A stretch of 64,000 nucleotides of DNA, taken from NCBI GenBank assembly GCA_020440825.1, contig JAGRNJ010000005.1, positions 44,926 through 108,925 on the forward strand. The letters run 5' to 3'. The position numbers and the translations under genes are program-made. Below are positions 1 to 64,000 of this stretch, one piece after another. The DNA is from Leptospiraceae bacterium. Its GTDB lineage: Bacteria > Spirochaetota > Leptospiria > Turneriellales > Turneriellaceae. The notes under the pieces are model-generated. The model saw nothing but the letters and a program-made list of their open reading frames with translations. It was not told where the DNA came from and did not search any database. Within the stretch, counting starts at the first letter, position 1. Each line of letters begins with the position of its first letter.

Positions 1-2
1 TC

Positions 3-488
3 GATGTGTATGAAAATGATACTCTCTCAGATTTACCGGTCAGATTTCGAAACTATTTTGCCTATGAAGGGCAATTCAAAGAAGATCTGCAATCTATTTT
101 TACCAACCCTGAATCAGATTTTTTCTCAATTGAGAAGTGGGAAATTCGCAGCCTGTATGTACCAGACAATGAACTTTACCGTCGACATGTATTGAATCTC
201 GACCAGGTTGCCAATGCCAGACGCGAGGCTCTGATTCAAAGTATCTTCTCACGCAGTGCGACAGAAGACATGCGCATCGAAAATACAGCAAAAATTGATT
301 ATGTTAAAATGCTTGGCGATCTTCTGAAAATGAACCCTGCTGCAGAAGAGGCTCTCAAATGGACATCGGTTCAGACTCTGCATGTGCATGAAGCTCCAGG
401 CAATGTGAGTTTCCCGATACAATCTGGTCCCGCTGTACCGGCAGCCAATGATCCCAAAACCGGGGTAATTGCCCCCCTGAAAAAATAA
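3..488 (+). CDS. Unknown protein, C-terminal part only (5' end outside window)
   Basis: The reading frame is open from the first bases of the window, so the gene starts upstream and only its last 161 codons are present. An in-frame GTG at base 6 could be a start, but no ribosome binding site can be judged. The protein is charged and probably helical in the middle (around DQVANARREALIQSIFSR), and ends in a Pro/Ala/Gly-rich tail (GPAVPAANDPK) that looks unstructured. I do not recognise a family. It ends 18 bases before manC, whose ribosome binding site GAGGA lies in the gap, so the two may be co-transcribed. That alone does not show a role in sugar-nucleotide metabolism. Confidence 0.7.
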   Translation, partial: DVYENDTLSDLPVRFRNYFAYEGQFKEDLQSIFTNPESDFFSIEKWEIRSLYVPDNELYRRHVLNLDQVANARREALIQSIFSRSATEDMRIENTAKIDYVKMLGDLLKMNPAAEEALKWTSVQTLHVHEAPGNVSFPIQSGPAVPAANDPKTGVIAPLKK

Positions 489-506
489 AATCTTGAGGAT
501 AAAAAA

Positions 507-1538
507 ATGAAAGCACCTTATGTACTTATTCTGGCCGGAGGGTCAGGCACTCGACTATGGCCTTTAAGCCGCTCTGACAGACCAAAACAAATGCTGCCAA
601 TGTACAGCAAGAACAGCCTTATTGCAGAAACCTATTCCCGGGCAAGAGAATTAACCTCGGAAAAAAATATTTTTATTGGTACAAATGGAAAACTAAAAAA
701 AGCCATCCGCAAAGAACTGGGAATCGATAAGAAACAGTTTATTATTGAACCGGCTGCGAGAAATACTGCTCCCATTATTGCATTGTTCTGCTCATGGCTC
801 AAACACAATGAGAAAGACATGCAAAGACCGATCGTCGTTCTTTCTGCTGATCATTATATTGAACCGGTTGAAAACTGGGTCAGTGATGTACAATCAACGT
901 TTCGATATGCAGATGAACGCATCTGGTGTCTGGGCGTAAAACCACTGCGCCCCGACACAGGTTATGGCTACATTGAAATCGCAGACCAACTCGAGGGAAA
1001 TCTCTATGGAATTACTGCATTTCGCGAAAAACCAGATCTCGCAACTGCGCAGGGTTATTTTCATGTGGGCCGCTATTACTGGAACACCGGCATGTTTATT
1101 TTTACAGCATCGCTTCTGCGCAAGCAGCTTAAAAGAACATCACCGAATATTCTCGATATCGCCGAGCGTTGTGTTCAAAACGGGGTCAAAGAATGCTTTC
1201 CCGAAATGCCAGACATTTCTTTTGACTATGCGGTACTTGAAAAGTCAGATAATCTGGGAGTAGTTGCGGGCAGTTTTAAATGGGATGATGTCGGTGCTTT
1301 TGACTCCATCACACGAATTTCTGAACCAGATGAGGCCGGTAATTTTGCGGCTACTTCAAATGGTTATCAGAGCATAGACGCAAAAGGGAATATACTGTAT
1401 ACAGAATCAAAAATTGCACTTCTCGGTGTTGAAAATCTGGTGATTGCAGAACGCGACGGTGTTATTCTCATCGCAGATCGCAAGAGCATAGGAAAAATAA
1501 AACTGTTGCGGGAGAAATTCTCCCGCAATGATCACTAA
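507..1538 (+). CDS. manC: Mannose-1-phosphate guanylyltransferase
   Basis: Makes GDP-mannose from mannose 1-phosphate and GTP, a cytoplasmic step supplying mannose or fucose residues to lipopolysaccharide and other glycans. The N-terminus carries the nucleotidyltransferase signature LAGGSGTRLWPLSRSDRPKQ (about residues 9-28), followed by the family motifs IEPAARNTAP, LSADHYI, FREKP and YYWNTGMF. At 343 residues it is the short form: the C-terminal cupin (phosphomannose isomerase) domain of the bifunctional AlgA/ManC enzymes is missing. The start is supported by GAGGA a few bases upstream. The gene converges on clpB with only 3 bases between the stop codons, and its last codons form a perfect hairpin. 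Confidence 0.93.
   Translation: MKAPYVLILAGGSGTRLWPLSRSDRPKQMLPMYSKNSLIAETYSRARELTSEKNIFIGTNGKLKKAIRKELGIDKKQFIIEPAARNTAPIIALFCSWLKHNEKDMQRPIVVLSADHYIEPVENWVSDVQSTFRYADERIWCLGVKPLRPDTGYGYIEIADQLEGNLYGITAFREKPDLATAQGYFHVGRYYWNTGMFIFTASLLRKQLKRTSPNILDIAERCVQNGVKECFPEMPDISFDYAVLEKSDNLGVVAGSFKWDDVGAFDSITRISEPDEAGNFAATSNGYQSIDAKGNILYTESKIALLGVENLVIAERDGVILIADRKSIGKIKLLREKFSRNDH
1506..1528. terminator. Perfect palindrome at the manC 3' end, candidate bidirectional terminator
   Basis: Eleven-base arms TTGCGGGAGAA and TTCTCCCGCAA flank a single A. The palindrome lies inside the last manC codons and 13 bases from the end of convergent clpB. It reads the same on both strands, which suits a shared transcript end. 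There is no clear T-tract on either side, so intrinsic termination is not certain; an mRNA-stabilising hairpin is the alternative. Confidence 0.5.
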
Positions 1539-1541
1539 TTA

Positions 1542-4124
1542 TCACGAGGGGTAAAAGGTGATATCACTTACCCCCCACTCTGCTGTCAACTTCTGCCCTT
1601 CAGAGTATTCCCCTTCTAAAATAGCGACAGCCAGAGGGTTCACCAGTTTATTCTGAATTACTCTTTTCAAAGGCCGGGCACCATATACGGGATCATAGCC
1701 TTCTATCACCAACCGTTCTTTCACCTTATCTGGAATGACCAGGTCAATGCCTCGCAGATGTGCTTTGGCCAGAACCTGTTTCAGTTGAATTTCGAGTATA
1801 TCTTTAAGATGCTCTTTTCCGATGGGATGAAAAATTACAGTAGCATCGAGCCGATTTAAAAATTCCGGGCGGAATGTTCGGCGCAATTCTTCGCGCACAG
1901 CAGCTTCTTTCTCTTCTTCATTCAAGGCCGTATCGGCAATAAAATGGGAACCGATATTGGAAGTCAGCACAATGATCGTATTTTTAAAGTCAACTGTTCG
2001 CCCTTTTGAATCGGTGAGTCGACCATCATCCAGAATCTGTAGAAAGACATTGAAAACATCGGGATGTGCTTTTTCAACTTCATCAAACAGCAGCACACTG
2101 TAAGGGCGTCTGCGCACCTTTTCGGTCAGTTGACCACCCTCATCATGGCCTATATAACCGGGAGGGGCACCAATCAATCTGGCAACCGAGTGCTTTTCCA
2201 TATACTCAGTCATATCAATGCGAATCATTGCCTTTTCATCATCAAACAGAAACTCGGCGAGAGCCCGCGCTGTTTCGGTTTTTCCCACCCCGGTGGGACC
2301 CAGAAAAAGAAATGAGCCTACCGGCCGGTTTTCTTCAGATAGACCCGCCCGATTGCGTCGAATCGCCTGTGCTACAGAGCTCACGGCCTCTTCCTGGCCT
2401 ACCACTCTTTTGTGCAGAGCTGTTTCAATCTGCAATAGTTTCTGCTTCTCACTCTGCAGCATTTTCGACACAGGAATTCCTGTCCAGCGTGCAATGATCT
2501 GTGCTATATCTTCTTCTGTGACTTCTTCTTTCAAGAGACGCGAGCCATCCGCCCTGTTTTTCAAAGCTTCGTCAATTTCAGTCAATTTTTTCTGCAGCTC
2601 AGGAATTTTCCCATAGCGAATTTCTGCAACCCGGTTCAGGTCTCCCTTGCGTTCGGCTTCTGCCTCTTCAATTCTGAGCTTTTCAATATCTTCTTTAACT
2701 TTTGTGGCTCCACCGATAACAGATTTTTCTTTATCAAGCTGCAGTTTCATGGCATCAAACTTTTCTTTGATGTCAGCCAGTTCTTTTCTGACGGTTTCAA
2801 GGCGCTCCATGGAAATTTTGTCATTCTCACGTTTCAAAGCAGCTTCTTCGATCTGCAAGGCATGCATTTTGCGGTGCAGTTCTTCCATCTCGAGAGGCAG
2901 GGAACCTAACTCTAATCTCAATTTTGATGCAGCTTCATCAATCAGATCGATAGCCTTGTCGGGTAAAAAACGGTCGGCTATATATCGATTCGATAATTGC
3001 ACTGCAGAGATAATTGCCGCATCGGTAATGCGAATGCCATGGTGAACCTCATAACGGTCCCGCAAGCCACGCAAGATTGTGATTGCATCTTCTACATTGG
3101 GCTCATTGATATACACCGGTTGAAATCGACGCTCAAGGGCAGCATCTTTTTCAATGTATTTCTGGTATTCTTTTAAGGTTGTGGCCCCGATCAGTCGCAG
3201 CTCTCCGCGCGCCATCGCCGGCTTTAACAGATTCGCCGCATCCATGGCTCCTTCAGTAGCCCCTGCCCCGACGACAGTATGTATTTCATCAATAAATAAA
3301 ATTATTTTTTCATCAGAATTGGTAACTTCTTTGAGTACCGCCTTGAGACGTTCTTCAAATTCACCCCGGTATTTTGCACCGGCAATCAAGGCACCCATAT
3401 CGAGTGTTACAATCGTTTTGTCTTTGATTGCATCGGGAACATCGCCCTGCACAATTCTACCGGCGAGACCTTCGGCGATTGCAGTTTTCCCTACCCCAGG
3501 CTCACCGATCAACAACGGATTGTTTTTATTTCGCCGGGATAAAATCTGAATTGCCCGTCGAATCTCTTCATCACGGCCAATCACAGGATCAAGCGAGCCT
3601 TTGCGGGCTGCTTCATTTAAATTTCGGCCGTATTTTTCGAGAGCCTGAAATGTTGCCTCAGGGTTATCACTGTTTACCTTCTGGTTGCCTCGCATTTGTT
3701 TGAGAGCAGCATCGACGACTTTTCTCTCGAGACCCAGACGTGAAAGCTCGTCTTTGAGTTTATATTTTCCGTTGAGATAGGCAAGCAATACATGCTCGAG
3801 AGAGAGATACTCATCGCCAAGGCCCTTGGCTTCCGCCCAGGCAGCCTGGTACAGTCGCCCCAGATCTCGTGAAACATACTCTCCCGGCTGAAAATCACCC
3901 TCGACTTTGGGTATCGAAGCGAGGTGTCTACGAATAAGATCTTCAACAGCTTTACCGTTACCGTTTAATTGAACGGCAATCTGATACGGCAAACCCTCAC
4001 GATCGCTGAAGACTGATAATAAAACATGCTCTGGCTGCACCTCAGCATGCCCTAATTCCTCTGCCAGCATCTGTGCCTTCTGATGAGCCTCTTTGGTTTT
4101 TTGTGTAAACTTCTCTGGATTCAC
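1542..4124 (-). CDS. clpB: ATP-dependent protein disaggregase ClpB (Hsp100)
   Basis: Hexameric AAA+ chaperone that pulls proteins out of aggregates together with DnaK/DnaJ/GrpE in the cytoplasm. At 860 residues it has the normal ClpB length. Order: an N-terminal Clp repeat domain (about 1-145), AAA-1 with Walker A GEPGVGKT (207-214) and Walker [11 protein letters not shown], the coiled-coil middle domain (about 410-530, rich in Glu/Lys and Leu) that separates ClpB from ClpA/ClpC, AAA-2 with Walker A GPTGVGKT (609-616), and the C-terminal D2-small domain with [10 protein letters not shown]. The start is GTG, preceded by a good GGGAGG ribosome binding site. A sigma-70-like promoter and a CIRCE-type operator lie directly upstream, so HrcA control of heat induction is likely. 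Confidence 0.97.
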
Positions 4125-4157
4125 TCTTGCCTCCCTAGCATTCTCTTTTGCTCTTTG

Positions 4158-4184
4158 TTAGCACTCTATTGATCTGACTGCTAC
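4158..4184 (-). promoter_or_regulatory. CIRCE-type operator (HrcA binding site) of clpB
   Basis: The plus strand reads TTAGCACTC, nine bases, then GACTGCTAC. The known CIRCE consensus is TTAGCACTC-N9-GAGTGCTAA. The left arm matches 9/9, the right arm 7/9, and the spacing is exact. The site lies 34 bases before the clpB start codon and covers the predicted transcription start of the promoter at 4188-4216, the usual place for HrcA repression. HrcA itself is not encoded in this window. Confidence 0.82.
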
Positions 4185-4187
4185 TTT

Positions 4188-4216
4188 ATAATAGTTATTT
4201 TTCTCTTAAATGGCAA
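4188..4216 (-). promoter_or_regulatory. Sigma-70-type promoter of clpB
   Basis: Read on the minus strand: -35 TTGCCA (4211-4216), 17-base spacer, -10 TATTAT (4188-4193). Both hexamers are close to consensus and the spacing is ideal. The expected transcription start, near 4181, falls inside the CIRCE-type palindrome. Confidence 0.7.
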
Positions 4217-4254
4217 ATTTTTTAAAGAATTTATATTTTAGGCGGATGGCTTAT

Positions 4255-4272
4255 GCTATGGAAATCCATAGC
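4255..4272. repeat. Copy 1 of an 18-bp dispersed palindrome
   Basis: Reads GCTATGGAAATCCATAGC: 8-bp arms around AA, and an exact reverse complement of the consensus GCTATGGATTTCCATAGC. Other copies start at 12304, 12358, 12409 and 33014. This copy lies in the gap between the clpB promoter and the end of the beta-barrel gene. The rest of that gap (4273-4416) shows nothing else recognisable. Confidence 0.7.
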
Positions 4273-4416
4273 CGGAACAGAATGATCTGTTATCGATTGG
4301 CTGGAACTTTCAAACTGCTCATCAAATGGCAAGGAACATATTTCCCAAGGTGAACGGAAGCCGGTTTTTTCACACTATAGGCAGGATGCCTTAACACTTT
4401 CGGGATTTTCGCAAGA

Positions 4417-5172
4417 TTATTCTGCTTTAGTTGCACCCCATCGATACCCGAAACTGGCTGAAAAGAAATGGCCTCCGTGACTGGCAATATCGGTATCGCT
4501 GGCAATCGGCACTACAGGAATAAAGGTCCCGACAAACTCTGCCATGTACCTGTATTCAAACCCGGCAGTCAAGGAATCTGAAATGAAGAATCTTGAACCC
4601 AAGCGGGCACCAAGATGAAACCCTGCCCCAAAACTGCCTTCTGAGCTGCCACTGGTCGAACCCAGGGTATATTGCCAATTATAGCTGACTTCACCAAAGC
4701 TTAACCCGCCAAGAATACCAGCCTCAATTGCTGCAAATTTGTTCAAGGGAAATTGTACCCCCAGCAGGCCAGTACCCCGGTAAATCTTGAACATCGGCGA
4801 ATTTGTACTATCGAGCGGTAGAGTTGTACGATTTGTTATGTTTTTTGAATTGTCTCTGGTGAGAAAAGTCCAGTTTCCGGTTGTTTTTGAATCTGCATGC
4901 AACCCTGACAATTCAAAACCCAGTGAAAGAGAGGGGCTCTCATCGGGATTCATGTATTGGTACCGCAGCCCTAAAAAAATAGTAGAAGAAAACGAAACTG
5001 AATCAGAAAATTCTTCTTTTGAACCTGCTGCGGTCAGTGTACTCTCTTTTGAAACCGAGCCCCGATGAATACCTGAACCGCCAAACATTTCTAAAGTATG
5101 CAAGGCGAATAGTGATTTAACAGATACAAACAATAATATATAAACTAAAAAAAATTGAAGTTTATACTTCAT
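4417..5172 (-). CDS. Probable outer-membrane beta-barrel protein
   Basis: 251 residues. A hydrophobic signal peptide (about 1-23, KYKLQFFLVYILLFVSVKSL, ending near FALH) is followed by alternating polar/aromatic strands such as STIFLGLRYQYM, LSLGFELSGLHA, GFHLGARLGSRFFI and GFEYRYMAEF. It ends in a strand (FFSASFGYRWG) that resembles the closing strand of small OmpA/OmpW-like barrels. No named family can be assigned from the sequence alone. It lies 6 bases downstream of a small lipoprotein gene on the same strand, so the pair is probably one operon and may act together at the outer membrane. A short extra segment (GATKAE) follows the terminal strand. Confidence 0.65.
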   Translation of the reverse strand: MKYKLQFFLVYILLFVSVKSLFALHTLEMFGGSGIHRGSVSKESTLTAAGSKEEFSDSVSFSSTIFLGLRYQYMNPDESPSLSLGFELSGLHADSKTTGNWTFLTRDNSKNITNRTTLPLDSTNSPMFKIYRGTGLLGVQFPLNKFAAIEAGILGGLSFGEVSYNWQYTLGSTSGSSEGSFGAGFHLGARLGSRFFISDSLTAGFEYRYMAEFVGTFIPVVPIASDTDIASHGGHFFSASFGYRWGATKAE

Positions 5173-5178
5173 TTTGAC

Positions 5179-5478
5179 TTACTCTCCCATACATTGAGCA
5201 TAAGTAGCATCACCAACCCCGGCAATTTCTTTTTTGTCACTGTCAGAAATATTGCCAAGCTCAAAATTAATATTCATATAACGTACTGCTGTCTCCATTT
5301 CTGCCGTACACTCTCGAATTGATGCTTCGGGGTCAGCCTTGCGGATTTTTTCACATTTACATTTCGTTTCACCAAACTTGATACTGTTTTTTTTAGCTGC
5401 TTCAATCTGTTCTGTATCTTTGCAAGAAGCATAGAAAATCGGGCAAATGAAAACTAGAATTAGACTGATTTTTTTCAT
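5179..5478 (-). CDS. Small putative lipoprotein, cysteine-rich
   Basis: 99 residues. The N-terminus MKKISLILVFICPIFYASCKD has a Lys n-region, a hydrophobic core and a Cys at position 19 after Y-A-S. This is a loose lipobox of the kind spirochaetes tolerate, so lipid attachment is likely but not certain. The mature part has four more Cys (KCKCEKI, RECTAE, AQCMGE), which could form disulfides in the periplasm. Function unknown. The downstream barrel gene follows after 6 bases. The promoter would lie in the divergent gap shared with the K+ channel gene. Confidence 0.6.
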   Translation of the reverse strand: MKKISLILVFICPIFYASCKDTEQIEAAKKNSIKFGETKCKCEKIRKADPEASIRECTAEMETAVRYMNINFELGNISDSDKKEIAGVGDATYAQCMGE

Positions 5479-5583
5479 ACTCCACCATAGTTATAAACTT
5501 AATTATGTAAAGTTACTTTTCATTTCATTTATTACAGAAAATTTAAGACTCTTTCTCAATGTACTTTTTCATTCGTGTATTTT

Positions 5584-5613
5584 TTGCAACAGTAAATTAT
5601 TTCGATCTAAAAT
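5584..5613 (+). promoter_or_regulatory. Candidate promoter of the K+ channel gene
   Basis: -35 TTGCAA (5584-5589), 18-base spacer, -10 TAAAAT (5608-5613), about 36 bases before the ATG. Each hexamer has one mismatch to consensus. The region is very AT-rich, so chance matches are possible. Confidence 0.45.
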
Positions 5614-5649
5614 AATTTTCGAGAGCCGATATATTCATGCAGGGTAATA

Positions 5650-6447
5650 ATGAAAGAGAAACTTGGTGTGCTAATCAAAAATTTTATCATGTTTCTGATT
5701 ATTGTAAATGTGATAACTGTTATCGCAGAATCTGATCAGAATTTACATGAAAAATACGTGAAATGGTTTTACCTTTTTGAAGTTTTCTCAGTGATGGTAT
5801 TCTCCATTGAGTATATTTTCAGACTCGTTCAAGTTTATCGTGCCGCCCCCGAAAGAAAGTTATTTACTTTAGGTAAATACATTATCTCGCCTGTGGCACT
5901 TATCGACCTGCTTGCAGTATTGCCATTTTATCTACCCTATATTGTGACGATGGACCTGCGGTTCGTTAGAATTTTGCGAATATTCAGACTTATTCGGTTA
6001 TTTAAGTTAAGTCGCTATGCTGAGTCTATGAAAATGATCTTAGAAATTATTGTAGCTAAAAAAGAAGAATTGATCATCTCAGTATTAATGACCGGGGTTC
6101 TTCTTATTATGGCATCAGTCGTAATGTATGAGTTTGAGCACGAAGTGCAGCCAAAAAGTTTTTCGAGCATCATGGCAACGATGTGGTGGGCAGTAGCAAC
6201 AGTAACCACAGTCGGATACGGAGATGTATATCCTGTTACTCCTATCGGGCAGATACTATCCAGTATTATTGCATTGCTTGGGGTCGGAGTTATGGCAATA
6301 CCGACAGGCATTCTTTCAGCCGCGTTTATCGAAGCAATGGGCAAAAAAAATCTGAGTGCTCTCAAAAATTGTCCACACTGTGGTGGTTCATTATTAGATA
6401 ATAGTGACAACACACCCAACCACGCACATGAACAGAAGATTAAATAA
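5650..6447 (+). CDS. Voltage-gated potassium channel (Kv type, six transmembrane segments)
   Basis: A 265-residue inner-membrane channel subunit, presumably tetrameric. S1 about 8-26, S2 about 40-62, S3 about 80-98; S4 is the arginine ladder LRFVRILRIFRLIRLFKL (103-120), with Arg or Lys about every third residue. S5 (about 140-160) and S6 (about 203-226) enclose the pore loop with selectivity filter TVGYGD (187-192). The cytoplasmic tail has CPHCGG (241-246), half of a zinc-ribbon-like motif, which is unusual and might bind metal as a pair in the oligomer. The gene stands alone, divergent from the lipoprotein/barrel pair and convergent with the hybrid kinase. Confidence 0.92.
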   Translation: MKEKLGVLIKNFIMFLIIVNVITVIAESDQNLHEKYVKWFYLFEVFSVMVFSIEYIFRLVQVYRAAPERKLFTLGKYIISPVALIDLLAVLPFYLPYIVTMDLRFVRILRIFRLIRLFKLSRYAESMKMILEIIVAKKEELIISVLMTGVLLIMASVVMYEFEHEVQPKSFSSIMATMWWAVATVTTVGYGDVYPVTPIGQILSSIIALLGVGVMAIPTGILSAAFIEAMGKKNLSALKNCPHCGGSLLDNSDNTPNHAHEQKIK

Positions 6448-6467
6448 TAATCTTGTGCAAACTCGGT

Positions 6468-8825
6468 TTACAGATACATATCAAGAATAACTCGATACAA
6501 ATCGACCGCTCGAAAAGGTTTTTTGAGAACCGCATCAACCTGGGATTTTACCTTACTGTCTGATAAATCGAGAGAACCTGAACACAATACCAGTCGAACG
6601 CGGCGAACGTCATCTTCTGTTAATATCTCTCGCAGATGCTCAATAAACTCCAGGCCCGACATCTCGGGCATGTGCATATCGGTAAAAATAAAATCAAATT
6701 TCTCAACTCTTGTCTGCTCAAGTGCGTGTACCGGGTTTGAAAATGATTCCAGATGATGAACTGTGTCATTGAAATACAAACTGAAAATCATGCGCATATC
6801 GGCATCGTCATCAATATGCAGTATTTTCAAGGGGCGCTGTAAGGCAGAGAATTCCTTTTGAATATTGCGATGCTCGTCGACTGCTTGAACTGAAATATTC
6901 AAGGCAGGTTCAATTAATATTTTCAGGGAAAAAATCGTTCCCTGGCCAGGCTGGCTGCTTACCTCAAGCGAGCCATTCAATAGCTGGGCAAGTTTGCGAG
7001 AGATGGGCAAACCAAGGCCTGTACCTCCATAACTTTTTTCTATTGTATCATCTGCCTGCTCATACTCATCAAATACCTTGTGCAGATTTTCAGCATCAAT
7101 ACCAATTCCCGAATCTTGAACTTCAAATACCAGAAAATCAACCTGCTCGTGATGAGTCTTTTTTACTCGCAGTATGATTTGACCGTCAGTCGGGGTAAAC
7201 TTGAGCGCATTGCCAAGCAGGTTCATGATAATCTGCTTCAGGCGGGTTTTGTCGGCCTTAATACTCAGGTTATCTGACAGTTGATTTTCTGTCTTGAAAT
7301 CAATATTTTTTGCAGTACATTGAATTTCAAAGTATCCGGCAAATTCAGAAATAAAATCTGCAATATTGATTTCATTTTTTTCCAGATTTATTTTACCGGC
7401 TTCGAGTTTCGTAAGGGTGAGAACATCGTTGACCAGAGAATACAGAAAACCTGAAGCACCATTCAACAACTTTACCAGACCTTGCTGTTTTTCATTCAAG
7501 GGGGTACCGGCCAGCATTTCAGAAGCGCCAATGACTGCCGTTAAAGGCGAGCGTATTTCATGGCTTAAGGTTGCAGCAAACTCTGTCTTCAATGCTGCCG
7601 ACCGGGTAGCAATGTTCTTTTGAGCTTCACTGGCTCCGATTTTTCTGCCTATGGCTATTGAAAAGAACACCATTTCGAGCAGAGTACCGATTCTCAAAGA
7701 CTGTACCGTAAAAGAGTTTGAAGGTATCAGTCCGAACAGCATAGAAAGAAATATCGCAGCAAAAACTGCCTGTGCGAGGTTGCCCATCAGAAATAAGTTT
7801 ATTCCGTATTCATTTTTTGAATAACCGAGAACAATATTGAGAACGGCAAGAGGTAAAATCATAACTGCATTATACGTTACCAGCCGATTCCCAATATCAG
7901 GAGCTAACACACCCAAATTCAAAAAGCTGAATATAACGGCCACAGCAGTAACTACAAGATTAGTTTTAAAAAGTGTTTTTATTTTACGATTTATTTTAAG
8001 AAAGGATGAAACAAAAGTCAAATAACTTACTGCATACAGTGTCCCGAAGGTAGACTGCAGTCGAAACCCGAACTGTGGAAATTCTCCGTACACAAACAGG
8101 TATCCAAAACCATCAAATGAACTAAAAAACAGAAACACCAGTACTACGGTTAAGACATATAATAAATAGGTCGGGTCGCGAAATTCCCTGCTCAAAGAAA
8201 TATTGTACAAAATAAGACCCAGCAGAATTCCGTAAAAAATACCGAAAAACAGATTTTCAGTATTCTGCAATTTGATCGACTCATCCAGTGTGTATAATTT
8301 CAGCAGAATACGCATTGAAGAGAAACTCTCAATGCGAAAATAGTGTATACTGGTCTCACCCGGTTCGAGGCTCACTCTGAACGAAAAATTTCTGCCTTGT
8401 ACAACCTGTTCAGACTGGGGAGTATAGGCACCACTCTGTGTTATCTGCCAGCTGCCTGCAGAATTGCGGGTAAACTGGCGGATGGAGGTCAGCCGGTGAT
8501 TGGGAAAATTCCAGACTTTAATCTGACGCTCGGTAGAATAATTCTGGACCTCAGCCTTTAGCCAGACAATATCTTTGCTGAAACCCAGGCTTAAGCCCCT
8601 TTGCGGCATTTGTGACCATGCATCGCCAGAAATTTTCGAGATTTTTTCTATGCTTGCATAGTCACGGGTTTCAGCACCCTGGTCCGTGTCTGCAAATGCT
8701 TGAATATAATACTCAATGCTGTAATCAGATTGTTCGCCAGAATTCGCATTTACATTAGCAATGGCCCAGTTCTGTTCGGTTGAGCAGAGCAATACCCCGA
8801 AAAACAGTCCACAGGCAAGAAACAA
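6468..8825 (-). CDS. Hybrid sensor histidine kinase, 7TM-DISM type
   Basis: Membrane sensor kinase. A signal sequence is followed by a periplasmic sensor domain of the 7TMR-DISM extracellular type (about 40-180), seven transmembrane segments (about 190-390), HisKA with phospho-acceptor His422 in LSHEIRSPL, an ATPase domain with N-box (QIIMNLLGNALKF) and G-boxes (DSGIGID, GGTGLGLPIS), and a C-terminal receiver with DDD and phospho-acceptor Asp716 in FTDMHMPEMSG. Numbering is from a TTG at 8825. That TTG cuts off the basic start of the signal peptide: the frame runs upstream as I-K-N-I-R-K-I-F-T-F. A near-cognate ATC at 8855, 7 bases after AAGGA, would restore it, so the true start is uncertain. 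The ligand is unknown. It follows icd on the same strand. Confidence 0.9.
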   Translation of the reverse strand: MFLACGLFFGVLLCSTEQNWAIANVNANSGEQSDYSIEYYIQAFADTDQGAETRDYASIEKISKISGDAWSQMPQRGLSLGFSKDIVWLKAEVQNYSTERQIKVWNFPNHRLTSIRQFTRNSAGSWQITQSGAYTPQSEQVVQGRNFSFRVSLEPGETSIHYFRIESFSSMRILLKLYTLDESIKLQNTENLFFGIFYGILLGLILYNISLSREFRDPTYLLYVLTVVLVFLFFSSFDGFGYLFVYGEFPQFGFRLQSTFGTLYAVSYLTFVSSFLKINRKIKTLFKTNLVVTAVAVIFSFLNLGVLAPDIGNRLVTYNAVMILPLAVLNIVLGYSKNEYGINLFLMGNLAQAVFAAIFLSMLFGLIPSNSFTVQSLRIGTLLEMVFFSIAIGRKIGASEAQKNIATRSAALKTEFAATLSHEIRSPLTAVIGASEMLAGTPLNEKQQGLVKLLNGASGFLYSLVNDVLTLTKLEAGKINLEKNEINIADFISEFAGYFEIQCTAKNIDFKTENQLSDNLSIKADKTRLKQIIMNLLGNALKFTPTDGQIILRVKKTHHEQVDFLVFEVQDSGIGIDAENLHKVFDEYEQADDTIEKSYGGTGLGLPISRKLAQLLNGSLEVSSQPGQGTIFSLKILIEPALNISVQAVDEHRNIQKEFSALQRPLKILHIDDDADMRMIFSLYFNDTVHHLESFSNPVHALEQTRVEKFDFIFTDMHMPEMSGLEFIEHLREILTEDDVRRVRLVLCSGSLDLSDSKVKSQVDAVLKKPFRAVDLYRVILDMYL

Positions 8826-8900
8826 AAATGTGAATATTTTTCGAATATTTTTGATCCCCGTTTCCTTTTACAGCAAATGTAATACTCGACTGGCGAAGAT

Positions 8901-11273
<2,373 letters not shown>

Positions 11274-11284
11274 TCAATAAAAGC

Positions 11285-11433
11285 TAACGACCGCTGAAAA
11301 TTCAGTCCGAATAAATTTTTTGATCGAAATTGCGGGCAGCGTAGAGCTTTAGAAGAATTTTTTGCAAAAAAATTCGAGGCCCGCAATTTCCTGGATGTAT
11401 TGACAATAGACTTTGATTTATGGGCGGTCGTTA
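11285..11433. mobile_element. MITE-like nested palindromic element, copy A
   Basis: This fills half of the 304-base gap between icd and puuE. Outer arms are TAACGACCGC (11285-11294) and GCGGTCGTTA (11424-11433), a perfect 10-bp inverted repeat. Inside is a 65-bp core (11326-11390) with 12-bp arms GAAATTGCGGGC and GCCCGCAATTTC, and within that GAATTTTTT/AAAAAAATTC around GC. The core recurs in inverted orientation at 20081-20154. No protein is encoded. Such architecture fits a non-autonomous mobile element or a large RNA hairpin. The rest of the gap (11130-11284) is the icd leader, where no clear promoter was found. Confidence 0.6.
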
Positions 11434-11434
11434 C

Positions 11435-12346
11435 TTAATTTGAATCGATCGCGTAATTCTGCCAGAAATGATCGGCAATTTGTTCACGTGTGGGTATCCA
11501 CACTCGTCGATGGCTTTGAATATACTCAATAAACCGAATGAGAGAGGCAGCACGGGCGGGTCTGCCGATCAACCGGCAATGCAGGCCAATGTTGAGCATT
11601 TTAGGATATTCGATTCCCTCCTTATATAGTACATCAAAAGCGTCTTTCAGGTATTGATAAAACTGCTCTCCGGAGTTGAATCCCTGTACACTGGCAAAGC
11701 GCATATCATTTGTATCGAGAGTATAGGGAATTACCAGATGGCGCCGGTCTTTAAAACGAACAAAATACGGTAAATCATCTGCATAGGAATCAGAGTCATA
11801 TTTCAAATTCGGCAGCTGGTCGAGTACCAGCCGTCTTGTATTGGGACTGTTGCGGCCCGTATACCAGCCTGCAGGTGGTTTGCCGGTCAGACTCTTATGT
11901 ATTTCAATAGCCCGGGAAATGTGCTCGGCCTCAACTTCTTCTGCGATGAACTGGTAATCAATCCATTTATATCCATGAGAGGCAATTTCCCATTTGGCAC
12001 CCAGCATCGCTTCGATGACCGGTTTATTTTTTTGCATTGCAAGGGCTACACCATACACTGTCGGGGTTATGCCATACTCTGTAAAAATGCGATACAATCG
12101 CCAGAAACCGGCCCGGGAACCATACTCGTAGATCGACTCCATATTCATATGCCGAACCCCCGTCAACGGCTGGGCAGAGACTATTTCTGATAAAAACGCC
12201 TCAGAGTGAAGATCTCCATTCAAAATGCAGTTTTCCCCGCCCTCTTCATAATTAACAACAAACTGCACAGCAATGCGCGCATTGTTCGGCCAGGTTACTT
12301 TGAGCTGTGGATTTCCATAGCCTATATAATCGCGATCATCCGTCAT
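11435..12346 (-). CDS. puuE: Polysaccharide-deacetylase-fold protein, PuuE-type (allantoin/urate catabolism)
   Basis: 303 residues of the NodB/polysaccharide-deacetylase fold, most similar in recalled motifs to PuuE-type allantoinases: IGYGNPQLKVTWPNNARIAV then QFVVNYEEGGENCILNGD near the N-terminus, ASHGYKWIDYQ in the middle and GWYTGRNSPNTRRL. Known PuuE enzymes hydrolyse allantoin to allantoate. The gene sits 87 bases downstream of a PuuD-type urate oxidase on the same strand, which supports a role in urate breakdown. A copy of the 18-bp palindrome (12304-12321) lies within codons for Y-G-N-P-Q near the N-terminus. Whether the substrate is allantoin or another cyclic amide cannot be settled from sequence. 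Confidence 0.85.
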   Translation of the reverse strand: MTDDRDYIGYGNPQLKVTWPNNARIAVQFVVNYEEGGENCILNGDLHSEAFLSEIVSAQPLTGVRHMNMESIYEYGSRAGFWRLYRIFTEYGITPTVYGVALAMQKNKPVIEAMLGAKWEIASHGYKWIDYQFIAEEVEAEHISRAIEIHKSLTGKPPAGWYTGRNSPNTRRLVLDQLPNLKYDSDSYADDLPYFVRFKDRRHLVIPYTLDTNDMRFASVQGFNSGEQFYQYLKDAFDVLYKEGIEYPKMLNIGLHCRLIGRPARAASLIRFIEYIQSHRRVWIPTREQIADHFWQNYAIDSN

Positions 12347-12426
12347 TTTGCCCCCCCGCTACGGATTTCCATAGCCAATGCTGGCAGCTGAACTCTGATT
12401 TTTGCCTTGCTATGGTTTTCCATAGC
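12304..12426. repeat. Cluster of three 18-bp palindromes at the puuE/puuD junction
   Basis: Copies at 12304-12321 (GCTGTGGATTTCCATAGC), 12358-12375 (GCTACGGATTTCCATAGC) and 12409-12426 (GCTATGGTTTTCCATAGC), each one base from GCTATGGATTTCCATAGC. The gaps are 36 and 33 bases. The first copy is inside the puuE coding region; the other two are between the genes. Single copies occur at 4255 and 33014. Operator sites or a dispersed small palindrome are both possible. Confidence 0.7.
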
Positions 12427-12433
12427 CATCGAC

Positions 12434-13615
12434 TCAATCAAGTTTCGCACCCTGATCAATCCAGATTCCCAGTAAATTTCTTTCTTCCTGCGTCATCTTG
12501 GTTTTGTTGCCCTGGGGCATCGATTTCGTGTTAACCGCCCGTATTTTAATTTTCTCTGCCATTGCTTTTACCTGTTCGGGAGTATCATACATTACACCGC
12601 TCGGTGCAACTTTGAATACTTCATCTGTGGGCTGGGACGAATGGCAGCCGCGACAATGTTTTTCGATGATTGGCTGTACATCGACATAGGTCAGTTTTTT
12701 CCCATCAGCACCGTGGGAGCGAGGTGCAGTGACAAATGCCAGTGATAAGAGCCCTAACGCAGCCAAAGGCCACAGCCAGTAATTCTTTTGCCCCTGCCCG
12801 CGCAGGTTAAACCAGTGACGAATCAGGGCACCGGCAACAGAAATTCCCATGAGAATTCCCCAGTTCCATTCATGGCCAAATGTAAAAGGATAGTGATTGC
12901 TGATCATGATAAAAAGAACCGGTAACGTTATGTAATTATTGTGCAAAGACCGGTTCTTGGCAGAGGTCGCAGCCTCTTTATCAGGCTGCCTGCCTGCAAC
13001 CATATCATCTACAACCTTACGCTGGTTGGGAATAATATTAAAAAAGACATTCGCAACCATTATACTGCCGAGCATGGCACCCACATGAATATAAGCTGCC
13101 CGACCGCTCAGAGTCTGGGACAAACCATAAGAGACCGCTACAGTAAATGCAAAAAACAGAATACCAAACAGAAGCTGGTTTTTTCCTACTGGTGATTTTT
13201 GCAATAGATCATAGAATATCCATCCGCCCACAATTGCCCCAACCCCGATTGCGATAGCCTGCCAGACGGTGAGGTCGGCCACTTCAGGGTCAATCATATA
13301 GACCCGGGCCTCAAAATAGAACATTAAAATCAAAAGGGAGATGCCAGAGATCCAGGTCATATAGGCTTCCCATTTGAACCAATGCAATTCTTTCGGTAGT
13401 TTTTCGGGTGCGACAGCGAATCTTTGCACACGATAAAAGCCGCCGCCGTGAATTGCCCACAGATCGCCATCAATACCGTCGGTATTTTTTTCCGGCGGTC
13501 GCAGGTGATTGTTGAGCCAGACAAAATAGAATGAGGCTCCTATCCAGGCTATTCCGGTGATAATGTGTAACCAGCGCAGAAAAAGCTGGCCCCACTCTAA
13601 AATTACAGTTTCCAT
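12434..13615 (-). CDS. puuD: Membrane-bound urate oxidase, PuuD type, with C-terminal cytochrome c domain
   Basis: 393 residues. The N-terminal part has about eight membrane helices, beginning LRWLHIITGIAWIGASFYFVWL and containing DGIDGDLWAIHGGGFYRVQRF, typical of the Urate_ox_N (PuuD, DUF989) family. The C-terminal ~90 residues form a periplasmic c-type cytochrome: heme-binding C321-R-G-C-H325 and a probable axial Met366 in MPQGNK. The family is thought to oxidise urate to 5-hydroxyisourate while passing electrons to the respiratory chain instead of O2. It lies between a BASS transporter gene (46 bases upstream) and puuE (downstream), giving a compact urate-catabolism operon. No good ribosome binding site precedes the ATG. 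Confidence 0.88.
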   Translation of the reverse strand: METVILEWGQLFLRWLHIITGIAWIGASFYFVWLNNHLRPPEKNTDGIDGDLWAIHGGGFYRVQRFAVAPEKLPKELHWFKWEAYMTWISGISLLILMFYFEARVYMIDPEVADLTVWQAIAIGVGAIVGGWIFYDLLQKSPVGKNQLLFGILFFAFTVAVSYGLSQTLSGRAAYIHVGAMLGSIMVANVFFNIIPNQRKVVDDMVAGRQPDKEAATSAKNRSLHNNYITLPVLFIMISNHYPFTFGHEWNWGILMGISVAGALIRHWFNLRGQGQKNYWLWPLAALGLLSLAFVTAPRSHGADGKKLTYVDVQPIIEKHCRGCHSSQPTDEVFKVAPSGVMYDTPEQVKAMAEKIKIRAVNTKSMPQGNKTKMTQEERNLLGIWIDQGAKLD

Positions 13616-13661
13616 GGGAACCAGAGTCGGGCTGCACCACGGCTGGAAAAGAAAAATTGTT

Positions 13662-14516
13662 TTATTGGATTCCCTGAAAACCCCGATTCAACCTGGTAAA
13701 TTTCTTTTGCGCCAGTCCGAATAAAAATGGAATTGTCATTGTATAAAACCCGAACGTTAGAATTGTGGTGGCAGTAGCAGAGTCGGTAAATGAACCGGCT
13801 GAAAGTAAAAGGCCTACAGAAATATTGCGAACTGCAGTAACTTGTGAAATAGACCGGCGGATGTCCCACTTTGCTATGGTTAAGAACCCTGATAGAAGAC
13901 CAGCAAAAACCAGACCTATCATGATCCCGTGAGTCAGAAGCTTGACCTCAAAAAGCTGGGAACCTTTTGTAGCCAGTAAACCGACAATCACCGCCAGCAG
14001 CATTATATTCGCAAATTTTGAAACGGGATTATAAATTTTCTCAGCGGTTGCCTTCTGATAATTGCGCAACCCCATTCCTGCCAGTAAAGGCAGCAGCTGA
14101 AACATTACCAGTTTCAAGAGCAACGAAATAAAAATGCCGTTGGGTAAACTTTTTTTCAAGATCAGGACCACAGTAGCCGGGGCAGAAAATACTGAGATGA
14201 ACGACAAAAACACCATTAGCCCGGCTGCATAACCAAGATGACCTCGTGCAATTCCCGCAAACACAGGTCCGGTTGGCCCGCCCGGGGCTGCAGCAAGCAG
14301 GGTCAAACCGGTCATGACCGGCAATGACAGGTTTAATTCAATGCCAATTCGATAAACTATAAACGGAAGTAATACCAGATTAAAAAGTAAAGCCGTTACA
14401 GTTGCCAGCTTGTTTGAAAAAATGAGCAGCAGATCTCCCGGGGCAAGCTTGAGCCCCGTTGAAAACAGCATGGACACAACCAGAATTGAAATACTCAGCG
14501 ACTGCAGATCGATCAT
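13662..14516 (-). CDS. Bile acid:sodium symporter (BASS/SBF) family transporter
   Basis: 284 residues, with eight to nine predicted membrane helices from the N-terminus (SISILVVSMLFSTGLKL) to near the C-terminus. It shows BASS family features: a Gly/Pro-rich break AAAPGGPTGPVFA after the third helix, and a pseudo-repeat in the second half ending TAVRNISVGLLLSAGSF and TILTFGFYTMTIPFLFG. BASS members move bile acids, pyruvate, pantothenate or other organic anions with Na+. Lying between a CHAD-like gene and puuD, 26 and 45 bases away, it may import a purine-derived or other organic anion. That substrate is inference from position only. Confidence 0.85.
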   Translation of the reverse strand: MIDLQSLSISILVVSMLFSTGLKLAPGDLLLIFSNKLATVTALLFNLVLLPFIVYRIGIELNLSLPVMTGLTLLAAAPGGPTGPVFAGIARGHLGYAAGLMVFLSFISVFSAPATVVLILKKSLPNGIFISLLLKLVMFQLLPLLAGMGLRNYQKATAEKIYNPVSKFANIMLLAVIVGLLATKGSQLFEVKLLTHGIMIGLVFAGLLSGFLTIAKWDIRRSISQVTAVRNISVGLLLSAGSFTDSATATTILTFGFYTMTIPFLFGLAQKKFTRLNRGFQGIQ

Positions 14517-14542
14517 GAAATTTTATTTTCTGCGAAGAATAT

Positions 14543-15517
14543 TTACTTAAAATCTTCTGCCAGCTGCTCGAGAATTTTGTGATTTAGAAATTCCTGAATT
14601 TTTTGAGCTGCAGCCTGTACAATCTGCGGCAGTGGCCTTACCCCGGTAAGCTCCCGGGCCTTGACTTCATAAGAGCTCTCTTTTTGATCATGCAGATATT
14701 CAGTAATTGCCTCGAGCTTTTGCCCTTCATCTTTCAGACGCCCGGTTTCGGCGATAATATAGCTTAACGCATAGAAAAGGCTTCTGCGTACGCTAAGTAC
14801 ACTGTGGCCTGCCTCTGATTCTGGCATTTTATTAAACGGTGACTCTACAACTTCTTGATTCAAATAGTGCGACAAAGTCGATTGAAGGTTGTCATCTTGC
14901 AATTGTATCAATCCGTTGAGGCACTGGGCATAGATACTGAGCCAGCGAACACTGCGTCGAAATTCATGAATTCCATCTTCGAGCAGAGTCAAATCAAGAG
15001 CGCCGCACTTCTCACTGAGTGATAGACAGGTTTCATTAAAGAATTTTTTAATAGCTGCGGGTTCCTCTTGACTGGTGAGCCAGTCGGCTTTCTGCAGACG
15101 TTTTCTGATTTTCTCGATTCGTTTGATCTGGTAGTCTTTGGTGTCTAGCCAGTCCCGTTTATGCAATATCTTTTCAAATTCCTGGTTGGCTTCTTGTTTG
15201 TGTTTTGCAAAGTATTTTGTTACTGCAGGCAGATTATTCTCTCGACCCCAGCGTTCCCACGCAGAAAAATAATCGACTGCCCCGAGCGCATCTTCCAGTT
15301 CTTTGAATTTTTCGAGCAGCTTCTCAAAAGATTTTTCATTGTGCAACTTGCGGTAAATTCTTGCCAACCCTTCCAGCATAAACAAAGGGGTGCGCATATC
15401 ATTTTCGAAAAGGTAAACTACCGGTTCTCGTTGTGCATTTGCAGCGAGCAGCAGTTGCTCAAGCCTCTGCAGATATTTTTCGAATCTTTCAATTCCCGGT
15501 TTTGTTTGATTGCCCAT
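14543..15517 (-). CDS. CHAD-like helical protein
   Basis: 324 residues, no signal peptide, almost wholly alpha-helical and highly charged. Two stretches resemble the conserved parts of CHAD domains, which bind polyphosphate through basic helices: EKFKELEDALGAVDYF (about 70-85) and EDGIHEFRRSVRWLSIYAQ (about 185-203, H-x-x-R-R pattern). The overall match is weak, so this is a tentative family call. It is the first gene of the run that continues with the BASS transporter, puuD and puuE. The link may be only co-transcription. The start ATG at 15517 has no clear ribosome binding site. Confidence 0.5.
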   Translation of the reverse strand: MGNQTKPGIERFEKYLQRLEQLLLAANAQREPVVYLFENDMRTPLFMLEGLARIYRKLHNEKSFEKLLEKFKELEDALGAVDYFSAWERWGRENNLPAVTKYFAKHKQEANQEFEKILHKRDWLDTKDYQIKRIEKIRKRLQKADWLTSQEEPAAIKKFFNETCLSLSEKCGALDLTLLEDGIHEFRRSVRWLSIYAQCLNGLIQLQDDNLQSTLSHYLNQEVVESPFNKMPESEAGHSVLSVRRSLFYALSYIIAETGRLKDEGQKLEAITEYLHDQKESSYEVKARELTGVRPLPQIVQAAAQKIQEFLNHKILEQLAEDFK

Positions 15518-15657
15518 GCGGCAGTATTTACAACATCGAGCTTGTAGAAACTATTTTTTTTGAACCCTATCCTTTACCAGTAGACCAATATCCGGCTTTT
15601 TGCTATCCATTTCTTTCCAATCAATTAAAAAAGGCATTAAAGCCAAAATAAATTCAT

Positions 15658-15685
15658 TTGACAGAGCCGAGACTCGCTTTACAGT
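15658..15685 (+). promoter_or_regulatory. Candidate promoter of the DUF1304 gene
   Basis: Perfect -35 TTGACA (15658-15663), 16-base spacer, -10 TACAGT (15680-15685), about 29 bases before the ATG at 15714. The -10 box has two mismatches. Confidence 0.45.
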
Positions 15686-15713
15686 AGTGCAAAAAACCCT
15701 TGAGAGGCCTTTT

Positions 15714-16085
15714 ATGAAAATCGCTGCATTAATTTTAACCATATTGGTAATTGTAGAACACATTTATTTCTGGATTCTCGAAATGTTTCTCTGGACCATT
15801 CGGGGTCCTAAAGTTTTCGGTTTCACACCTGAATATGCCGAATCGACCAAAGTTCTCGCAGCCAACCAGGGGCTCTACAATGCATTTTTGGCCGCCGGTC
15901 TTATCTGGGCTTTGACCATTCGCGATACCATCTGGAAATACAATATCTCGCTGTTCTTTTTGATCTGTATTGTGATTGCGGGAATCTACGGAGGGCTTTC
16001 TTCAAATATCAAAATCATGTATATCCAGGGTGTTCCGGCATTGCTGGCCATGACGCTTGTTATTCTGGTAAAAAACCGAGAATAA
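15714..16085 (+). CDS. DUF1304-family integral membrane protein
   Basis: 123 residues with four membrane helices: IAALILTILVIVEHIYFWILEMFLW, LYNAFLAAGLIWALTI, ISLFFLICIVIAGIYGG and VPALLAMTLVILV. The motif VEHIYFWILEMFLW plus AANQGLYNAFLAAGL is characteristic of DUF1304 proteins, whose function is not known. The frame is open 38 codons further upstream, but the ATG at 15714 fits the family N-terminus and is preceded by AGAGG. It is divergent from the CHAD-like/urate operon and lies 46 bases before the LamG lipoprotein gene. Confidence 0.85.
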   Translation: MKIAALILTILVIVEHIYFWILEMFLWTIRGPKVFGFTPEYAESTKVLAANQGLYNAFLAAGLIWALTIRDTIWKYNISLFFLICIVIAGIYGGLSSNIKIMYIQGVPALLAMTLVILVKNRE

Positions 16086-16131
16086 TGTTGATTTCTGATA
16101 TTTTTATCGTCTAACGAAACAGGAGCAGAGA

Positions 16132-17757
16132 ATGAAATATATGCAGCATATTAAAATACTACTCATAATGACGGGGAGTCTGTTCATAGCGATTGCCTGT
16201 TCAAGCCAGAACAATGGTCTCGAAGATTTGAAAAAAGGACGCTCTGCATTCCAGCTGGCCAATGGCAGCTCGATCTCAACAGATGCCTATGATGAGTATT
16301 CACCAGTTTTGGTGCGTACCAGTGATGAGCATCTGGCCTTGATCTATGCCTCGAACGCTCCTTGTGCGGGATGCAGCGGCCATAATATTTTTATAGCAAA
16401 ATCAACTTCGACCTGGGGCGCCGGGGCCAACGGCCCCGACGGCTTGACCCCCTTGCCCACCTTTAATACCCCGGTCAGAGTAGCGGTAGGTGGATCTCCA
16501 TTGAATGCCACTGACAAGATTCATTTGCGAGCAACTGCAAATGGTTCTGGGGTTAGAATTTTTTATTATTCAGTCTCTTTAGGTTCACAATTAAATTATC
16601 TCGATATTTCTGATGTTTCATCACCCAGTGGCTCTTCGAGCCAGATTCCAAATTCAGCTTTTACATCATTTGTTGTCGGGGGCATCAATTCGAACGGCAG
16701 TGAGCTTATGGCCTATGATGAAGGTAGCGGCGAAGCATATGTTTTTAATCCTATGGGAACCGGTGATACCCCAAGCCCGGTACCAGAAATGTTCGGTGGC
16801 TTTGGTGCCTTGTATGTACCGCAGCCGGCAAGCGGGGTACCCGACTCATGGCTGGTTGATTTCGGCGGGGTGCTGTTTGCAGGCTCCCCGGGTGCTTTTG
16901 CAACCCCTGTAATCGACCTTCAGCTTTCGATGGATGAAGCCGGTATTTTCATGACCGATGCCGCAGGCTTTTATGGCGGCAATGACAGTTCTGATATTAT
17001 TACCTTTTCTGCATTAGATTATGACACTTTCAGCGAAGATTTGTATGCGATCACCTCTCACACAATTGGCGACATCTGGAATCTGGCCGACTTTTTCTTT
17101 GATTTCGAGGGGTTGCCAGAATTAGTGATCGGTGATCATTACTACCCGTTTGATGGGGACTGGGACGACTTCGGGCTATTAGGAGGCTGGAACGGTAGTG
17201 CAACAGGAATCTCTGCTTTACATGATAGTGGTACTGTCTTCATTGGCAGTGAATCGGCAGCATTTACCGGTGACGGTTATTTAGACTTGGGTAGTGTAAG
17301 CTTAGGCAATCAATTTACAATTGCTTTTTGGGTTTATTTATCAGGAAGTGAATCAGATAAAACTGTAATCTCTCATATGGATGGTAGTCTGCAAAATGGC
17401 TTCAACATTCAAATTGATAACGTTAGTACCGACCCTTTACTTTTGGTAAATAGTGTAAGCGGAGGTATTCCTGGTACAATTACAACGTCTGGCCTAACAT
17501 CTGTTGATACCGGACAATGGAATCATTTTGTAATTTCAGTTGATGCAGATATACCCTCAGCTTTTATTTATGTTAACGGGACCCCAGAACTGAGTGTTTC
17601 AGGATCATTAGAAGCTGGTTTCCCAACTTCAGGCTATAATCTTCTAATCGGAGCCAATCCTACGGGTGCAAATAATTTCGAAGACAACATTGATGACCTG
17701 CACATTTTTGAATATATTCTCTCGCCAGCAGAGGTAGCCCAGCTTTACGCGCAGTAG
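16132..17757 (+). CDS. Lipoprotein with C-terminal LamG-like (concanavalin-fold) domain
   Basis: 541 residues. The signal peptide ends in the lipobox I-A-C (LFIAIACSSQ), so the protein is probably lipid-anchored and may face the cell surface. Residues about 40-330 are Gly/Ser/Asp-rich and beta-like, with no family I can name. Residues about 370-541 form a LamG/laminin-G-3-type jelly roll: LGNQFTIAFWVYLSGSE, SHMDGSLQNGFNIQI, GQWNHFVISVD, FIYVNGTPELS, NFEDNIDDLHIFEYILSPAEV. Such domains usually bind glycans or other ligands outside the cell. The start is supported by AGGAG at good spacing. Part of the LamG region (17160-17700) is more AT-rich than the first half. Confidence 0.8.
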   Translation: MKYMQHIKILLIMTGSLFIAIACSSQNNGLEDLKKGRSAFQLANGSSISTDAYDEYSPVLVRTSDEHLALIYASNAPCAGCSGHNIFIAKSTSTWGAGANGPDGLTPLPTFNTPVRVAVGGSPLNATDKIHLRATANGSGVRIFYYSVSLGSQLNYLDISDVSSPSGSSSQIPNSAFTSFVVGGINSNGSELMAYDEGSGEAYVFNPMGTGDTPSPVPEMFGGFGALYVPQPASGVPDSWLVDFGGVLFAGSPGAFATPVIDLQLSMDEAGIFMTDAAGFYGGNDSSDIITFSALDYDTFSEDLYAITSHTIGDIWNLADFFFDFEGLPELVIGDHYYPFDGDWDDFGLLGGWNGSATGISALHDSGTVFIGSESAAFTGDGYLDLGSVSLGNQFTIAFWVYLSGSESDKTVISHMDGSLQNGFNIQIDNVSTDPLLLVNSVSGGIPGTITTSGLTSVDTGQWNHFVISVDADIPSAFIYVNGTPELSVSGSLEAGFPTSGYNLLIGANPTGANNFEDNIDDLHIFEYILSPAEVAQLYAQ

Positions 17758-17871
17758 ATATTATTTGAGTAAAAATCAACCAAGGTTGCCTTACAGTGAA
17801 AACAGCCGGTACTACCGATAAAACAAAGAGAAAATAAGTTTACCAGGCCGCCGCTTTTTTCTTCGTCGGCT

Positions 17872-18894
17872 ATGAAAAGAAACCGGCTGCTTAAAATTAG
17901 TTTAATTCTCTTACCGTTTGCTGCGTTGTATGCCCTCGATCTGGGCGACTATAGCCCACAAAATGGGCCGGGGGCAGTTGCCCTCATAGCAAAAAGAGGG
18001 CAGATACAATTTCACAAAGCGACCGGTTATGCCAATGTTGAGAAAAAAGTAAAACTGACTACCACCTCTCAATTTAATCTGGCTTCTGTCTCGAAACACA
18101 TGACCGCCATGGCAATCTTACAGCTCATCGCCGATGGTAAAATTTCTGAAAACTCAAAACTAAGTGATCTCTTGCCGGGTCTACCGGGTTACACCCGCAA
18201 CATTCAACTGCATCATCTGATCCGCCACACGTCAGGGTTGCCCGATTATGAAGATGTCTGTGAAGAGTCTTCCCGGCCGCTTTCAAATGCAGACGTAACC
18301 GATTTTATAAAGAAAACAACGAAACCCGACTTTTCAGCGGGCAGTAAATTCGCCTACTCCAATACCGGTTACGTTCTATTGGCCGAAATCGTTGCCGCCA
18401 AGTCAGGGTTGGCCTTTGATATCTACATGCAGAAATTTCTGTTTAATAAAGCCGGTATGAAGAACACCTATGTAATTACCCCTCCAAGACGAAACCTGTA
18501 TTTGAAAAATTCTGTTCGGGCATATGCCGAAGACTGGCAGCAGGGCGAATGGGAAGAAGACCCCTGTGATTATATTTCAGGCGACGGAGGGATTGTCTCA
18601 ACGACAGGCGACATGCATGCATGGTTTTCTGCTCTGACTTCGAATAAGTTTGCTTCGGCCTCGATGATGAAAAAGTATTTCACATCTCGTATCGTCAATG
18701 ATGAAGTATATGCCTTTGGACTCTCAGGAAATGAAGACGATGAAAGTACATTTGACCATTCAGGTTCCTGGAATGGTTATGCAACCTATGTTACCCTCGA
18801 CATTGAAAACAGGAACTGGCAAATATGGCTATCAAACTGGGAGTCATTTCCCTATGGCGATTCTTCTGAAGCAGCAGCTGAAGAGTTTTTTTAA
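17872..18894 (+). CDS. Secreted serine hydrolase, beta-lactamase class C/PBP4* fold
   Basis: 340 residues. The signal peptide (about 1-22) exports it to the periplasm. Catalytic motifs are in order: S72-V-S-K75 (nucleophile Ser72, in NLASVSKHMTAM), Y162-S-N164, and H296-S-G298 in place of K-T-G. An HSG/HxG third motif is common in the broad esterase/D-aminopeptidase side of this family (PF00144), so the protein is more likely a peptidase or esterase than a drug-resistance enzyme. There is no clear ribosome binding site before the ATG. It converges on the NrnA-type gene with 31 bases between stops. Confidence 0.9.
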   Translation: MKRNRLLKISLILLPFAALYALDLGDYSPQNGPGAVALIAKRGQIQFHKATGYANVEKKVKLTTTSQFNLASVSKHMTAMAILQLIADGKISENSKLSDLLPGLPGYTRNIQLHHLIRHTSGLPDYEDVCEESSRPLSNADVTDFIKKTTKPDFSAGSKFAYSNTGYVLLAEIVAAKSGLAFDIYMQKFLFNKAGMKNTYVITPPRRNLYLKNSVRAYAEDWQQGEWEEDPCDYISGDGGIVSTTGDMHAWFSALTSNKFASASMMKKYFTSRIVNDEVYAFGLSGNEDDESTFDHSGSWNGYATYVTLDIENRNWQIWLSNWESFPYGDSSEAAAEEFF

Positions 18895-18925
18895 GCCAGA
18901 AATCTCACAGCTTAACCGGGTGAAA

Positions 18926-19993
18926 TCAACTCTGGGGTGTGCCCTCTTTTAGTATTTTGAGCAGCCGTTTACGGGCTTTACGAAACGGCATATCGGCCTT
19001 CAAACCCGCAGCGTTCTTGTGCCCCCCCCCGCCAAATACCTTGGCGATCGCTGCCACATCGTAATCGCCCACCGAACGCAAAGAGCATTTCATTTTCCCG
19101 TCATCAGTTCTGGTCATCAATGCAGCCACGTTAGTTCCTTTAGTGGCCAGCAGCATATTGACAATACCCTCAGAAGCAGAATCACCAAGCTCGAGACCTT
19201 TCAGCATCGATGGGACCACTGTACCGGCCACAAACCCGGCTTTTTTATTGATAATGACCCGCTTAAGAATTTTGCGTAAATATTTAAGACGATCAACCGG
19301 ATGTGATTCATATAGAATGCGATAAATATAATCTGAATGAATTCCGAACGATATTAAATGTCCTGCAGCAATGTGGGTACGCAACGAAGTTTTGGGATAA
19401 CGAAAGTTGCCTGTATCGGCCACCAGACCGGCATACAATGCTTGTGCCGCAATAGCATTGACCGGTATCTTCATAAACTGGTAGAGATCCCAGATCATTT
19501 CTGCAGTTGCGCCATAGCTCGGGTCGACAAAAAACCGGGGGTCTTCGGGCAAAATATGATGATCAATGCTAGAGTATTCGCAACCGGCTGAGGTAAAGGC
19601 TTCGGCAACTGCGGCGCTGCGTTTCAATTCAGAGCTGTCGAGAATAAATACAAACCGTCCCGTTAAAAGTTGACGCAGGTCATCCGCCTTGTTTTCAAAA
19701 TCTTCAATATTCAATACTGAATTTTCGGGTACCATAAATCGCAAATATTCCGGTACAGCTTCATTGTTGAGAACCACCACATCTTTTCCCAAATGCAGCA
19801 GTAATTCCCGTAGTCCTAATTGGGAGCCAATGCCATCGGCATCTGCCGAGACATGAGTTGTGAGCAGAAATTTTTCGGTACCGGATATTTTTTGTGCAAT
19901 CTTGCCGAGTACCGGCGCAACCGGTATATAAGAAGCCATGACAGACTCTGCTATCTGCAACGATAATTGAGAGGTTCCCGCTTCTGCTTTCAT
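18926..19993 (-). CDS. nrnA: DHH-family phosphoesterase, NrnA type (oligoribonuclease / pAp phosphatase)
   Basis: 355 residues of the DHH-DHHA1 family. Metal-binding motifs: THVSADADGIGSQ (about 44-56, a variant of HxxPDxDAxGS), ILDSSELKR, the signature SSIDHH with ILPEDPRF after it, and the C-terminal DHHA1 motif GGGHKNAAG. Family members degrade 2-5-nt RNAs and dephosphorylate pAp in the cytoplasm. Relatives that cleave cyclic dinucleotides (GdpP) carry extra membrane, PAS and GGDEF domains, which are absent here. The annotated ATG gives an N-terminal extension of about 25 residues; the next ATG (19939) is an alternative start. A MITE-like element lies just upstream. Confidence 0.88.
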   Translation of the reverse strand: MKAEAGTSQLSLQIAESVMASYIPVAPVLGKIAQKISGTEKFLLTTHVSADADGIGSQLGLRELLLHLGKDVVVLNNEAVPEYLRFMVPENSVLNIEDFENKADDLRQLLTGRFVFILDSSELKRSAAVAEAFTSAGCEYSSIDHHILPEDPRFFVDPSYGATAEMIWDLYQFMKIPVNAIAAQALYAGLVADTGNFRYPKTSLRTHIAAGHLISFGIHSDYIYRILYESHPVDRLKYLRKILKRVIINKKAGFVAGTVVPSMLKGLELGDSASEGIVNMLLATKGTNVAALMTRTDDGKMKCSLRSVGDYDVAAIAKVFGGGGHKNAAGLKADMPFRKARKRLLKILKEGTPQS

Positions 19994-20040
19994 TGGTCAC
20001 CATTCAAAGTCTAATTTCGCTTGTGAATACTTTTTTCTGT

Positions 20041-20191
20041 CAACCGCCAATTGGTTAATTAAAATAGAGAATTCTTTAAAGAAATTGCAGGCCTCGAATT
20101 TTTTCCAGCGCGCTGGAAAAAATTCTGCTAAAGCGCTTCGCTGCCAGCAATTTCAATTAAAATTTCGCTAAAAAAGTACCGAAGGCGGTTG
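20041..20191. mobile_element. MITE-like nested palindromic element, copy B
   Basis: In the 369-base divergent gap before the acidic repeat gene. Outer arms CAACCGCC (20041-20048) and GGCGGTTG (20184-20191) enclose a 74-bp core (20081-20154) with ends GAAATTGCAGGC and GCCAGCAATTTC. The centre GAATTTTTTCCAGCG/CGCTGGAAAAAATTC is a perfect palindrome. The reverse complement of this core aligns with core A (11326-11390), sharing GGCAGCG, GCTTTAG and TTCGAGGCC, and differs mainly by nine extra bases at the centre. Confidence 0.6.
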
Positions 20192-20201
20192 TAAGTTGCA
20201 A

Positions 20202-20248
20202 CTGACATTCACTGTGGCGAATATTTTGTAATTATCGGTGAATGTCAG
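20202..20248 (+). terminator. Hairpin followed by a T-run, possible terminator or attenuator
   Basis: Perfect 11-bp arms CTGACATTCAC (20202-20212) and GTGAATGTCAG (20238-20248), with a 25-base loop, followed by ATTTTTT. No plus-strand gene ends just upstream, so a simple gene terminator has no obvious client. It may insulate the downstream gene from read-through or belong to the adjacent palindromic element. Confidence 0.4.
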
Positions 20249-20297
20249 ATTTTTTAGCTTGTCACAAATAAAAGAGCCTGAACTATGCAACATTGTA

Positions 20298-20303
20298 TAT
20301 AAT
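20298..20303 (+). promoter_or_regulatory. Candidate -10 box for the acidic repeat protein gene
   Basis: A perfect TATAAT, 60 bases before the ATG. No good -35 hexamer stands 16-18 bases upstream; the closest is TTGTCA at 20259, too far away. The site is plausible but incomplete. Confidence 0.35.
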
Positions 20304-20362
20304 AAAGAATATCGTTAAGATTTAAGACATGGATAACCGATAAACTAAACAGGAAACCGTGA

Positions 20363-23300
20363 ATGGCGGATAAAAACCAGACATTAACCCTCGACGAAAC
20401 AGAAAATGATTCATTTATCATCGAATTTGATGAAGATGAAGGTATGCAGCCGCCTTCTCTCGATGATGTTGAAGAGAATCTGGTAATTCAGGAAAGCGAA
20501 TCTGCTGAAAATGCCCCAGAAACCGCAATCAATGAAGAAGAATCTTCCTGGGTAGATGAAATCATCTACTCTGAAGATATGGAACCTGATGAACCTGAAG
20601 CTGACCAGCTCGATGAAATGCTCGGTGCAGCTCCCGATGAAGACGCAGATCTGCCGAGCAGCGATGCTGATCTGTTGCGAGAGGCAAATGAAGAGCTTGC
20701 AGAATTGCCTCCGGTTCCTCAGAAAATTCAGATTCCAGAAATAGATCTGGATGATGAGTTCGATCTGCTTTCTCCCGAAGATGATGAAATACTTTCCCTG
20801 CAAGATGAAGATTCAGCCGCTCAGGTCAAAAATAGCGCATCTGTTTTACTTAAGAATACAAATGAAACAGAAGAGGACACCGATGTTATTACCAGTGAGC
20901 CGGTAGACCTCGATGATGATGACGGGCCTATAGCTCTGTCAGACGACGAACTTGACAATATTCTTGCAGACAGCGACGAAGAAACTTCGAGTGAAGAAAC
21001 GTCAATGGAACCTCCCATTGAATTGACCAATGATAAAACCTATTCTGAGCCCATTGAAGTGATTGATGAATCGTTCAGCGAGCTGACTGGCGAAGAAGAT
21101 GATTTTTTTAATGATGATGCTGAAGACCAGCCAATTGCGCTTTCAGATGACGAACTTGAAAATATAAGTCTTGAATCTCAGGTAGATGACTCCCCCTCTA
21201 CCCCGACCCCAACAACCTCAGGGACCACCGAAGAAGAAGATATTATTTTACCGGCTGCCTATACCGATGAGACTTCTGCATCTGCCATTACCGACAGTGA
21301 AGAAGACTATTCTCTACCTGAAGATTCTACGCCCATTGAAGAACTCTCTGATGATTCAGGTGATTCTGATTTTTTTGATGACGCAGATGAAGACGGCCCA
21401 ATTGCTTTGTCTGACGATGAACTCGACAATATTCTGGCAGACGCAGATCAAGACTCTGAAACAGAGATAAACAGGGAACCAACTGGCAATACTGCTGTTG
21501 AGACCGACGATTCACCAGACCGGCAATCTGCATTCGATCAAACAAGTGCAAATGCCGAGCCCGACTTTTTTGACGATGAAGAAGACGATGGGCCCATTGC
21601 CTTATCAGATGATGAATTAGACAACATCATGGCAGATGCAAATGACGAGCACCCTGTTGAACATGCCGGCGAAATGTTCGAGACTGCCGACCCCGAAGAA
21701 AATGAGAACGACATACATTCCTCAGGCGAAGAGTCAGATACCCTTCAAGCAGGGACAGACGAAACAGATTTTTTTACAGACAATGAAGATGATGGGCCAA
21801 TCGCACTCTCAGATGATGAACTGGATAATATTGTCGCCGATGCAAGCGAAGAAGCGGATGAGGATGCCAGCAGCGAGAGTACAGATTTTGATTCAATTGA
21901 AGATATTTCTTCTGAACAGAATCTTGATTCAGAAAAGGATATTTCAGCTGAATCGGGTAGCAGTATTTCAGAAGACCTGGAAGACGAAGGTCCTATAGCC
22001 CTGTCTGATGATGAGCTCGACAATATAATCTCAGACACTGACGACTCTCTGGCCATTGAACAGTCTGGCGAAGAACCGCCCGAATGGGAGACAGAAGATC
22101 AAAATACAGAGCAGCAGGCGCAAAGCACAGCCAGCGATGATTTTTTTACTGCTACTGACGATGAAGAAGATGGGCCCATTGCCTTGTCTGATGATGAACT
22201 CGACAATATTATCTCAGATGCCGATAACTCTGTAGCCGTTGAACAGACAGGCGAAGAACCACCCGAATGGGAAACTGAAAACGAAGATCAAACTGAATTA
22301 TCTGAAGGCGAATCACCGAGCGATGATTTTTTTAGCCAATCAGATGACACAGAAGATGATGAACCGATTGCACTGTCCGATGATGAACTGGATAATATCG
22401 TTGCTGAACCGGAAGTAAATACACAGACTTTTGAAGAAACTGACACTCCCCTCTCAAGTCTGGCAGAAACGGAAAATACAGATATAGAAGAAGATATTGC
22501 CTCAGGTGATGAAGACGAAGACTTCTTCAATGATTCTGATGACGATGAGACCATTGCCCTGTCAGATGATGAACTGAACAATATTACTATTGAAGATGAA
22601 TCGGCACTTGACGAGACAGCCGAAGAAACCGATGCTTTAGAAGAACCTTCAACCTCGGGCTCAGATTTTTTTACCGATTCAGAAGAAGAAGATGATGATG
22701 AACCGATCGCACTTTCTGATGACGAACTTGATAACATAATCACCGATGGTGAAGAAGCCATTGAAATGAGTGGTGAAGAACCACCAGAATGGGAAACGGA
22801 ATCTGACACTACTGATGTAGAAAACGAAGACGATGAACCTGTAGCCCTCTCAAATGATGAGCTCGACAATATTCTCGGTGATACCGATAGCGAAGAAAAT
22901 GCGGTCGAGATGACAGGTGAAGAACCGCCAGAATGGGAACACGAGACTGAAGATGCAGATTCGAGCCCTGAAGATTTCTTCACCGACGAAAATGATGAAG
23001 GGCCCATTGCCCTGTCAGATGATGAACTCGACAATATCATAGAAGAAGCCGGGGTAGAAGAAGCCCTGCCAGATCAAATTGAAGAATCCGCTATTGGCGA
23101 AGATGGCGAAGAACTGGTACCCCCTTCTGATCTGGTAGACGAAACCCCGATAGAATTGACCGAACCTGATTCGTCAGAGACAGAAGAAGAAACCAGTAAG
23201 CCGAATCAGGAAACAATAGATCTTGATTTGCACCCTGCGGTTCTCAAATCAGAAGCCGAAGACCTGGAACCTGCAGTATTCGAAGAAAACCTGGAAAGTG

Positions 23301-23629
23301 CTGAACTCGAGTTTATTGACAGTGAAACGCCATCTTCTGAAGAGCAAACGCCCGAAACTGAAATCCCGCCTGAAGTTTCAGACGATTCAACAGTTGAAGA
23401 AATTGCTGAACCTCAGCTTGCATCTGCAGAACCTGAATCTTCAGAATCTGCCCCTCAAGCAGAACAGACAGAAGAAGTAAAAGAAACCCCCAGCCGAACA
23501 GAATTGCGTGAAATGATTGGTTATCTCGATAACCTGCTGGGCGAATTGCCTGATCCTGTTATTGAAAAATTTGCCCAGTCTGACTATTTCAAACTCTATC
23601 AGAAAGTAATGGAGAAACTGGGACTCTAA
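20363..23629 (+). CDS. Very acidic repeat protein, 12 copies of an IALSDDELDNI-type motif
   Basis: 1088 residues, dominated by Asp, Glu and Ser, with no signal peptide or membrane segment. Between about residues 188 and 893 it carries 12 copies of the motif GPIALSDDELDNI, usually preceded by FF and an acidic run (DFFTDNEDD), spaced on average about 63 residues. Four linkers also carry SGEEPPEWE. The repeats are probably short linear binding motifs in a disordered chain. The last ~48 residues (TELREMIGYLDNLLGELPDP through VMEKLGL) look folded and helical; I recall similar tails on spirochaete proteins, but cannot name a characterised one. The next gene follows after 5 bases. Because the repeats differ in synonymous codons, they are old, not a recent slippage product. 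Confidence 0.85.
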   Translation: MADKNQTLTLDETENDSFIIEFDEDEGMQPPSLDDVEENLVIQESESAENAPETAINEEESSWVDEIIYSEDMEPDEPEADQLDEMLGAAPDEDADLPSSDADLLREANEELAELPPVPQKIQIPEIDLDDEFDLLSPEDDEILSLQDEDSAAQVKNSASVLLKNTNETEEDTDVITSEPVDLDDDDGPIALSDDELDNILADSDEETSSEETSMEPPIELTNDKTYSEPIEVIDESFSELTGEEDDFFNDDAEDQPIALSDDELENISLESQVDDSPSTPTPTTSGTTEEEDIILPAAYTDETSASAITDSEEDYSLPEDSTPIEELSDDSGDSDFFDDADEDGPIALSDDELDNILADADQDSETEINREPTGNTAVETDDSPDRQSAFDQTSANAEPDFFDDEEDDGPIALSDDELDNIMADANDEHPVEHAGEMFETADPEENENDIHSSGEESDTLQAGTDETDFFTDNEDDGPIALSDDELDNIVADASEEADEDASSESTDFDSIEDISSEQNLDSEKDISAESGSSISEDLEDEGPIALSDDELDNIISDTDDSLAIEQSGEEPPEWETEDQNTEQQAQSTASDDFFTATDDEEDGPIALSDDELDNIISDADNSVAVEQTGEEPPEWETENEDQTELSEGESPSDDFFSQSDDTEDDEPIALSDDELDNIVAEPEVNTQTFEETDTPLSSLAETENTDIEEDIASGDEDEDFFNDSDDDETIALSDDELNNITIEDESALDETAEETDALEEPSTSGSDFFTDSEEEDDDEPIALSDDELDNIITDGEEAIEMSGEEPPEWETESDTTDVENEDDEPVALSNDELDNILGDTDSEENAVEMTGEEPPEWEHETEDADSSPEDFFTDENDEGPIALSDDELDNIIEEAGVEEALPDQIEESAIGEDGEELVPPSDLVDETPIELTEPDSSETEEETSKPNQETIDLDLHPAVLKSEAEDLEPAVFEENLESAELEFIDSETPSSEEQTPETEIPPEVSDDSTVEEIAEPQLASAEPESSESAPQAEQTEEVKETPSRTELREMIGYLDNLLGELPDPVIEKFAQSDYFKLYQKVMEKLGL

Positions 23630-23634
23630 AATTT

Positions 23635-25332
23635 ATGGGCTTAAGGGAACGAGCGCTCGACTATACGCGGGAGCACATTCCGGACAATCCTGAAGATGCC
23701 AATCTTGCCCTGACCCCAAGAGACACAACAGTAGCTTCATTGCGTGAAGCAGCACTGGCAAAACTCAAAGCAAATGATGATGAACTGCTGCCAGAACCAG
23801 GTGGTGAATACAGAGCCGATTCAAATCGTTTTCTGTCACATTCCGAACCTGATGATCTCACCAGCCTGCCCAATGTAAACCCAGACCAGGACCTGTCTTA
23901 TCGCGTAGAGGCACTCAATCACCTGCTCGATACTGTGCGAGAGATTGCTGAATCAGAATCAACTGAAGAAATTTACTCGCAACTCTTGCTATCCATCATA
24001 TCGCATTTAGGTTCAAGACACGCTATGCTCTCTCTTTTTGAGCAGGAAAAAACAATCCTGCGAGCAACCCGTGGTTTTGAACTCCCGGCAGGAATTTCTA
24101 CTTTGAGCAGTGAGTTCTGGAAAAACCTCTTTATAAATGAACACACGATTCTCTATACCAGAAAAATCATTGAAGATCATGCTCAGGCAGAGCCATTGCT
24201 TCTACTGTCAAAATGTGATGTTCTTCTGCCTCTGTACAATAAATCAGAAATGACCGGCTTTCTGGCGGTTGACCATCCGGCCAACCAGAATGACTTTACC
24301 CTCGATAACCTGTTTTTCTTGCAACAAGCAGGTAATATAATGGGGGCACTGAAACAGTTTGCCAACTCGGCAAAAATCTCCCGCGAAGCAAGTCGATACT
24401 GGCATTACCGGGATCAAATGACCTCAGCATTCAATAATTTTCAGGCTCAGATTCAATTGTGTAAAAATTCCACAGATCGCCTCGAATTATTACAACGCAC
24501 TTTAAATGAAGAATTCAAACTTTCGGTTTTTGTACTGACGTTGCGCGATGAATTTCTGCTGAAACCCCTGCTCTGGCAGGGAATTTCTGCGCATGGAGCT
24601 TCGGCATTTGAAATGCCTTTGAATGATTCCTGGATACAGAAATTTTCAACAAAAAGTGAATTCAGTGAAATCCTGAACTGGAAAGATGATCGCACCATAG
24701 TCAATCGAATGAAACAGGAAGACCTGAATACTATTGCCAGAATTTTTGCACTGCCGCTCTTTCATGAGGCGGGCATCGCCGGTATGTTCCTGTTGTTTCA
24801 GGTTAAAGAAAAGCTGCAAGATGATGACAAGTCTCTGATACAGGGAATCTTGCAATCATTCTTCTGGAGTGAGATGTCATCTCGCTGGCGCAATACCGCA
24901 GCACAATTGAAGTCACTTTCTCTGGATGACCCCTACTACTCGTTGAAACAATATATCGAAGATCTTGAACAAAAACTGACTGCGAGTTCAACCCCTTATT
25001 CTGTTCTTTCTCTGCAGATTGAAAACCTGAACCGCATTACCAATATTCTGGGACCTGATGCGGCGAACCAGGCACGATCAACGGTCTTAGCGTCTTTAAG
25101 AGCAGAGAAATCTCAAAATCTTCGGGCAAATGAAATTCTACCCGGTAAGTTTGTTGTGATCTTACCCGGAACTGAAAAAGCAGCAGTCTGGACTCTCACT
25201 AAAAAACTGCATAAGGAAATCGCCCACCAGTTTCCCAAAGAGGAATTGCGGCCTATATTGCTCTCAAAGATGGCCACCCGCCCAGAAGATTCCCAAGATG
25301 AAGCGAAATCTCTTCTTTTCGGGACAGTATAG
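23635..25332 (+). CDS. GAF-domain protein with degenerate GGDEF-like C-terminus
   Basis: 565 residues, soluble. Residues 1-90 are charged and probably disordered; about 95-240 look like a GAF domain (EEIYSQLLLSIISHLGSRHA, LLPLYNKSEMTGFLAVDHPA). A second GAF-like region spans about 270-420 (LFHEAGIAGMFLLFQV). The C-terminal ~140 residues have the secondary-structure rhythm of a diguanylate cyclase (YSVLSLQIENLNRITNILGPD, PGKFVVILPGTEK) but no GG[DE]EF active-site loop, so it would not make c-di-GMP. It probably works with the acidic repeat protein encoded 5 bases upstream. The ligand is unknown. Closeness to fliM hints at motility signalling, but only by position. Confidence 0.7.
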   Translation: MGLRERALDYTREHIPDNPEDANLALTPRDTTVASLREAALAKLKANDDELLPEPGGEYRADSNRFLSHSEPDDLTSLPNVNPDQDLSYRVEALNHLLDTVREIAESESTEEIYSQLLLSIISHLGSRHAMLSLFEQEKTILRATRGFELPAGISTLSSEFWKNLFINEHTILYTRKIIEDHAQAEPLLLLSKCDVLLPLYNKSEMTGFLAVDHPANQNDFTLDNLFFLQQAGNIMGALKQFANSAKISREASRYWHYRDQMTSAFNNFQAQIQLCKNSTDRLELLQRTLNEEFKLSVFVLTLRDEFLLKPLLWQGISAHGASAFEMPLNDSWIQKFSTKSEFSEILNWKDDRTIVNRMKQEDLNTIARIFALPLFHEAGIAGMFLLFQVKEKLQDDDKSLIQGILQSFFWSEMSSRWRNTAAQLKSLSLDDPYYSLKQYIEDLEQKLTASSTPYSVLSLQIENLNRITNILGPDAANQARSTVLASLRAEKSQNLRANEILPGKFVVILPGTEKAAVWTLTKKLHKEIAHQFPKEELRPILLSKMATRPEDSQDEAKSLLFGTV

Positions 25333-25492
25333 AGATCATGCAGGATCACTTTTCAAAGAAAACAGGATTTTTGCGATCTCGAAAAACATAAGGCAAAAAA
25401 CAGCTTTCCCAAAGTATCTTTTGCAGTTTTTCTGTTATAGGGACATAAAAAATCATCTATGGGATAACGGGAATTACCGATACTTTCTATAT

Positions 25493-26551
25493 ATGAAACG
25501 CCAGCTTCATCGCGTTTTGCTGTACACTGTAGTCAGTGGCATTCTAGTGCCCTGCTCATCATTGGTTTGGGCAGAAACCGGGTTTCCCAAGGCAGATATG
25601 CGGGGAGACTACACCGAAAATTTTTCAAGCCGCGGTCTCAAAGTTCAAATTCGGACAGAAAAAAGCCGGTATCTGACCAGTGAAAACCCTGTATTAAATG
25701 TAACAATGCATAATGAGGGTTTTTATCCGCTGACAATTTTTTTGCATGAAAACATCGCCAACAATTTAACCATTGTCGCCCGGGATACAGATGGAAAATC
25801 TTTACCGGTAATAGACCCCGAAGAAAAGAAACCTCTTGCTGATCATAAAGATTCTTTCTATACCCGCTATACAGGAAATGATTACCATTCTCGAGCATTG
25901 ATACTGCAACCGGGAGAGAGCTATACCAATGCTGTGCATTTATGGGATTATGTACGGCAGCCGGAACCCATGCAGCACGTTCTGGATATTTCTGCGTATT
26001 TTTACCCCAACCCTAAGCAGGCGCCTTCTTTATTTGCCGCAAGTGATAATTCTGTGCGAGTCTTTTTTGATACGTCGAGACCCCATGCTTCTCGTTTCAA
26101 GGGACTGCAGGAATCTACCACCGAAAGCAGTATTCCCGGGCTGGTTCAGCCGCTGATGATTGATCCGAGAGAGACGGTGTATCTGATGCTCTCGGCTGAG
26201 TATACCCGAAACTGGTCCGGTTATTTTAAGTTTATTTCTCTAAATGAACTTTTACGGGACTATCCAGAATTTGCCCGTGAGTATATGAGTGTGCATGAAT
26301 CCCGCCGCGGAATCATACTCGACAGATTCAAAGAGTATTTGATGACTGGCGGAACGCCTAAACTCTTGCGGTTTAAAGTTTTGTCAGAAGGATACACCCA
26401 GCCTGAAGAAAATGCATCAACGGCGCGGGTACAAGTCAAGGCTACCCGGGAATTAGAGGGCTTTCGCCGGGAATTTTTATATACTTACTACCTTACCAGA
26501 GAAAATCAGTTCTGGAAAATTTCAGGGGTCGAGTCGCAATTATTGCAATGA
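25493..26551 (+). CDS. Exported protein of unknown function
   Basis: 352 residues from the ATG at 25493, which gives a clear signal peptide (KRQLHRVLLYTVVSGILVPC, cleavage near VWAET). The frame is open 65 codons further upstream, but that part overlaps the end of the GAF gene and lacks coding character. The mature protein has an immunoglobulin-like stretch (LKVQIRTEKSRYLTSENPVL, LNVTMHNEGFYPLTIFLHEN), then a helical region around SLNELLRDYPEFAREYMSVH. It ends in a beta-rich part (RVQVKATRELEGFRREFLYT) reminiscent of NTF2-like or other small alpha+beta domains. No named family. fliM starts 6 bases after its stop, so they are probably co-transcribed. Confidence 0.7.
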   Translation: MKRQLHRVLLYTVVSGILVPCSSLVWAETGFPKADMRGDYTENFSSRGLKVQIRTEKSRYLTSENPVLNVTMHNEGFYPLTIFLHENIANNLTIVARDTDGKSLPVIDPEEKKPLADHKDSFYTRYTGNDYHSRALILQPGESYTNAVHLWDYVRQPEPMQHVLDISAYFYPNPKQAPSLFAASDNSVRVFFDTSRPHASRFKGLQESTTESSIPGLVQPLMIDPRETVYLMLSAEYTRNWSGYFKFISLNELLRDYPEFAREYMSVHESRRGIILDRFKEYLMTGGTPKLLRFKVLSEGYTQPEENASTARVQVKATRELEGFRREFLYTYYLTRENQFWKISGVESQLLQ

Positions 26552-26557
26552 GGAATT

Positions 26558-27580
26558 ATGACAGATATACTATCTCAAGATGAAATAGACCAGCTGCTGA
26601 CCGCCATCTCCAGTGGAGAAGTTCCCACTGAAGAGTATGCCCAGCAGGAAACTCAGAAAAAAGTAAAAATATACGACTTTAAGCGTCCTGACAAATTCTC
26701 TAAAGACCAGATTCGTACAGTGCAAATGATGCACGAGACTTTTGCCCGGCAGACCACTACTGCCCTCTCGGCAAAACTCAGAGCAATGGTAGGCGTACAT
26801 GTATCTTCGGTAGACCAGCTGACCTATGAAGAATTCATTCGATCTATACCCTCACCTACTACCATGGCCTTGATCAACATGGATCCATTGAAAGGATCAG
26901 CAATTCTCGAGGTAGACCCATCGATTACCTTCACAATTATTGATCGTTTATTCGGAGGGCCGGGAGAACCGTTTAAACAAAATCGCGAGTTAACAGATAT
27001 CGAACAGGCAGTCGTCGAAGGCATTATTGTGCATATTCTGGGGAACTTACGAGAAGCATGGGCAACGGTAATTGACCTTCGTCCCCGTTTATCGACCATT
27101 GAAACGAACCCGCAATTTGCCCAAATCGTTCCCCCGAATGAGATGGTGATGCTCATCACACTTGAAACGAAGATCGGTGAGAGCGAGGGAATGATCAATC
27201 TTTGTATTCCGTATATTACAATCGAACCGATTATTCAAAAACTTTCTGCCCAGTACTGGTTCTCTTCTATTCGAAGAGGAGAATCTGATGTTAATCATAA
27301 CATCATTAAAGGTCGACTCGAACAGGTTGAAGTCGAAATTTCAGTTGAAGTGGGTACTGCAAACCTGAACTATACAGATCTCATGAATATGAAAAAAGGT
27401 AACGTTATAAAACTGGGCAGTTCGATTCGCGATGATTTTACCTTCAAAGTATATGATCGTCCAAAATATAAATGCCGGCCGGGTAGAATCGGGTCTCGTC
27501 TGGCAGTGCAGATCGGTGAAGCGATTGACGATGTACCAGATGAATTCCTGATTACCAGCAGATCACAAGATACGCTGTAA
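26558..27580 (+). CDS. fliM: Flagellar motor switch protein FliM
   Basis: 340 residues, standard FliM length. The N-terminal CheY-binding peptide is present (LSQDEIDQLLTAI, residues 4-16), followed by the CheC-like middle domain (YEEFIRSIPSPTTMALINMDP, IIDRLFGGPGEP) and the C-terminal SpoA/surface-presentation domain (IKGRLEQVEVEISVEVGTANL, GNVIKLGSSIRDDFTFKVYD). FliM is part of the cytoplasmic C-ring. It links phospho-CheY to a change of rotation; in spirochaetes the motors drive periplasmic flagella. GAGGAA lies before the ATG. No other flagellar structural gene is in the window, so the gene sits apart from a main flagellar cluster here. Confidence 0.97.
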   Translation: MTDILSQDEIDQLLTAISSGEVPTEEYAQQETQKKVKIYDFKRPDKFSKDQIRTVQMMHETFARQTTTALSAKLRAMVGVHVSSVDQLTYEEFIRSIPSPTTMALINMDPLKGSAILEVDPSITFTIIDRLFGGPGEPFKQNRELTDIEQAVVEGIIVHILGNLREAWATVIDLRPRLSTIETNPQFAQIVPPNEMVMLITLETKIGESEGMINLCIPYITIEPIIQKLSAQYWFSSIRRGESDVNHNIIKGRLEQVEVEISVEVGTANLNYTDLMNMKKGNVIKLGSSIRDDFTFKVYDRPKYKCRPGRIGSRLAVQIGEAIDDVPDEFLITSRSQDTL

Positions 27581-27589
27581 GGAAATTCT

Positions 27590-27802
27590 ATGCTTCAAAA
27601 AATTAAAAGTATTACGCTGCCCCACCTCATTGGTATGGCTCTACTCGGGGGTGGCTGGTTCCTGACTGTACTCAGTGTGGGTATTGACCGGTTCACGCCT
27701 AAATTGTTTACAACCGGCACAATTGTCGGGCTGGCCATGATTCTTTTGGGCGCTTACCTGCCGGAAACCTGGGCAGCCATTCGTTCAATGCGCTCAAAAT
27801 AA
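27590..27802 (+). CDS. Small membrane protein, two helices
   Basis: 70 residues with two membrane segments: HLIGMALLGGGWFLTVLSVG and LFTTGTIVGLAMILLGAYLP, joined by a short loop, and a basic tail (RSMRSK). Function unknown. It starts 10 bases after fliM with an AAGGAAA ribosome binding site, so translation as part of the fliM transcript is likely. Its 3' end overlaps the end of convergent pyrD by 9 bases. Confidence 0.7.
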   Translation: MLQKIKSITLPHLIGMALLGGGWFLTVLSVGIDRFTPKLFTTGTIVGLAMILLGAYLPETWAAIRSMRSK

Positions 27803-28912
27803 ACTTTCTAAAACATCGGCGGGGAAGCTGCCAGCTTTCACACCTGCCTGCAACTCTGTTAATGTAGAAAACTTTGTTGTTTCAAGAGTTCTTGCAAGCA
27901 GTTGAGAAAAATCTCTGCAGAATAAGGGACCGTGATAGACCAGCCCCGAATAAACCTGTACCAGAGTGGCTCCCATTAAAATTCTGCGTAAAGCATCTTG
28001 CGGGGTCAATACCCCGCCGCTGGAAATAATATGTGCAACAGGAAAGTGGCTTTTGGCTAGCGTCAGTGCCTTTTCTGATAACTGCCGTAAGGGACGGCCC
28101 GATATACCTCCGCCCCTTTCGTCTGCTAACCGCGAGTTTTTTACCAGAGAATAGTCAATACTGGTATTCGTCAGGATAATGGCAGATGCCCCACCCTGCA
28201 GAGCTGCTTCAATAGAACTTAAGAAATCTTTTTCTGAAGAAATATCCGGAGCAAATTTTACAAACACCGGTAAGCCGGCAAGCTTGGCCAGCTTCTCTAC
28301 CACCTGCCGTACATATGCTGAGCCCTGCAGTTCTCTGAGGCCAGGAGTATTGGGTGATGAAATATTCACAGCAATGTAATCACAAACCACCAAAGAATCG
28401 TTTTGCTCAAATTGAGCTTTTATCGCCCCGGCACAAATCTCATAATCATGCAAAGCATTTTCGAGACTGGTTTCTTTACCTCGACCGATTGAGATACCAA
28501 TTGCCGGCCTGCCAGCCCGTGATTTCTGTAGAGCGTTTTCGATATTGTGCAGACCTTTCTCAATACCCGGGTTATTGAAACCCATTTTATTTTGCAGAGC
28601 AGCTTCTTTTGCATATCGCCATAACCGCGGCTTCGGGTTTCCGGTCTGGGCTTTGGGGGTAAAGGTACCGAGTTCGAGCGAGCCAAACCCCATGCCGGCA
28701 AATACGGGAATATTAGATCCGGTTTTATCAAAACCTGCTGCGAGACCTAATGGAGAGGGAAAAGTAATGCCCCCGAGATTTACAACATGTTCTTTCGGTG
28801 GCCAATACTGTCTGTATAAAGGCAGATGTTTACCCAGCGACAAACCCACATTGTGGGCAGTCTCAGGTGGCAAAGCAAATGCCAGCGGCCTTATAAGCCG
28901 ATAAAAATTCAT
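27794..28912 (-). CDS. pyrD: Dihydroorotate dehydrogenase (quinone), class 2
   Basis: Oxidises dihydroorotate to orotate with FMN, passing electrons to membrane quinone; fourth step of pyrimidine synthesis. The 372 residues include the N-terminal amphipathic part of class 2 enzymes (NFYRLIRPLAFALPPETAHN), GLAAGFDKTGSNI, the active-site stretch NISSPNTPGLRELQG with the class 2 catalytic Ser, VKFAPDIS, and the phosphate-binding C-terminal motifs ISSGGV and GATLVQVYSGLVY. It begins 3 bases after the class A PBP gene, so it is the last gene of this minus-strand run. Confidence 0.96.
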   Translation of the reverse strand: MNFYRLIRPLAFALPPETAHNVGLSLGKHLPLYRQYWPPKEHVVNLGGITFPSPLGLAAGFDKTGSNIPVFAGMGFGSLELGTFTPKAQTGNPKPRLWRYAKEAALQNKMGFNNPGIEKGLHNIENALQKSRAGRPAIGISIGRGKETSLENALHDYEICAGAIKAQFEQNDSLVVCDYIAVNISSPNTPGLRELQGSAYVRQVVEKLAKLAGLPVFVKFAPDISSEKDFLSSIEAALQGGASAIILTNTSIDYSLVKNSRLADERGGGISGRPLRQLSEKALTLAKSHFPVAHIISSGGVLTPQDALRRILMGATLVQVYSGLVYHGPLFCRDFSQLLARTLETTKFSTLTELQAGVKAGSFPADVLESLF

Positions 28913-28915
28913 GCC

Positions 28916-31375
28916 TTAATATGCACCGCTGAACCGGCCCCGTTCATTGCCCAATTCTTTTTTGGTAAAGCCCTCATCTTTGCGCAGCAATTCGAGAATC
29001 GATTCGGTTTTGACATACTTACAATCGTCTCGTTCCCCGCCCACAGATTTCAACTTGCCATTGACTTTGATGGGTTCTGGAATATAGGTACCGACCATTT
29101 TTGAGGGACATTCCGGGTTTGGCCATTTACCGGTATCCAGGGTGACCCCGCCACTGCGCACCCCTTTGGGCATGGTCTGATCAAAGGGCTCGGGCAGTTT
29201 TCCGCGCTTCTGGTAAACCCGTGCCATAAACTCGCCCCAGGAAGGGGCTGCCAAACCGCCGCCCGATGCATGACGACCTAATGTCATTGAGCCGTTGTCC
29301 ATCCCCATCCAGATTACTGCAGCCAGGTCGCTGGTAAAACCTGAGAACCAGACATCATTCCAGGAAGATGTGGTTCCGGTTTTTCCTGCCCCATCACCGC
29401 GAAAACCACCTTCCAGTTGAATACCCTGTGCGGCGGTACCGCCTCTGACCACACCTTCCATCATTTTGCGCAGAATCCAGGCTACCCCTTCTTCGATAAT
29501 TTGAATTTGTCCGCGTTTCTGTTTATAATTCAAGGCATCGATGAGTTCCCGTTCGGGATGCAAGAGAACATTGCCTTCTCGATCGGTAATGTAAATGATT
29601 CCGTGCGGCATTACATCCCGACCCCGGTTGCCGATAATGGACATACCCAGAACCAGCTCAAACGGAGTTACCTCTGAAGAACCGAGAGCTAGAGTCGGGT
29701 TCGGTTGAAACCGGGACGGAGGAACTTTCATGACCCGGCTGGTGAAATCAATGATTTTATCAGGACCAACCCGGTCATACACCTGCACCGAAACCAGATT
29801 CAACGAAGCTGCAAGGGCACGGTTCAAGTGTACATACCCCATGTAACCGCCTTCATAGTTTGCAGGTGCCCAGGTTGAACCATCGGGCTGAATATTGATG
29901 AGAGGTGAGTCAAGAAAGCCCATCGCAAAATGGACGGCCCGATCTTCGAGTGCAGCACCATACACAAACGGTTTGAATGCACTGCCCGGTTGACGGCGGG
30001 CACTGGTCGCCCGGTTAAATTGGTCGCTGGCTTTGAATTCCCGACCACCCACCATTGCGGTAATGCGACCTGTCTGGGGTTCAAGAGCCAGAAAAGCACC
30101 CTGAACTTTCAGATCAAATTTGAATTCCCGGGTGCTGCCCAAAAATTCTTCTGATGCTTCATTAACGGGGGCAACGGGTAAAAGAAGAGAAACCAGTTCA
30201 AAGGCATCTGAATTTTCTTCTTTGAATTTATTTCGATAATCATTGCGCAATGAATACTTGGTGACGATGCCGGGCAAAGGCAGTACATTGCGCAAGGCAC
30301 TGTACATGCCCAGTAGATTGCCGTCGACCGCGCCCAATTGGGCTTTATTTGCCTGTCGGGCTATCGGGTCTTGTTTTTCGACGAGTTTTGTAATGATGTC
30401 TTCGGCGATCATCTGCTGGTCAAGATCGATGGTGGTGTAGACCTGAAAGCCACGGGAATAGACCTCATCTTCACCGAACAGACCAATCAGCTCTTGCCGA
30501 ATAAATTCTGTGAAGTACGGTGCTTTGTTGCGGTTTTCACCAAACATGGTGGCCGAGGGCGGGGTTACCACAACTACTTTCCAATATTCGCGCCAGAACT
30601 CTTCGTATAAGCGATCTGAATCTTCCTTAGTCAAATAACCGAGATCGACCAGTCGATCAAGAATCACCCGATTTTTCTTATAAGAAACATGCGGGCTGCG
30701 GAACGGAGAATAACTGTGCGGTGCTTTAGGCAATGCTGCCAGCACAGAGCCCTGCATAATATTGAGCTGGCGAACCGGCCGGTCAAAATAGAATTTTGCC
30801 GCTGAGGCAATCCCATAAGCCCCATGGCCAAAGTACGTCTGGTTGAAATACATTTCGAGAATTTCATCTTTCGAATATTCTTTTTCAACCTGCAATGCCA
30901 GAATAGCTTCATATATTTTACGGAAGATGGTTTTCTCGCCCCGGGTATACAGACCTTTAACAAGCTGTTGCGTTATTGTTGAACCACCCTGTACTACTCG
31001 AAATGCCTTCAGGTTTGCCCAGGCTGCCCTTAAGATACCCATAAAGTCAATGCCAAAATGATTATAAAAATTTGTATCTTCAACCGCCAGAAAAGCTGCT
31101 ACGACCTGGCGGGGTACTTCGTCGAGGGTCACCAGTTCCCTCTGCTCACGAAACAGTTCTGCTACCAGTCGACCGTTAACATCATAAACTCTGGTTGGTA
31201 ATGTAGGACGAAATGCATCTAAGGCTGCAATATCTGTTTTCGATTGCACCGAGTGAGCAATAAAGCCCAGCATCGCCCCACCGAACAAAGCAAGTATGAA
31301 AATACCATAAAAAATTGCTTTCTCTAGATTGCGAATGGGAAGTTTGTTTATCAAAAAGTCTTGTAGTTTCTGCAT
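28916..31375 (-). CDS. mrcA: Class A penicillin-binding protein (PBP1A type), bifunctional murein synthase
   Basis: 819 residues, anchored by one N-terminal helix (about 20-43). The glycosyltransferase domain (GT51) has catalytic Glu99 in AVEDTNFYNHFGID plus GGSTITQQLVK and EYSKDEILEMYFNQTYFGHG. The transpeptidase domain has the acyl-Ser in S465-A-F-K468 (RRQPGSAFKPFVYG), the S-x-N motif in SLN (ALAASLNLVSVQ) and K-T-G in GKTGTTSSWND. An OB-like insert lies between them. It polymerises and cross-links peptidoglycan at the periplasmic face. The hemerythrin gene ends 8 bases before it and pyrD starts 3 bases after it. The symbol is by family; mrcA and ponA are both used for this type. Confidence 0.94.
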   Translation of the reverse strand: MQKLQDFLINKLPIRNLEKAIFYGIFILALFGGAMLGFIAHSVQSKTDIAALDAFRPTLPTRVYDVNGRLVAELFREQRELVTLDEVPRQVVAAFLAVEDTNFYNHFGIDFMGILRAAWANLKAFRVVQGGSTITQQLVKGLYTRGEKTIFRKIYEAILALQVEKEYSKDEILEMYFNQTYFGHGAYGIASAAKFYFDRPVRQLNIMQGSVLAALPKAPHSYSPFRSPHVSYKKNRVILDRLVDLGYLTKEDSDRLYEEFWREYWKVVVVTPPSATMFGENRNKAPYFTEFIRQELIGLFGEDEVYSRGFQVYTTIDLDQQMIAEDIITKLVEKQDPIARQANKAQLGAVDGNLLGMYSALRNVLPLPGIVTKYSLRNDYRNKFKEENSDAFELVSLLLPVAPVNEASEEFLGSTREFKFDLKVQGAFLALEPQTGRITAMVGGREFKASDQFNRATSARRQPGSAFKPFVYGAALEDRAVHFAMGFLDSPLINIQPDGSTWAPANYEGGYMGYVHLNRALAASLNLVSVQVYDRVGPDKIIDFTSRVMKVPPSRFQPNPTLALGSSEVTPFELVLGMSIIGNRGRDVMPHGIIYITDREGNVLLHPERELIDALNYKQKRGQIQIIEEGVAWILRKMMEGVVRGGTAAQGIQLEGGFRGDGAGKTGTTSSWNDVWFSGFTSDLAAVIWMGMDNGSMTLGRHASGGGLAAPSWGEFMARVYQKRGKLPEPFDQTMPKGVRSGGVTLDTGKWPNPECPSKMVGTYIPEPIKVNGKLKSVGGERDDCKYVKTESILELLRKDEGFTKKELGNERGRFSGAY

Positions 31376-31383
31376 CGATGCCT

Positions 31384-32487
31384 CTATTTGGAATTATAAT
31401 TTCGCAAAACTGCTCTGTAAAAATCAAGCTGTTTTTTTTGTGGCACAGTATTTGAAGTGTTCATCGCCTGCCGTGCAACCTGCGCTGCTTTTTGAGGGTT
31501 TCCACGACAAATACGTGCATAGTGCATATCTTCTAAAACTATATGCGAGTACAACCATTCTTTGAGATTGCGCAACAGTGCCCATGCTGCCCGAATATTC
31601 CCCGATTCTGCCTCTTTCTTACGCAATGCTACCATTTCATGAAAACCGATATGCCTTGATTTATGACCTGCATAAGATTCCGGGTCAAGCTGCTGCACCA
31701 GCATCTCTTCTGCCCGAAAATGCTCTCTTATATAAAACTGGCAGGCGGCCAGCGCATTCATTAATTTTTCTTTGCGTTCTTCTTCTCGGGTCTCTGAAAC
31801 AGACTCCATTTCAATGATCAGCTTGATTAGCCAGAAATGCTGTAAATCCATCAATGGGACACCGGTAATCAGATTGTTTTCTTTCACAATTTGCGATGTC
31901 TTTTTGATCAGGTCACTGTCCTGGCCCTGTTCTGGAAAATTCTGCAGCAGTTCCCGATACAGTTTTCCCGGTTCTGATTCAAATGCATCTTCATCTACAG
32001 CACATTCGGCAATAGCCTTTGCTTTCAAATTGCGGTGCTCAAAGAATCTGGCATAGGCTTTATCTTCTTTTGCAATATGACCGAAAAGCCAGCCGCGCAA
32101 CAACCGGTACAGCTTATGACACTGCTCATAATTCATAGAGTTTGAAACTTCACGAATTTTGAGCAGATGGTTCACAAAGCGCCGATGCTCTTCCCGATGA
32201 TTGTCCAGATCAGGATACCCCATCTTGGTAAGCAATGTTTCTTCGTGTAGAAAATGAGCTTCTGTAAACTGCAACGCCCGATCAAAAAAAACGAGAAAAT
32301 CAGAGAATGGCAGTTTTTTTTCCAGCGCATTCTGCATATTGACCAGAATATGTACCAGCCATAAATGTTGCATATCGATCGCAGGCAGAGAAAAGGACAG
32401 CTGGTTTAAAAGCCAGATAGAGAAGGTACGGTTTTTAACATTATCGTCTTCGGTAATGCTGCTCTCTGAGGCTTGCAACGGCACCAT
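31384..32487 (-). CDS. Twin-domain hemerythrin-like protein
   Basis: 367 residues with two tandem hemerythrin domains, each with a full set of di-iron ligands. Domain 1 has H41, H78 and E82 (HFLHEE), H97 and H101 (HREEH), and H137 plus D142 (HIAKED). Domain 2 has H217, H256 and E260 (HFRAEE), H275 and H279 (HKSRH), and H315 plus D320 (HIVLED). Hemerythrins bind O2 or sense oxygen/iron reversibly. There is no signal peptide, so it is cytoplasmic. A duplicated form in one chain is less common than the single-domain bacteriohemerythrin. It lies between hemH and the PBP gene on one strand. Confidence 0.92.
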   Translation of the reverse strand: MVPLQASESSITEDDNVKNRTFSIWLLNQLSFSLPAIDMQHLWLVHILVNMQNALEKKLPFSDFLVFFDRALQFTEAHFLHEETLLTKMGYPDLDNHREEHRRFVNHLLKIREVSNSMNYEQCHKLYRLLRGWLFGHIAKEDKAYARFFEHRNLKAKAIAECAVDEDAFESEPGKLYRELLQNFPEQGQDSDLIKKTSQIVKENNLITGVPLMDLQHFWLIKLIIEMESVSETREEERKEKLMNALAACQFYIREHFRAEEMLVQQLDPESYAGHKSRHIGFHEMVALRKKEAESGNIRAAWALLRNLKEWLYSHIVLEDMHYARICRGNPQKAAQVARQAMNTSNTVPQKKQLDFYRAVLRNYNSK

Positions 32488-32530
32488 GCAGCACGCTTTA
32501 TTCCCGATTTAGCGCGTAAATTGAATTATT

Positions 32531-33547
32531 TTATAATCTGGCATAACCGGCAAGTGTCTTTACCCACTTCTCTGACGTATTCAAACAGGGAATCTGCAGA
32601 AACTCCTGCCCGCCATTTTCCAGAAATGTCTTTTTGCCTTCCATCGCAATTTCTTCAAGCGTTTCGAGACAGTCAGACACAAATGCCGGGCAAATGACAG
32701 CCAGTTTTTTTACTCCCTGGGCGGGCAACTGGGCTAAAACCTCATCTGTGTAGGGCTGAAGCCATGAATCACCCTTCAAGCGGGACTGGTAAGCGATACC
32801 GTATTGTTTTTCCTGTAAACCCAGTTTTGCTGCAACAAGTGCCGTTGTGGTTTTGATCTGGTGGCGGTAACAGGTCGCGTGCGCAATCGAGGGATTTTCA
32901 CAGCAGTCTCTGGTTTTCGTGCAATGCGAGCCGGTCGGGTCGCATTTGCGCAAATGCCGGTATGGAATGCCATGATAGCTGAACAGATAATAGTCAAATC
33001 TGTTTTGTGCATGGCTATGGATTTCCGTAGCGAGGGCATCAATATATTCCGGTTCATTGTAAAAAGGCGGATGGATTTCAAGCTTTACATTGGCCTTTTT
33101 TGCGGCGAGAACCGAACGTACTTTTTCAACCACTGTCTCAAAACTGGCCAGTGCGTAATGAGGGTATAAAGGAATCAGATAAATTCTCTCCAGAGCATCA
33201 TTTTTTGTGAGCAATGCATCGATACCACTTTCAATAGAGGGATTACCATACCGCATACCCAGTTCAACCGGATTGGTAACCCTCGCTTGTATAAGATCTT
33301 TTAACTTACGGGAAATCGAAATGAGCGGAGAGCCATCCGCCTGCCAGATTTTAGCATAGGCTCTTGCAGATCGTTTTGGCCGGGTTCGCAGAATGATGCC
33401 TTTGACCAGCAATGCCCGTAAAATATAGGGAAGATCAATTACCCGTTCATCCATTAAAAATTCATCGAGATATTTTCTTACGTCTTTTACATCTGTAGAA
33501 TCTGGGCTGCCAAGATTTACAAGAAGTACTCCGGTTTTATTGTGCAT
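32531..33547 (-). CDS. hemH: Ferrochelatase
   Basis: Inserts Fe2+ into a porphyrin, the last or near-last step of heme synthesis. The 338 residues start with TGVLLVNLGSPDSTDVKDVR and contain the signature FSYHGIPYRHLRK with the catalytic His, followed by a Cys-rich loop (DPTGSHCTKTRDCCEN, then ATCYRHQ) that is longer in Cys than the enterobacterial enzyme. It ends with QSRLKGDSWLQPYTDEVL and CPAFVSDCLETLEEI. A metal cluster in the Cys loop is possible but not shown. Encoded 57 bases downstream of hemF. One 18-bp palindrome copy lies inside the gene at codons A-T-E-I-H-S. Confidence 0.95.
   Translation of the reverse strand: MHNKTGVLLVNLGSPDSTDVKDVRKYLDEFLMDERVIDLPYILRALLVKGIILRTRPKRSARAYAKIWQADGSPLISISRKLKDLIQARVTNPVELGMRYGNPSIESGIDALLTKNDALERIYLIPLYPHYALASFETVVEKVRSVLAAKKANVKLEIHPPFYNEPEYIDALATEIHSHAQNRFDYYLFSYHGIPYRHLRKCDPTGSHCTKTRDCCENPSIAHATCYRHQIKTTTALVAAKLGLQEKQYGIAYQSRLKGDSWLQPYTDEVLAQLPAQGVKKLAVICPAFVSDCLETLEEIAMEGKKTFLENGGQEFLQIPCLNTSEKWVKTLAGYARL
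33014..33031. repeat. 18-bp palindrome copy inside hemH
   Basis: GCTATGGATTTCCGTAGC, one base from the consensus of the family at 4255 and 12304-12426. In hemH it is read in a different codon phase than the copy inside puuE, giving unrelated residues. This argues for conservation of the DNA and not of a peptide. Confidence 0.6.
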
Positions 33548-33604
33548 GTTTGACTTCCCTTAAGTTTTGATTGGTTTTGCAATTATTGATTTGAGTACAT
33601 TTTT

Positions 33605-34519
33605 TCACAGCCAGTCTCTCGGGTTTAACAATACCCTGGTAAGTTTCTCTTCTTCACTGCCCGGTATTGGCTGGTCATGGTAATCGAATCTTGCCTGCGC
33701 TGGCAGACTCATAAGTATACTTTCTGTACGACCATTGCTCTTAAGACCAAAGGTAGTACCGCGGTCATGCAAAAGATTGAACTCAATATACCTGCCCCGG
33801 CGTATCTGCTGCCAGTAGACCTGATTTTCGGTAAACGGCAGTTCTTTTCGTCGAGACATGATTTCAATATACACATCAATGAACCGTTCGGCACAATCCC
33901 GGGCAAATTCAAACAGTTGATCTGCAGAATACTTTTCACCAGGACGCTGGTGATCATAAAAGATACCGCCGATACCCCGCCGCTCATTATTGCGGTGGGT
34001 ATTGACAAAATAATTATCACAGATCTCTTTGAAACTGGAATATGCATCCTTATCAAGTATTGCGCAGGAAGTTTGCAGCGCCCGGTGAAAATCGATGCAA
34101 TCAGGCTCAAATAGATAATACGGGGTCAGGTCTGCACCCCCGCCAAACCATGAATCGAGTACCTGCTTCTTTTCGTCATAGACTTCAAAGTATCGAAAGT
34201 TTGCATGCACGGTTGGGACCATCGGGTTTATAGGATGAATGACCAGAGAAATACCCGTGGCAAAAAATTCTGTGCCATCGAGTTTGAGCTGCTTCTTAAT
34301 CGAGTCTGTCAATGGGCCAAATACAGCAGAGGTGTTGACCCCGCCCTTTTCAATGACGTGCCCGCGTTCGAGTATGCGAGTGATCCCTCCGCCCCCGTCT
34401 GCTCTTTGCCAGACATCTTCTATAAATTTTCCCCGGGTATCCTGAGCTTCAAGTTTGCGGCAGATCTGGTTTTGCAGATCTCTCACGAGAGTCGAAAATT
34501 TTTCACTCATATTGCTCAT
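33605..34519 (-). CDS. hemF: Oxygen-dependent coproporphyrinogen III oxidase
   Basis: Converts coproporphyrinogen III to protoporphyrinogen IX with O2, so this organism makes heme aerobically through protoporphyrin. The 304 residues match the family length and carry its signatures: WQRADGGGGITRILERGHVIEKGGVN, HANFRYFEV, WFGGGADLTPYYLFEPD, FYDHQRPGEKYSADQLF, VYWQQIRRGRYIEFNLLHDRGTTFGL and SLPAQARFDY. Two ATG starts are close together (MSNMSEK); the second may be used. It is the first gene of a closely spaced minus-strand run with hemH, hemerythrin, PBP and pyrD. Confidence 0.96.
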   Translation of the reverse strand: MSNMSEKFSTLVRDLQNQICRKLEAQDTRGKFIEDVWQRADGGGGITRILERGHVIEKGGVNTSAVFGPLTDSIKKQLKLDGTEFFATGISLVIHPINPMVPTVHANFRYFEVYDEKKQVLDSWFGGGADLTPYYLFEPDCIDFHRALQTSCAILDKDAYSSFKEICDNYFVNTHRNNERRGIGGIFYDHQRPGEKYSADQLFEFARDCAERFIDVYIEIMSRRKELPFTENQVYWQQIRRGRYIEFNLLHDRGTTFGLKSNGRTESILMSLPAQARFDYHDQPIPGSEEEKLTRVLLNPRDWL

Positions 34520-34600
34520 TGGGTTATTTTCAGAAGAAAAGACTGGTTGAAAAGCTCAAGATAATGCTTTACATGAGCAAATCAATTTGCATTTTTTCAC

Positions 34601-35362
34601 ATGATCTCCCGCAAAGATGAAAATGCAGTCGCAACATTAACTTTAAATTCTAACGCTGCCAACAGTGTTGACCTGAATGTATGTGGTGAATTTGAAAAAA
34701 TTCTCGACCAGCTTGAAAAAGATCGCAGCATAAAGGTTGTCATTTTAACCGGCAACAGCGGCTTTTTCTCAAACGGATTTGAACCAACCGGTTTTGTGAA
34801 CCAGAGTGATGAAAAAGTAGCCGAACTTTTGCGTCGTGCATTTCAGATTTCATATCGTCTGTACTGCCTGCCCCAGATCACAATTGCCGCAATCAATGGC
34901 CATGCCATGGGGGTTGGTGCAATCTGGGCCGTACATATGAACTACCGAATTGCGGTCAGTAAAGTTCGCATCGGTTTTCCCGAAGCATTGATTGGCCTGG
35001 CGATTCCCTCTGCCCCGGCATTTTTACTGCAGGCACTGGTTGGTCCCCAAAAATGCAGAGACCTGTCTTTTGAGGGTACCGGTCTGAAAAGTGAAGCAGC
35101 AAAAGAAATTGGCCTGGTCGACGAAGTTGTCGCAGCAGATGACCTGCACAATTCGGCGGCCAAGCTTGCCAAAAAGTTTCTCGGCACCCCTTTTGATGTC
35201 ATTGCCGGGAATCAATTGAGCACCAAAGCTCCCTATAGTGAACTTCTGCAGAGGCTGGTCGAAAAAGACGTAGAAATGGGAGTTTCGCTGGTCAAATCAC
35301 CGAACGGGCAGGAAGGCCTTTCTAGTATTCTCGAAAAACGACGCCCGGTCTTCAAAGATTAA
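34601..35362 (+). CDS. Enoyl-CoA hydratase/isomerase (crotonase) family protein
   Basis: 253 residues, cytoplasmic. Crotonase features: the oxyanion-hole stretch NSGFFSNGFEP (about 50-60), the second oxyanion loop INGHAMGVGAIWAVHMNYRIA, and FPEALIGLAIPSAPAFLLQALVG downstream. The position that in enoyl-CoA hydratases carries one catalytic Glu shows an Ala/Ile-rich stretch, so the exact reaction (hydratase, isomerase or other CoA chemistry) is open. The gene stands alone, divergent from hemF. No ribosome binding site is visible at the ATG. Confidence 0.85.
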   Translation: MISRKDENAVATLTLNSNAANSVDLNVCGEFEKILDQLEKDRSIKVVILTGNSGFFSNGFEPTGFVNQSDEKVAELLRRAFQISYRLYCLPQITIAAINGHAMGVGAIWAVHMNYRIAVSKVRIGFPEALIGLAIPSAPAFLLQALVGPQKCRDLSFEGTGLKSEAAKEIGLVDEVVAADDLHNSAAKLAKKFLGTPFDVIAGNQLSTKAPYSELLQRLVEKDVEMGVSLVKSPNGQEGLSSILEKRRPVFKD

Positions 35363-35463
35363 AGAACAAGGCTGCCGGTTGGCCAGCATTTAAAGTCTCT
35401 ATTTTTTTGTACGGAATGATAATTCCTGTCGATTTGCTCAAGAATTCATGCTAGTTTACGAAC

Positions 35464-36351
35464 ATGAAAAATTCAAACACCATGCAGATGCAAGAGACTG
35501 GCAAAAGCTCAAAAACAATGCCGATTGTGCGGCGAACTGATTTTCAACATGGCAGTGCGACACCTCGATACTGGTTCAAAGGGAATGCTTTGGCAACGCA
35601 CTTTAACAATGCCATGCATATGGTTTTTCCCGACGGAGAACAGTTATTCATAAGAAGCGTACGTGCTTTCGCAAATGAGATTCAAGACGAAAACCTTAAA
35701 GAAAGGGTAAAAGCATTCATTGGCCAGGAAGTACAGCATGGGCTCGAACATAAAAAATTCTGGCAAATTCTGGAAAGCCAGGGGCTTAAGCCGGGTGATT
35801 TTGCAAAGTGGTTCAACCAGCTTGCTTTTGAAAATCTTGAACCGCTGGGTATTAAAGTTTTTGGTAAAAGCGGTCCGTTAGCGGTTACGGCTGCCCTCGA
35901 ACATTATACAGCCATTATGGCAGAGATGGCATTTCAAAAAGATTCAGAATTATTTGAAGGCCTGCCTGAAGAAATGAAAAACATGCTATTGTGGCATGCT
36001 GCTGAAGAAATTGAACATAAAGCGGTAGCATTCGATGTCTTAAAGAAGGTAGATGATTCTGATTATATTAAAATCATGGGGATGCTCGTTGCCTCGGCCG
36101 GTCTCTGGTTCTTTGTATTTTCAGGAATGCTGCATTTTATGCGAAATGATAAAGAACTGAGTTTAGCAAAAATACTGCAGGATATTCCTGATTTTTTATT
36201 CGGACAGAAAAAACTGGCCGGTTCGATTCTCGATCGCCTTTTCGATTACTTCAGAAGTGATTTTCACCCTGATGATCATAACTCGCTGGAACTGGTACAG
36301 AATTTTCTGAATTCGGGAAAAATACCGCTCAAAGAAAAATTATCTGCCTGA
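35464..36351 (+). CDS. Predicted metal-dependent hydrolase, PF10118 family
   Basis: 295 residues. Helical protein with two metal-ligand-like motifs: FIGQEVQHGLEHKKF (about 85-99, E-x-x-H plus H) and LWHAAEEIEHKAVAFDV (about 180-196, E-x-x-H), an arrangement like ferritin-type di-iron proteins. One hydrophobic segment (GMLVASAGLWFFVFSGML, about 212-229) suggests membrane association. The family is widespread and annotated only as a predicted metal-dependent hydrolase; the reaction is not known. Its 3' end overlaps that of the convergent AraC-type gene by 12 bases. Confidence 0.82.
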   Translation: MKNSNTMQMQETGKSSKTMPIVRRTDFQHGSATPRYWFKGNALATHFNNAMHMVFPDGEQLFIRSVRAFANEIQDENLKERVKAFIGQEVQHGLEHKKFWQILESQGLKPGDFAKWFNQLAFENLEPLGIKVFGKSGPLAVTAALEHYTAIMAEMAFQKDSELFEGLPEEMKNMLLWHAAEEIEHKAVAFDVLKKVDDSDYIKIMGMLVASAGLWFFVFSGMLHFMRNDKELSLAKILQDIPDFLFGQKKLAGSILDRLFDYFRSDFHPDDHNSLELVQNFLNSGKIPLKEKLSA

Positions 36352-37431
36352 TTTCTTTTTTTGCCGGTATGACTTGGGCGTCATGCCGGTGATTTTTAAG
36401 AACTGCTGGTTAAAGGTTGTCTTACTGTTAAAACCGACTTCGAAGGCAATATTCAAAACCGACATTTTTTCATCTTTGAGCAGTAAGGCTTCTGCCGCCT
36501 GCACCCGATATTGATTGACAAAACCGTTAAAATTCTGTTGAAACTGTTCGTTCAAGATTCGGGATAACTGGTGAGAAGTAAGAGACAGTTCATCTGCAAG
36601 CTGTGCAAGTCGAAGTTCTTCGTCACGAAAAATCTGTCGTTCACTCATCAGTTCTTTTAATAACCGACAGATTTCATTAACATCAATTCCTGTGAGCGGA
36701 GTGCTTTCATAGCGCTTACTCTGAATCTCGGAGCGCAGGTTCACAAAAAAATCTGGATACCGGGCCGTGAACAGGAAAAAACTGCAAATACAAACTGAAA
36801 TCAGATTCCCGCCTGCATAACCCACTGCCGGGAATGAAAAAAGCAGAGAACCTGCCCACAGTAACAACGACACAGGTGGCAAGATCAAAAGAGTCCAGAC
36901 GAATTGTGAATATTTTAAATCATACGCAGCCTTGGCCTTTAGGTTCAAAAAGGCGAGACCCAGAAAATAGCAGAGAATATGAAAAATTCCTGCCAATATG
37001 CCCAGAGTAATCAGGTTCAATTTCCCGCCATACAACCCTTCTTGCATCCATAAGGTTCGTTGTGCATCACCCAGGCTGATAAAATAGAAATCAAATACGA
37101 TTGCAATTCCCGCGGGAATAAAGTGCGGCCACAGATTTAATTTTTTTTCGAATGTGAAATCAATCATGGTGGCCGCCATGTTTAAAACCAGCGGACCAAT
37201 GAGCAATAGACCAGAAACAGTGAACGTACCGAGAATGGAATACTCAAATAACGAGCCAGAAAGCAGCATTCCCATTCTCACCTGTATGGGAAACAGAGCA
37301 AGACACATATAGAAAAGAGGCCCGATACGTTCACCTGCTTTTCTGCGGGCAACTTCAACCGCGATCGCCAGAAGTGCTGCACCGGCCCCAAAATAAATTC
37401 CCTGTAGTGCAATCGATTCCAAAATTTTCAC
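36340..37431 (-). CDS. Membrane-bound AraC-family transcriptional regulator (7TM type)
   Basis: 363 residues. The N-terminal ~220 residues make about seven membrane helices. The C-terminal ~100 residues are an AraC DNA-binding domain with two helix-turn-helix parts: LAQLADELSLTSHQLSRILNEQF and SVLNIAFEVGFNSKTTFNQQFLKITGMTPKSYR. Such 7TM-AraC proteins are common in Leptospira and probably act at DNA while staying in the membrane. The GTG start overlaps the stop of the upstream membrane protein gene (GTGA), so the two are translationally coupled. Target genes and signal are unknown. Confidence 0.9.
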   Translation of the reverse strand: MKILESIALQGIYFGAGAALLAIAVEVARRKAGERIGPLFYMCLALFPIQVRMGMLLSGSLFEYSILGTFTVSGLLLIGPLVLNMAATMIDFTFEKKLNLWPHFIPAGIAIVFDFYFISLGDAQRTLWMQEGLYGGKLNLITLGILAGIFHILCYFLGLAFLNLKAKAAYDLKYSQFVWTLLILPPVSLLLWAGSLLFSFPAVGYAGGNLISVCICSFFLFTARYPDFFVNLRSEIQSKRYESTPLTGIDVNEICRLLKELMSERQIFRDEELRLAQLADELSLTSHQLSRILNEQFQQNFNGFVNQYRVQAAEALLLKDEKMSVLNIAFEVGFNSKTTFNQQFLKITGMTPKSYRQKKKSGR

Positions 37432-38597
37432 GGTGCATTCCCGATATTGTTGCTGCGGGCTGCATATTGAGAGATTAAAAACATTAATTTTGCCCTGTCA
37501 AGCATACCGAGCGAACGATTAGGCAGTACTTTGTACTTTAAGTCTTTTCGCGTCTCGATGAGAAACCTGATCATATCAGAGAAATTCTGTAAATCCTGGG
37601 AGCTGGAATTACCCGGTTTCAGAGTTGGTTCATTTGGCGGTTTCGTTTCTATGAGAAGTATGCCCTCGGTACTTTCACTTAAGTTTTCATAGACACCGTG
37701 AATATCCCGCCACAACAGAGTCGTTTCAGACTTGAGCTGGTTATGACTTTCTACTTTCCATTCTATGCCATTGTTATCGAGTACAATCGAAACTTTGTTT
37801 CCCCGATCGTTCAGAATATTGGCAGTAAGTGTGTACAGAATAAATCCCGGCAACAGTATTGATATTCCCAGCACAATAGACCCGAATGAGTTACTGAAAT
37901 TCCGTACTGCCAGAAGGATCAGAAATGCAAAGATCGGGAGAACTATAATCAAGGCGTTGATCATGACTCTGCTGGTCTTTTGTATATATTCCACATGACA
38001 TCGAGAATTCACATCTCTGCGAATCTGCATGACTTTTGAGATTCCCGTACAGGATATATTTTCAGCAGTCGGCTGCCAGTTTTTCCAGAAGCCTGTAAGA
38101 TAGATATCTCCGCTCAGGTGAACCGGTAATTTCTGAACATTCAGTAGAGTCTTGAGCAGAGTCACATCTTCTGTTTTCTGATTTCCCCGCAGAGAGATAC
38201 TGAAACCTGCTGCATGGTGCAGGTCGACCCTGTGGCGTTCTTTATTTCGTTCTGTAATCTTTTGGTTTTGTTCAGTTTCTTCAAGCGTCAATGCCGAAAC
38301 ACTGTAAGACTGAAAATCCCGCATGGGCAGGGAGATCGATTCATTGGTTTTAAAGTTTTCTATTTTAAGAACTCGATTTTGTTCATCAATTTTGATCTGT
38401 TCCAGATTTTCAGCGTGGTAGGTCATCCACGGGATTACCAGAGTAACCAGGGTGTAGAGTGCAAAACCATACCCTGCGTAGTACAGAAGCTTATCTGATT
38501 TGAATTGAGTTATAAACAGATAGCCCAGCCCGGCCGTGAGCAGAACCGGAACAAACGAAACTGCAAGCAGTGTCCAGGGTGAATAGGAAAACGACAT
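37428..38597 (-). CDS. Membrane protein of unknown function, coupled to the 7TM-AraC regulator
   Basis: 389 residues with membrane helices at about 10-30, 40-58, 210-232 and 240-262. The two soluble parts (about 65-200 and 275-389) are beta-rich (IKIDEQNRVLKIENFKT, KVSIVLDNNGIEWKVESHNQ, LLWRDIHGVYENLSESTEG), with the rhythm of bacterial PH-like domains placed next to membrane helices. This is a secondary-structure impression, not a family match. The 4-base overlap with the AraC gene suggests they act together, perhaps as sensor and effector. It starts 5 bases after the cytidylyltransferase gene on the same strand. Confidence 0.7.
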   Translation of the reverse strand: MSFSYSPWTLLAVSFVPVLLTAGLGYLFITQFKSDKLLYYAGYGFALYTLVTLVIPWMTYHAENLEQIKIDEQNRVLKIENFKTNESISLPMRDFQSYSVSALTLEETEQNQKITERNKERHRVDLHHAAGFSISLRGNQKTEDVTLLKTLLNVQKLPVHLSGDIYLTGFWKNWQPTAENISCTGISKVMQIRRDVNSRCHVEYIQKTSRVMINALIIVLPIFAFLILLAVRNFSNSFGSIVLGISILLPGFILYTLTANILNDRGNKVSIVLDNNGIEWKVESHNQLKSETTLLWRDIHGVYENLSESTEGILLIETKPPNEPTLKPGNSSSQDLQNFSDMIRFLIETRKDLKYKVLPNRSLGMLDRAKLMFLISQYAARSNNIGNAP

Positions 38598-38602
38598 GCT
38601 CT

Positions 38603-39013
38603 TTACAGATCTTTACTTTCTTTTTTCATTATACTCGATAGCGCATCGAGCACCCGGGAGCGCAGCAGAGTACTGCTGATGCCATTTGTACGGGGAAGAA
38701 TCAAAAGTCGCTTTTCATTTACCTGATTCGAATTGTCATGCCCATGAACCAGCAGATCAACCTTATGCTGGTCAAGATATGCCTCGTCGAGCAGCCATTT
38801 ACTGGGAACCACCTCATCAACATATCGAATCGATTCTAAAACTTCTTTTCTCTGCTCATAGGTCAACTCAGGTACATACCCTTTTTTTGAGATGATCTCG
38901 TCATCGGTAGTCAGTGCCACAATGACATAACCATGTTCTTTTGCCTTCTGCAATATTCGCACATGTCCGTGGTGAATGAGGGTTGCAGACATATCGACCA
39001 TTATTCTCTTCAT
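38603..39013 (-). CDS. Cytidylyltransferase-fold protein (TagD/CTP:phosphocholine type)
   Basis: 136 residues, the length of a single nucleotidyltransferase domain. It has the HxGH motif as HHGHVRIL (13-20) and the C-terminal R-T-x-G-I-S-S-T motif in RTNGISSTLLRSR. Relatives couple CTP or ATP to glycerol 3-phosphate, phosphocholine or ethanolamine-type compounds for lipids, teichoic or lipopolysaccharide decorations. The substrate cannot be told from sequence. The gene opens a three-gene run with the membrane protein and the AraC regulator. Three phased palindromic repeats lie 30 bases upstream. Confidence 0.85.
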   Translation of the reverse strand: MKRIMVDMSATLIHHGHVRILQKAKEHGYVIVALTTDDEIISKKGYVPELTYEQRKEVLESIRYVDEVVPSKWLLDEAYLDQHKVDLLVHGHDNSNQVNEKRLLILPRTNGISSTLLRSRVLDALSSIMKKESKDL

Positions 39014-39042
39014 AGCCGATATTCTGATTTTGACTTGTGCAC

Positions 39043-39100
39043 GGTAAATAAATTTACCAATCTGGTAAATAAATATACCGAACTGAAAAATAAATTTACC
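39043..39100. promoter_or_regulatory. Operator-like array: three 16-bp palindromic repeats at 21-nt period
   Basis: Copies start at 39043 (GGTAAATAAATTTACC), 39064 (GGTAAATAAATATACC) and 39085 (GAAAAATAAATTTACC), with 5-base spacers, so the period is exactly 21 bases or two DNA turns. Each is a near-perfect inverted repeat of GGTAAAT/ATTTACC. The array ends 30 bases before the cytidylyltransferase start codon, the position of a repressor or cooperative operator. Confidence 0.65.
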
Positions 39101-39105
39101 GGTTG

Positions 39106-39119
39106 GCAGTTAAAACTGC
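39106..39119. promoter_or_regulatory. Palindrome GCAGTTAAAACTGC next to the repeat array
   Basis: A perfect 14-bp palindrome whose centre lies 20 bases from that of the third array repeat, close to the same helical phase but with a different sequence. It may be a separate site or part of the same regulatory region. Confidence 0.35.
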
Positions 39120-39130
39120 TACAAAGGAAT

Positions 39131-39164
39131 CTCTGAAAAAGTGAATTGAGGGACTTTTTCAGAG
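39131..39164. terminator. Hairpin downstream of the DUF4349 gene
   Basis: Perfect 12-bp arms CTCTGAAAAAGT and ACTTTTTCAGAG with a 10-base loop. On the minus strand it follows the DUF4349 stop by about 30 bases. No long U-run follows, so it may be a terminator of modest strength or an RNA-protecting hairpin. Confidence 0.45.
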
Positions 39165-39175
39165 GTTATCTAAAC

Positions 39176-39193
39176 GCAACTCTATAGAGTTGC
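39176..39193. terminator. Perfect 18-bp palindrome just after the DUF4349 stop codon
   Basis: GCAACTCTATAGAGTTGC, perfectly self-complementary, 2 bases beyond the stop codon of the minus-strand DUF4349 gene and followed by GTTTAG. Position suggests a role at the transcript end; a protein-binding site is the alternative. Confidence 0.4.
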
Positions 39194-39195
39194 CC

Positions 39196-40122
39196 TTAAC
39201 TCTTTTTTTTGAAAAATCTCACATACAATTTTTGTACCCCCAGATAAATTCCCAGAACCACCGCGAAAAAGGGAATTATATAGAGAGCATAATAAATAAG
39301 AGCCAGCAGCATATTCAACATATCATAGCCAATATTGTGAAAAGGCGGAACATCGACTCCCGGTTCAATTTTTGGGTCATGTATTGAGATGTTTATTTTT
39401 GCCCAGCTTACCTTATCTCTAATTCGCCAGTTTTCTCTGGTGGCTTCATCTTCTTTGTCTTCACTTTCTGCAAGCAGGCGCTCACGCTGAACATAATTTT
39501 GAGCGTTGGGAGATCCCGCCAGTGCATTCCCGCGTCGACGGCCACGCACAGCCTCACGGCTCAAAGTTACCGATGTTGAAAACCGGTCATACGTAAGATC
39601 TTCAGTACGAATATTCTCACTTTGCAGTTTACCCAGCTCGTTCACTTTCTGTAAAAATTCATAAAGCTTCTCTGAGCGTACATACAGGCTGGCGGTTAAA
39701 CTGCGGGGCTGTTCAAAATTATCGATCGAAGATTGTAAAAAACCAAATTCTGCAGCCAATGCATAGGCAAGATTTCGGGACTCCCGAAAATTGAGAGTTT
39801 CGAAAACCAGATTTACATGGTATTCGAGCAACCGTTCATCTGAAACCGGAAACCGCGGAAAAGCCACATTGAATTCAACATCTTTTTTACCCTCTTTCTT
39901 GAGTGTCGTACGATTTTCATTTGAAAGTTTGGGACTGCCTGCCCCCGGCGCTGGTGATTCTTCTGATTCGAGATCTGCCAGCATTCTGCTTTGACTGGCT
40001 TCGTTGCTTTCGACCTGTGGCTGCGAACTTTCAAAATCTTTGCTGCACGCAACACTGCCTGATAACAGGATAATAAAGACCAGGCCCAGAAATTTTATTC
40101 TACTAATTTTAACATCTTTCAT
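39196..40122 (-). CDS. DUF4349 lipoprotein
   Basis: 308 residues from the ATG at 40122, which is preceded by CGAGGTG. An upstream in-frame start (40146) would add eight residues ahead of the signal peptide. The lipobox L-S-G-S-V-A-C places the lipid Cys at about residue 26. Typical DUF4349 course: a disordered acidic stretch, VNLVFETLNFRESRNLAYALAAEF, coiled-coil region with KLYEFLQKVNELGKLQSENI, then ENWRIRDKVSWAKINISIHDPK and a C-terminal membrane helix (LLALIYYALYIIPFFAVVLGIYL) with a basic tail. The family is of unknown function. It is divergent from the TonB-dependent receptor gene. Confidence 0.85.
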   Translation of the reverse strand: MKDVKISRIKFLGLVFIILLSGSVACSKDFESSQPQVESNEASQSRMLADLESEESPAPGAGSPKLSNENRTTLKKEGKKDVEFNVAFPRFPVSDERLLEYHVNLVFETLNFRESRNLAYALAAEFGFLQSSIDNFEQPRSLTASLYVRSEKLYEFLQKVNELGKLQSENIRTEDLTYDRFSTSVTLSREAVRGRRRGNALAGSPNAQNYVQRERLLAESEDKEDEATRENWRIRDKVSWAKINISIHDPKIEPGVDVPPFHNIGYDMLNMLLALIYYALYIIPFFAVVLGIYLGVQKLYVRFFKKKS

Positions 40123-40208
40123 AATCACCTCGCTTTTTTGACGCAAGATTATCAGGATCGTTTATTTTTATTGAGCATTAAACTTCGATATGTCAGATTT
40201 GAGGGCAG

Positions 40209-40237
40209 TTGAGAAATAATTTATTAAAATATATTCT
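40209..40237 (+). promoter_or_regulatory. Candidate promoter of the TonB-dependent receptor gene
   Basis: -35 TTGAGA (40209-40214), 17-base spacer, -10 TATTCT (40232-40237). The expected transcription start is about 6 bases before the ATG at 40250. No ribosome binding site is visible, so translation may be leaderless or nearly so. Confidence 0.5.
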
Positions 40238-40249
40238 AGTTATTTTACT

Positions 40250-42703
40250 ATGAAAATAAATTTATCTGCCCGAATTCTCACATACATATTGTTTATCATT
40301 TCGGGTTTCTCTGGCAGTATATATTCCGTTCAGTTGACCGGTAGAGTATTCTCAGAGGCAGACGGCCGCCCCCTGGAATTTGGCACTCTGATCGCCCCAG
40401 AGGCACGTATCAAAAGCCGCATAACGGCCGATGGCAGTTATAGACTTACATTTCCCAATCCCGGTCGTTATGCGATCACTGTCACGTCACCCGGCTATAA
40501 TCCCTACCAGTTTGTTATTGATCTCAATAATGACGAGCAGCGGGACATCCGCCTGCGTCTCACCAGTATTCGCGGCGCTACTGTTAAAATTCGTGCCGAA
40601 CGGGATATTCAGAAAATCTCACGCAATACCTTGAATCAAAACCAGATCAAAGATGCCCCTGCCACTTTTGGCGACTCAATCAATGCGTTAACTACCCTGC
40701 CCGGGGTAATACGACCCGGGGTTTTTCTGGGACCTTTAATTATTCGCGGGGCTAGTGACCGGGCAAACCGTTATTTTATTGACGATATTCCGGTGCCCAA
40801 CCCTCAACATTTTGGCGGCTTGCAGAGCATCATCGGCAATGATCTGATCGCCGAAATCGATCTCTACTCATCTGCTTTTCCTGCCTATTACGGTTCGGCC
40901 TATGGGGCCGTCATAGATATTGCCACCATTGATGAAGTGAAAGAATTTGGCGGAGTGATTGACGTCGGTATTGTATCTTCGAATATTTTACTGAAAGCTC
41001 CGTGGGGTAAAAATGTCGGCGGGGTAAATTTGATCGGCACAAATGACAACTCTGACCAAAATCAATCTGCCAAAAATGGATACTGGATAGTCGCCGGCAG
41101 AATTGGCTATCTCTCTGTTCTCGTACCCCCCATCTATACACTGATTACCGGCGAAGAACTGCTGTCAGTTCCCGAATACTATGATTATCAGTTCAAAGGA
41201 AAATACTTTTTAGATGACAAAGGGAATCATGCTCTCTCGTTTTTGAGTTTTGGCAATTACGACACTTTTCGATTTATTCGCAATCTTTCGAGTGAAGAGA
41301 GAGAACGGGAACTGCTTGAAGATCCCACCCAGGACCCCGATGCAACCCGATTCTCAAATGACATCAGTTCTCACTCCCAGGGATTGTACTATGACTATAT
41401 TCCCTCTACTAAATTATATTCCCGGGTGATAGCCTACCATACATTGACAAACAGCAGGTTTTATGCAAGGGCTCGCAAAGGACCCACTGCCGAATCTGGT
41501 CGAGGTGAAGTAAACGTAACCAACCGGCCGAACATTGCCGGGCTCAAGCATAAGGCCAGATTAGAACTGATACCTGAATTTTTCGATATCAAAACCGGGC
41601 TTGAGGTTTCACACTTTTATTTTTCTGCCTCAGGCCAGGCTCAACAGCGAATCTCTGAAAATTTTGGCGGGGCTGGTGGCTCTGATCGTTCTACCGATGT
41701 TCGGTATGTCACAGTACCCCTCAACTTTTCAGATTCGAATACTGTGCTGAGTTTTTCGGCAGATCCCCGATTTACCCTGAACGGACTTCAAATTGTCCCA
41801 GGGGCGAGGGTTGACTATCTCAACCGAAGCGGCGAGGTCGCCATAGGACCGCGCGGCCTGGTGGCTTATGAATTTGACTTTGGCACAACCCTGTCTGCCG
41901 CTGGCGGTCTATACCATTCTTTTCCGCAGGTAAATACTTTCATCTTTAACCAGCCTTTTAATCAACAACCCCAGGTAACAATTGCCGAGTACCTGCAATC
42001 TGAAAAAGCCCTGCACCGCACTTTGGGAATTGCACACAACCTTGAAAACTGGGAATTCAAATCAGAGGTATTCCTGAATTCTTTTTATGACCAGATTCAA
42101 CCTGACTCATCTCAAACCAATCGATTTTTTGCCAACTCTGCGAGTTCCCAAAGCCGGGGTATGGAGTTTCTGATTCGTAAAAATGGCGAAGATACAGAAA
42201 AGGGTGACTTTTATGGCTGGCTCAGCTATACTTATACCGAGGCAACCCGAAACCTGAATGGCCGGGAAATTCCATTTCAGTTTGACCAGACTAACAGTTT
42301 AAAGTTGATTCTCGGCTATAAAAAAGGAATTCATAATTTCGGTTCCCGCTTTGAACTGTACTCGGGCTACCCTTACACTGAAATCATTGGCTCTACCTGT
42401 GTGTCTGACCCCTGTGGCGGTCAGCTCATTGAGTACGCGGCAATTTACAATACTGCAAACCCCTACGGAGCGCGTTACCCAATGGCACACCGCCTCGATT
42501 TACGATATACCCAGACCCGGGATTACAGTTGGGGCAGTTTTCGCTGGTACATTGAAGTAATCAACGTTTATAACATGCGCCCTGTAACCCGACAGGTGTG
42601 GGACAATACTATTCCTTTTGCTGCGGGCAGCAACCCTCGGTTGCGGCCGCCCGACTTCACACTATCTCTGATCCCTAACTTCGGGCTCGAATGGAAATTC
42701 TAA
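40250..42703 (+). CDS. TonB-dependent outer-membrane receptor with N-terminal carboxypeptidase-regulatory-like domain
   Basis: 817 residues. Signal peptide about 1-26, then a CarboxypepD_reg-like beta-sandwich (about 28-108, LTGRVFSEADGRPLEFGTLI, ADGSYRLTFPNPGRYAITV), then the plug domain (about 125-230, DSINALTTLPGVIRPGVFLG, RGASDRANRYFIDDIPVPNP) and a 22-strand-type barrel to the C-terminus, closing with FTLSLIPNFGLEWKF. It would import a large substrate such as an iron chelate, cobalamin or an oligosaccharide, using TonB energy. The substrate is unknown; no TonB/ExbBD gene is nearby. A 79-base copy of its 3' end follows at 42750. Confidence 0.92.
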   Translation: MKINLSARILTYILFIISGFSGSIYSVQLTGRVFSEADGRPLEFGTLIAPEARIKSRITADGSYRLTFPNPGRYAITVTSPGYNPYQFVIDLNNDEQRDIRLRLTSIRGATVKIRAERDIQKISRNTLNQNQIKDAPATFGDSINALTTLPGVIRPGVFLGPLIIRGASDRANRYFIDDIPVPNPQHFGGLQSIIGNDLIAEIDLYSSAFPAYYGSAYGAVIDIATIDEVKEFGGVIDVGIVSSNILLKAPWGKNVGGVNLIGTNDNSDQNQSAKNGYWIVAGRIGYLSVLVPPIYTLITGEELLSVPEYYDYQFKGKYFLDDKGNHALSFLSFGNYDTFRFIRNLSSEERERELLEDPTQDPDATRFSNDISSHSQGLYYDYIPSTKLYSRVIAYHTLTNSRFYARARKGPTAESGRGEVNVTNRPNIAGLKHKARLELIPEFFDIKTGLEVSHFYFSASGQAQQRISENFGGAGGSDRSTDVRYVTVPLNFSDSNTVLSFSADPRFTLNGLQIVPGARVDYLNRSGEVAIGPRGLVAYEFDFGTTLSAAGGLYHSFPQVNTFIFNQPFNQQPQVTIAEYLQSEKALHRTLGIAHNLENWEFKSEVFLNSFYDQIQPDSSQTNRFFANSASSQSRGMEFLIRKNGEDTEKGDFYGWLSYTYTEATRNLNGREIPFQFDQTNSLKLILGYKKGIHNFGSRFELYSGYPYTEIIGSTCVSDPCGGQLIEYAAIYNTANPYGARYPMAHRLDLRYTQTRDYSWGSFRWYIEVINVYNMRPVTRQVWDNTIPFAAGSNPRLRPPDFTLSLIPNFGLEWKF

Positions 42704-42749
42704 TACAAAAATCTGAAATAAAAGAAAGTCGGGCCAACGGCCCTCCTTT

Positions 42750-42828
42750 ACACTCTCTCTGATTCCCAACTTTGGGCTCGAATGGAAATTCTAATACAGA
42801 AAGCTCAGATCAAATATAGTCGGGCCAA
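42750..42828 (+). pseudogene. Scar of a lost second TonB-receptor gene (last 14 codons plus flank)
   Basis: Aligns without gaps to 42659-42737, the end of the intact receptor gene. The first 45 bases encode the same peptide, TLSLIPNFGLEWKF and stop, with four differences, all in third codon positions. The 34 bases after the stop have seven differences. Purely synonymous change in the coding part implies that this copy once ended a functional paralogue, later removed by recombination between tandem genes. Confidence 0.75.
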
Positions 42829-42840
42829 GTTTCATTCTAT

Positions 42841-43503
42841 TTACAGCAGCCGATCAGCAAGTTCATTCTTGCCCAGATTGCGAATTTCTTCAATGAGTTG
42901 CGGCTTCAGATCCCGAGGCCAGTCTCGAGAGAGACGCACCACTTTTTCTTCATCACTCATGTATTCAACAATCTTGGCAGTCACTATCGGGTCACGCAAA
43001 CGCTGAATTACCTGGGTCATCACCCTCTCTTGCATGAGATCGGCAAGCTCGCCCAGCTTGTTATAGAAATTGCGGATGGCCATCTGTCGAACAACATCAG
43101 TTATCAACTGAGGGTCCATAACATCGCCAATGCGGGCCGTCACCACAGGGTCACCATAAACAGCAACCTCTCCCATATAATCTGTGCGCAAAGAACGTCC
43201 GATTTTAGCAGCATCGCGGGGGTTCATATGAATACAGACCTGCGCAATAATATAAGGCGTCAAAAAATCATGGGCAAGTTTCGCGATCATGAAGTTTGGT
43301 ATAAATTGAGTAGCAACTGCCATAACTTTATAGACCGGCTTCTGCAGCTCTTCTGTGCGGTGCTGGTAAGCAACCAGCTCTGCATGTAATTTGTGCAGAA
43401 TCTCTTTATCTAATGTTTTCAAATATTCCAGTTCTTCTTCTGAGACAAGCAACTCTTTAATGGATTCTACCACTTCTTCTGAATTTAAATTATTATTTTC
43501 CAT
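42841..43503 (-). CDS. Helical-repeat protein of unknown function
   Basis: 220 residues from the ATG at 43503; the frame continues upstream to an ATG at 43638 but that section is less gene-like. The sequence is alpha-helical, with two similar units: EVAVYGDPVVTARIGDVMDP, then IQRLRDPIVTAKIVEYMSDE. This is reminiscent of the helical units in MgtE-N/FliG-like superhelices, but a family cannot be claimed. No signal peptide, so probably cytoplasmic. A perfect 12-bp palindrome lies directly upstream of the chosen start and no ribosome binding site is visible. Divergent from the CHASE hybrid kinase. Confidence 0.6.
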   Translation of the reverse strand: MENNNLNSEEVVESIKELLVSEEELEYLKTLDKEILHKLHAELVAYQHRTEELQKPVYKVMAVATQFIPNFMIAKLAHDFLTPYIIAQVCIHMNPRDAAKIGRSLRTDYMGEVAVYGDPVVTARIGDVMDPQLITDVVRQMAIRNFYNKLGELADLMQERVMTQVIQRLRDPIVTAKIVEYMSDEEKVVRLSRDWPRDLKPQLIEEIRNLGKNELADRLL

Positions 43504-43515
43504 GACGCATGCGTC
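43504..43515. promoter_or_regulatory. 12-bp palindrome GACGCATGCGTC abutting a start codon
   Basis: Perfectly self-complementary and directly adjacent to the ATG at 43503 of the helical-repeat gene, where a ribosome binding site would normally be. It could be a protein-binding site acting on expression; a chance palindrome is possible given its length. Confidence 0.35.
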
Positions 43516-43692
43516 AATATTCTGGCATTCAGTCAACATAAAAATTATCATATCCGGCACGAATTGCAGATATTCATTGCGCAGTGCATAGATAAAGAAC
43601 CAAAATCTTGAATAATTAACCTGCTGAATTTTATTCATAATGTGCTAGAAAGATTGACATTTCTTGAGTCATCACCGCAATGACGGTAGCCA

Positions 43693-46668
43693 ATGAAGAC
43701 TAATGGTAAATCTTTACGTTTCTCAAACTGGATAATTATTGGTACAATAATTTTTCTCTCAGCGTTGACAATCATCATCACCGCACTCGCATGGAATTAT
43801 TTCAAAACAAAAACATTCATAGAGTTACAGAATTTATCGCGCAATAAAATAACATTTTTGCGGCAAAAAATTGCTGCTGATGTTCACCAGCTTGAATCTC
43901 TGCGGCGATATATTTCAAGCAATCCTGATATCACACTGAGTCAGATTTCAGATTTTACCGCTGGCTGGGTTCAAAAAGAGCGACTGTATGAGCTGTGCTG
44001 GGCACCCAAGGTTTTAACAAATGCTCGTACGAACTGGGAGAATCAAAATCTTAAGCAGGCACCGCATCCCAAAATCTGGGAAAAGGGAGTGCAAAACCAG
44101 CTAATCGAAGCAACAGATAAGCAGTTCTATTTTCCGTTGGTTCCCATTTTTGATCTCAAGGCCCAGCATCGCTACACTGGTTTCAACCTGTACTCAGAGC
44201 AAACAAAAAAACAAATTATTGAAAAAGCAGCTGAAACCGGAGATATCACATCTTCTAGTCTATTTACAATTCCCGGAAATGCAGAAAGCCCGGTTTATAT
44301 CATCGGGGTTCCGGTTTTTAATCGCGGAACTGAAGACGGAATCCGAAACCTTCGAGGGCTGGTAACTTCATTTATATCGCCAAAAGAAATTTTACGCATG
44401 ATTCATGTGGTGAAAGATGCAAAGCTATACTTTACCTTTTCAACTCCCGGGAACGGAAATGCGGTGATTTATTCAGCGCAAAATGGTGCCGACGGCAGAA
44501 CCGTTATTTTGAGAGAATCTGCATCCGCCCCGAATATGCTTTTTCAGACCGATATTCAACTGGTCAACAGATTCATGAGGGTGGCAATATCCACTACCGA
44601 CAGCCAGATTGATGCCATTACCGGCAGCTGGCCGTTTCTGATTCCTCCCGTGGGAATTCTATTGACCATTCTTTGTGCAGCCTACCTGCGTACGATTCAA
44701 ACCAACCAGATCAAGATTGAACGTGGTCTTGAAATGCGTTCTAAAGAGCTGATCGAAAATGAGAGACGATTTCGTTACCTTGCTGAAAATGCGAAAGATA
44801 TTGTGTTTCTTTACCGGGTTTTACCTGCCGCGGGATTTGAGTACATAAGCCCTTCTGCACAACAGATTACAGGCTATTCCCAGAATGAGTATTATGATAA
44901 TCCCTTTATCTTCAATACGATCATTCACCCTGATGACCTGGAAAGGGTAAACAGAGAGTCATCCCGGGATTCCGATGGTGAACCAATCGTCTATCGAATT
45001 CTGCACAAGCAGGGACGTATAGTCTGGATTGAGATGAGGGTCAGCATTTCTTTTGATGAGAACGGTACACTCGCACATTTTACCGGTATTTCCAGAGATA
45101 TTACTGAACAGAAACTGCAGGAAATATCGGCTCGCGAAGCATCGAATGTAATGCTCTCAGCGCAGGGTCTGGGACCGAGCGGAACCTGGCACCAGGACTT
45201 TAAGACCGGCATGTTGACTGTCTCTGATTCTCTTCGGAATATACTGGGACTTCGAAACAATAGTGAGTTACCCGCAAATGTGTTTATGAGTATGGTACAT
45301 CCCGATGATCGGGAACTTGTCAGAAGCCGCAGTATATTCGACAGTGAAGGCCAAAATAAAAACGACATACAGTATAGAATTATCAATTCTGCCGGCAACC
45401 AGCGAGTACTGCATGAGATCTCAAAAATTGAAACCGATGAGCAAGCCCAACCTGTTCAGGCAGTGGGCATGGTGATTGATATTACCGAAAAACATAAAAT
45501 TGACGTTGAACTGACAAATGCACTGCGCGAAGCTGAAACAGCAAACAAAGTAAAGAGTGAATTTCTCGCAGTGATGAGTCATGAGATACGTACACCTCTG
45601 ACCGGGGTCCTGGGTTACATTCACCTGATGAAAGATACCCAGTTGAGTGTTGATCAGAAAATGTATCTGACGGCTATTGAAAAGAGCGGTGATACGTTGC
45701 TCGCAGTGGTCAATGATATTCTCGATTTTTCAAAAATGGAAGCCGGCAAAATGGAACTTGACAACCAATCATCCCATTTGCCAACATTTCTGTTAGAAAC
45801 ATTCAATATCATTCAACCGGCAGCTAAATCGAAAAGTATCGCACTTGCAATTCAAATGGATGCCGATCTTCCCGAATATATTTCAACAGATTTTTTCAGA
45901 TTACGCCAGATGCTGCTGAATCTGCTGAGCAATGCGGTCAAGTTTACTCAGCAAGGACATATTGAGCTCAAATGTAAAATACTGCAAAAGCAGCAAAACC
46001 AGGTTAAACTTGCCTTTTCAGTGAAAGACACTGGTATAGGAATGAACCAGTCTGAAATTGACAAATTATTCATTCCTTTTCAACAGGCAGATACATCCAT
46101 GTCCCGAAAATATGGCGGTTCTGGCCTGGGACTCTCGATTGTAGATCGAATTGCAAAAGTTTTAGGCCTGAAAATTACAGTAGAGAGCAGTGAAGGAAAA
46201 GGCTCGAGCTTTACATTTACCGGGAATTTTGATCTGGCTGAAAAATACGTTCAAACCACAATAAATACCCTCGAAACCAACCCTATTGAACCCGGAACTC
46301 TGAATTTGATTTTAGCCGAAGATGATGAAGTGAATGCAACCTTGACCACGAAACTGCTCGAAAAACTGGGACATCGGGCCACAGTCGCCCAGGACGGATT
46401 TCAAGTTCTCAAAATTCTCGAAAGCGGTAAATATGACGGCATTTTAATGGATCTGCATATGCCGGGAAAAAATGGTATTGAGACGACCAGAGAAATACGG
46501 GATTCTGAAATGCTGAACCTGACCAAACCCATAAAGATTGTAGCCCTTACTGCCGACGCCCTGCCCGGAGACCGGGAAAAATGCCTGGCAGCAGGCATGA
46601 ATGACTACCTGACAAAGCCCATTGATATCGAGAAGCTCAAGTTAGTCCTGGCCTCACTTCAAGCTTGA
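43693..46668 (+). CDS. Hybrid sensor histidine kinase: CHASE-PAS-PAS-HisKA-HATPase-receiver
   Basis: 991 residues. Membrane helix about 12-35, periplasmic CHASE domain about 40-305 (LESLRRYISSNPDITLSQIS, IGVPVFNRGTEDGIRNLRGL), second membrane helix about 312-334, then two PAS domains (about 360-470 and 485-595). His630 (VMSHEIRTPLTGVLGY) is the phospho-acceptor; N-box QMLLNLLSNAVKFT and G-boxes DTGIGMN and GGSGLGLSI follow. The receiver has EDDE, phospho-acceptor Asp920 (GILMDLHMPGKNG) and Lys in TKPI. CHASE domains sense small extracellular molecules; the ligand here is unknown. No dedicated response regulator or Hpt gene is adjacent. Confidence 0.95.
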   Translation: MKTNGKSLRFSNWIIIGTIIFLSALTIIITALAWNYFKTKTFIELQNLSRNKITFLRQKIAADVHQLESLRRYISSNPDITLSQISDFTAGWVQKERLYELCWAPKVLTNARTNWENQNLKQAPHPKIWEKGVQNQLIEATDKQFYFPLVPIFDLKAQHRYTGFNLYSEQTKKQIIEKAAETGDITSSSLFTIPGNAESPVYIIGVPVFNRGTEDGIRNLRGLVTSFISPKEILRMIHVVKDAKLYFTFSTPGNGNAVIYSAQNGADGRTVILRESASAPNMLFQTDIQLVNRFMRVAISTTDSQIDAITGSWPFLIPPVGILLTILCAAYLRTIQTNQIKIERGLEMRSKELIENERRFRYLAENAKDIVFLYRVLPAAGFEYISPSAQQITGYSQNEYYDNPFIFNTIIHPDDLERVNRESSRDSDGEPIVYRILHKQGRIVWIEMRVSISFDENGTLAHFTGISRDITEQKLQEISAREASNVMLSAQGLGPSGTWHQDFKTGMLTVSDSLRNILGLRNNSELPANVFMSMVHPDDRELVRSRSIFDSEGQNKNDIQYRIINSAGNQRVLHEISKIETDEQAQPVQAVGMVIDITEKHKIDVELTNALREAETANKVKSEFLAVMSHEIRTPLTGVLGYIHLMKDTQLSVDQKMYLTAIEKSGDTLLAVVNDILDFSKMEAGKMELDNQSSHLPTFLLETFNIIQPAAKSKSIALAIQMDADLPEYISTDFFRLRQMLLNLLSNAVKFTQQGHIELKCKILQKQQNQVKLAFSVKDTGIGMNQSEIDKLFIPFQQADTSMSRKYGGSGLGLSIVDRIAKVLGLKITVESSEGKGSSFTFTGNFDLAEKYVQTTINTLETNPIEPGTLNLILAEDDEVNATLTTKLLEKLGHRATVAQDGFQVLKILESGKYDGILMDLHMPGKNGIETTREIRDSEMLNLTKPIKIVALTADALPGDREKCLAAGMNDYLTKPIDIEKLKLVLASLQA

Positions 46669-46755
46669 CCACTTCTTAATTTTTCTTTTTCAAGCTTTCC
46701 TATTTTTTTTTGCTTGATCGCTGCTGCCGTCCCTGAACTCTTCCACAAGATCAAT

Positions 46756-49269
46756 ATGCCTGCATTAACTGAAAAACCCGGTGCCAATCTGACTGCCCCA
46801 AATGGCTCAATTATAATGGATCAAGGTACAGATGCAAGTCATCTCGTGATTCTACAGCAGGGTAAAGTATCGTTACGATCTGCTGCTGTCGACTCTGATG
46901 GCCAAATCGATGCCAGTAAGTCAAAATATTTATTTACCATTTCTGCCCCGGCTATCTTGGGTGGAGCCGGTTTAACCACTGGCAATTCAACTTCTTACTC
47001 GGTTATTGCTGAAACGGATGCAGTGGTTTCAGTGTATCCTATGAATCAATCCCAGCTTGCAAAAACATTTCAAAGCAAGCCCAATATCGCGATTGTCTAT
47101 TTGAAGTCGATTGTACGGGAAGTGCTTGAAATTCAGAAAAAGAATATCCATATTTCAAATGCTCTCGAACAGCTGAAGAATTTTGAAAATTCAACAATTC
47201 TGGGTTACAGTGAAGTGAATCCTGACCCCTTTAAGAACGATGCCCAGGATACGGGGTTCAGTGACTCGGTGATTGAAATGGCCACTGAAATATTAGAGCG
47301 GTATAGAGAAAACGGAGGCCAGATTATTCGGCCTTTGAATCGTCAATTTTTAGAGTCTGACCATGCAAATGAACTCGACGATGGAATGCTGGGAGATTTG
47401 ACCGATATTGAAGACGATCTGGCTATCGTACGAAAGTTTACTGCACTTTCACCTCAAATTTTGGGTGCGATTGCCAAGAGCGACCCGGCTTTATTTCTAT
47501 CATTTGGTTCTAAACTGGCTAAATTTCTGGAATCATTCTTGCTTGAAGCAGATACTCAATTTCATAGAATGAACCAGATCATTGAAAGGTTACTCAAAGA
47601 TCAGAACTCCTGGCTTGAAAAGATCTCTCTGCAATGCGAGCTCTTTGAACAAAGGGTGATCGCTGCCGATGAAAAATCTGTAATCGCACTGACTGAATAT
47701 TTTGAGAACCATCTGCGTATTGCAATGAATGAGTTCTCTCGTGCATGGGCAATGCCATTGCCAGAATATAATAAAGCCAGTCTCGAGAAAATCAAAACAT
47801 TTGTACAAAAAGCCCTGAGTAGCGTTGAAGTAGCACCGGTGCCCGGCGAAAAAGCAGCACAGACTGCATCACTTTCTGTGAGCAGCGGGTTTGCCGAAGA
47901 AGTCAAAGATTCTATGCGCAAAATTGTCGAGTACTCGGGTCTCGAACAGGACAAATTTGCCACCCTGGTCGGGGCGATCAACAATCTCAAAGGTCTCAAA
48001 ACCCCTTTCGATGGGGATGATTCAGCCCGAAAACTGCGCAGACAAGCCAGTATGATCTTCTGGGAAATCTATGAAAAAGTAGCCTTGAGGCTGCTCTCTC
48101 AACGAGAAACCCCGACCAGATTGCATGAGATGTTTCTCAACTTTGGTATGCTCGATGAAACCTTCATGGATGAAGAACAACTGCAGTTTATTTATGAAAA
48201 TGCAGGCAGGCAAACATCAAAGTATCCTTTGCATACCCCTCTCGAATGGTTAACCAAGATTTATAACAAAGAAGTCCCGACTTCAATCAATGAACTCGGG
48301 GCCAGCTTTCTCGATATTTTACGACAAGACCCCGATAATCGGGGACAAAAATGGAAAAAACTGACTGACCTGCCCGCAAACCTGTACACCAGTGAAGCAT
48401 TGCTCAAATGGGAAGTGCACAATTTTATGTTCCCGAATTCAAGGGTAACCTCGGGCAGCCCAATGACTTATCTGGCAATCTTGACCCGCTATCACATTAA
48501 CCAGAACATTGAAAACAGCCTTTTAACCAAACAGAAAATCGAAGAAGAAATTGACTTCGTGCTCGAACGTGATTTCGGAGCCTTTCATCGGGAAGTATTG
48601 TATACTAATGAAGAGAAAGGAATCAACCGCGAATTTGTTCGCAAACAAATTGCTCCTAACATCATATTGACCCCGACTGCAGGTTCTAAAATGCAATTCT
48701 GGCAAGATCGCGAAGGCAATGACAGGTTCTCACCCGGCAGAATTGCGTGCCCGCATATTGCTGCAGGTGATTTCACCAATATGTTGCACAAAGTCATTGC
48801 CATTCATCGCTGGGAGACAGTCAAGACAACCATGGGTCCCGACTGGAACAATATATCGGTCAACTCTCTTACCTCTGAATACACCGACTATGTTCAGTTT
48901 TTTCATAAAAACCGGGAACTTTCGCCTGAATTGAAAGAAAAAATTGCCACCGAAATGAAACGTTTCAGAGAAGATAGGGAACGTTTTGCAAACGACTATA
49001 CAATCTGGCTCAAATATGAATCTGAAGGTGTACAACGAATGAACAAAGTTGCGCGCCGATTATTCTGTAAGCATGTTCCATTCTCTAAAGCAATACGTGA
49101 AAAACTGGTTAGACAACCCGCCTTTGCAGACTTTATTGAAAAATCTAACAATATCCATAAAAAGAAAGCAAGGGAACTGCAACCAAGATATACCAAATAC
49201 GAGCGAGATAACGGTTCCCTGCCCGATGAGCTGCTCGATACATTGAAGTATTTCAATCTACAGTATTGA
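46756..49269 (+). CDS. Large protein with N-terminal cyclic-nucleotide-binding domain
   Basis: 837 residues from the ATG at 46756; a TTG 14 codons upstream is the other option. Residues about 5-125 have the cNMP-binding beta-roll rhythm (NGSIIMDQGTDASHLVILQQ then GKVSL, SAPAILGGAGLTTGNSTSYS, VIAETDAVVSVYP). The usual phosphate-binding cassette R is not evident, so ligand binding may be lost or changed. The remaining ~700 residues are alpha-helical, without membrane segments, and unlike any family I know. It lacks a helix-turn-helix, so it is not a CRP-type regulator. The stop overlaps the start of the PQQ-type dehydrogenase gene (TGATG). Confidence 0.75.
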   Translation: MPALTEKPGANLTAPNGSIIMDQGTDASHLVILQQGKVSLRSAAVDSDGQIDASKSKYLFTISAPAILGGAGLTTGNSTSYSVIAETDAVVSVYPMNQSQLAKTFQSKPNIAIVYLKSIVREVLEIQKKNIHISNALEQLKNFENSTILGYSEVNPDPFKNDAQDTGFSDSVIEMATEILERYRENGGQIIRPLNRQFLESDHANELDDGMLGDLTDIEDDLAIVRKFTALSPQILGAIAKSDPALFLSFGSKLAKFLESFLLEADTQFHRMNQIIERLLKDQNSWLEKISLQCELFEQRVIAADEKSVIALTEYFENHLRIAMNEFSRAWAMPLPEYNKASLEKIKTFVQKALSSVEVAPVPGEKAAQTASLSVSSGFAEEVKDSMRKIVEYSGLEQDKFATLVGAINNLKGLKTPFDGDDSARKLRRQASMIFWEIYEKVALRLLSQRETPTRLHEMFLNFGMLDETFMDEEQLQFIYENAGRQTSKYPLHTPLEWLTKIYNKEVPTSINELGASFLDILRQDPDNRGQKWKKLTDLPANLYTSEALLKWEVHNFMFPNSRVTSGSPMTYLAILTRYHINQNIENSLLTKQKIEEEIDFVLERDFGAFHREVLYTNEEKGINREFVRKQIAPNIILTPTAGSKMQFWQDREGNDRFSPGRIACPHIAAGDFTNMLHKVIAIHRWETVKTTMGPDWNNISVNSLTSEYTDYVQFFHKNRELSPELKEKIATEMKRFREDRERFANDYTIWLKYESEGVQRMNKVARRLFCKHVPFSKAIREKLVRQPAFADFIEKSNNIHKKKARELQPRYTKYERDNGSLPDELLDTLKYFNLQY

Positions 49270-50528
49270 TGAGCAATTTTAAAAGAAATGTTCTGACAAT
49301 TTTCATACTGGCGATTCTGCTTTCATTTTCAAACACCAATCCCGAGGTGATTCCCAGGGAATACTTTCCCGTTGAACTGCGCCCTGCGTTTGAGCGTAAA
49401 TTTAAAAGCCCGGTGTTTTTAACTCCCTTTCCCGGTGGAAAAGCGCGAAACAGAATCGCGATACTTGAAAAGCGCGGCAAGATCTGGCTCATTGAAAAGC
49501 AGCGCGACAAAGAGTCCATCCGCCTGTTTCTCGATGTAGAAAGTAAAACGCTCTCAGCAGGTTGGGAAGAAGGCGCCTTGGGTCTCACCTTTGCACCTGA
49601 TTTTGAGAAGTCAGGCCGTTACTATGTATATAGCTCGCGCAGCTCACCTCGGCGCACGGTGGTCTCCCGATTCACGTTAAAATTTCCTGCAGGAAATGTC
49701 TCGCTCGATGCTCTGCAAACCACAGCGATCGAAGAAGAAATACTCTCGATTCGCCAGCCTTTTGCCAATCATAACGGCGGTATGATCGAGTTCGGGCCGG
49801 ATGGCATGCTGTATATCGGGGTAGGTGACGGCGGTTCGGGTGGCGATCCGCGTGGTTATGCACAGAACCGCTACAGCCTGCTCGGGAAGATCTTGCGCCT
49901 CGATGTGTCTGGTAAAAAAGGCTACCAGATACCACCCGATAATCCTTTTGCATTCCCTGAAAAAACCGGCAATGAAGTTAAGAAAAAAAATCGCCAGAAC
50001 TGTCCCGACGATTTGTGCAGAGAAGAGATTTACACCTGGGGATTGCGCAATCCCTGGCGTTTTACCATACTCGCAAATGGAGATCTGATCGTAGGTGATG
50101 TCGGGCAGAATTTGTACGAAGAAATTGCCCGCGTTCGTTCTGGTGAAAATCACGGTTGGAACATCTTTGAAGCGTCCCATTGTTACAAGGGAAACAAACG
50201 CTGCCGGGACTCAGGTTTCACCATGCCCATTCATGAATATGATCATAATGAAGGAACCAGCATTCTCGGCGGGTATCAATATAATGGCAGTGAACTTGGC
50301 ACCTTGCGAAAGCAGTATATTTTTGGTGACAGCATGACCGGTAAGATCTGGGCCTTGAATTTGAGTTCACCCAAAAAAAGCCAGCTGATTCACCAGGCAC
50401 CGTTTTTGATTTCAAGTTTCGGGGTCGATCACCAGAACGAGCTTTATGCTCTTGATCTCAATGGCGGCACGATCTATAAAATGGTGAAAAGTACATTCCG
50501 GGAAACTCAAAAAGCAAACGGACGGTAA
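49269..50528 (+). CDS. PQQ-dependent aldose sugar dehydrogenase family (Asd/YliI type)
   Basis: 419 residues. An N-terminal hydrophobic segment (VLTIFILAILLSFSN, about 7-21) is a signal peptide or anchor. The six-bladed propeller of soluble glucose/sorbosone dehydrogenases follows, with AGWEEGALGLTFAPDF, NHNGGMIEFGPDGMLYIGVG then DGGSGGDP (PQQ/Ca2+ region, catalytic His in NHNGG), TWGLRNPWRFTI and YIFGDSMTGKIWAL. Members oxidise aldoses in the periplasm when PQQ is available; no PQQ synthesis genes are in the window. ATG at 49269 overlaps the stop of the upstream gene by one base, so translation is probably coupled. Convergent with a small gene 3 bases beyond. Confidence 0.88.
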   Translation: MSNFKRNVLTIFILAILLSFSNTNPEVIPREYFPVELRPAFERKFKSPVFLTPFPGGKARNRIAILEKRGKIWLIEKQRDKESIRLFLDVESKTLSAGWEEGALGLTFAPDFEKSGRYYVYSSRSSPRRTVVSRFTLKFPAGNVSLDALQTTAIEEEILSIRQPFANHNGGMIEFGPDGMLYIGVGDGGSGGDPRGYAQNRYSLLGKILRLDVSGKKGYQIPPDNPFAFPEKTGNEVKKKNRQNCPDDLCREEIYTWGLRNPWRFTILANGDLIVGDVGQNLYEEIARVRSGENHGWNIFEASHCYKGNKRCRDSGFTMPIHEYDHNEGTSILGGYQYNGSELGTLRKQYIFGDSMTGKIWALNLSSPKKSQLIHQAPFLISSFGVDHQNELYALDLNGGTIYKMVKSTFRETQKANGR

Positions 50529-50531
50529 CGT

Positions 50532-50834
50532 TCACCGATCAAACTGCCCACCGAGAGATTGAATCTTTTCATAGAACCAGTTTTCGACCTGCCCTTTGAG
50601 AGCAAAATGTGTGAAAGCAATTTTTTCTTTAGGCCGTAATGCGTGAAAGCCTTCGCCCATTGTTTCAACATCGTATGTGATTGTACTGGTTCCCAGGCTG
50701 TTCATGGTCAAGACAACATGGTTTTCTTTCAGTTCAAACGTCGCTATACCTTTTAATTTACTGAGCCCAATTAGCTTCTGCAACTTTCGCACAAACTGTT
50801 CGGGAGAGGTTGATTCAAGAGAAAATGAGCGCAT
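50532..50834 (-). CDS. Small conserved-looking protein of unknown function
   Basis: 100 residues, no signal peptide. Helix about 10-25 (SPEQFVRKLQKLIGLSK), then beta strands (GIATFELKENHVVLTMNSLG, TSTITYDVETMGEG) and a C-terminal helix (FALKGQVENWFYEKIQSLGG): a compact alpha+beta protein. No family recognised. The stop lies 3 bases from the end of the convergent PQQ-type gene. The next gene on the strand is separated from it by a terminator. Confidence 0.6.
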   Translation of the reverse strand: MRSFSLESTSPEQFVRKLQKLIGLSKLKGIATFELKENHVVLTMNSLGTSTITYDVETMGEGFHALRPKEKIAFTHFALKGQVENWFYEKIQSLGGQFDR

Positions 50835-50865
50835 GTTCCGGTATTGAAGCTGTGGCTATTTTGAA

Positions 50866-50900
50866 AATAAAAAAACCTGTCTGTTTCTGACAGACAGGTT
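50866..50900 (-). terminator. Rho-independent terminator of the small lipoprotein gene
   Basis: On the minus strand a perfect 10-bp stem, AACCTGTCTG and CAGACAGGTT with a 7-base loop (50874-50900), is followed by a run of seven T. It lies about 100 bases past the stop codon of the lipoprotein gene at 50999. Confidence 0.8.
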
Positions 50901-50998
50901 GATGTGCAGGGCAATAGATGCATTGCACGAGAATGGTATACTGCTGGAATATAAGAAAAGCCAGCAGCAGTAATTACAATATTCCAGGGAAACTTATA

Positions 50999-51409
50999 TT
51001 AGTTTAACTCAGAAAGTTTTTTTGCAGCAGCTTGAAATTTTTCACTTGTGGCAAAAACAGCCGCTTTTGAACCCATAATACCGCCAAACTTTTGCATAGA
51101 CTCAGCCAGTTTTTCGGCTTCTTCTTTCAACTCTGGGGGCGGCTCTGAACCATCAAGATTCAATTCAGGATATTTTTTTGATAATTCTTCTGATTTTGTT
51201 TTCATTTTGAGCATCGAATCTGCAAAAGATTCCAGAATCTCTGCAGCTGCGTCACCATCTTCTGCTTTTTCCATACCAGAATTCGTTTTTTCCATCGTCG
51301 AGATCATTTCATTCATCAATGCTTTGGCTTCACCAACTGCATTTCCTTTGCCGCAGGCAATAAACGCAAATGCCAGTACGAGCGAAACAGTAATCATTTT
51401 CAATTTCAT
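50999..51409 (-). CDS. Small lipoprotein
   Basis: 136 residues. The signal peptide ends in F-I-A-C (LAFAFIACGKG), with lipid Cys at about residue 19. The mature part is an all-helical, Lys/Glu/Met-rich chain (LMNEMISTMEKTNSGMEKAE, ESFADSMLKMKTKSEELSKK, KLAESMQKFGGIMGSKAAVF) like the short helical lipoproteins common in spirochaetes. Function unknown. A single-gene unit, with a strong terminator downstream. AGGAAA lies upstream of the ATG. Confidence 0.8.
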   Translation of the reverse strand: MKLKMITVSLVLAFAFIACGKGNAVGEAKALMNEMISTMEKTNSGMEKAEDGDAAAEILESFADSMLKMKTKSEELSKKYPELNLDGSEPPPELKEEAEKLAESMQKFGGIMGSKAAVFATSEKFQAAAKKLSELN

Positions 51410-51662
51410 ATTTTTTCCTCTTAATTGATTTATAAAAAAACCGGGAAGCTTGCGGCAAAAGAAACTCGCCGAATTCAGCTAACGGGTAGTTTATCTCTAC
51501 CAGTAATTATTGCCTGCGATGTGGTCAATCTTAATTCTCTGCACCCTTGCTTCGGCAGACATTCAAATTTTTTCAGCTTCTAATCTGAAACGTTGTATAA
51601 TGATTGCAGATACGACTGACCATCTATTGTGGGATGTGAAAGAACGGGACACTAAGAATAAC

Positions 51663-52838
51663 ATGCCGGTTGTTTATATTAAGCCGAGCGTGGGCGTCAA
51701 TATCTCTGCAGGGCATCCCTGGGTATTTTCTGGTGGTATTGAAAAATCTGCTCCCAACCTGGCAGACGGGGAACTGGTAAGAATATACAGCGATAAACGT
51801 TTTATTGGCATAGGATATCACAATTCTGCTTCTGATATTCGTTTGAGGGTCTTAACCTGGCAAGACAGGGAAATCAATACAGAATTTTTTGTGCAGAGAT
51901 TTCAGGAGATCCTGGCACGCAAAGCCAAACTGACAAAACATACAGATGCTTTTCGACTCGTTTTTAGTGAGTCTGATTTTCTACCGGGCCTGGTAATCGA
52001 TATTTATAAATCAACTGCCGTAATACAGATTCATTCTCTGGGAATGGAAAAACTGAAACCAATGATTCTCTCTGCACTCAAGAAAGTTATTAAACTGCGC
52101 TGTATTCATGAAAAGAGTGAACTGAGTGTAAGAACGCGGGAGGGGCTCGATAAAGAGGTAAACAAAACTCTATTCGGAGAGCTCGATGACGAAATTATTA
52201 TTCAGGAAAATAATTTTAAATTCGCAATCAATATTGCCGAGGGACAAAAAACCGGCTTTTTTCTTGATCAGAGAGAAAACAGAAAAGCATTGCTGGAATG
52301 GTGCAACAGACGCAAAGTCTTGAACTGTTTCTCTTATACCGGGGGCTTTTCGGTATATGCAGCATCCCGGGCACAATCTGTCACCAGTGTAGACATTTCT
52401 AAACCGGCAATCTCTGCAGCCCGCAGAAATTTTGAACTCAATGGCTACCTGCCCAATGACTTTGAATTTATTGCCGAAGATGTTTTTGAATATTTGAAGA
52501 ATCTGTCTTATGGCAATTTTGATCTGATTATTTTAGACCCCCCTTCGTTTGCCAAAAACAGGTCCCAGGTCAAAAATGCCATCAAGGCTTATATCACAAT
52601 CAACTCTAAAGCCTTAGAAAAACTGCCCGACAATGGGTTACTGGTATCATCATCCTGCACTACTCACATTGATGAAATTACATTTGTCAAGATCTTACAC
52701 CAGAGTGCGGTACATGCAAAATGCAGACTTGTCGTTCTTGAAAGCCGCGTTCAGCCAGCAGACCACCCTTACCTGCTCTCGTTTCCTGAGGGCCGGTATC
52801 TGAAATATTTTGTACTGCAGAAGATCGCCATCCCCTGA
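51663..52838 (+). CDS. rlmI: 23S rRNA cytosine-5 methyltransferase, RlmI/RlmO family (class I SAM)
   Basis: 391 residues from the ATG at 51663, matching the length of RlmI (about 396). An in-frame ATG at 51600 would add 21 residues that do not look like the family. N-terminal PUA domain (VYIKPSVGVNISAGHPWVFS), then the EEHEE-like region and the Rossmann methyltransferase with motif I VLNCFSYTGGFSVYAASRA, GQKTGFFLDQREN before it, and motif IV LILDPPSFAKNRSQV, then SSSCTTHI with the catalytic Cys. RlmI makes m5C1962 of 23S rRNA in E. coli; the exact site here is inferred from family. Convergent with rpoD. Confidence 0.85.
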   Translation: MPVVYIKPSVGVNISAGHPWVFSGGIEKSAPNLADGELVRIYSDKRFIGIGYHNSASDIRLRVLTWQDREINTEFFVQRFQEILARKAKLTKHTDAFRLVFSESDFLPGLVIDIYKSTAVIQIHSLGMEKLKPMILSALKKVIKLRCIHEKSELSVRTREGLDKEVNKTLFGELDDEIIIQENNFKFAINIAEGQKTGFFLDQRENRKALLEWCNRRKVLNCFSYTGGFSVYAASRAQSVTSVDISKPAISAARRNFELNGYLPNDFEFIAEDVFEYLKNLSYGNFDLIILDPPSFAKNRSQVKNAIKAYITINSKALEKLPDNGLLVSSSCTTHIDEITFVKILHQSAVHAKCRLVVLESRVQPADHPYLLSFPEGRYLKYFVLQKIAIP

Positions 52839-52847
52839 TGGATGGCG
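52826..52847. terminator. Hairpin between the convergent rlmI and rpoD genes
   Basis: Perfect 8-bp stem CGCCATCC and GGATGGCG with a 6-base loop, spanning the rlmI stop codon. There is no T-run on either strand, so the strength as a terminator is uncertain, but the position between two convergent genes fits a shared transcript end. Confidence 0.4.
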
Positions 52848-52855
52848 GTAGCTGA

Positions 52856-54814
52856 TCAGTTCTGGTCTAAAAAGTCGCGCAATTTACGCATTCTGGTTGG
52901 TGCACGCAGCCGGCGCAATGCCTTTGCCTCGATCTGCCGAATTCTTTCACGGGTTACCTGAAAGACATACCCTACTTCTTCGAGGGTATGGGTATAGCCA
53001 TCATCCAGACCAAAACGCATACGGATGACCTTCTGCTCTCGAGCAGGCAAAGTTGCCAGTACCTGGCGAAGCTGCTCGGCAAGAATTGACTGAGCAGTAC
53101 TCGCCAATGGGCTTTCTGCTTTCTTATCTTCAACAAAATCTCCCAATTCTGAATCTTCATCTTCACCTACAGGAGTCTCGAGAGATACAGGGTCTTTTGC
53201 CACGTTTTTAACCTGTTTGACTTTCTGCACCGGCCAGCCAAGGCGTTCTGCAATTTCATCATCATTCGGTTCACGACCGGTTTCCTGTAAGAACAGACGA
53301 ATCTCACGGTTTACCTTGTTGATCTGCTCGATCATATGGGAGGGAATTCGAATGGTACGGGCCTGCTCTGAGATTGCGCGGGTAATTGCCTGACGAATCC
53401 ACCAGGTGGCGTACGTGCTGAACTTATAGCCCTTTCGATATTCAAATTTTTCAACGGCGCGCATAAGACCGATGTTGCCTTCCTGGATTAAATCAAAAAA
53501 GTGCATTCCCCGGTTTGCAAACCGTTTGGCTATCGACACTACAAGTCTGAGGTTGGCATTGATCAATTCTTTTTTCGCAGTTTCAATCTCTCGCTGCCCC
53601 CTGGAAATTTTTTCACCCCATGATAAAATGATCAGGGTTGGCGATCCGGCCTCTTGCTCCATACGGCGCAGTTTTCTTTCATTATTACGGATATCTTTGA
53701 TAATATTTTTGACATCTTCAATTGAGCAGCCCATTTCACGTTCAACCAGGTCAAGCTCTTCGTTTCTCTCGATGTAACGGTTGAATGCCTTGATGCCTTT
53801 CACATCATGGCCATATCGTTCTTTGAGTCGCAAAAAATGGCGCTTGATTTCTTTAATTCGAAACACCATACTCTTGATCTTGTTGACATGCTTGAATAGC
53901 TCTTTCTGGGAAACCCCGATTTTGAGCATATGCCGGGAGGCCAGATCTTCGAGTTTGAGAATTTCGGCCCAGATCTCCTGATGCTTTTTGCTTTTATGCG
54001 TATAGCGTTTCAGTTTACCCTTTAATGACGCGATTTGCTTGTCAAAGTCAACCACATGTTTGATTTCTTCGAGAAACACAGAGCGAAGTTCTTCCTGTTC
54101 TGAACTCGAGATATAATAGGTTTTTGAAGCGCGGCAGATTTCTGTAATCTTCATCTGTTGCTTGTCAATCTTCGGTGCATAGCGAATGAAAGAACTGCGC
54201 AACAGGCTTGATCTTAGCACAGCTTCTTCAATAATGTTTTCACCGGCTTCAATTCGTTTCGCCAGTTCTACTTCTTTATCACCCGAGATCAACGAAATCT
54301 TACCAATTTCTTTCAGGTACAGTCGAATAGGATCATCAGCAGCTGAGGTGCCGGCAGCCGGTCCTTTTCTTTTTTTCTTATCTGCAATCGGTTTATATTC
54401 CGGTTTTTGCAGTAGACCTGTCAGTTTTTCAAGATCATACCCTTTGTGCAGTAATTGCAGGGCTAAATCTTGCACTGTCATTGTAGTGCTTTTTTCAGGC
54501 AGTTTGAGCTCATAGCCCTGGGCCTTAAGTTCATTTATGAGCGCTTTTGGAACCTTTTGCTCTCCCAGGGTACCAAAATTCGGGTTTGAAGTGGGGCTGT
54601 TTGCGGCCTCTGCTGCACGCTCATTGCTCTGGCGCACATACTCTTCAACGATTTCTATACCATACTGGTTTAAAAGAATAAAAACATCATCTATCTTATC
54701 ACTGTTGGTCAGTTTTTCAGGCAGAATGTCATTTATTTCATCATATGTAATTTCACCATTGGCTTTGCCAATATGAATAATTTTTTGAATCTCTGGCAGC
54801 TGTTCAAGTTCCAC
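52856..54814 (-). CDS. rpoD: RNA polymerase primary sigma factor (sigma-70, RpoD)
   Basis: 652 residues. Region 1.1 at the N-terminus ([20 protein letters not shown]), region 1.2 at [30 protein letters not shown], a long non-conserved helical insert (about 210-400), region 2.1-2.4 with [33 protein letters not shown] and [20 protein letters not shown], region 3, and region 4.2 with the -35-binding helix-turn-helix [29 protein letters not shown]. These regions recognise TTGACA/TATAAT promoters, which agrees with the boxes seen in this window. The start is GTG with GGAGGAA upstream. The 258-base gap beyond it (54815-55072) has no gene or certain promoter. Confidence 0.97.
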
Positions 54815-55072
54815 AAATTCCTCCGGGTTTTTTATATATCGGTATGTCTATAGTGCAAACTTGTACGTACTCCCGAAAAGTTCGGTTACCTTTGAAATCT
54901 GATGATTTTCTGCCTGTATCATTACGAACAATATATGCTATAATAGAAAGATGCACTATAATCCTGAAAAGTGTCAAATTTTTATAATAAAACGGCCCGT
55001 AAACGATCTTTTTTAAATGACACGTTCTAAGACGGGCGGAGTACCCATTTAGTTCTCATTTTCCTCTTTAAT

Positions 55073-58036
55073 CTACTCGAGAAATCTACGAAAATTTAAT
55101 TTCTGCAGAATTTTCCAGTTCAATTCTTCATGAATCTGCCAGTTACCCAGATAAATCACGGTCGGCAAAATCAATAGAGCCGCAAATGTAGTGGCGATCA
55201 TAACCAGCGAGACCAGAAAACCGAAGTGAAAAATCGGGGTAAAGCTTGAAAACATTAGAACCGCAAAACCAAAAATCAGGGCAATTGAGGTATAGACAAT
55301 CGCCACCCCAGCCAGACGATGGGTCATGCGGATGGCTTCCCGCAGAGAAACTCCACTTTGCAGCTGCTTGCGCAGCGTGTTCATAAAATGTATTGTATCA
55401 TCTACCCCGATACCAATCGCAATCGAAGAAAGAATCGCTTTGGCCATATCGAGAGGTATTCCTGCATAACCCATGATGCCGAAAACGAGTAAAACTGAGG
55501 CAGAAATCGGTATCAAGGCTGCAATACCTGCGAGAAGATTGCGAAACAACAGAAAAACAATTAGACCGACGATAATCACACTTAAAATTAGACTCTGTAT
55601 CTGGCCCGAAACAATGTAATCACCTAAGGTGATTAAATTCATAGGTTCCCCAAGAATTTTATGGGTATACCCGCCGGGGTTTGGCATTAATGGCAATTGT
55701 TCACTCAAATAATCCCGAGCCGCGCGAAACATGGCAGTGCCTACCAGACGTCCGTCGAGTTCACCCAGGCGAATCGACATGTTGATTCGCCTATAGTCTT
55801 TATCTACAACGGGCTCGAAGGCATCCGCCCTGCCATCTGCATTATCGTCTTCGCCTGAAAAAATTTCGAGGTAGTCCCGAACTGTGATTTCACTGTCTGG
55901 AATTGTATAATATGCCGGGTCATCTGCATTCATTGCCATATGCAATCGTTTGATAAAATCACCGAACGAGGTAGTGTGCAGCATATTGTATTTTTCCCGG
56001 TGCTCAGGTTTTGCTATAAAGGTCCGCACGTCTTCAATATAGCGCAGGAATTCAGGATCCCGGGCCCCTCCCTTGCGGCCCGAGTCAAACACAACATTCA
56101 AGAGCATAGATCCGTTGAAAACTTTACCGATATGGCTCGAAGCTTTGCGAATGTAAGAGTCAGGCTTAAAATAGGTCGAGGGTGAGGTCTCTGTAGTCAG
56201 TTTACTGACCCCAAAAGCTGCAATGCCCAGACTGATTACCACAATCACAGCGATCAGTTTAGGAAAGTTAAGCATGAAATAGGAAAGGCCTCTTACAATA
56301 TTTTTTACCAGCCAGTTACCTTCATGATGGTGCTCCTGGTTAGCCTGCTTTTCTTTCAAGGGCAAAAGTTTTAAGAGCATCAGTGCAGATGGGATTAAAC
56401 TGATCGCAACAAACATTGAAAACAGGGTCCCAATTGCAGAAAAAATTCCAAACTCTCTGAGGGCGGTTACCTGGTTTACCATCAAGGTCATAAAACCGAT
56501 AAATGTGGTGAAGCCGGCCAGAAAGACAGTGGTTGAAATATGGCTCATCGCATCGAGCAACCCCTCACGCTGCCCTTCTTCGTGTAAGAGATGCAGATCA
56601 GAAAGGTACTGGTTGAAAATGTGAATGCTGTAAGAGCTGCCAATTGCAATCAACAACGGGGGCAGAATAGTCGTCATAATGGTCATTTTTATTCCCCACA
56701 GCCCCATTAAGCCGACTGTCCAAAGCATTGCAAAAATAACCGTCAAAGTCGGCAATACAAGGCCCCTGCCACTGTGAAAGTTGAGAAAAAACGTAATGAC
56801 TACAATCAAGATCACCAGAGGCATAAATGTACGCAAATCATTCTGGCTGAAATCATTCATGAATTTATTAAATACCAGGGTACCCATGGTATTCATCACG
56901 ACCGGGCGTTGATTGTACTTCTGCATGATTGCCCAGAAGTATTCCATAAACCGGTCGTATTTTCGCTGCAGCCTGAAGATGACACTCATGCCAAGCGAAG
57001 AAATTTCTGCGTCACTATTTCGGGCAAACAAAGTGGACTCATAAGCAGGGTTTAGAACCAATCGCCGACGGTATTCTTCAAACTCACGTTCGTTTTGAGG
57101 TAACTTCCAGGTGTTGCCAACTTTTTCAAGCAGACCAACGGGTTTTAGTTCTGTTTTCGTGCCACGAATATCTTCACCGCTAACGGGATCGATAATATTG
57201 CGAATAATCTGAAACGACTTGAACAGATAAATATCTTCAAAGCCTTCGAGAATTTTTTGAAACTCTGATTTTGAAAGTGGCAGTTGCTCATCAGTTTCAA
57301 TACCATGGCGCAGAATGACAGTATCGAGTACCTTGCCCGCACTAACATCAAGGCTGGCCCTGATTTTGGCAATACTTACCCCTGAATAATTTGAATAGTC
57401 ATAAAGATTTCTCTCTCGCAGTGGAGTCTCATAACGCTCTTCAGTGATTACAGTATTCAAATCCCAGATATCGAGCTGTTCTTCATTTTCAGATGCACGA
57501 GTCTGCAGGCCCAGAATTTCTTTATCGAGATCTGCTTCGAGATTGCTCACCTTCTGTGATTTTTCAGTGCCGCTTTCACTTCCTGATCCAAAAAATTCAG
57601 CATCGAGCTCGGCCTCCAGTGAACTCTTTTCAGTGCGACCACCAGAAATCTGCACAGATTTGCCTGGAACAGAAATCGAGACCCCACCCGCATTTATAAT
57701 TTTGGTTAGACGTTGATCTTCAACAGCTTTATCAAATTCATGATACTCTCGAAGTTCAAGCACCATTTCACGAATATGGCTGAACACTTCTCCAGAAAAA
57801 AGATTCTTACCTTCAGAAGCTTCTATAGATGAAATAATAAAAGTCTGGCTGTCAGAAAACGATAATTTGGCTCGTTCACCCATCTGGTAAATGGGATCAC
57901 TGCGGGGCATAAGGACATCCGTCGAACTGTCAAATTGCAGTCGAGTGACCCCAAAACTGGAGGCAATTGTAATTAAAATTAAGGCTATTAAAACAACTTT
58001 CGGATGTCTGAGATTAAATTCTACCCATTTTCGCAT
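55073..58036 (-). CDS. RND-superfamily exporter (MMPL/SecD-like, 12 membrane helices)
   Basis: 987 residues. One helix near the N-terminus (VVLIALILITIASSFGVT), a large periplasmic domain (about 35-400), six helices (about 400-600, e.g. LVILIVVITFFLNFHSG, IKMTIMTTILPPLLIAIGSS), a second periplasmic domain and a second helix bundle (AKAILSSIAIGIGVDDTIHF, AGVAIVYTSIALIFGFAVLM). The ISSIAIGIGVDDTIHFMN stretch is typical of the hydrophobe/lipid exporter branch, so lipids are a more likely cargo than drugs. It lacks an adjacent membrane-fusion protein. A TetR gene and a 16-bp palindrome lie upstream, suggesting direct repression. Confidence 0.9.
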   Translation of the reverse strand: MRKWVEFNLRHPKVVLIALILITIASSFGVTRLQFDSSTDVLMPRSDPIYQMGERAKLSFSDSQTFIISSIEASEGKNLFSGEVFSHIREMVLELREYHEFDKAVEDQRLTKIINAGGVSISVPGKSVQISGGRTEKSSLEAELDAEFFGSGSESGTEKSQKVSNLEADLDKEILGLQTRASENEEQLDIWDLNTVITEERYETPLRERNLYDYSNYSGVSIAKIRASLDVSAGKVLDTVILRHGIETDEQLPLSKSEFQKILEGFEDIYLFKSFQIIRNIIDPVSGEDIRGTKTELKPVGLLEKVGNTWKLPQNEREFEEYRRRLVLNPAYESTLFARNSDAEISSLGMSVIFRLQRKYDRFMEYFWAIMQKYNQRPVVMNTMGTLVFNKFMNDFSQNDLRTFMPLVILIVVITFFLNFHSGRGLVLPTLTVIFAMLWTVGLMGLWGIKMTIMTTILPPLLIAIGSSYSIHIFNQYLSDLHLLHEEGQREGLLDAMSHISTTVFLAGFTTFIGFMTLMVNQVTALREFGIFSAIGTLFSMFVAISLIPSALMLLKLLPLKEKQANQEHHHEGNWLVKNIVRGLSYFMLNFPKLIAVIVVISLGIAAFGVSKLTTETSPSTYFKPDSYIRKASSHIGKVFNGSMLLNVVFDSGRKGGARDPEFLRYIEDVRTFIAKPEHREKYNMLHTTSFGDFIKRLHMAMNADDPAYYTIPDSEITVRDYLEIFSGEDDNADGRADAFEPVVDKDYRRINMSIRLGELDGRLVGTAMFRAARDYLSEQLPLMPNPGGYTHKILGEPMNLITLGDYIVSGQIQSLILSVIIVGLIVFLLFRNLLAGIAALIPISASVLLVFGIMGYAGIPLDMAKAILSSIAIGIGVDDTIHFMNTLRKQLQSGVSLREAIRMTHRLAGVAIVYTSIALIFGFAVLMFSSFTPIFHFGFLVSLVMIATTFAALLILPTVIYLGNWQIHEELNWKILQKLNFRRFLE

Positions 58037-58038
58037 AA

Positions 58039-58054
58039 TTAACCAAACGGTTAA
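58039..58054. promoter_or_regulatory. Palindromic operator candidate before the RND exporter gene
   Basis: TTAACCAAACGGTTAA, with 6-bp arms TTAACC/GGTTAA, two bases upstream of the exporter start codon. The TetR-family gene is the next upstream gene on the same strand, so this is a probable binding site of that regulator. No second copy was found upstream of the TetR gene itself. Confidence 0.55.
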
Positions 58055-58134
58055 CTAGATAGAGCACGTCAATCGAAATGAAAGTTTATGGGTCTGAGTA
58101 AAAAAGTTAACTGACAAGACCGGCTTCTGGTTGG

Positions 58135-58833
58135 CTACACTACTTTCAAATAACCTTTTTTATTTTTGTCAAAGGTTTTCTGTATTATCGAATTCAATTG
58201 CTTTTCGAGATTTTTATCAAAATCTTCCTGCCCACCGGTAGCAAATAAACCCTGGCTTTGCAGACGATAGAAGTCAAGAAATACCTGCTGCATGGTCATA
58301 TTGTTTGATATTAAAAAATCTGGCATCATCAGTTCTCTCAGTAAAATAGTGATCATTCTGGCCATAAGAGCTGGATGCGCTTTAACAAAGGCACCTTCTT
58401 CGATACCTCGGGCAAAAAATGTTTCGAGGTCAACCTGCCATGATTCATAGAAATCTTCGATACGCTGCCAAAGTGCCGGAAAATAAAGTTTTATATCTTC
58501 AAGAAGTCGAGAACTGATTCCATTTATCTGCTGTAAGATCAGACCAAAAAGATATACATACCGTTCTTCATAGGTTAATTCTTCTCGATCGAGAATTTCA
58601 CGGTTTCCACCGATCTGGCCTAGTACATAATCTACGACCATTTCAAAAAGTTCGTCTCTGGATGAAAAATGGTCATACAGGGTTGCTTTACTTACCCCAA
58701 GGTAGCGGGTAATGTCTTCCATTTTTATTCGGTAAAAACCGTTTTGCATGAAGAATGGAATCAACTGCTCTAACCATTCTTGCCTTGTTTTAGGGTCAAG
58801 AATTCTGTTCTTTTCAATTGCGCGTCTACCCAT
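58135..58833 (-). CDS. TetR-family transcriptional regulator
   Basis: 232 residues from the ATG at 58833, which follows GGAG at good spacing; a GTG ten codons upstream is possible. The N-terminal helix-turn-helix is typical: RQEWLEQLIPFFMQNGFYRI, MEDITRYLGVSKATLYDHF, SSRDELFEMVVDYVL. The C-terminal ligand domain is helical and not assignable. It is followed by the RND exporter gene after 98 bases, so it probably controls export in response to a lipophilic ligand. The Lys-rich C-terminal tail (KNKKGYLKVV) is not part of the usual fold. Confidence 0.92.
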   Translation of the reverse strand: MGRRAIEKNRILDPKTRQEWLEQLIPFFMQNGFYRIKMEDITRYLGVSKATLYDHFSSRDELFEMVVDYVLGQIGGNREILDREELTYEERYVYLFGLILQQINGISSRLLEDIKLYFPALWQRIEDFYESWQVDLETFFARGIEEGAFVKAHPALMARMITILLRELMMPDFLISNNMTMQQVFLDFYRLQSQGLFATGGQEDFDKNLEKQLNSIIQKTFDKNKKGYLKVV

Positions 58834-59039
58834 GGAATCTCCGGTTTGAACCTCTATTGACACCCGAAGGTGAGTTCATTTTAAGCTTTTCATGCCATTA
58901 ATTCAGATTATTCATAACCTAAAATGAATTTCGTTAAAAACTTTTTCACAGTCTATATTCTTTAATACTTCTGTTAACTTAATGAGCAGAGTGTAAAAGG
59001 TAAAGAATTTTTTTTATATTTTTGACGTAGTCGTCATTT

Positions 59040-59384
59040 TTAATGCAGATTGCGAGCTGAAAAATATTCCCGCCCCTCTTTGGTTAGACCATAAAAACCA
59101 TTGGACTTCTGTACAAGACCATGGGCAGAAAGTTCAGCCAGTCGTTCCATTAGTTTCGTAGCATCCAGCTCTTCTTTAGCAGTGGGTGAGTTTTTTAAGA
59201 TTGCAGTAAACCTGGTTTCGGGGATACTGTATCTCTCAAAATTAATTTCTGAAAATACTTTCGTTATCAAGTCTTCAGCAAGCAGAGTCTTTTCATCAGC
59301 ATTCTGTAAGAGTGTCTTTTTAATTCGATTAAAATGCAAAGTATTGCCCGCTCTTTTTGTTCGGGAATTGTCTGAACTTTCCAT
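59040..59384 (-). CDS. Small winged-helix-like protein
   Basis: 114 residues from the ATG at 59384, which is preceded by AAGGCG; other in-frame starts lie at 59408 and 59450 (TTG). The C-terminal part reads as a winged helix: LDATKLMERLAELSAHGLVQ, then KSNGFYGLTKEGREYFSARN, where LTKEGREYF is common in wing-helix regulators. The N-terminal part is charged. A DNA-binding role is suggested but not proven. It lies upstream of the TetR gene on the same strand, with a gap of about 200 bases. Confidence 0.5.
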   Translation of the reverse strand: MESSDNSRTKRAGNTLHFNRIKKTLLQNADEKTLLAEDLITKVFSEINFERYSIPETRFTAILKNSPTAKEELDATKLMERLAELSAHGLVQKSNGFYGLTKEGREYFSARNLH

Positions 59385-59552
59385 AATCGCCTTTTTATAA
59401 TGTGACATAATAATGGCAAGCACTTTACAGATCGTTTTCGGGCATCTCAACTAACACTGAAGAAATAATGCAGGGTATTCAGGCTCGTCAAAAACTCAAC
59501 GGATTAAATATATTATTACTTTACATATTTTCCGTATTTTATAGTATGAGAT

Positions 59553-60242
59553 ATGAATCCGTATGAAAAATTCAGAAAAGAATCGAAGCAGGAAAATGCT
59601 TCTTCTGCAAAAAACCTGATTACAATCGCAGGTCAAAAACACACGCTCAATCATGCCATGGCAGATGACAACTTCGCCGGTTCTTCGAGTATCTCGCTGC
59701 CAATTTGGAATGCTGCTCGTTTAAAGAGAGTTCACTTAAACCTTAAATCCCGTGGGCTAAAAATAAGCCGCACCGATCTGATTATCATGGTAATGAAATT
59801 GTACGCAACAAAAATGCGAAATCAAGAACCGAAAGTGAACCGTTTACGCAAAAAGAATTCACACGCAAGCAGGTTTGTTAAAATCTCCACTTATTCAAAT
59901 CTAAACCAATGGGATTATTTACAGATAACTGCCCTCAATGCAAAGGTCTGTTTTTCTCATGTTGTTGATATCGCCCTGCGCATGTATTTACGGCTCATCG
60001 AAAGGCGACTGCTCGAACCGGTCTTAAACCAGCAAAATACAAAGTGGTCTACTGCCAGCAATAAAAATGTATTTCTGCGTTCGATTCGCAATCGTACCAA
60101 GAACATGCTTCTAAAACTGGGTAAATACCAGAAAAAGATAGAGGTTCATTCGAGAACCAAACTTGTTGTGTCATTTTCATTAACCAGAGAAAGAACCAGG
60201 AGAGTCCCACCCTTCAAAAACCTTACGTTTTCCCAATCTTGA
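59553..60242 (+). CDS. Basic protein with two ribbon-helix-helix-like segments, perhaps DUF1564-like
   Basis: 229 residues, rich in Lys and Arg, no signal peptide. Two segments have a strand then two helices: SISLPIWNAARLKRVHLNLK to IIMVMKLYATK (about 47-90), and FVKISTYSNLNQWDYLQITA to HVVDIALRMYLRLI (about 110-155). This order recalls Leptospira DUF1564 proteins, but the match is from memory and weak. A DNA-binding role is likely from charge and shape. It stands alone in a gene-poor area, divergent from the small winged-helix-like gene. Confidence 0.5.
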   Translation: MNPYEKFRKESKQENASSAKNLITIAGQKHTLNHAMADDNFAGSSSISLPIWNAARLKRVHLNLKSRGLKISRTDLIIMVMKLYATKMRNQEPKVNRLRKKNSHASRFVKISTYSNLNQWDYLQITALNAKVCFSHVVDIALRMYLRLIERRLLEPVLNQQNTKWSTASNKNVFLRSIRNRTKNMLLKLGKYQKKIEVHSRTKLVVSFSLTRERTRRVPPFKNLTFSQS

Positions 60243-60385
60243 GCAGCATCCACTGAATTTTTCTTAAAAAGCTGCAGATTTCATCAAAAACGTAATCAGA
60301 GCATGTATGTTTTTAACAAGATGCATAAAGTGTTTTAACCGGCAAATTTTTGAACTTTTCAAACCTTTACACGTCCAATCGTAAC

Positions 60386-60913
60386 ATGTTGCAAAAAAGA
60401 TTCCTGGTTTGGCTTGTGGCACTCCTACCACTGCTTGTGTTCTGCTCGTCTAGAGAAGTCACTACAATAAAATCCTCGCCGGCCGCACTGGCACCTTATG
60501 GCAACTTTATTCAAAATACCAACGCAAACAAATTCTGGACCATCTGCCCGCTTGGCCTTGAACGAGTTGGAGATCAATGCAAGGGATTTCCAGAGTTGCA
60601 GACTTTTTCTCAAGCCCAGTCGGCCTGTAAAAAACTTCGCGACGGCAACCTCAAATGGAGGCTACCCGAGATAGCTGAATTGCAAAGTCTGCGGGATCCT
60701 CAACTGAGTGCAATGACCAAAAGCTCAAAAGTTTCTTCGCTCAATCAGATTTTTGGCTATGATCGTGCAGAAAAATTCTGGTCAGCCACAACCAGTTATT
60801 TTTTATTCAAATTCATGGGCGAAACCAATTACACTGTTAATTTTCAAAGCGCAACCCAGATTGCTGCACTTGAACCTGAATCAAAATTAGCAGTATTGTG
60901 TATTTCACCCTGA
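60386..60913 (+). CDS. DUF1566-like lipoprotein
   Basis: 175 residues from the ATG at 60386; an earlier in-frame start (60350) would put 12 residues before the signal peptide. Signal peptide with Cys in L-L-V-F-C (about residue 20), a likely lipobox. The mature part has the DUF1566 (Lcl C-terminal) pattern of strands and motifs: WTICPLGLERVGDQCKG, TFSQAQSACKKLRDGNLKWR, LPEIAELQSLRD, FWSATTSYFLF and LAVLCISP, with paired Cys that may be disulfide-bonded. Members are usually surface or periplasmic proteins of unknown function. The C39-like gene begins 23 bases later, so the two are probably one operon. Confidence 0.75.
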   Translation: MLQKRFLVWLVALLPLLVFCSSREVTTIKSSPAALAPYGNFIQNTNANKFWTICPLGLERVGDQCKGFPELQTFSQAQSACKKLRDGNLKWRLPEIAELQSLRDPQLSAMTKSSKVSSLNQIFGYDRAEKFWSATTSYFLFKFMGETNYTVNFQSATQIAALEPESKLAVLCISP

Positions 60914-60935
60914 TTTCAGAAAGCAGGAGTCCATT

Positions 60936-63900
60936 GTGAATTTGATCAAGTATACCATTTTTAGTGCATTCTTGCTTGCGACTTCCTTTTTTACGAATAT
61001 TGGTGTATATGCCTCAGCTTGTACCGAGGTCGAAAAATCTTTTAAGGCACAGAATCCCGCTAAAGACAATTTAACTGCAGCAATTCTTGAGCTTTGGGTA
61101 AACAAAGGCAAAGTAAGCCATCCGGTAGATTTCCAGGCAAGACTCGGCTTTCTTGCCCTTGATGGCCAAACCTTTCAACTTCGCCAGCAGATGAATGCAT
61201 TGACCAAGGTTCAAAAAAATAGCATCGATACCGAAGTCTGGAAATATCTGGATGCTCGTGCCCGAATGCGTCCTCTCGATGATTTTCCGCCTTTGCCTGA
61301 AAAATTTCTTTTTCCGCAGGCAATTGAAAGAGTTCGCCAGAATGATCTGCGACGGGCATCCGTACTCTTATCATCCTTACTCAACAACAAACGCGCCATG
61401 CAAGGAATTTCAGGAACCTATTTGTCGATACTTCAGTCAATTTACGCACTGACCCTGGAAACTGAAGAATACAACCTGGTTCGAAAAAAAATATTACAGG
61501 GAAAAATTGGCAAGATCATGGCGGATTGCTTTCATCTGCAACCAGATTTGCCCGTAACGGTAAAGACTGTTAAACCTTTATTAAAAGAAATGTCGTCTAC
61601 CATGGAAGCTGCCCGGGCAACTTCGGGAATTTTTGAATCTGGCAGTGCCGAAAACAAGATCAGAGTAGATTTTTATTATTCAGAGAATCTCGCATCGCAT
61701 TCGATTTATTCGGGAGATTCATGGATTTTGGGGTCTGACCAGGAAGGGGTTTTTTGGCCTTTAAATGAACGGGAGATTATGCGCACCCCGGCTGGAGTTT
61801 TGGCACTCGATACCATTCCTGTACATTTGAATGTCAGCTTTAATTTCGGTACATCGGGGGAGGGAAATCGTTTTAACTTTCGTTTCGATATCAGTGAAAA
61901 ACGAAATGAGAAACCAGAAATTCACACTCTACTCTCTCAAATAAATGCAATTCCCTTGACAATTTCCAAGACCCAGAATAAGATTACGATCTACCCCTAC
62001 TTTTCATCGACACCTTTTCCTGACTCTTCTTTGGAAATTGAACAAAGTCAAAATAGCCCTGCCTCAATCGTTATCCGTACAAACCAGAGCAAGAGTTCAA
62101 TCAGTTTTCGAGAGCTGCGTTTTAATATGCAGGCAAAGCCCTCCGTTGAAAAATTAATAAAAGGCAAAAAAGTTCTCAAAACTGAAACAGGGTTCACTCG
62201 ACCAGTTTATGAAACGGCCAGTCTGCGGCGATTTCTGGTAAACTCAGACACCGCTTCTGAAAACAGTTCTGGGCAGATCTTTCAGGAACTGCAGGCAGAT
62301 CTGCGTTCTGCACGGTTTCCCAACCCGGCTTTCTATCAAAAACTGGCCGAAAAATATCACTCTCGTTTGAACAATGAAGCGCTTGATTTCCATTTTGATG
62401 TTGCACGACTTTATTCTCTGGCTTATAACCATAATAAAGCGGTACAGGTACTTGAAGAAGCATTTGCGCTTTCAGAAAGCAGAGATGAAAAGGGTGAAAT
62501 CAAGCGCGGCTTCTCAATGGTTTCAGACCCTGATCGGGAATATATCAATGCTCTGGTTATGACGGGAGATTATCGTAACGCTCTTGACTTTATCGACTTC
62601 AAATTGCGCAAGGCCCAGAAAGTCTACGATGTAAATGAAACCTATCTCATGGGAATCCAGAAAGCAGATATACTTACTCGTGCCTCCAGACCACAAGAAG
62701 CCCTGGAAACACTGACATCCATCCGCCTGCGTTTCTCTCACCCGGGTAATCTGAGCCTTACTCTGTCTGCAATGGAAGTGCAATTGGCCTCTTACCTGAT
62801 GAAAAATAAAGAAGCTGCTGCAGCCTTTACATACTGGGAAAACAAACGCAGAATTCTCTCAAAAGGGGATGACAATTTTCTGGCCATGCAAAAAGAATCT
62901 CTGCAAAGAGCGAGTGCAGCTGAAAGTAACCCGGTTCGCTTGAAGCATCCGCCGGTGCTTCCCGGTCAGGGCAAGAATTTTTGTGCACCAATTGCTCTCG
63001 AGTTTGCTCTTCGCGTTCTTGGTGATCAGAAAGTAACCCAGAAAGAAATTGCCGATAGCATGGGGACCAATGATGCCGGAACAAATTTTTCAAATATTCT
63101 CAGTTACTTGAAAGAGCGCAATGTACAGACCTCTGCTGCCGTTTTAAATATAGAGCAGGCTGCAGATTTACTGAAACGCGGATTACCGATTCTTACACTG
63201 CTTTGGCCCCCTGATTCTTCTATCGGACACATCAGTGTTCTTTTGGGAGTAGATGTACAGAAAAAAGTGTACTATTTTTATGAACCGGGGCTGGCTTTTT
63301 CAATGCTCGCGATTCATGAATCCGAATTGAAAAAATCTCAAATGATTGCCGGGTCTGTATTTTTGATTGTGGGAAACAATAACCGCGAAGTCAAAGCTCA
63401 TAAATCTGCAGAAGAAGTTCTCAAGTATCTCGATATCTACACCAGCGGCGCAGATGCCCAGGCGTTGCTCACTTCACTCGATGAAATTGCCGCACATGAT
63501 AAAAAAGAGGGTCTTACAGAGTTCCTGCTATTTCACAGATTAAATGCACTGCTGCGTTTATCGACCCAAAGCAAACTGACCCAGTTGCAGATGAACTATA
63601 TCAAATCAATTCTTAGCCAATGGGAACTTTCGATTCCCACAGGACTATCTTACCTCACTTACCGCTCGTTTGGTGACCTTGCTCTGCATGCCGGAAAAGT
63701 AGAACTGGCAGACAAAGTTTTTACAACCGGCCTGCAGGATAATCCCACAGATTTTCTTTCTTTAATTCGTAGTGCCGATCTTTCACTCCGCAAAGGGGAC
63801 AGTGATACTGCATTTACTTTAGCCGGCCGGGCCTTGCGTGACAGTGCTTCTCTGGGTTTATATCCCGGTTTGTTTGAGCAAATCATTGTGCGTTCTGCCC

Positions 63901-64000
63901 AGGTCAAGCTCGAGAAAAAAGATGTGCGCGGTGCCGTAGAAGCATTAATGACCATCACTGATTTTTCTACCTTAACCCCTCAATCTCGTCAGCTTATCAA
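60936..64000 (+). CDS. Secreted C39-peptidase-like protein with helical repeats, 3' end outside window
   Basis: An open frame of at least 1021 codons from GTG at 60936 to the window end, with AGGAG upstream. Signal peptide about 1-29 (NLIKYTIFSAFLLATSFFTN). Residues 30-660 are helical, partly TPR-like (EALDFHFDVARLYSLAYNHN, DPDREYINALVMTGDYRNAL). Residues about 675-790 form a peptidase-C39-like domain with nucleophile candidate Cys683 in GQGKNFCAPIALEFALRVLG and His765 in SIGHISVLLGVD; the usual Asp/Asn-Pro is replaced by Glu-Pro in FYEPG. Further TPR-like helices follow (LALHAGKVELADKVFTTGLQ). C39 domains process double-glycine leaders in ABC exporters; without membrane or ATPase domains, this one acts alone, probably in the periplasm. 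Substrate unknown. Confidence 0.85.
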   Translation, partial: MNLIKYTIFSAFLLATSFFTNIGVYASACTEVEKSFKAQNPAKDNLTAAILELWVNKGKVSHPVDFQARLGFLALDGQTFQLRQQMNALTKVQKNSIDTEVWKYLDARARMRPLDDFPPLPEKFLFPQAIERVRQNDLRRASVLLSSLLNNKRAMQGISGTYLSILQSIYALTLETEEYNLVRKKILQGKIGKIMADCFHLQPDLPVTVKTVKPLLKEMSSTMEAARATSGIFESGSAENKIRVDFYYSENLASHSIYSGDSWILGSDQEGVFWPLNEREIMRTPAGVLALDTIPVHLNVSFNFGTSGEGNRFNFRFDISEKRNEKPEIHTLLSQINAIPLTISKTQNKITIYPYFSSTPFPDSSLEIEQSQNSPASIVIRTNQSKSSISFRELRFNMQAKPSVEKLIKGKKVLKTETGFTRPVYETASLRRFLVNSDTASENSSGQIFQELQADLRSARFPNPAFYQKLAEKYHSRLNNEALDFHFDVARLYSLAYNHNKAVQVLEEAFALSESRDEKGEIKRGFSMVSDPDREYINALVMTGDYRNALDFIDFKLRKAQKVYDVNETYLMGIQKADILTRASRPQEALETLTSIRLRFSHPGNLSLTLSAMEVQLASYLMKNKEAAAAFTYWENKRRILSKGDDNFLAMQKESLQRASAAESNPVRLKHPPVLPGQGKNFCAPIALEFALRVLGDQKVTQKEIADSMGTNDAGTNFSNILSYLKERNVQTSAAVLNIEQAADLLKRGLPILTLLWPPDSSIGHISVLLGVDVQKKVYYFYEPGLAFSMLAIHESELKKSQMIAGSVFLIVGNNNREVKAHKSAEEVLKYLDIYTSGADAQALLTSLDEIAAHDKKEGLTEFLLFHRLNALLRLSTQSKLTQLQMNYIKSILSQWELSIPTGLSYLTYRSFGDLALHAGKVELADKVFTTGLQDNPTDFLSLIRSADLSLRKGDSDTAFTLAGRALRDSASLGLYPGLFEQIIVRSAQVKLEKKDVRGAVEALMTITDFSTLTPQSRQLI

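What the first reader, a model, noticed from the sequence alone, without database searches (positions are those of the whole stretch)
60936..64000. Long secreted C39-peptidase-like protein between helical repeats, cut by the window edge
At least 1021 codons: signal peptide, helical repeats, a C39-like domain with Cys683 and His765, then more TPR-like helices. C39 domains are normally fused to ABC transporters. A free periplasmic form embedded in TPR-like repeats, next to a DUF1566-like lipoprotein, could be a new processing or scaffold system. The usual Asp/Asn before Pro is Glu.
Basis: partly seen in the sequence, partly recalled or inferred. Interest (0 to 1): 0.7.

Follow-up and report, generated by a model that had tools for sequence, protein, structure and literature searches.

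The report
Secreted C39 peptidase inside TPR repeats
A spirochaete bacterium makes a large exported protein in which an apparently intact cysteine-protease domain sits between protein-binding repeats; it is a real but rare gene that probably trims some unknown cell-envelope protein, built from known parts in an unusual order.

Summary
The gene starts at 60936 (GTG behind AGCAGGAG) and ends 79 bases past the window edge; the full product is 1047 aa.

The C39 module passes Pfam's cut-off for PF13529 (Peptidase_C39_2) in this protein and in both full-length relatives. Cys683, His765 and Glu783-Pro784 are invariant. Sequence alignment puts Cys683 on Cys90 of PeiR and His765/Glu783 on the His/Asp of AvrRpt2. 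A model of the module matches C39 structures (ComA, PCAT1, the HlyB C39-like domain). It is therefore probably a working cysteine peptidase, with Glu where related proteins have Asp.

Free and exported C39-type peptidases are already known (FapD, PeiR). PF13529 is described as mostly single-domain. No double-glycine precursor lies nearby, and the DUF1566/Lcl_C neighbour is not shared by the two relatives, so "a new processing system" is not supported.

The architecture occurs in only three genomes, across two lineages of Spirochaetota. I read it as a substrate-holding, extracytoplasmic peptidase. The substrate is unknown.

The parts
60936..64000 (+). the gene (1021 of 1047 codons lie in the window; stop 79 bases beyond the edge)
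   Evidence: open frame, GTG behind AGCAGGAG, end read in L002
60936..61019 (+). export signal, aa 1-28 (A26-S27-A28 before C29)
   Evidence: hydrophobic stretch near residues 8-19, similar N-termini in both relatives; cleavage site inferred by eye
61071..61634 (+). N-terminal helical region, aa 46-233
   Evidence: secondary structure (model confidence partly low); weak TPR match only in relative L008
61656..62111 (+). beta-rich region, aa 241-392, no known family
   Evidence: strands, low confidence; no match; invariant FW-E-M and FR-L-F residues
62265..62918 (+). middle TPR-like helices, aa 444-661
   Evidence: (weak TPR / ARM_TT21)
62931..63380 (+). C39-type papain-like peptidase module, aa 666-815
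   Evidence: PF13529 above cut-off in all three family members; fold match to C39 domains
62982..62984 (+). Cys683, predicted nucleophile
   Evidence: invariant; aligned with Cys90 of PeiR
63228..63230 (+). His765, predicted general base
   Evidence: invariant; aligned with the corresponding His of AvrRpt2
63282..63284 (+). Glu783 before Pro784, predicted third catalytic residue in place of Asp/Asn
   Evidence: invariant in the family; Asp in C39_2 proteins of related genomes
63402..64000 (+). C-terminal TPR helices, from aa 823 on
   Evidence: (TPR_19 above cut-off in relative L007)

Best explanation
It is an exported cysteine peptidase of the Peptidase_C39_2 (PF13529) kind that works in the periplasm or at the cell envelope. 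Shown: the gene is intact, the domain is a C39-type papain-like fold by profile and model, the Cys and His are conserved at the catalytic positions, and TPR helices lie on both sides. Inferred: the TPR arms and the beta-rich region hold a protein partner or substrate and feed an extended stretch of it into the cleft, where Cys683 attacks the peptide bond, His765 acts as base and Glu783 orients the His. The likely outcome is limited processing of an envelope or secreted protein, comparable to FapD in amyloid export, rather than removal of double-glycine leaders in the cytosol. The substrate is not known.
For: PF13529 above cut-off in all three family members, best 1.2e-8 for the module alone. 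C683, H765, G771 and E783-P784 invariant although overall identity is only about 25%. The C39 module is the most conserved part: 40-45% identity to this protein against 17-25% in the other regions after the signal, with 35 invariant of 150 positions. Fold match to ComA peptidase (5xe8, TM 0.73 by target), the double-glycine-motif protease of an AMS/PCAT transporter (6mpz, 0.65), the HlyB-type C39-like domain (3zua, 0.64) and PCAT1 peptidase (7n87, 0.55). Cys683 aligned on PeiR Cys90, the residue changed in entry 8z4n (PeiR-C90A). TPR matches in sequence and fold. Precedent: FapD is periplasmic and its C38A mutant abolishes secretion (PMC5557850).
Against: No substrate, partner or conserved neighbour was found. 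Only three members are known, so conservation rests on three sequences. The residue at the usual oxyanion-Gln place is Q, E and Q in the three members, and the third residue is Glu; both could mean altered or reduced activity. Foldseek E-values for isolated C39 domains are modest (2e-3 to 6e-3; the two better ones, 6e-5 and 4e-4, are to whole transporters at low TM), and no coordinates could be inspected, so the Cys-His distance was not measured.
Confidence: 0.6

Rival explanations
1. A cell-wall enzyme: the C39 module cuts an isopeptide or peptide bond in peptidoglycan (or another wall peptide), as PeiR cuts pseudomurein, and the repeats anchor it in a wall-synthesis or wall-lysis complex.
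For: The best solved sequence relative of the module is the endoisopeptidase PeiR, E = 7e-4 with the C39-only profile, also found by fold. Export signal.
Against: No wall-binding domain was recognised. TPR arms point to protein rather than glycan binding. PeiR has pseudomurein-binding repeats (PMC6189367), which are absent here.
Confidence: 0.17
2. A non-catalytic or weakly catalytic scaffold: the C39 fold is used to bind peptides, as in the C39-like domain of HlyB, within a TPR scaffold.
For: The HlyB complex is the best fold match by E-value. The oxyanion Gln is not strictly kept and the third catalytic residue is Glu.
Against: Cys and His are invariant over deep divergence, and the C39 module is the most conserved part of the protein, which a mere binding fold would not require.
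Confidence: 0.13
3. A peptide-bond-forming or acyl-transferring enzyme (ligase, transglutaminase-like, or BtrH-like acyltransferase) using the same Cys-His site.
For: Related papain-like families close to C39 include acyltransferases such as BtrH_N (PMC10318531).
Against: No match to BtrH_N, transglutaminase or other transferase families.
Confidence: 0.06
4. A leader peptidase partner of an ABC exporter that removes double-glycine leaders, as first suggested.
For: The C39 fold is shared with PCAT1 and ComA.
Against: The protein has an export signal, no fused ABC exporter, none evident among the neighbouring frames and no credible double-glycine precursor in the window or the loci of the three members.
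Confidence: 0.04

Closest known systems
Peptidase_C39_2 (PF13529)
   Same: Passes the family cut-off in all three members; same Cys / His / acidic-Pro order.
   Different: Described as mainly single-domain peptidases (PMC10318531); here embedded in a 1000-residue exported TPR protein, with Glu in place of Asp.
FapD, periplasmic C39 peptidase of Pseudomonas amyloid export
   Same: Sec-exported, transporter-free C39-type peptidase (PMC5557850).
   Different: FapD is encoded in the fap operon; the passages read describe no TPR arms or beta-rich region for it, and nothing like the fap operon was noticed beside this gene.
C39_PA2778_fam (NF033920)
   Same: From memory, an exported C39-plus-TPR family; the last 100 positions of its model behaved like a TPR model in this genome.
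   Different: No match of this gene to the model; the order appears to be C39 then TPR there, TPR-C39-TPR here.
Peptidase_C39 of PCAT/ComA-type exporters (PF03412)
   Same: Same fold by Foldseek.
   Different: Below the PF03412 cut-off (14.4 against 22 bits); no ABC transporter parts; exported.
PeiR pseudomurein endoisopeptidase
   Same: Best solved sequence relative of the module; Cys90 aligned with Cys683.
   Different: Viral lytic enzyme with wall-binding repeats (PMC6189367).

Membership tests
Peptidase_C39_2 (PF13529) | profile score above the curated cut-off (24 bits) | tested here: met
   26.2, 26.4 and 30.6 bits in the three members (26.2 for the window part; the others); 31.3 for the module alone
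Peptidase_C39_2 (PF13529) | catalytic Cys and His at the papain-type positions | tested here: met
   invariant C683 and H765; aligned with PeiR Cys90 and with the AvrRpt2 His
Peptidase_C39_2 (PF13529) | third catalytic Asp/Asn before Pro | tested here: not met
   Glu in all three members, Asp in C39_2 proteins of related genomes. This is a usual, not a required, feature of the profile family: the profile cut-off is still passed, so membership rests on the profile and the Cys/His pair
Peptidase_C39_2 (PF13529) | peptidase activity | not testable with these tools
   needs purified protein
Peptidase_C39 of bacteriocin exporters (PF03412) | profile score above cut-off (22 bits) | tested here: not met
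   14.4 bits for the whole protein, 18.7 for the module
Peptidase_C39 of bacteriocin exporters (PF03412) | fusion to an ABC transporter | tested here: not met
   flanks are helical repeats; no transporter domain
Peptidase_C39 of bacteriocin exporters (PF03412) | double-glycine leader substrates encoded nearby | tested here: not met
   pattern search of small frames in the window and the loci of the three members; the whole genome was not searched
C39_PA2778_fam (NF033920) | model score above cut-off (150 bits) | tested here: not met
   no hit to this gene
FapD | located in a fap operon with amyloid and FapF-type genes | tested here: not met
   neighbours are an Lcl_C lipoprotein-like gene and a DUF4013-like membrane protein
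TPR repeat protein | TPR repeats by profile or fold | tested here: met
   TPR_19 above cut-off in relative L007; TPR folds among the top matches; matches in this protein itself are below cut-off

The most novel reading that the evidence does not exclude
A small, previously unnamed family of exported 'clamp' peptidases in Spirochaetota, in which a C39 module with a Cys-His-Glu site is inserted between TPR arms and a new beta-rich domain, and processes a specific envelope substrate in a pathway not yet described.
Probability: 0.25. Interest if true: 0.5.

Novelty: new variant of a known kind. Interest (0 to 1): 0.32.

Why it matters
It adds a rare, conserved architecture to the set of exported C39-type peptidases, few of which have a known substrate outside bacteriocin export, and gives a concrete mutable site (Cys683) to test. 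On its own it does not overturn any view of C39 enzymes.

Tried and rejected
Relatives outside the three genomes: none in plasmids, none in viral contigs, only the same two loci in GTDB contigs (that scan used two short peptide patterns, so absence is not proven). A weak hit in G084 (L005) overlaps, antisense, a gene that looks like an electron-transfer flavoprotein gene and was rejected. Hits in G184 and G193 cover only the TPR part. A search with the C39-plus-TPR part alone gave many TPR-only hits and a few small C39_2 proteins, no further member of the family. Many PF13529 partial hits in 800-aa frames: those opened (L030, L042, L048) look by eye like papain/C1-type proteins, the first two with fibronectin-type repeats, and are not relatives. 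Possible pairing of C39-like and Lcl_C genes on contig C113: not a matching arrangement. Idea that the beta region is a LolA-like fold: no support from Pfam or PDB sequence searches. Defence-system library: no match. The full-length model has low confidence (mean pLDDT 51.5), so its matches were used only for the TPR part.

Full report
What is there. The open frame reported at 60936-64000 is real. The window is part of a 109858-base contig of a draft genome (3.78 Mb, 173 contigs, 88% complete), so the missing end could be read. The stop lies 79 bases past the window edge and the product is 1047 aa. The GTG start is preceded by AGCAGGAG. A genome of the same phylum is the record named 'Spirochaetia bacterium', so the organism belongs to Spirochaetota; a closer placement was not established.

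Anatomy. Residues 1-28 are an export signal by eye; hydrophobicity gives a similar stretch in both relatives. C29 follows A26-S27-A28 and is matched by a Cys in one relative but not in the other, so lipid attachment is undecided. In the full-length model residues 46-233 are helical, about 241-392 beta-rich, 444-661 helical, 666-815 mixed, and 823 onward helical. The beta-rich region matches no Pfam family or solved sequence convincingly. The C-terminal helices are TPR: TPR_19 exceeds its cut-off in one relative, the profile hits TPR proteins of the PDB, and TPR folds are among the best fold matches.

The C39 module. Pfam PF13529 is passed by all three family members (26.2, 26.4 and 30.6 bits, cut-off 24), and the module alone scores 31.3 bits. 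PF03412, the exporter form, is not passed. A separate model of residues 660-1021 has pLDDT of about 62-89 over the module. It matches ComA peptidase, the double-glycine-motif protease of an AMS/PCAT transporter, PCAT1 peptidase, a HlyB-type C39-like domain and PeiR. In that model Cys683 lies just before the first helix of the module, His765 at the start of a long strand and Glu783 after the next strand, the order expected of papain-like enzymes (the expectation is general knowledge). Alignment with PDB sequences puts Cys683 on PeiR Cys90 and His765/Glu783 on the His/Asp of AvrRpt2. C39_2 proteins of related genomes have Asp where this family has Glu.

Relatives. A search of 100 related genomes found two full-length relatives of 981 and 1062 aa. 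A profile of the three found no others in 393 genomes of the phylum or in 46 genomes of the second lineage's order. Plasmids and viral contigs held none, and a pattern-limited scan of GTDB contigs returned the same two. Overall identity is 24-26%, but the C39 module keeps 40-45% identity to this protein and 35 invariant positions of 150. C683, H765, G771, E783 and P784 are invariant. The residue at the usual oxyanion Gln is Q, E and Q.

Context. In this genome the gene lies 22 bases after an Lcl_C (formerly DUF1566, from memory) lipoprotein-like gene and just before a DUF4013-like membrane protein that narrowly misses its Pfam cut-off. Neither neighbour occurs beside the two relatives, and Lcl_C has several other copies in the genome. 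The relative in G003 shares two genes of the wider window (a DHH-type gene and a cyclic-nucleotide-binding-type gene, by eye), which suggests vertical inheritance with loss. Small frames with double-glycine leaders were sought in the window and in the loci of all three members; the single match is not credible.

How it most likely works. Shown: intact gene, C39-type domain, conserved catalytic residues, TPR arms. Inferred: export to the periplasm, binding of a protein partner by the arms, and limited proteolysis at the Cys-His-Glu site. FapD shows that such a free periplasmic C39 peptidase can be essential for a secretion pathway through its catalytic Cys (PMC5557850). PeiR shows that a C39 module can cut a wall peptide (PMC6189367). 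The choice between protein and wall substrate is open, with protein favoured because of the TPR arms.

Novelty. The parts are known; the arrangement (signal, helices, beta region, TPR, C39, TPR) with Glu in the site is not named in Pfam, NCBIfam or PADLOC as searched. It is not a member of the PA2778 family. I file it as a new variant of a known kind, of modest interest.

Noticed in passing
window 20363-23629: A 1088-aa very acidic protein with many copies of a motif like DDGPIALSDDELDNI; not analysed.
   Followed up: no
window 18926-19993 and 46714-49269; L007 2766-3848 and 9338-11854: A DHH-type gene and a cyclic-nucleotide-binding-type gene flank the relative in L007 within 12 kb and both lie elsewhere in this window, so the region looks partly syntenic but rearranged.
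   Followed up: partly
L002 9800-9859: The contig ends in a repeat-like sequence with an inverted repeat (CCTCTGAAAAAGT...ACTTTTTCAGAGG), possibly the reason for the assembly break.
   Followed up: no
L028 (G026:C1:1390775-1391185): A C39_2 match inside a 4821-codon open frame in a related genome.
   Followed up: no
L073 1315-1986: A 223-aa C39_2-like protein with an N-terminal membrane segment (by eye) in a distant spirochaete, perhaps another extracytoplasmic form.
   Followed up: partly
window 61014-61022: C29 directly after A26-S27-A28 could be a spirochaetal lipobox; a Cys at this place is conserved in one of two relatives only.
   Followed up: partly
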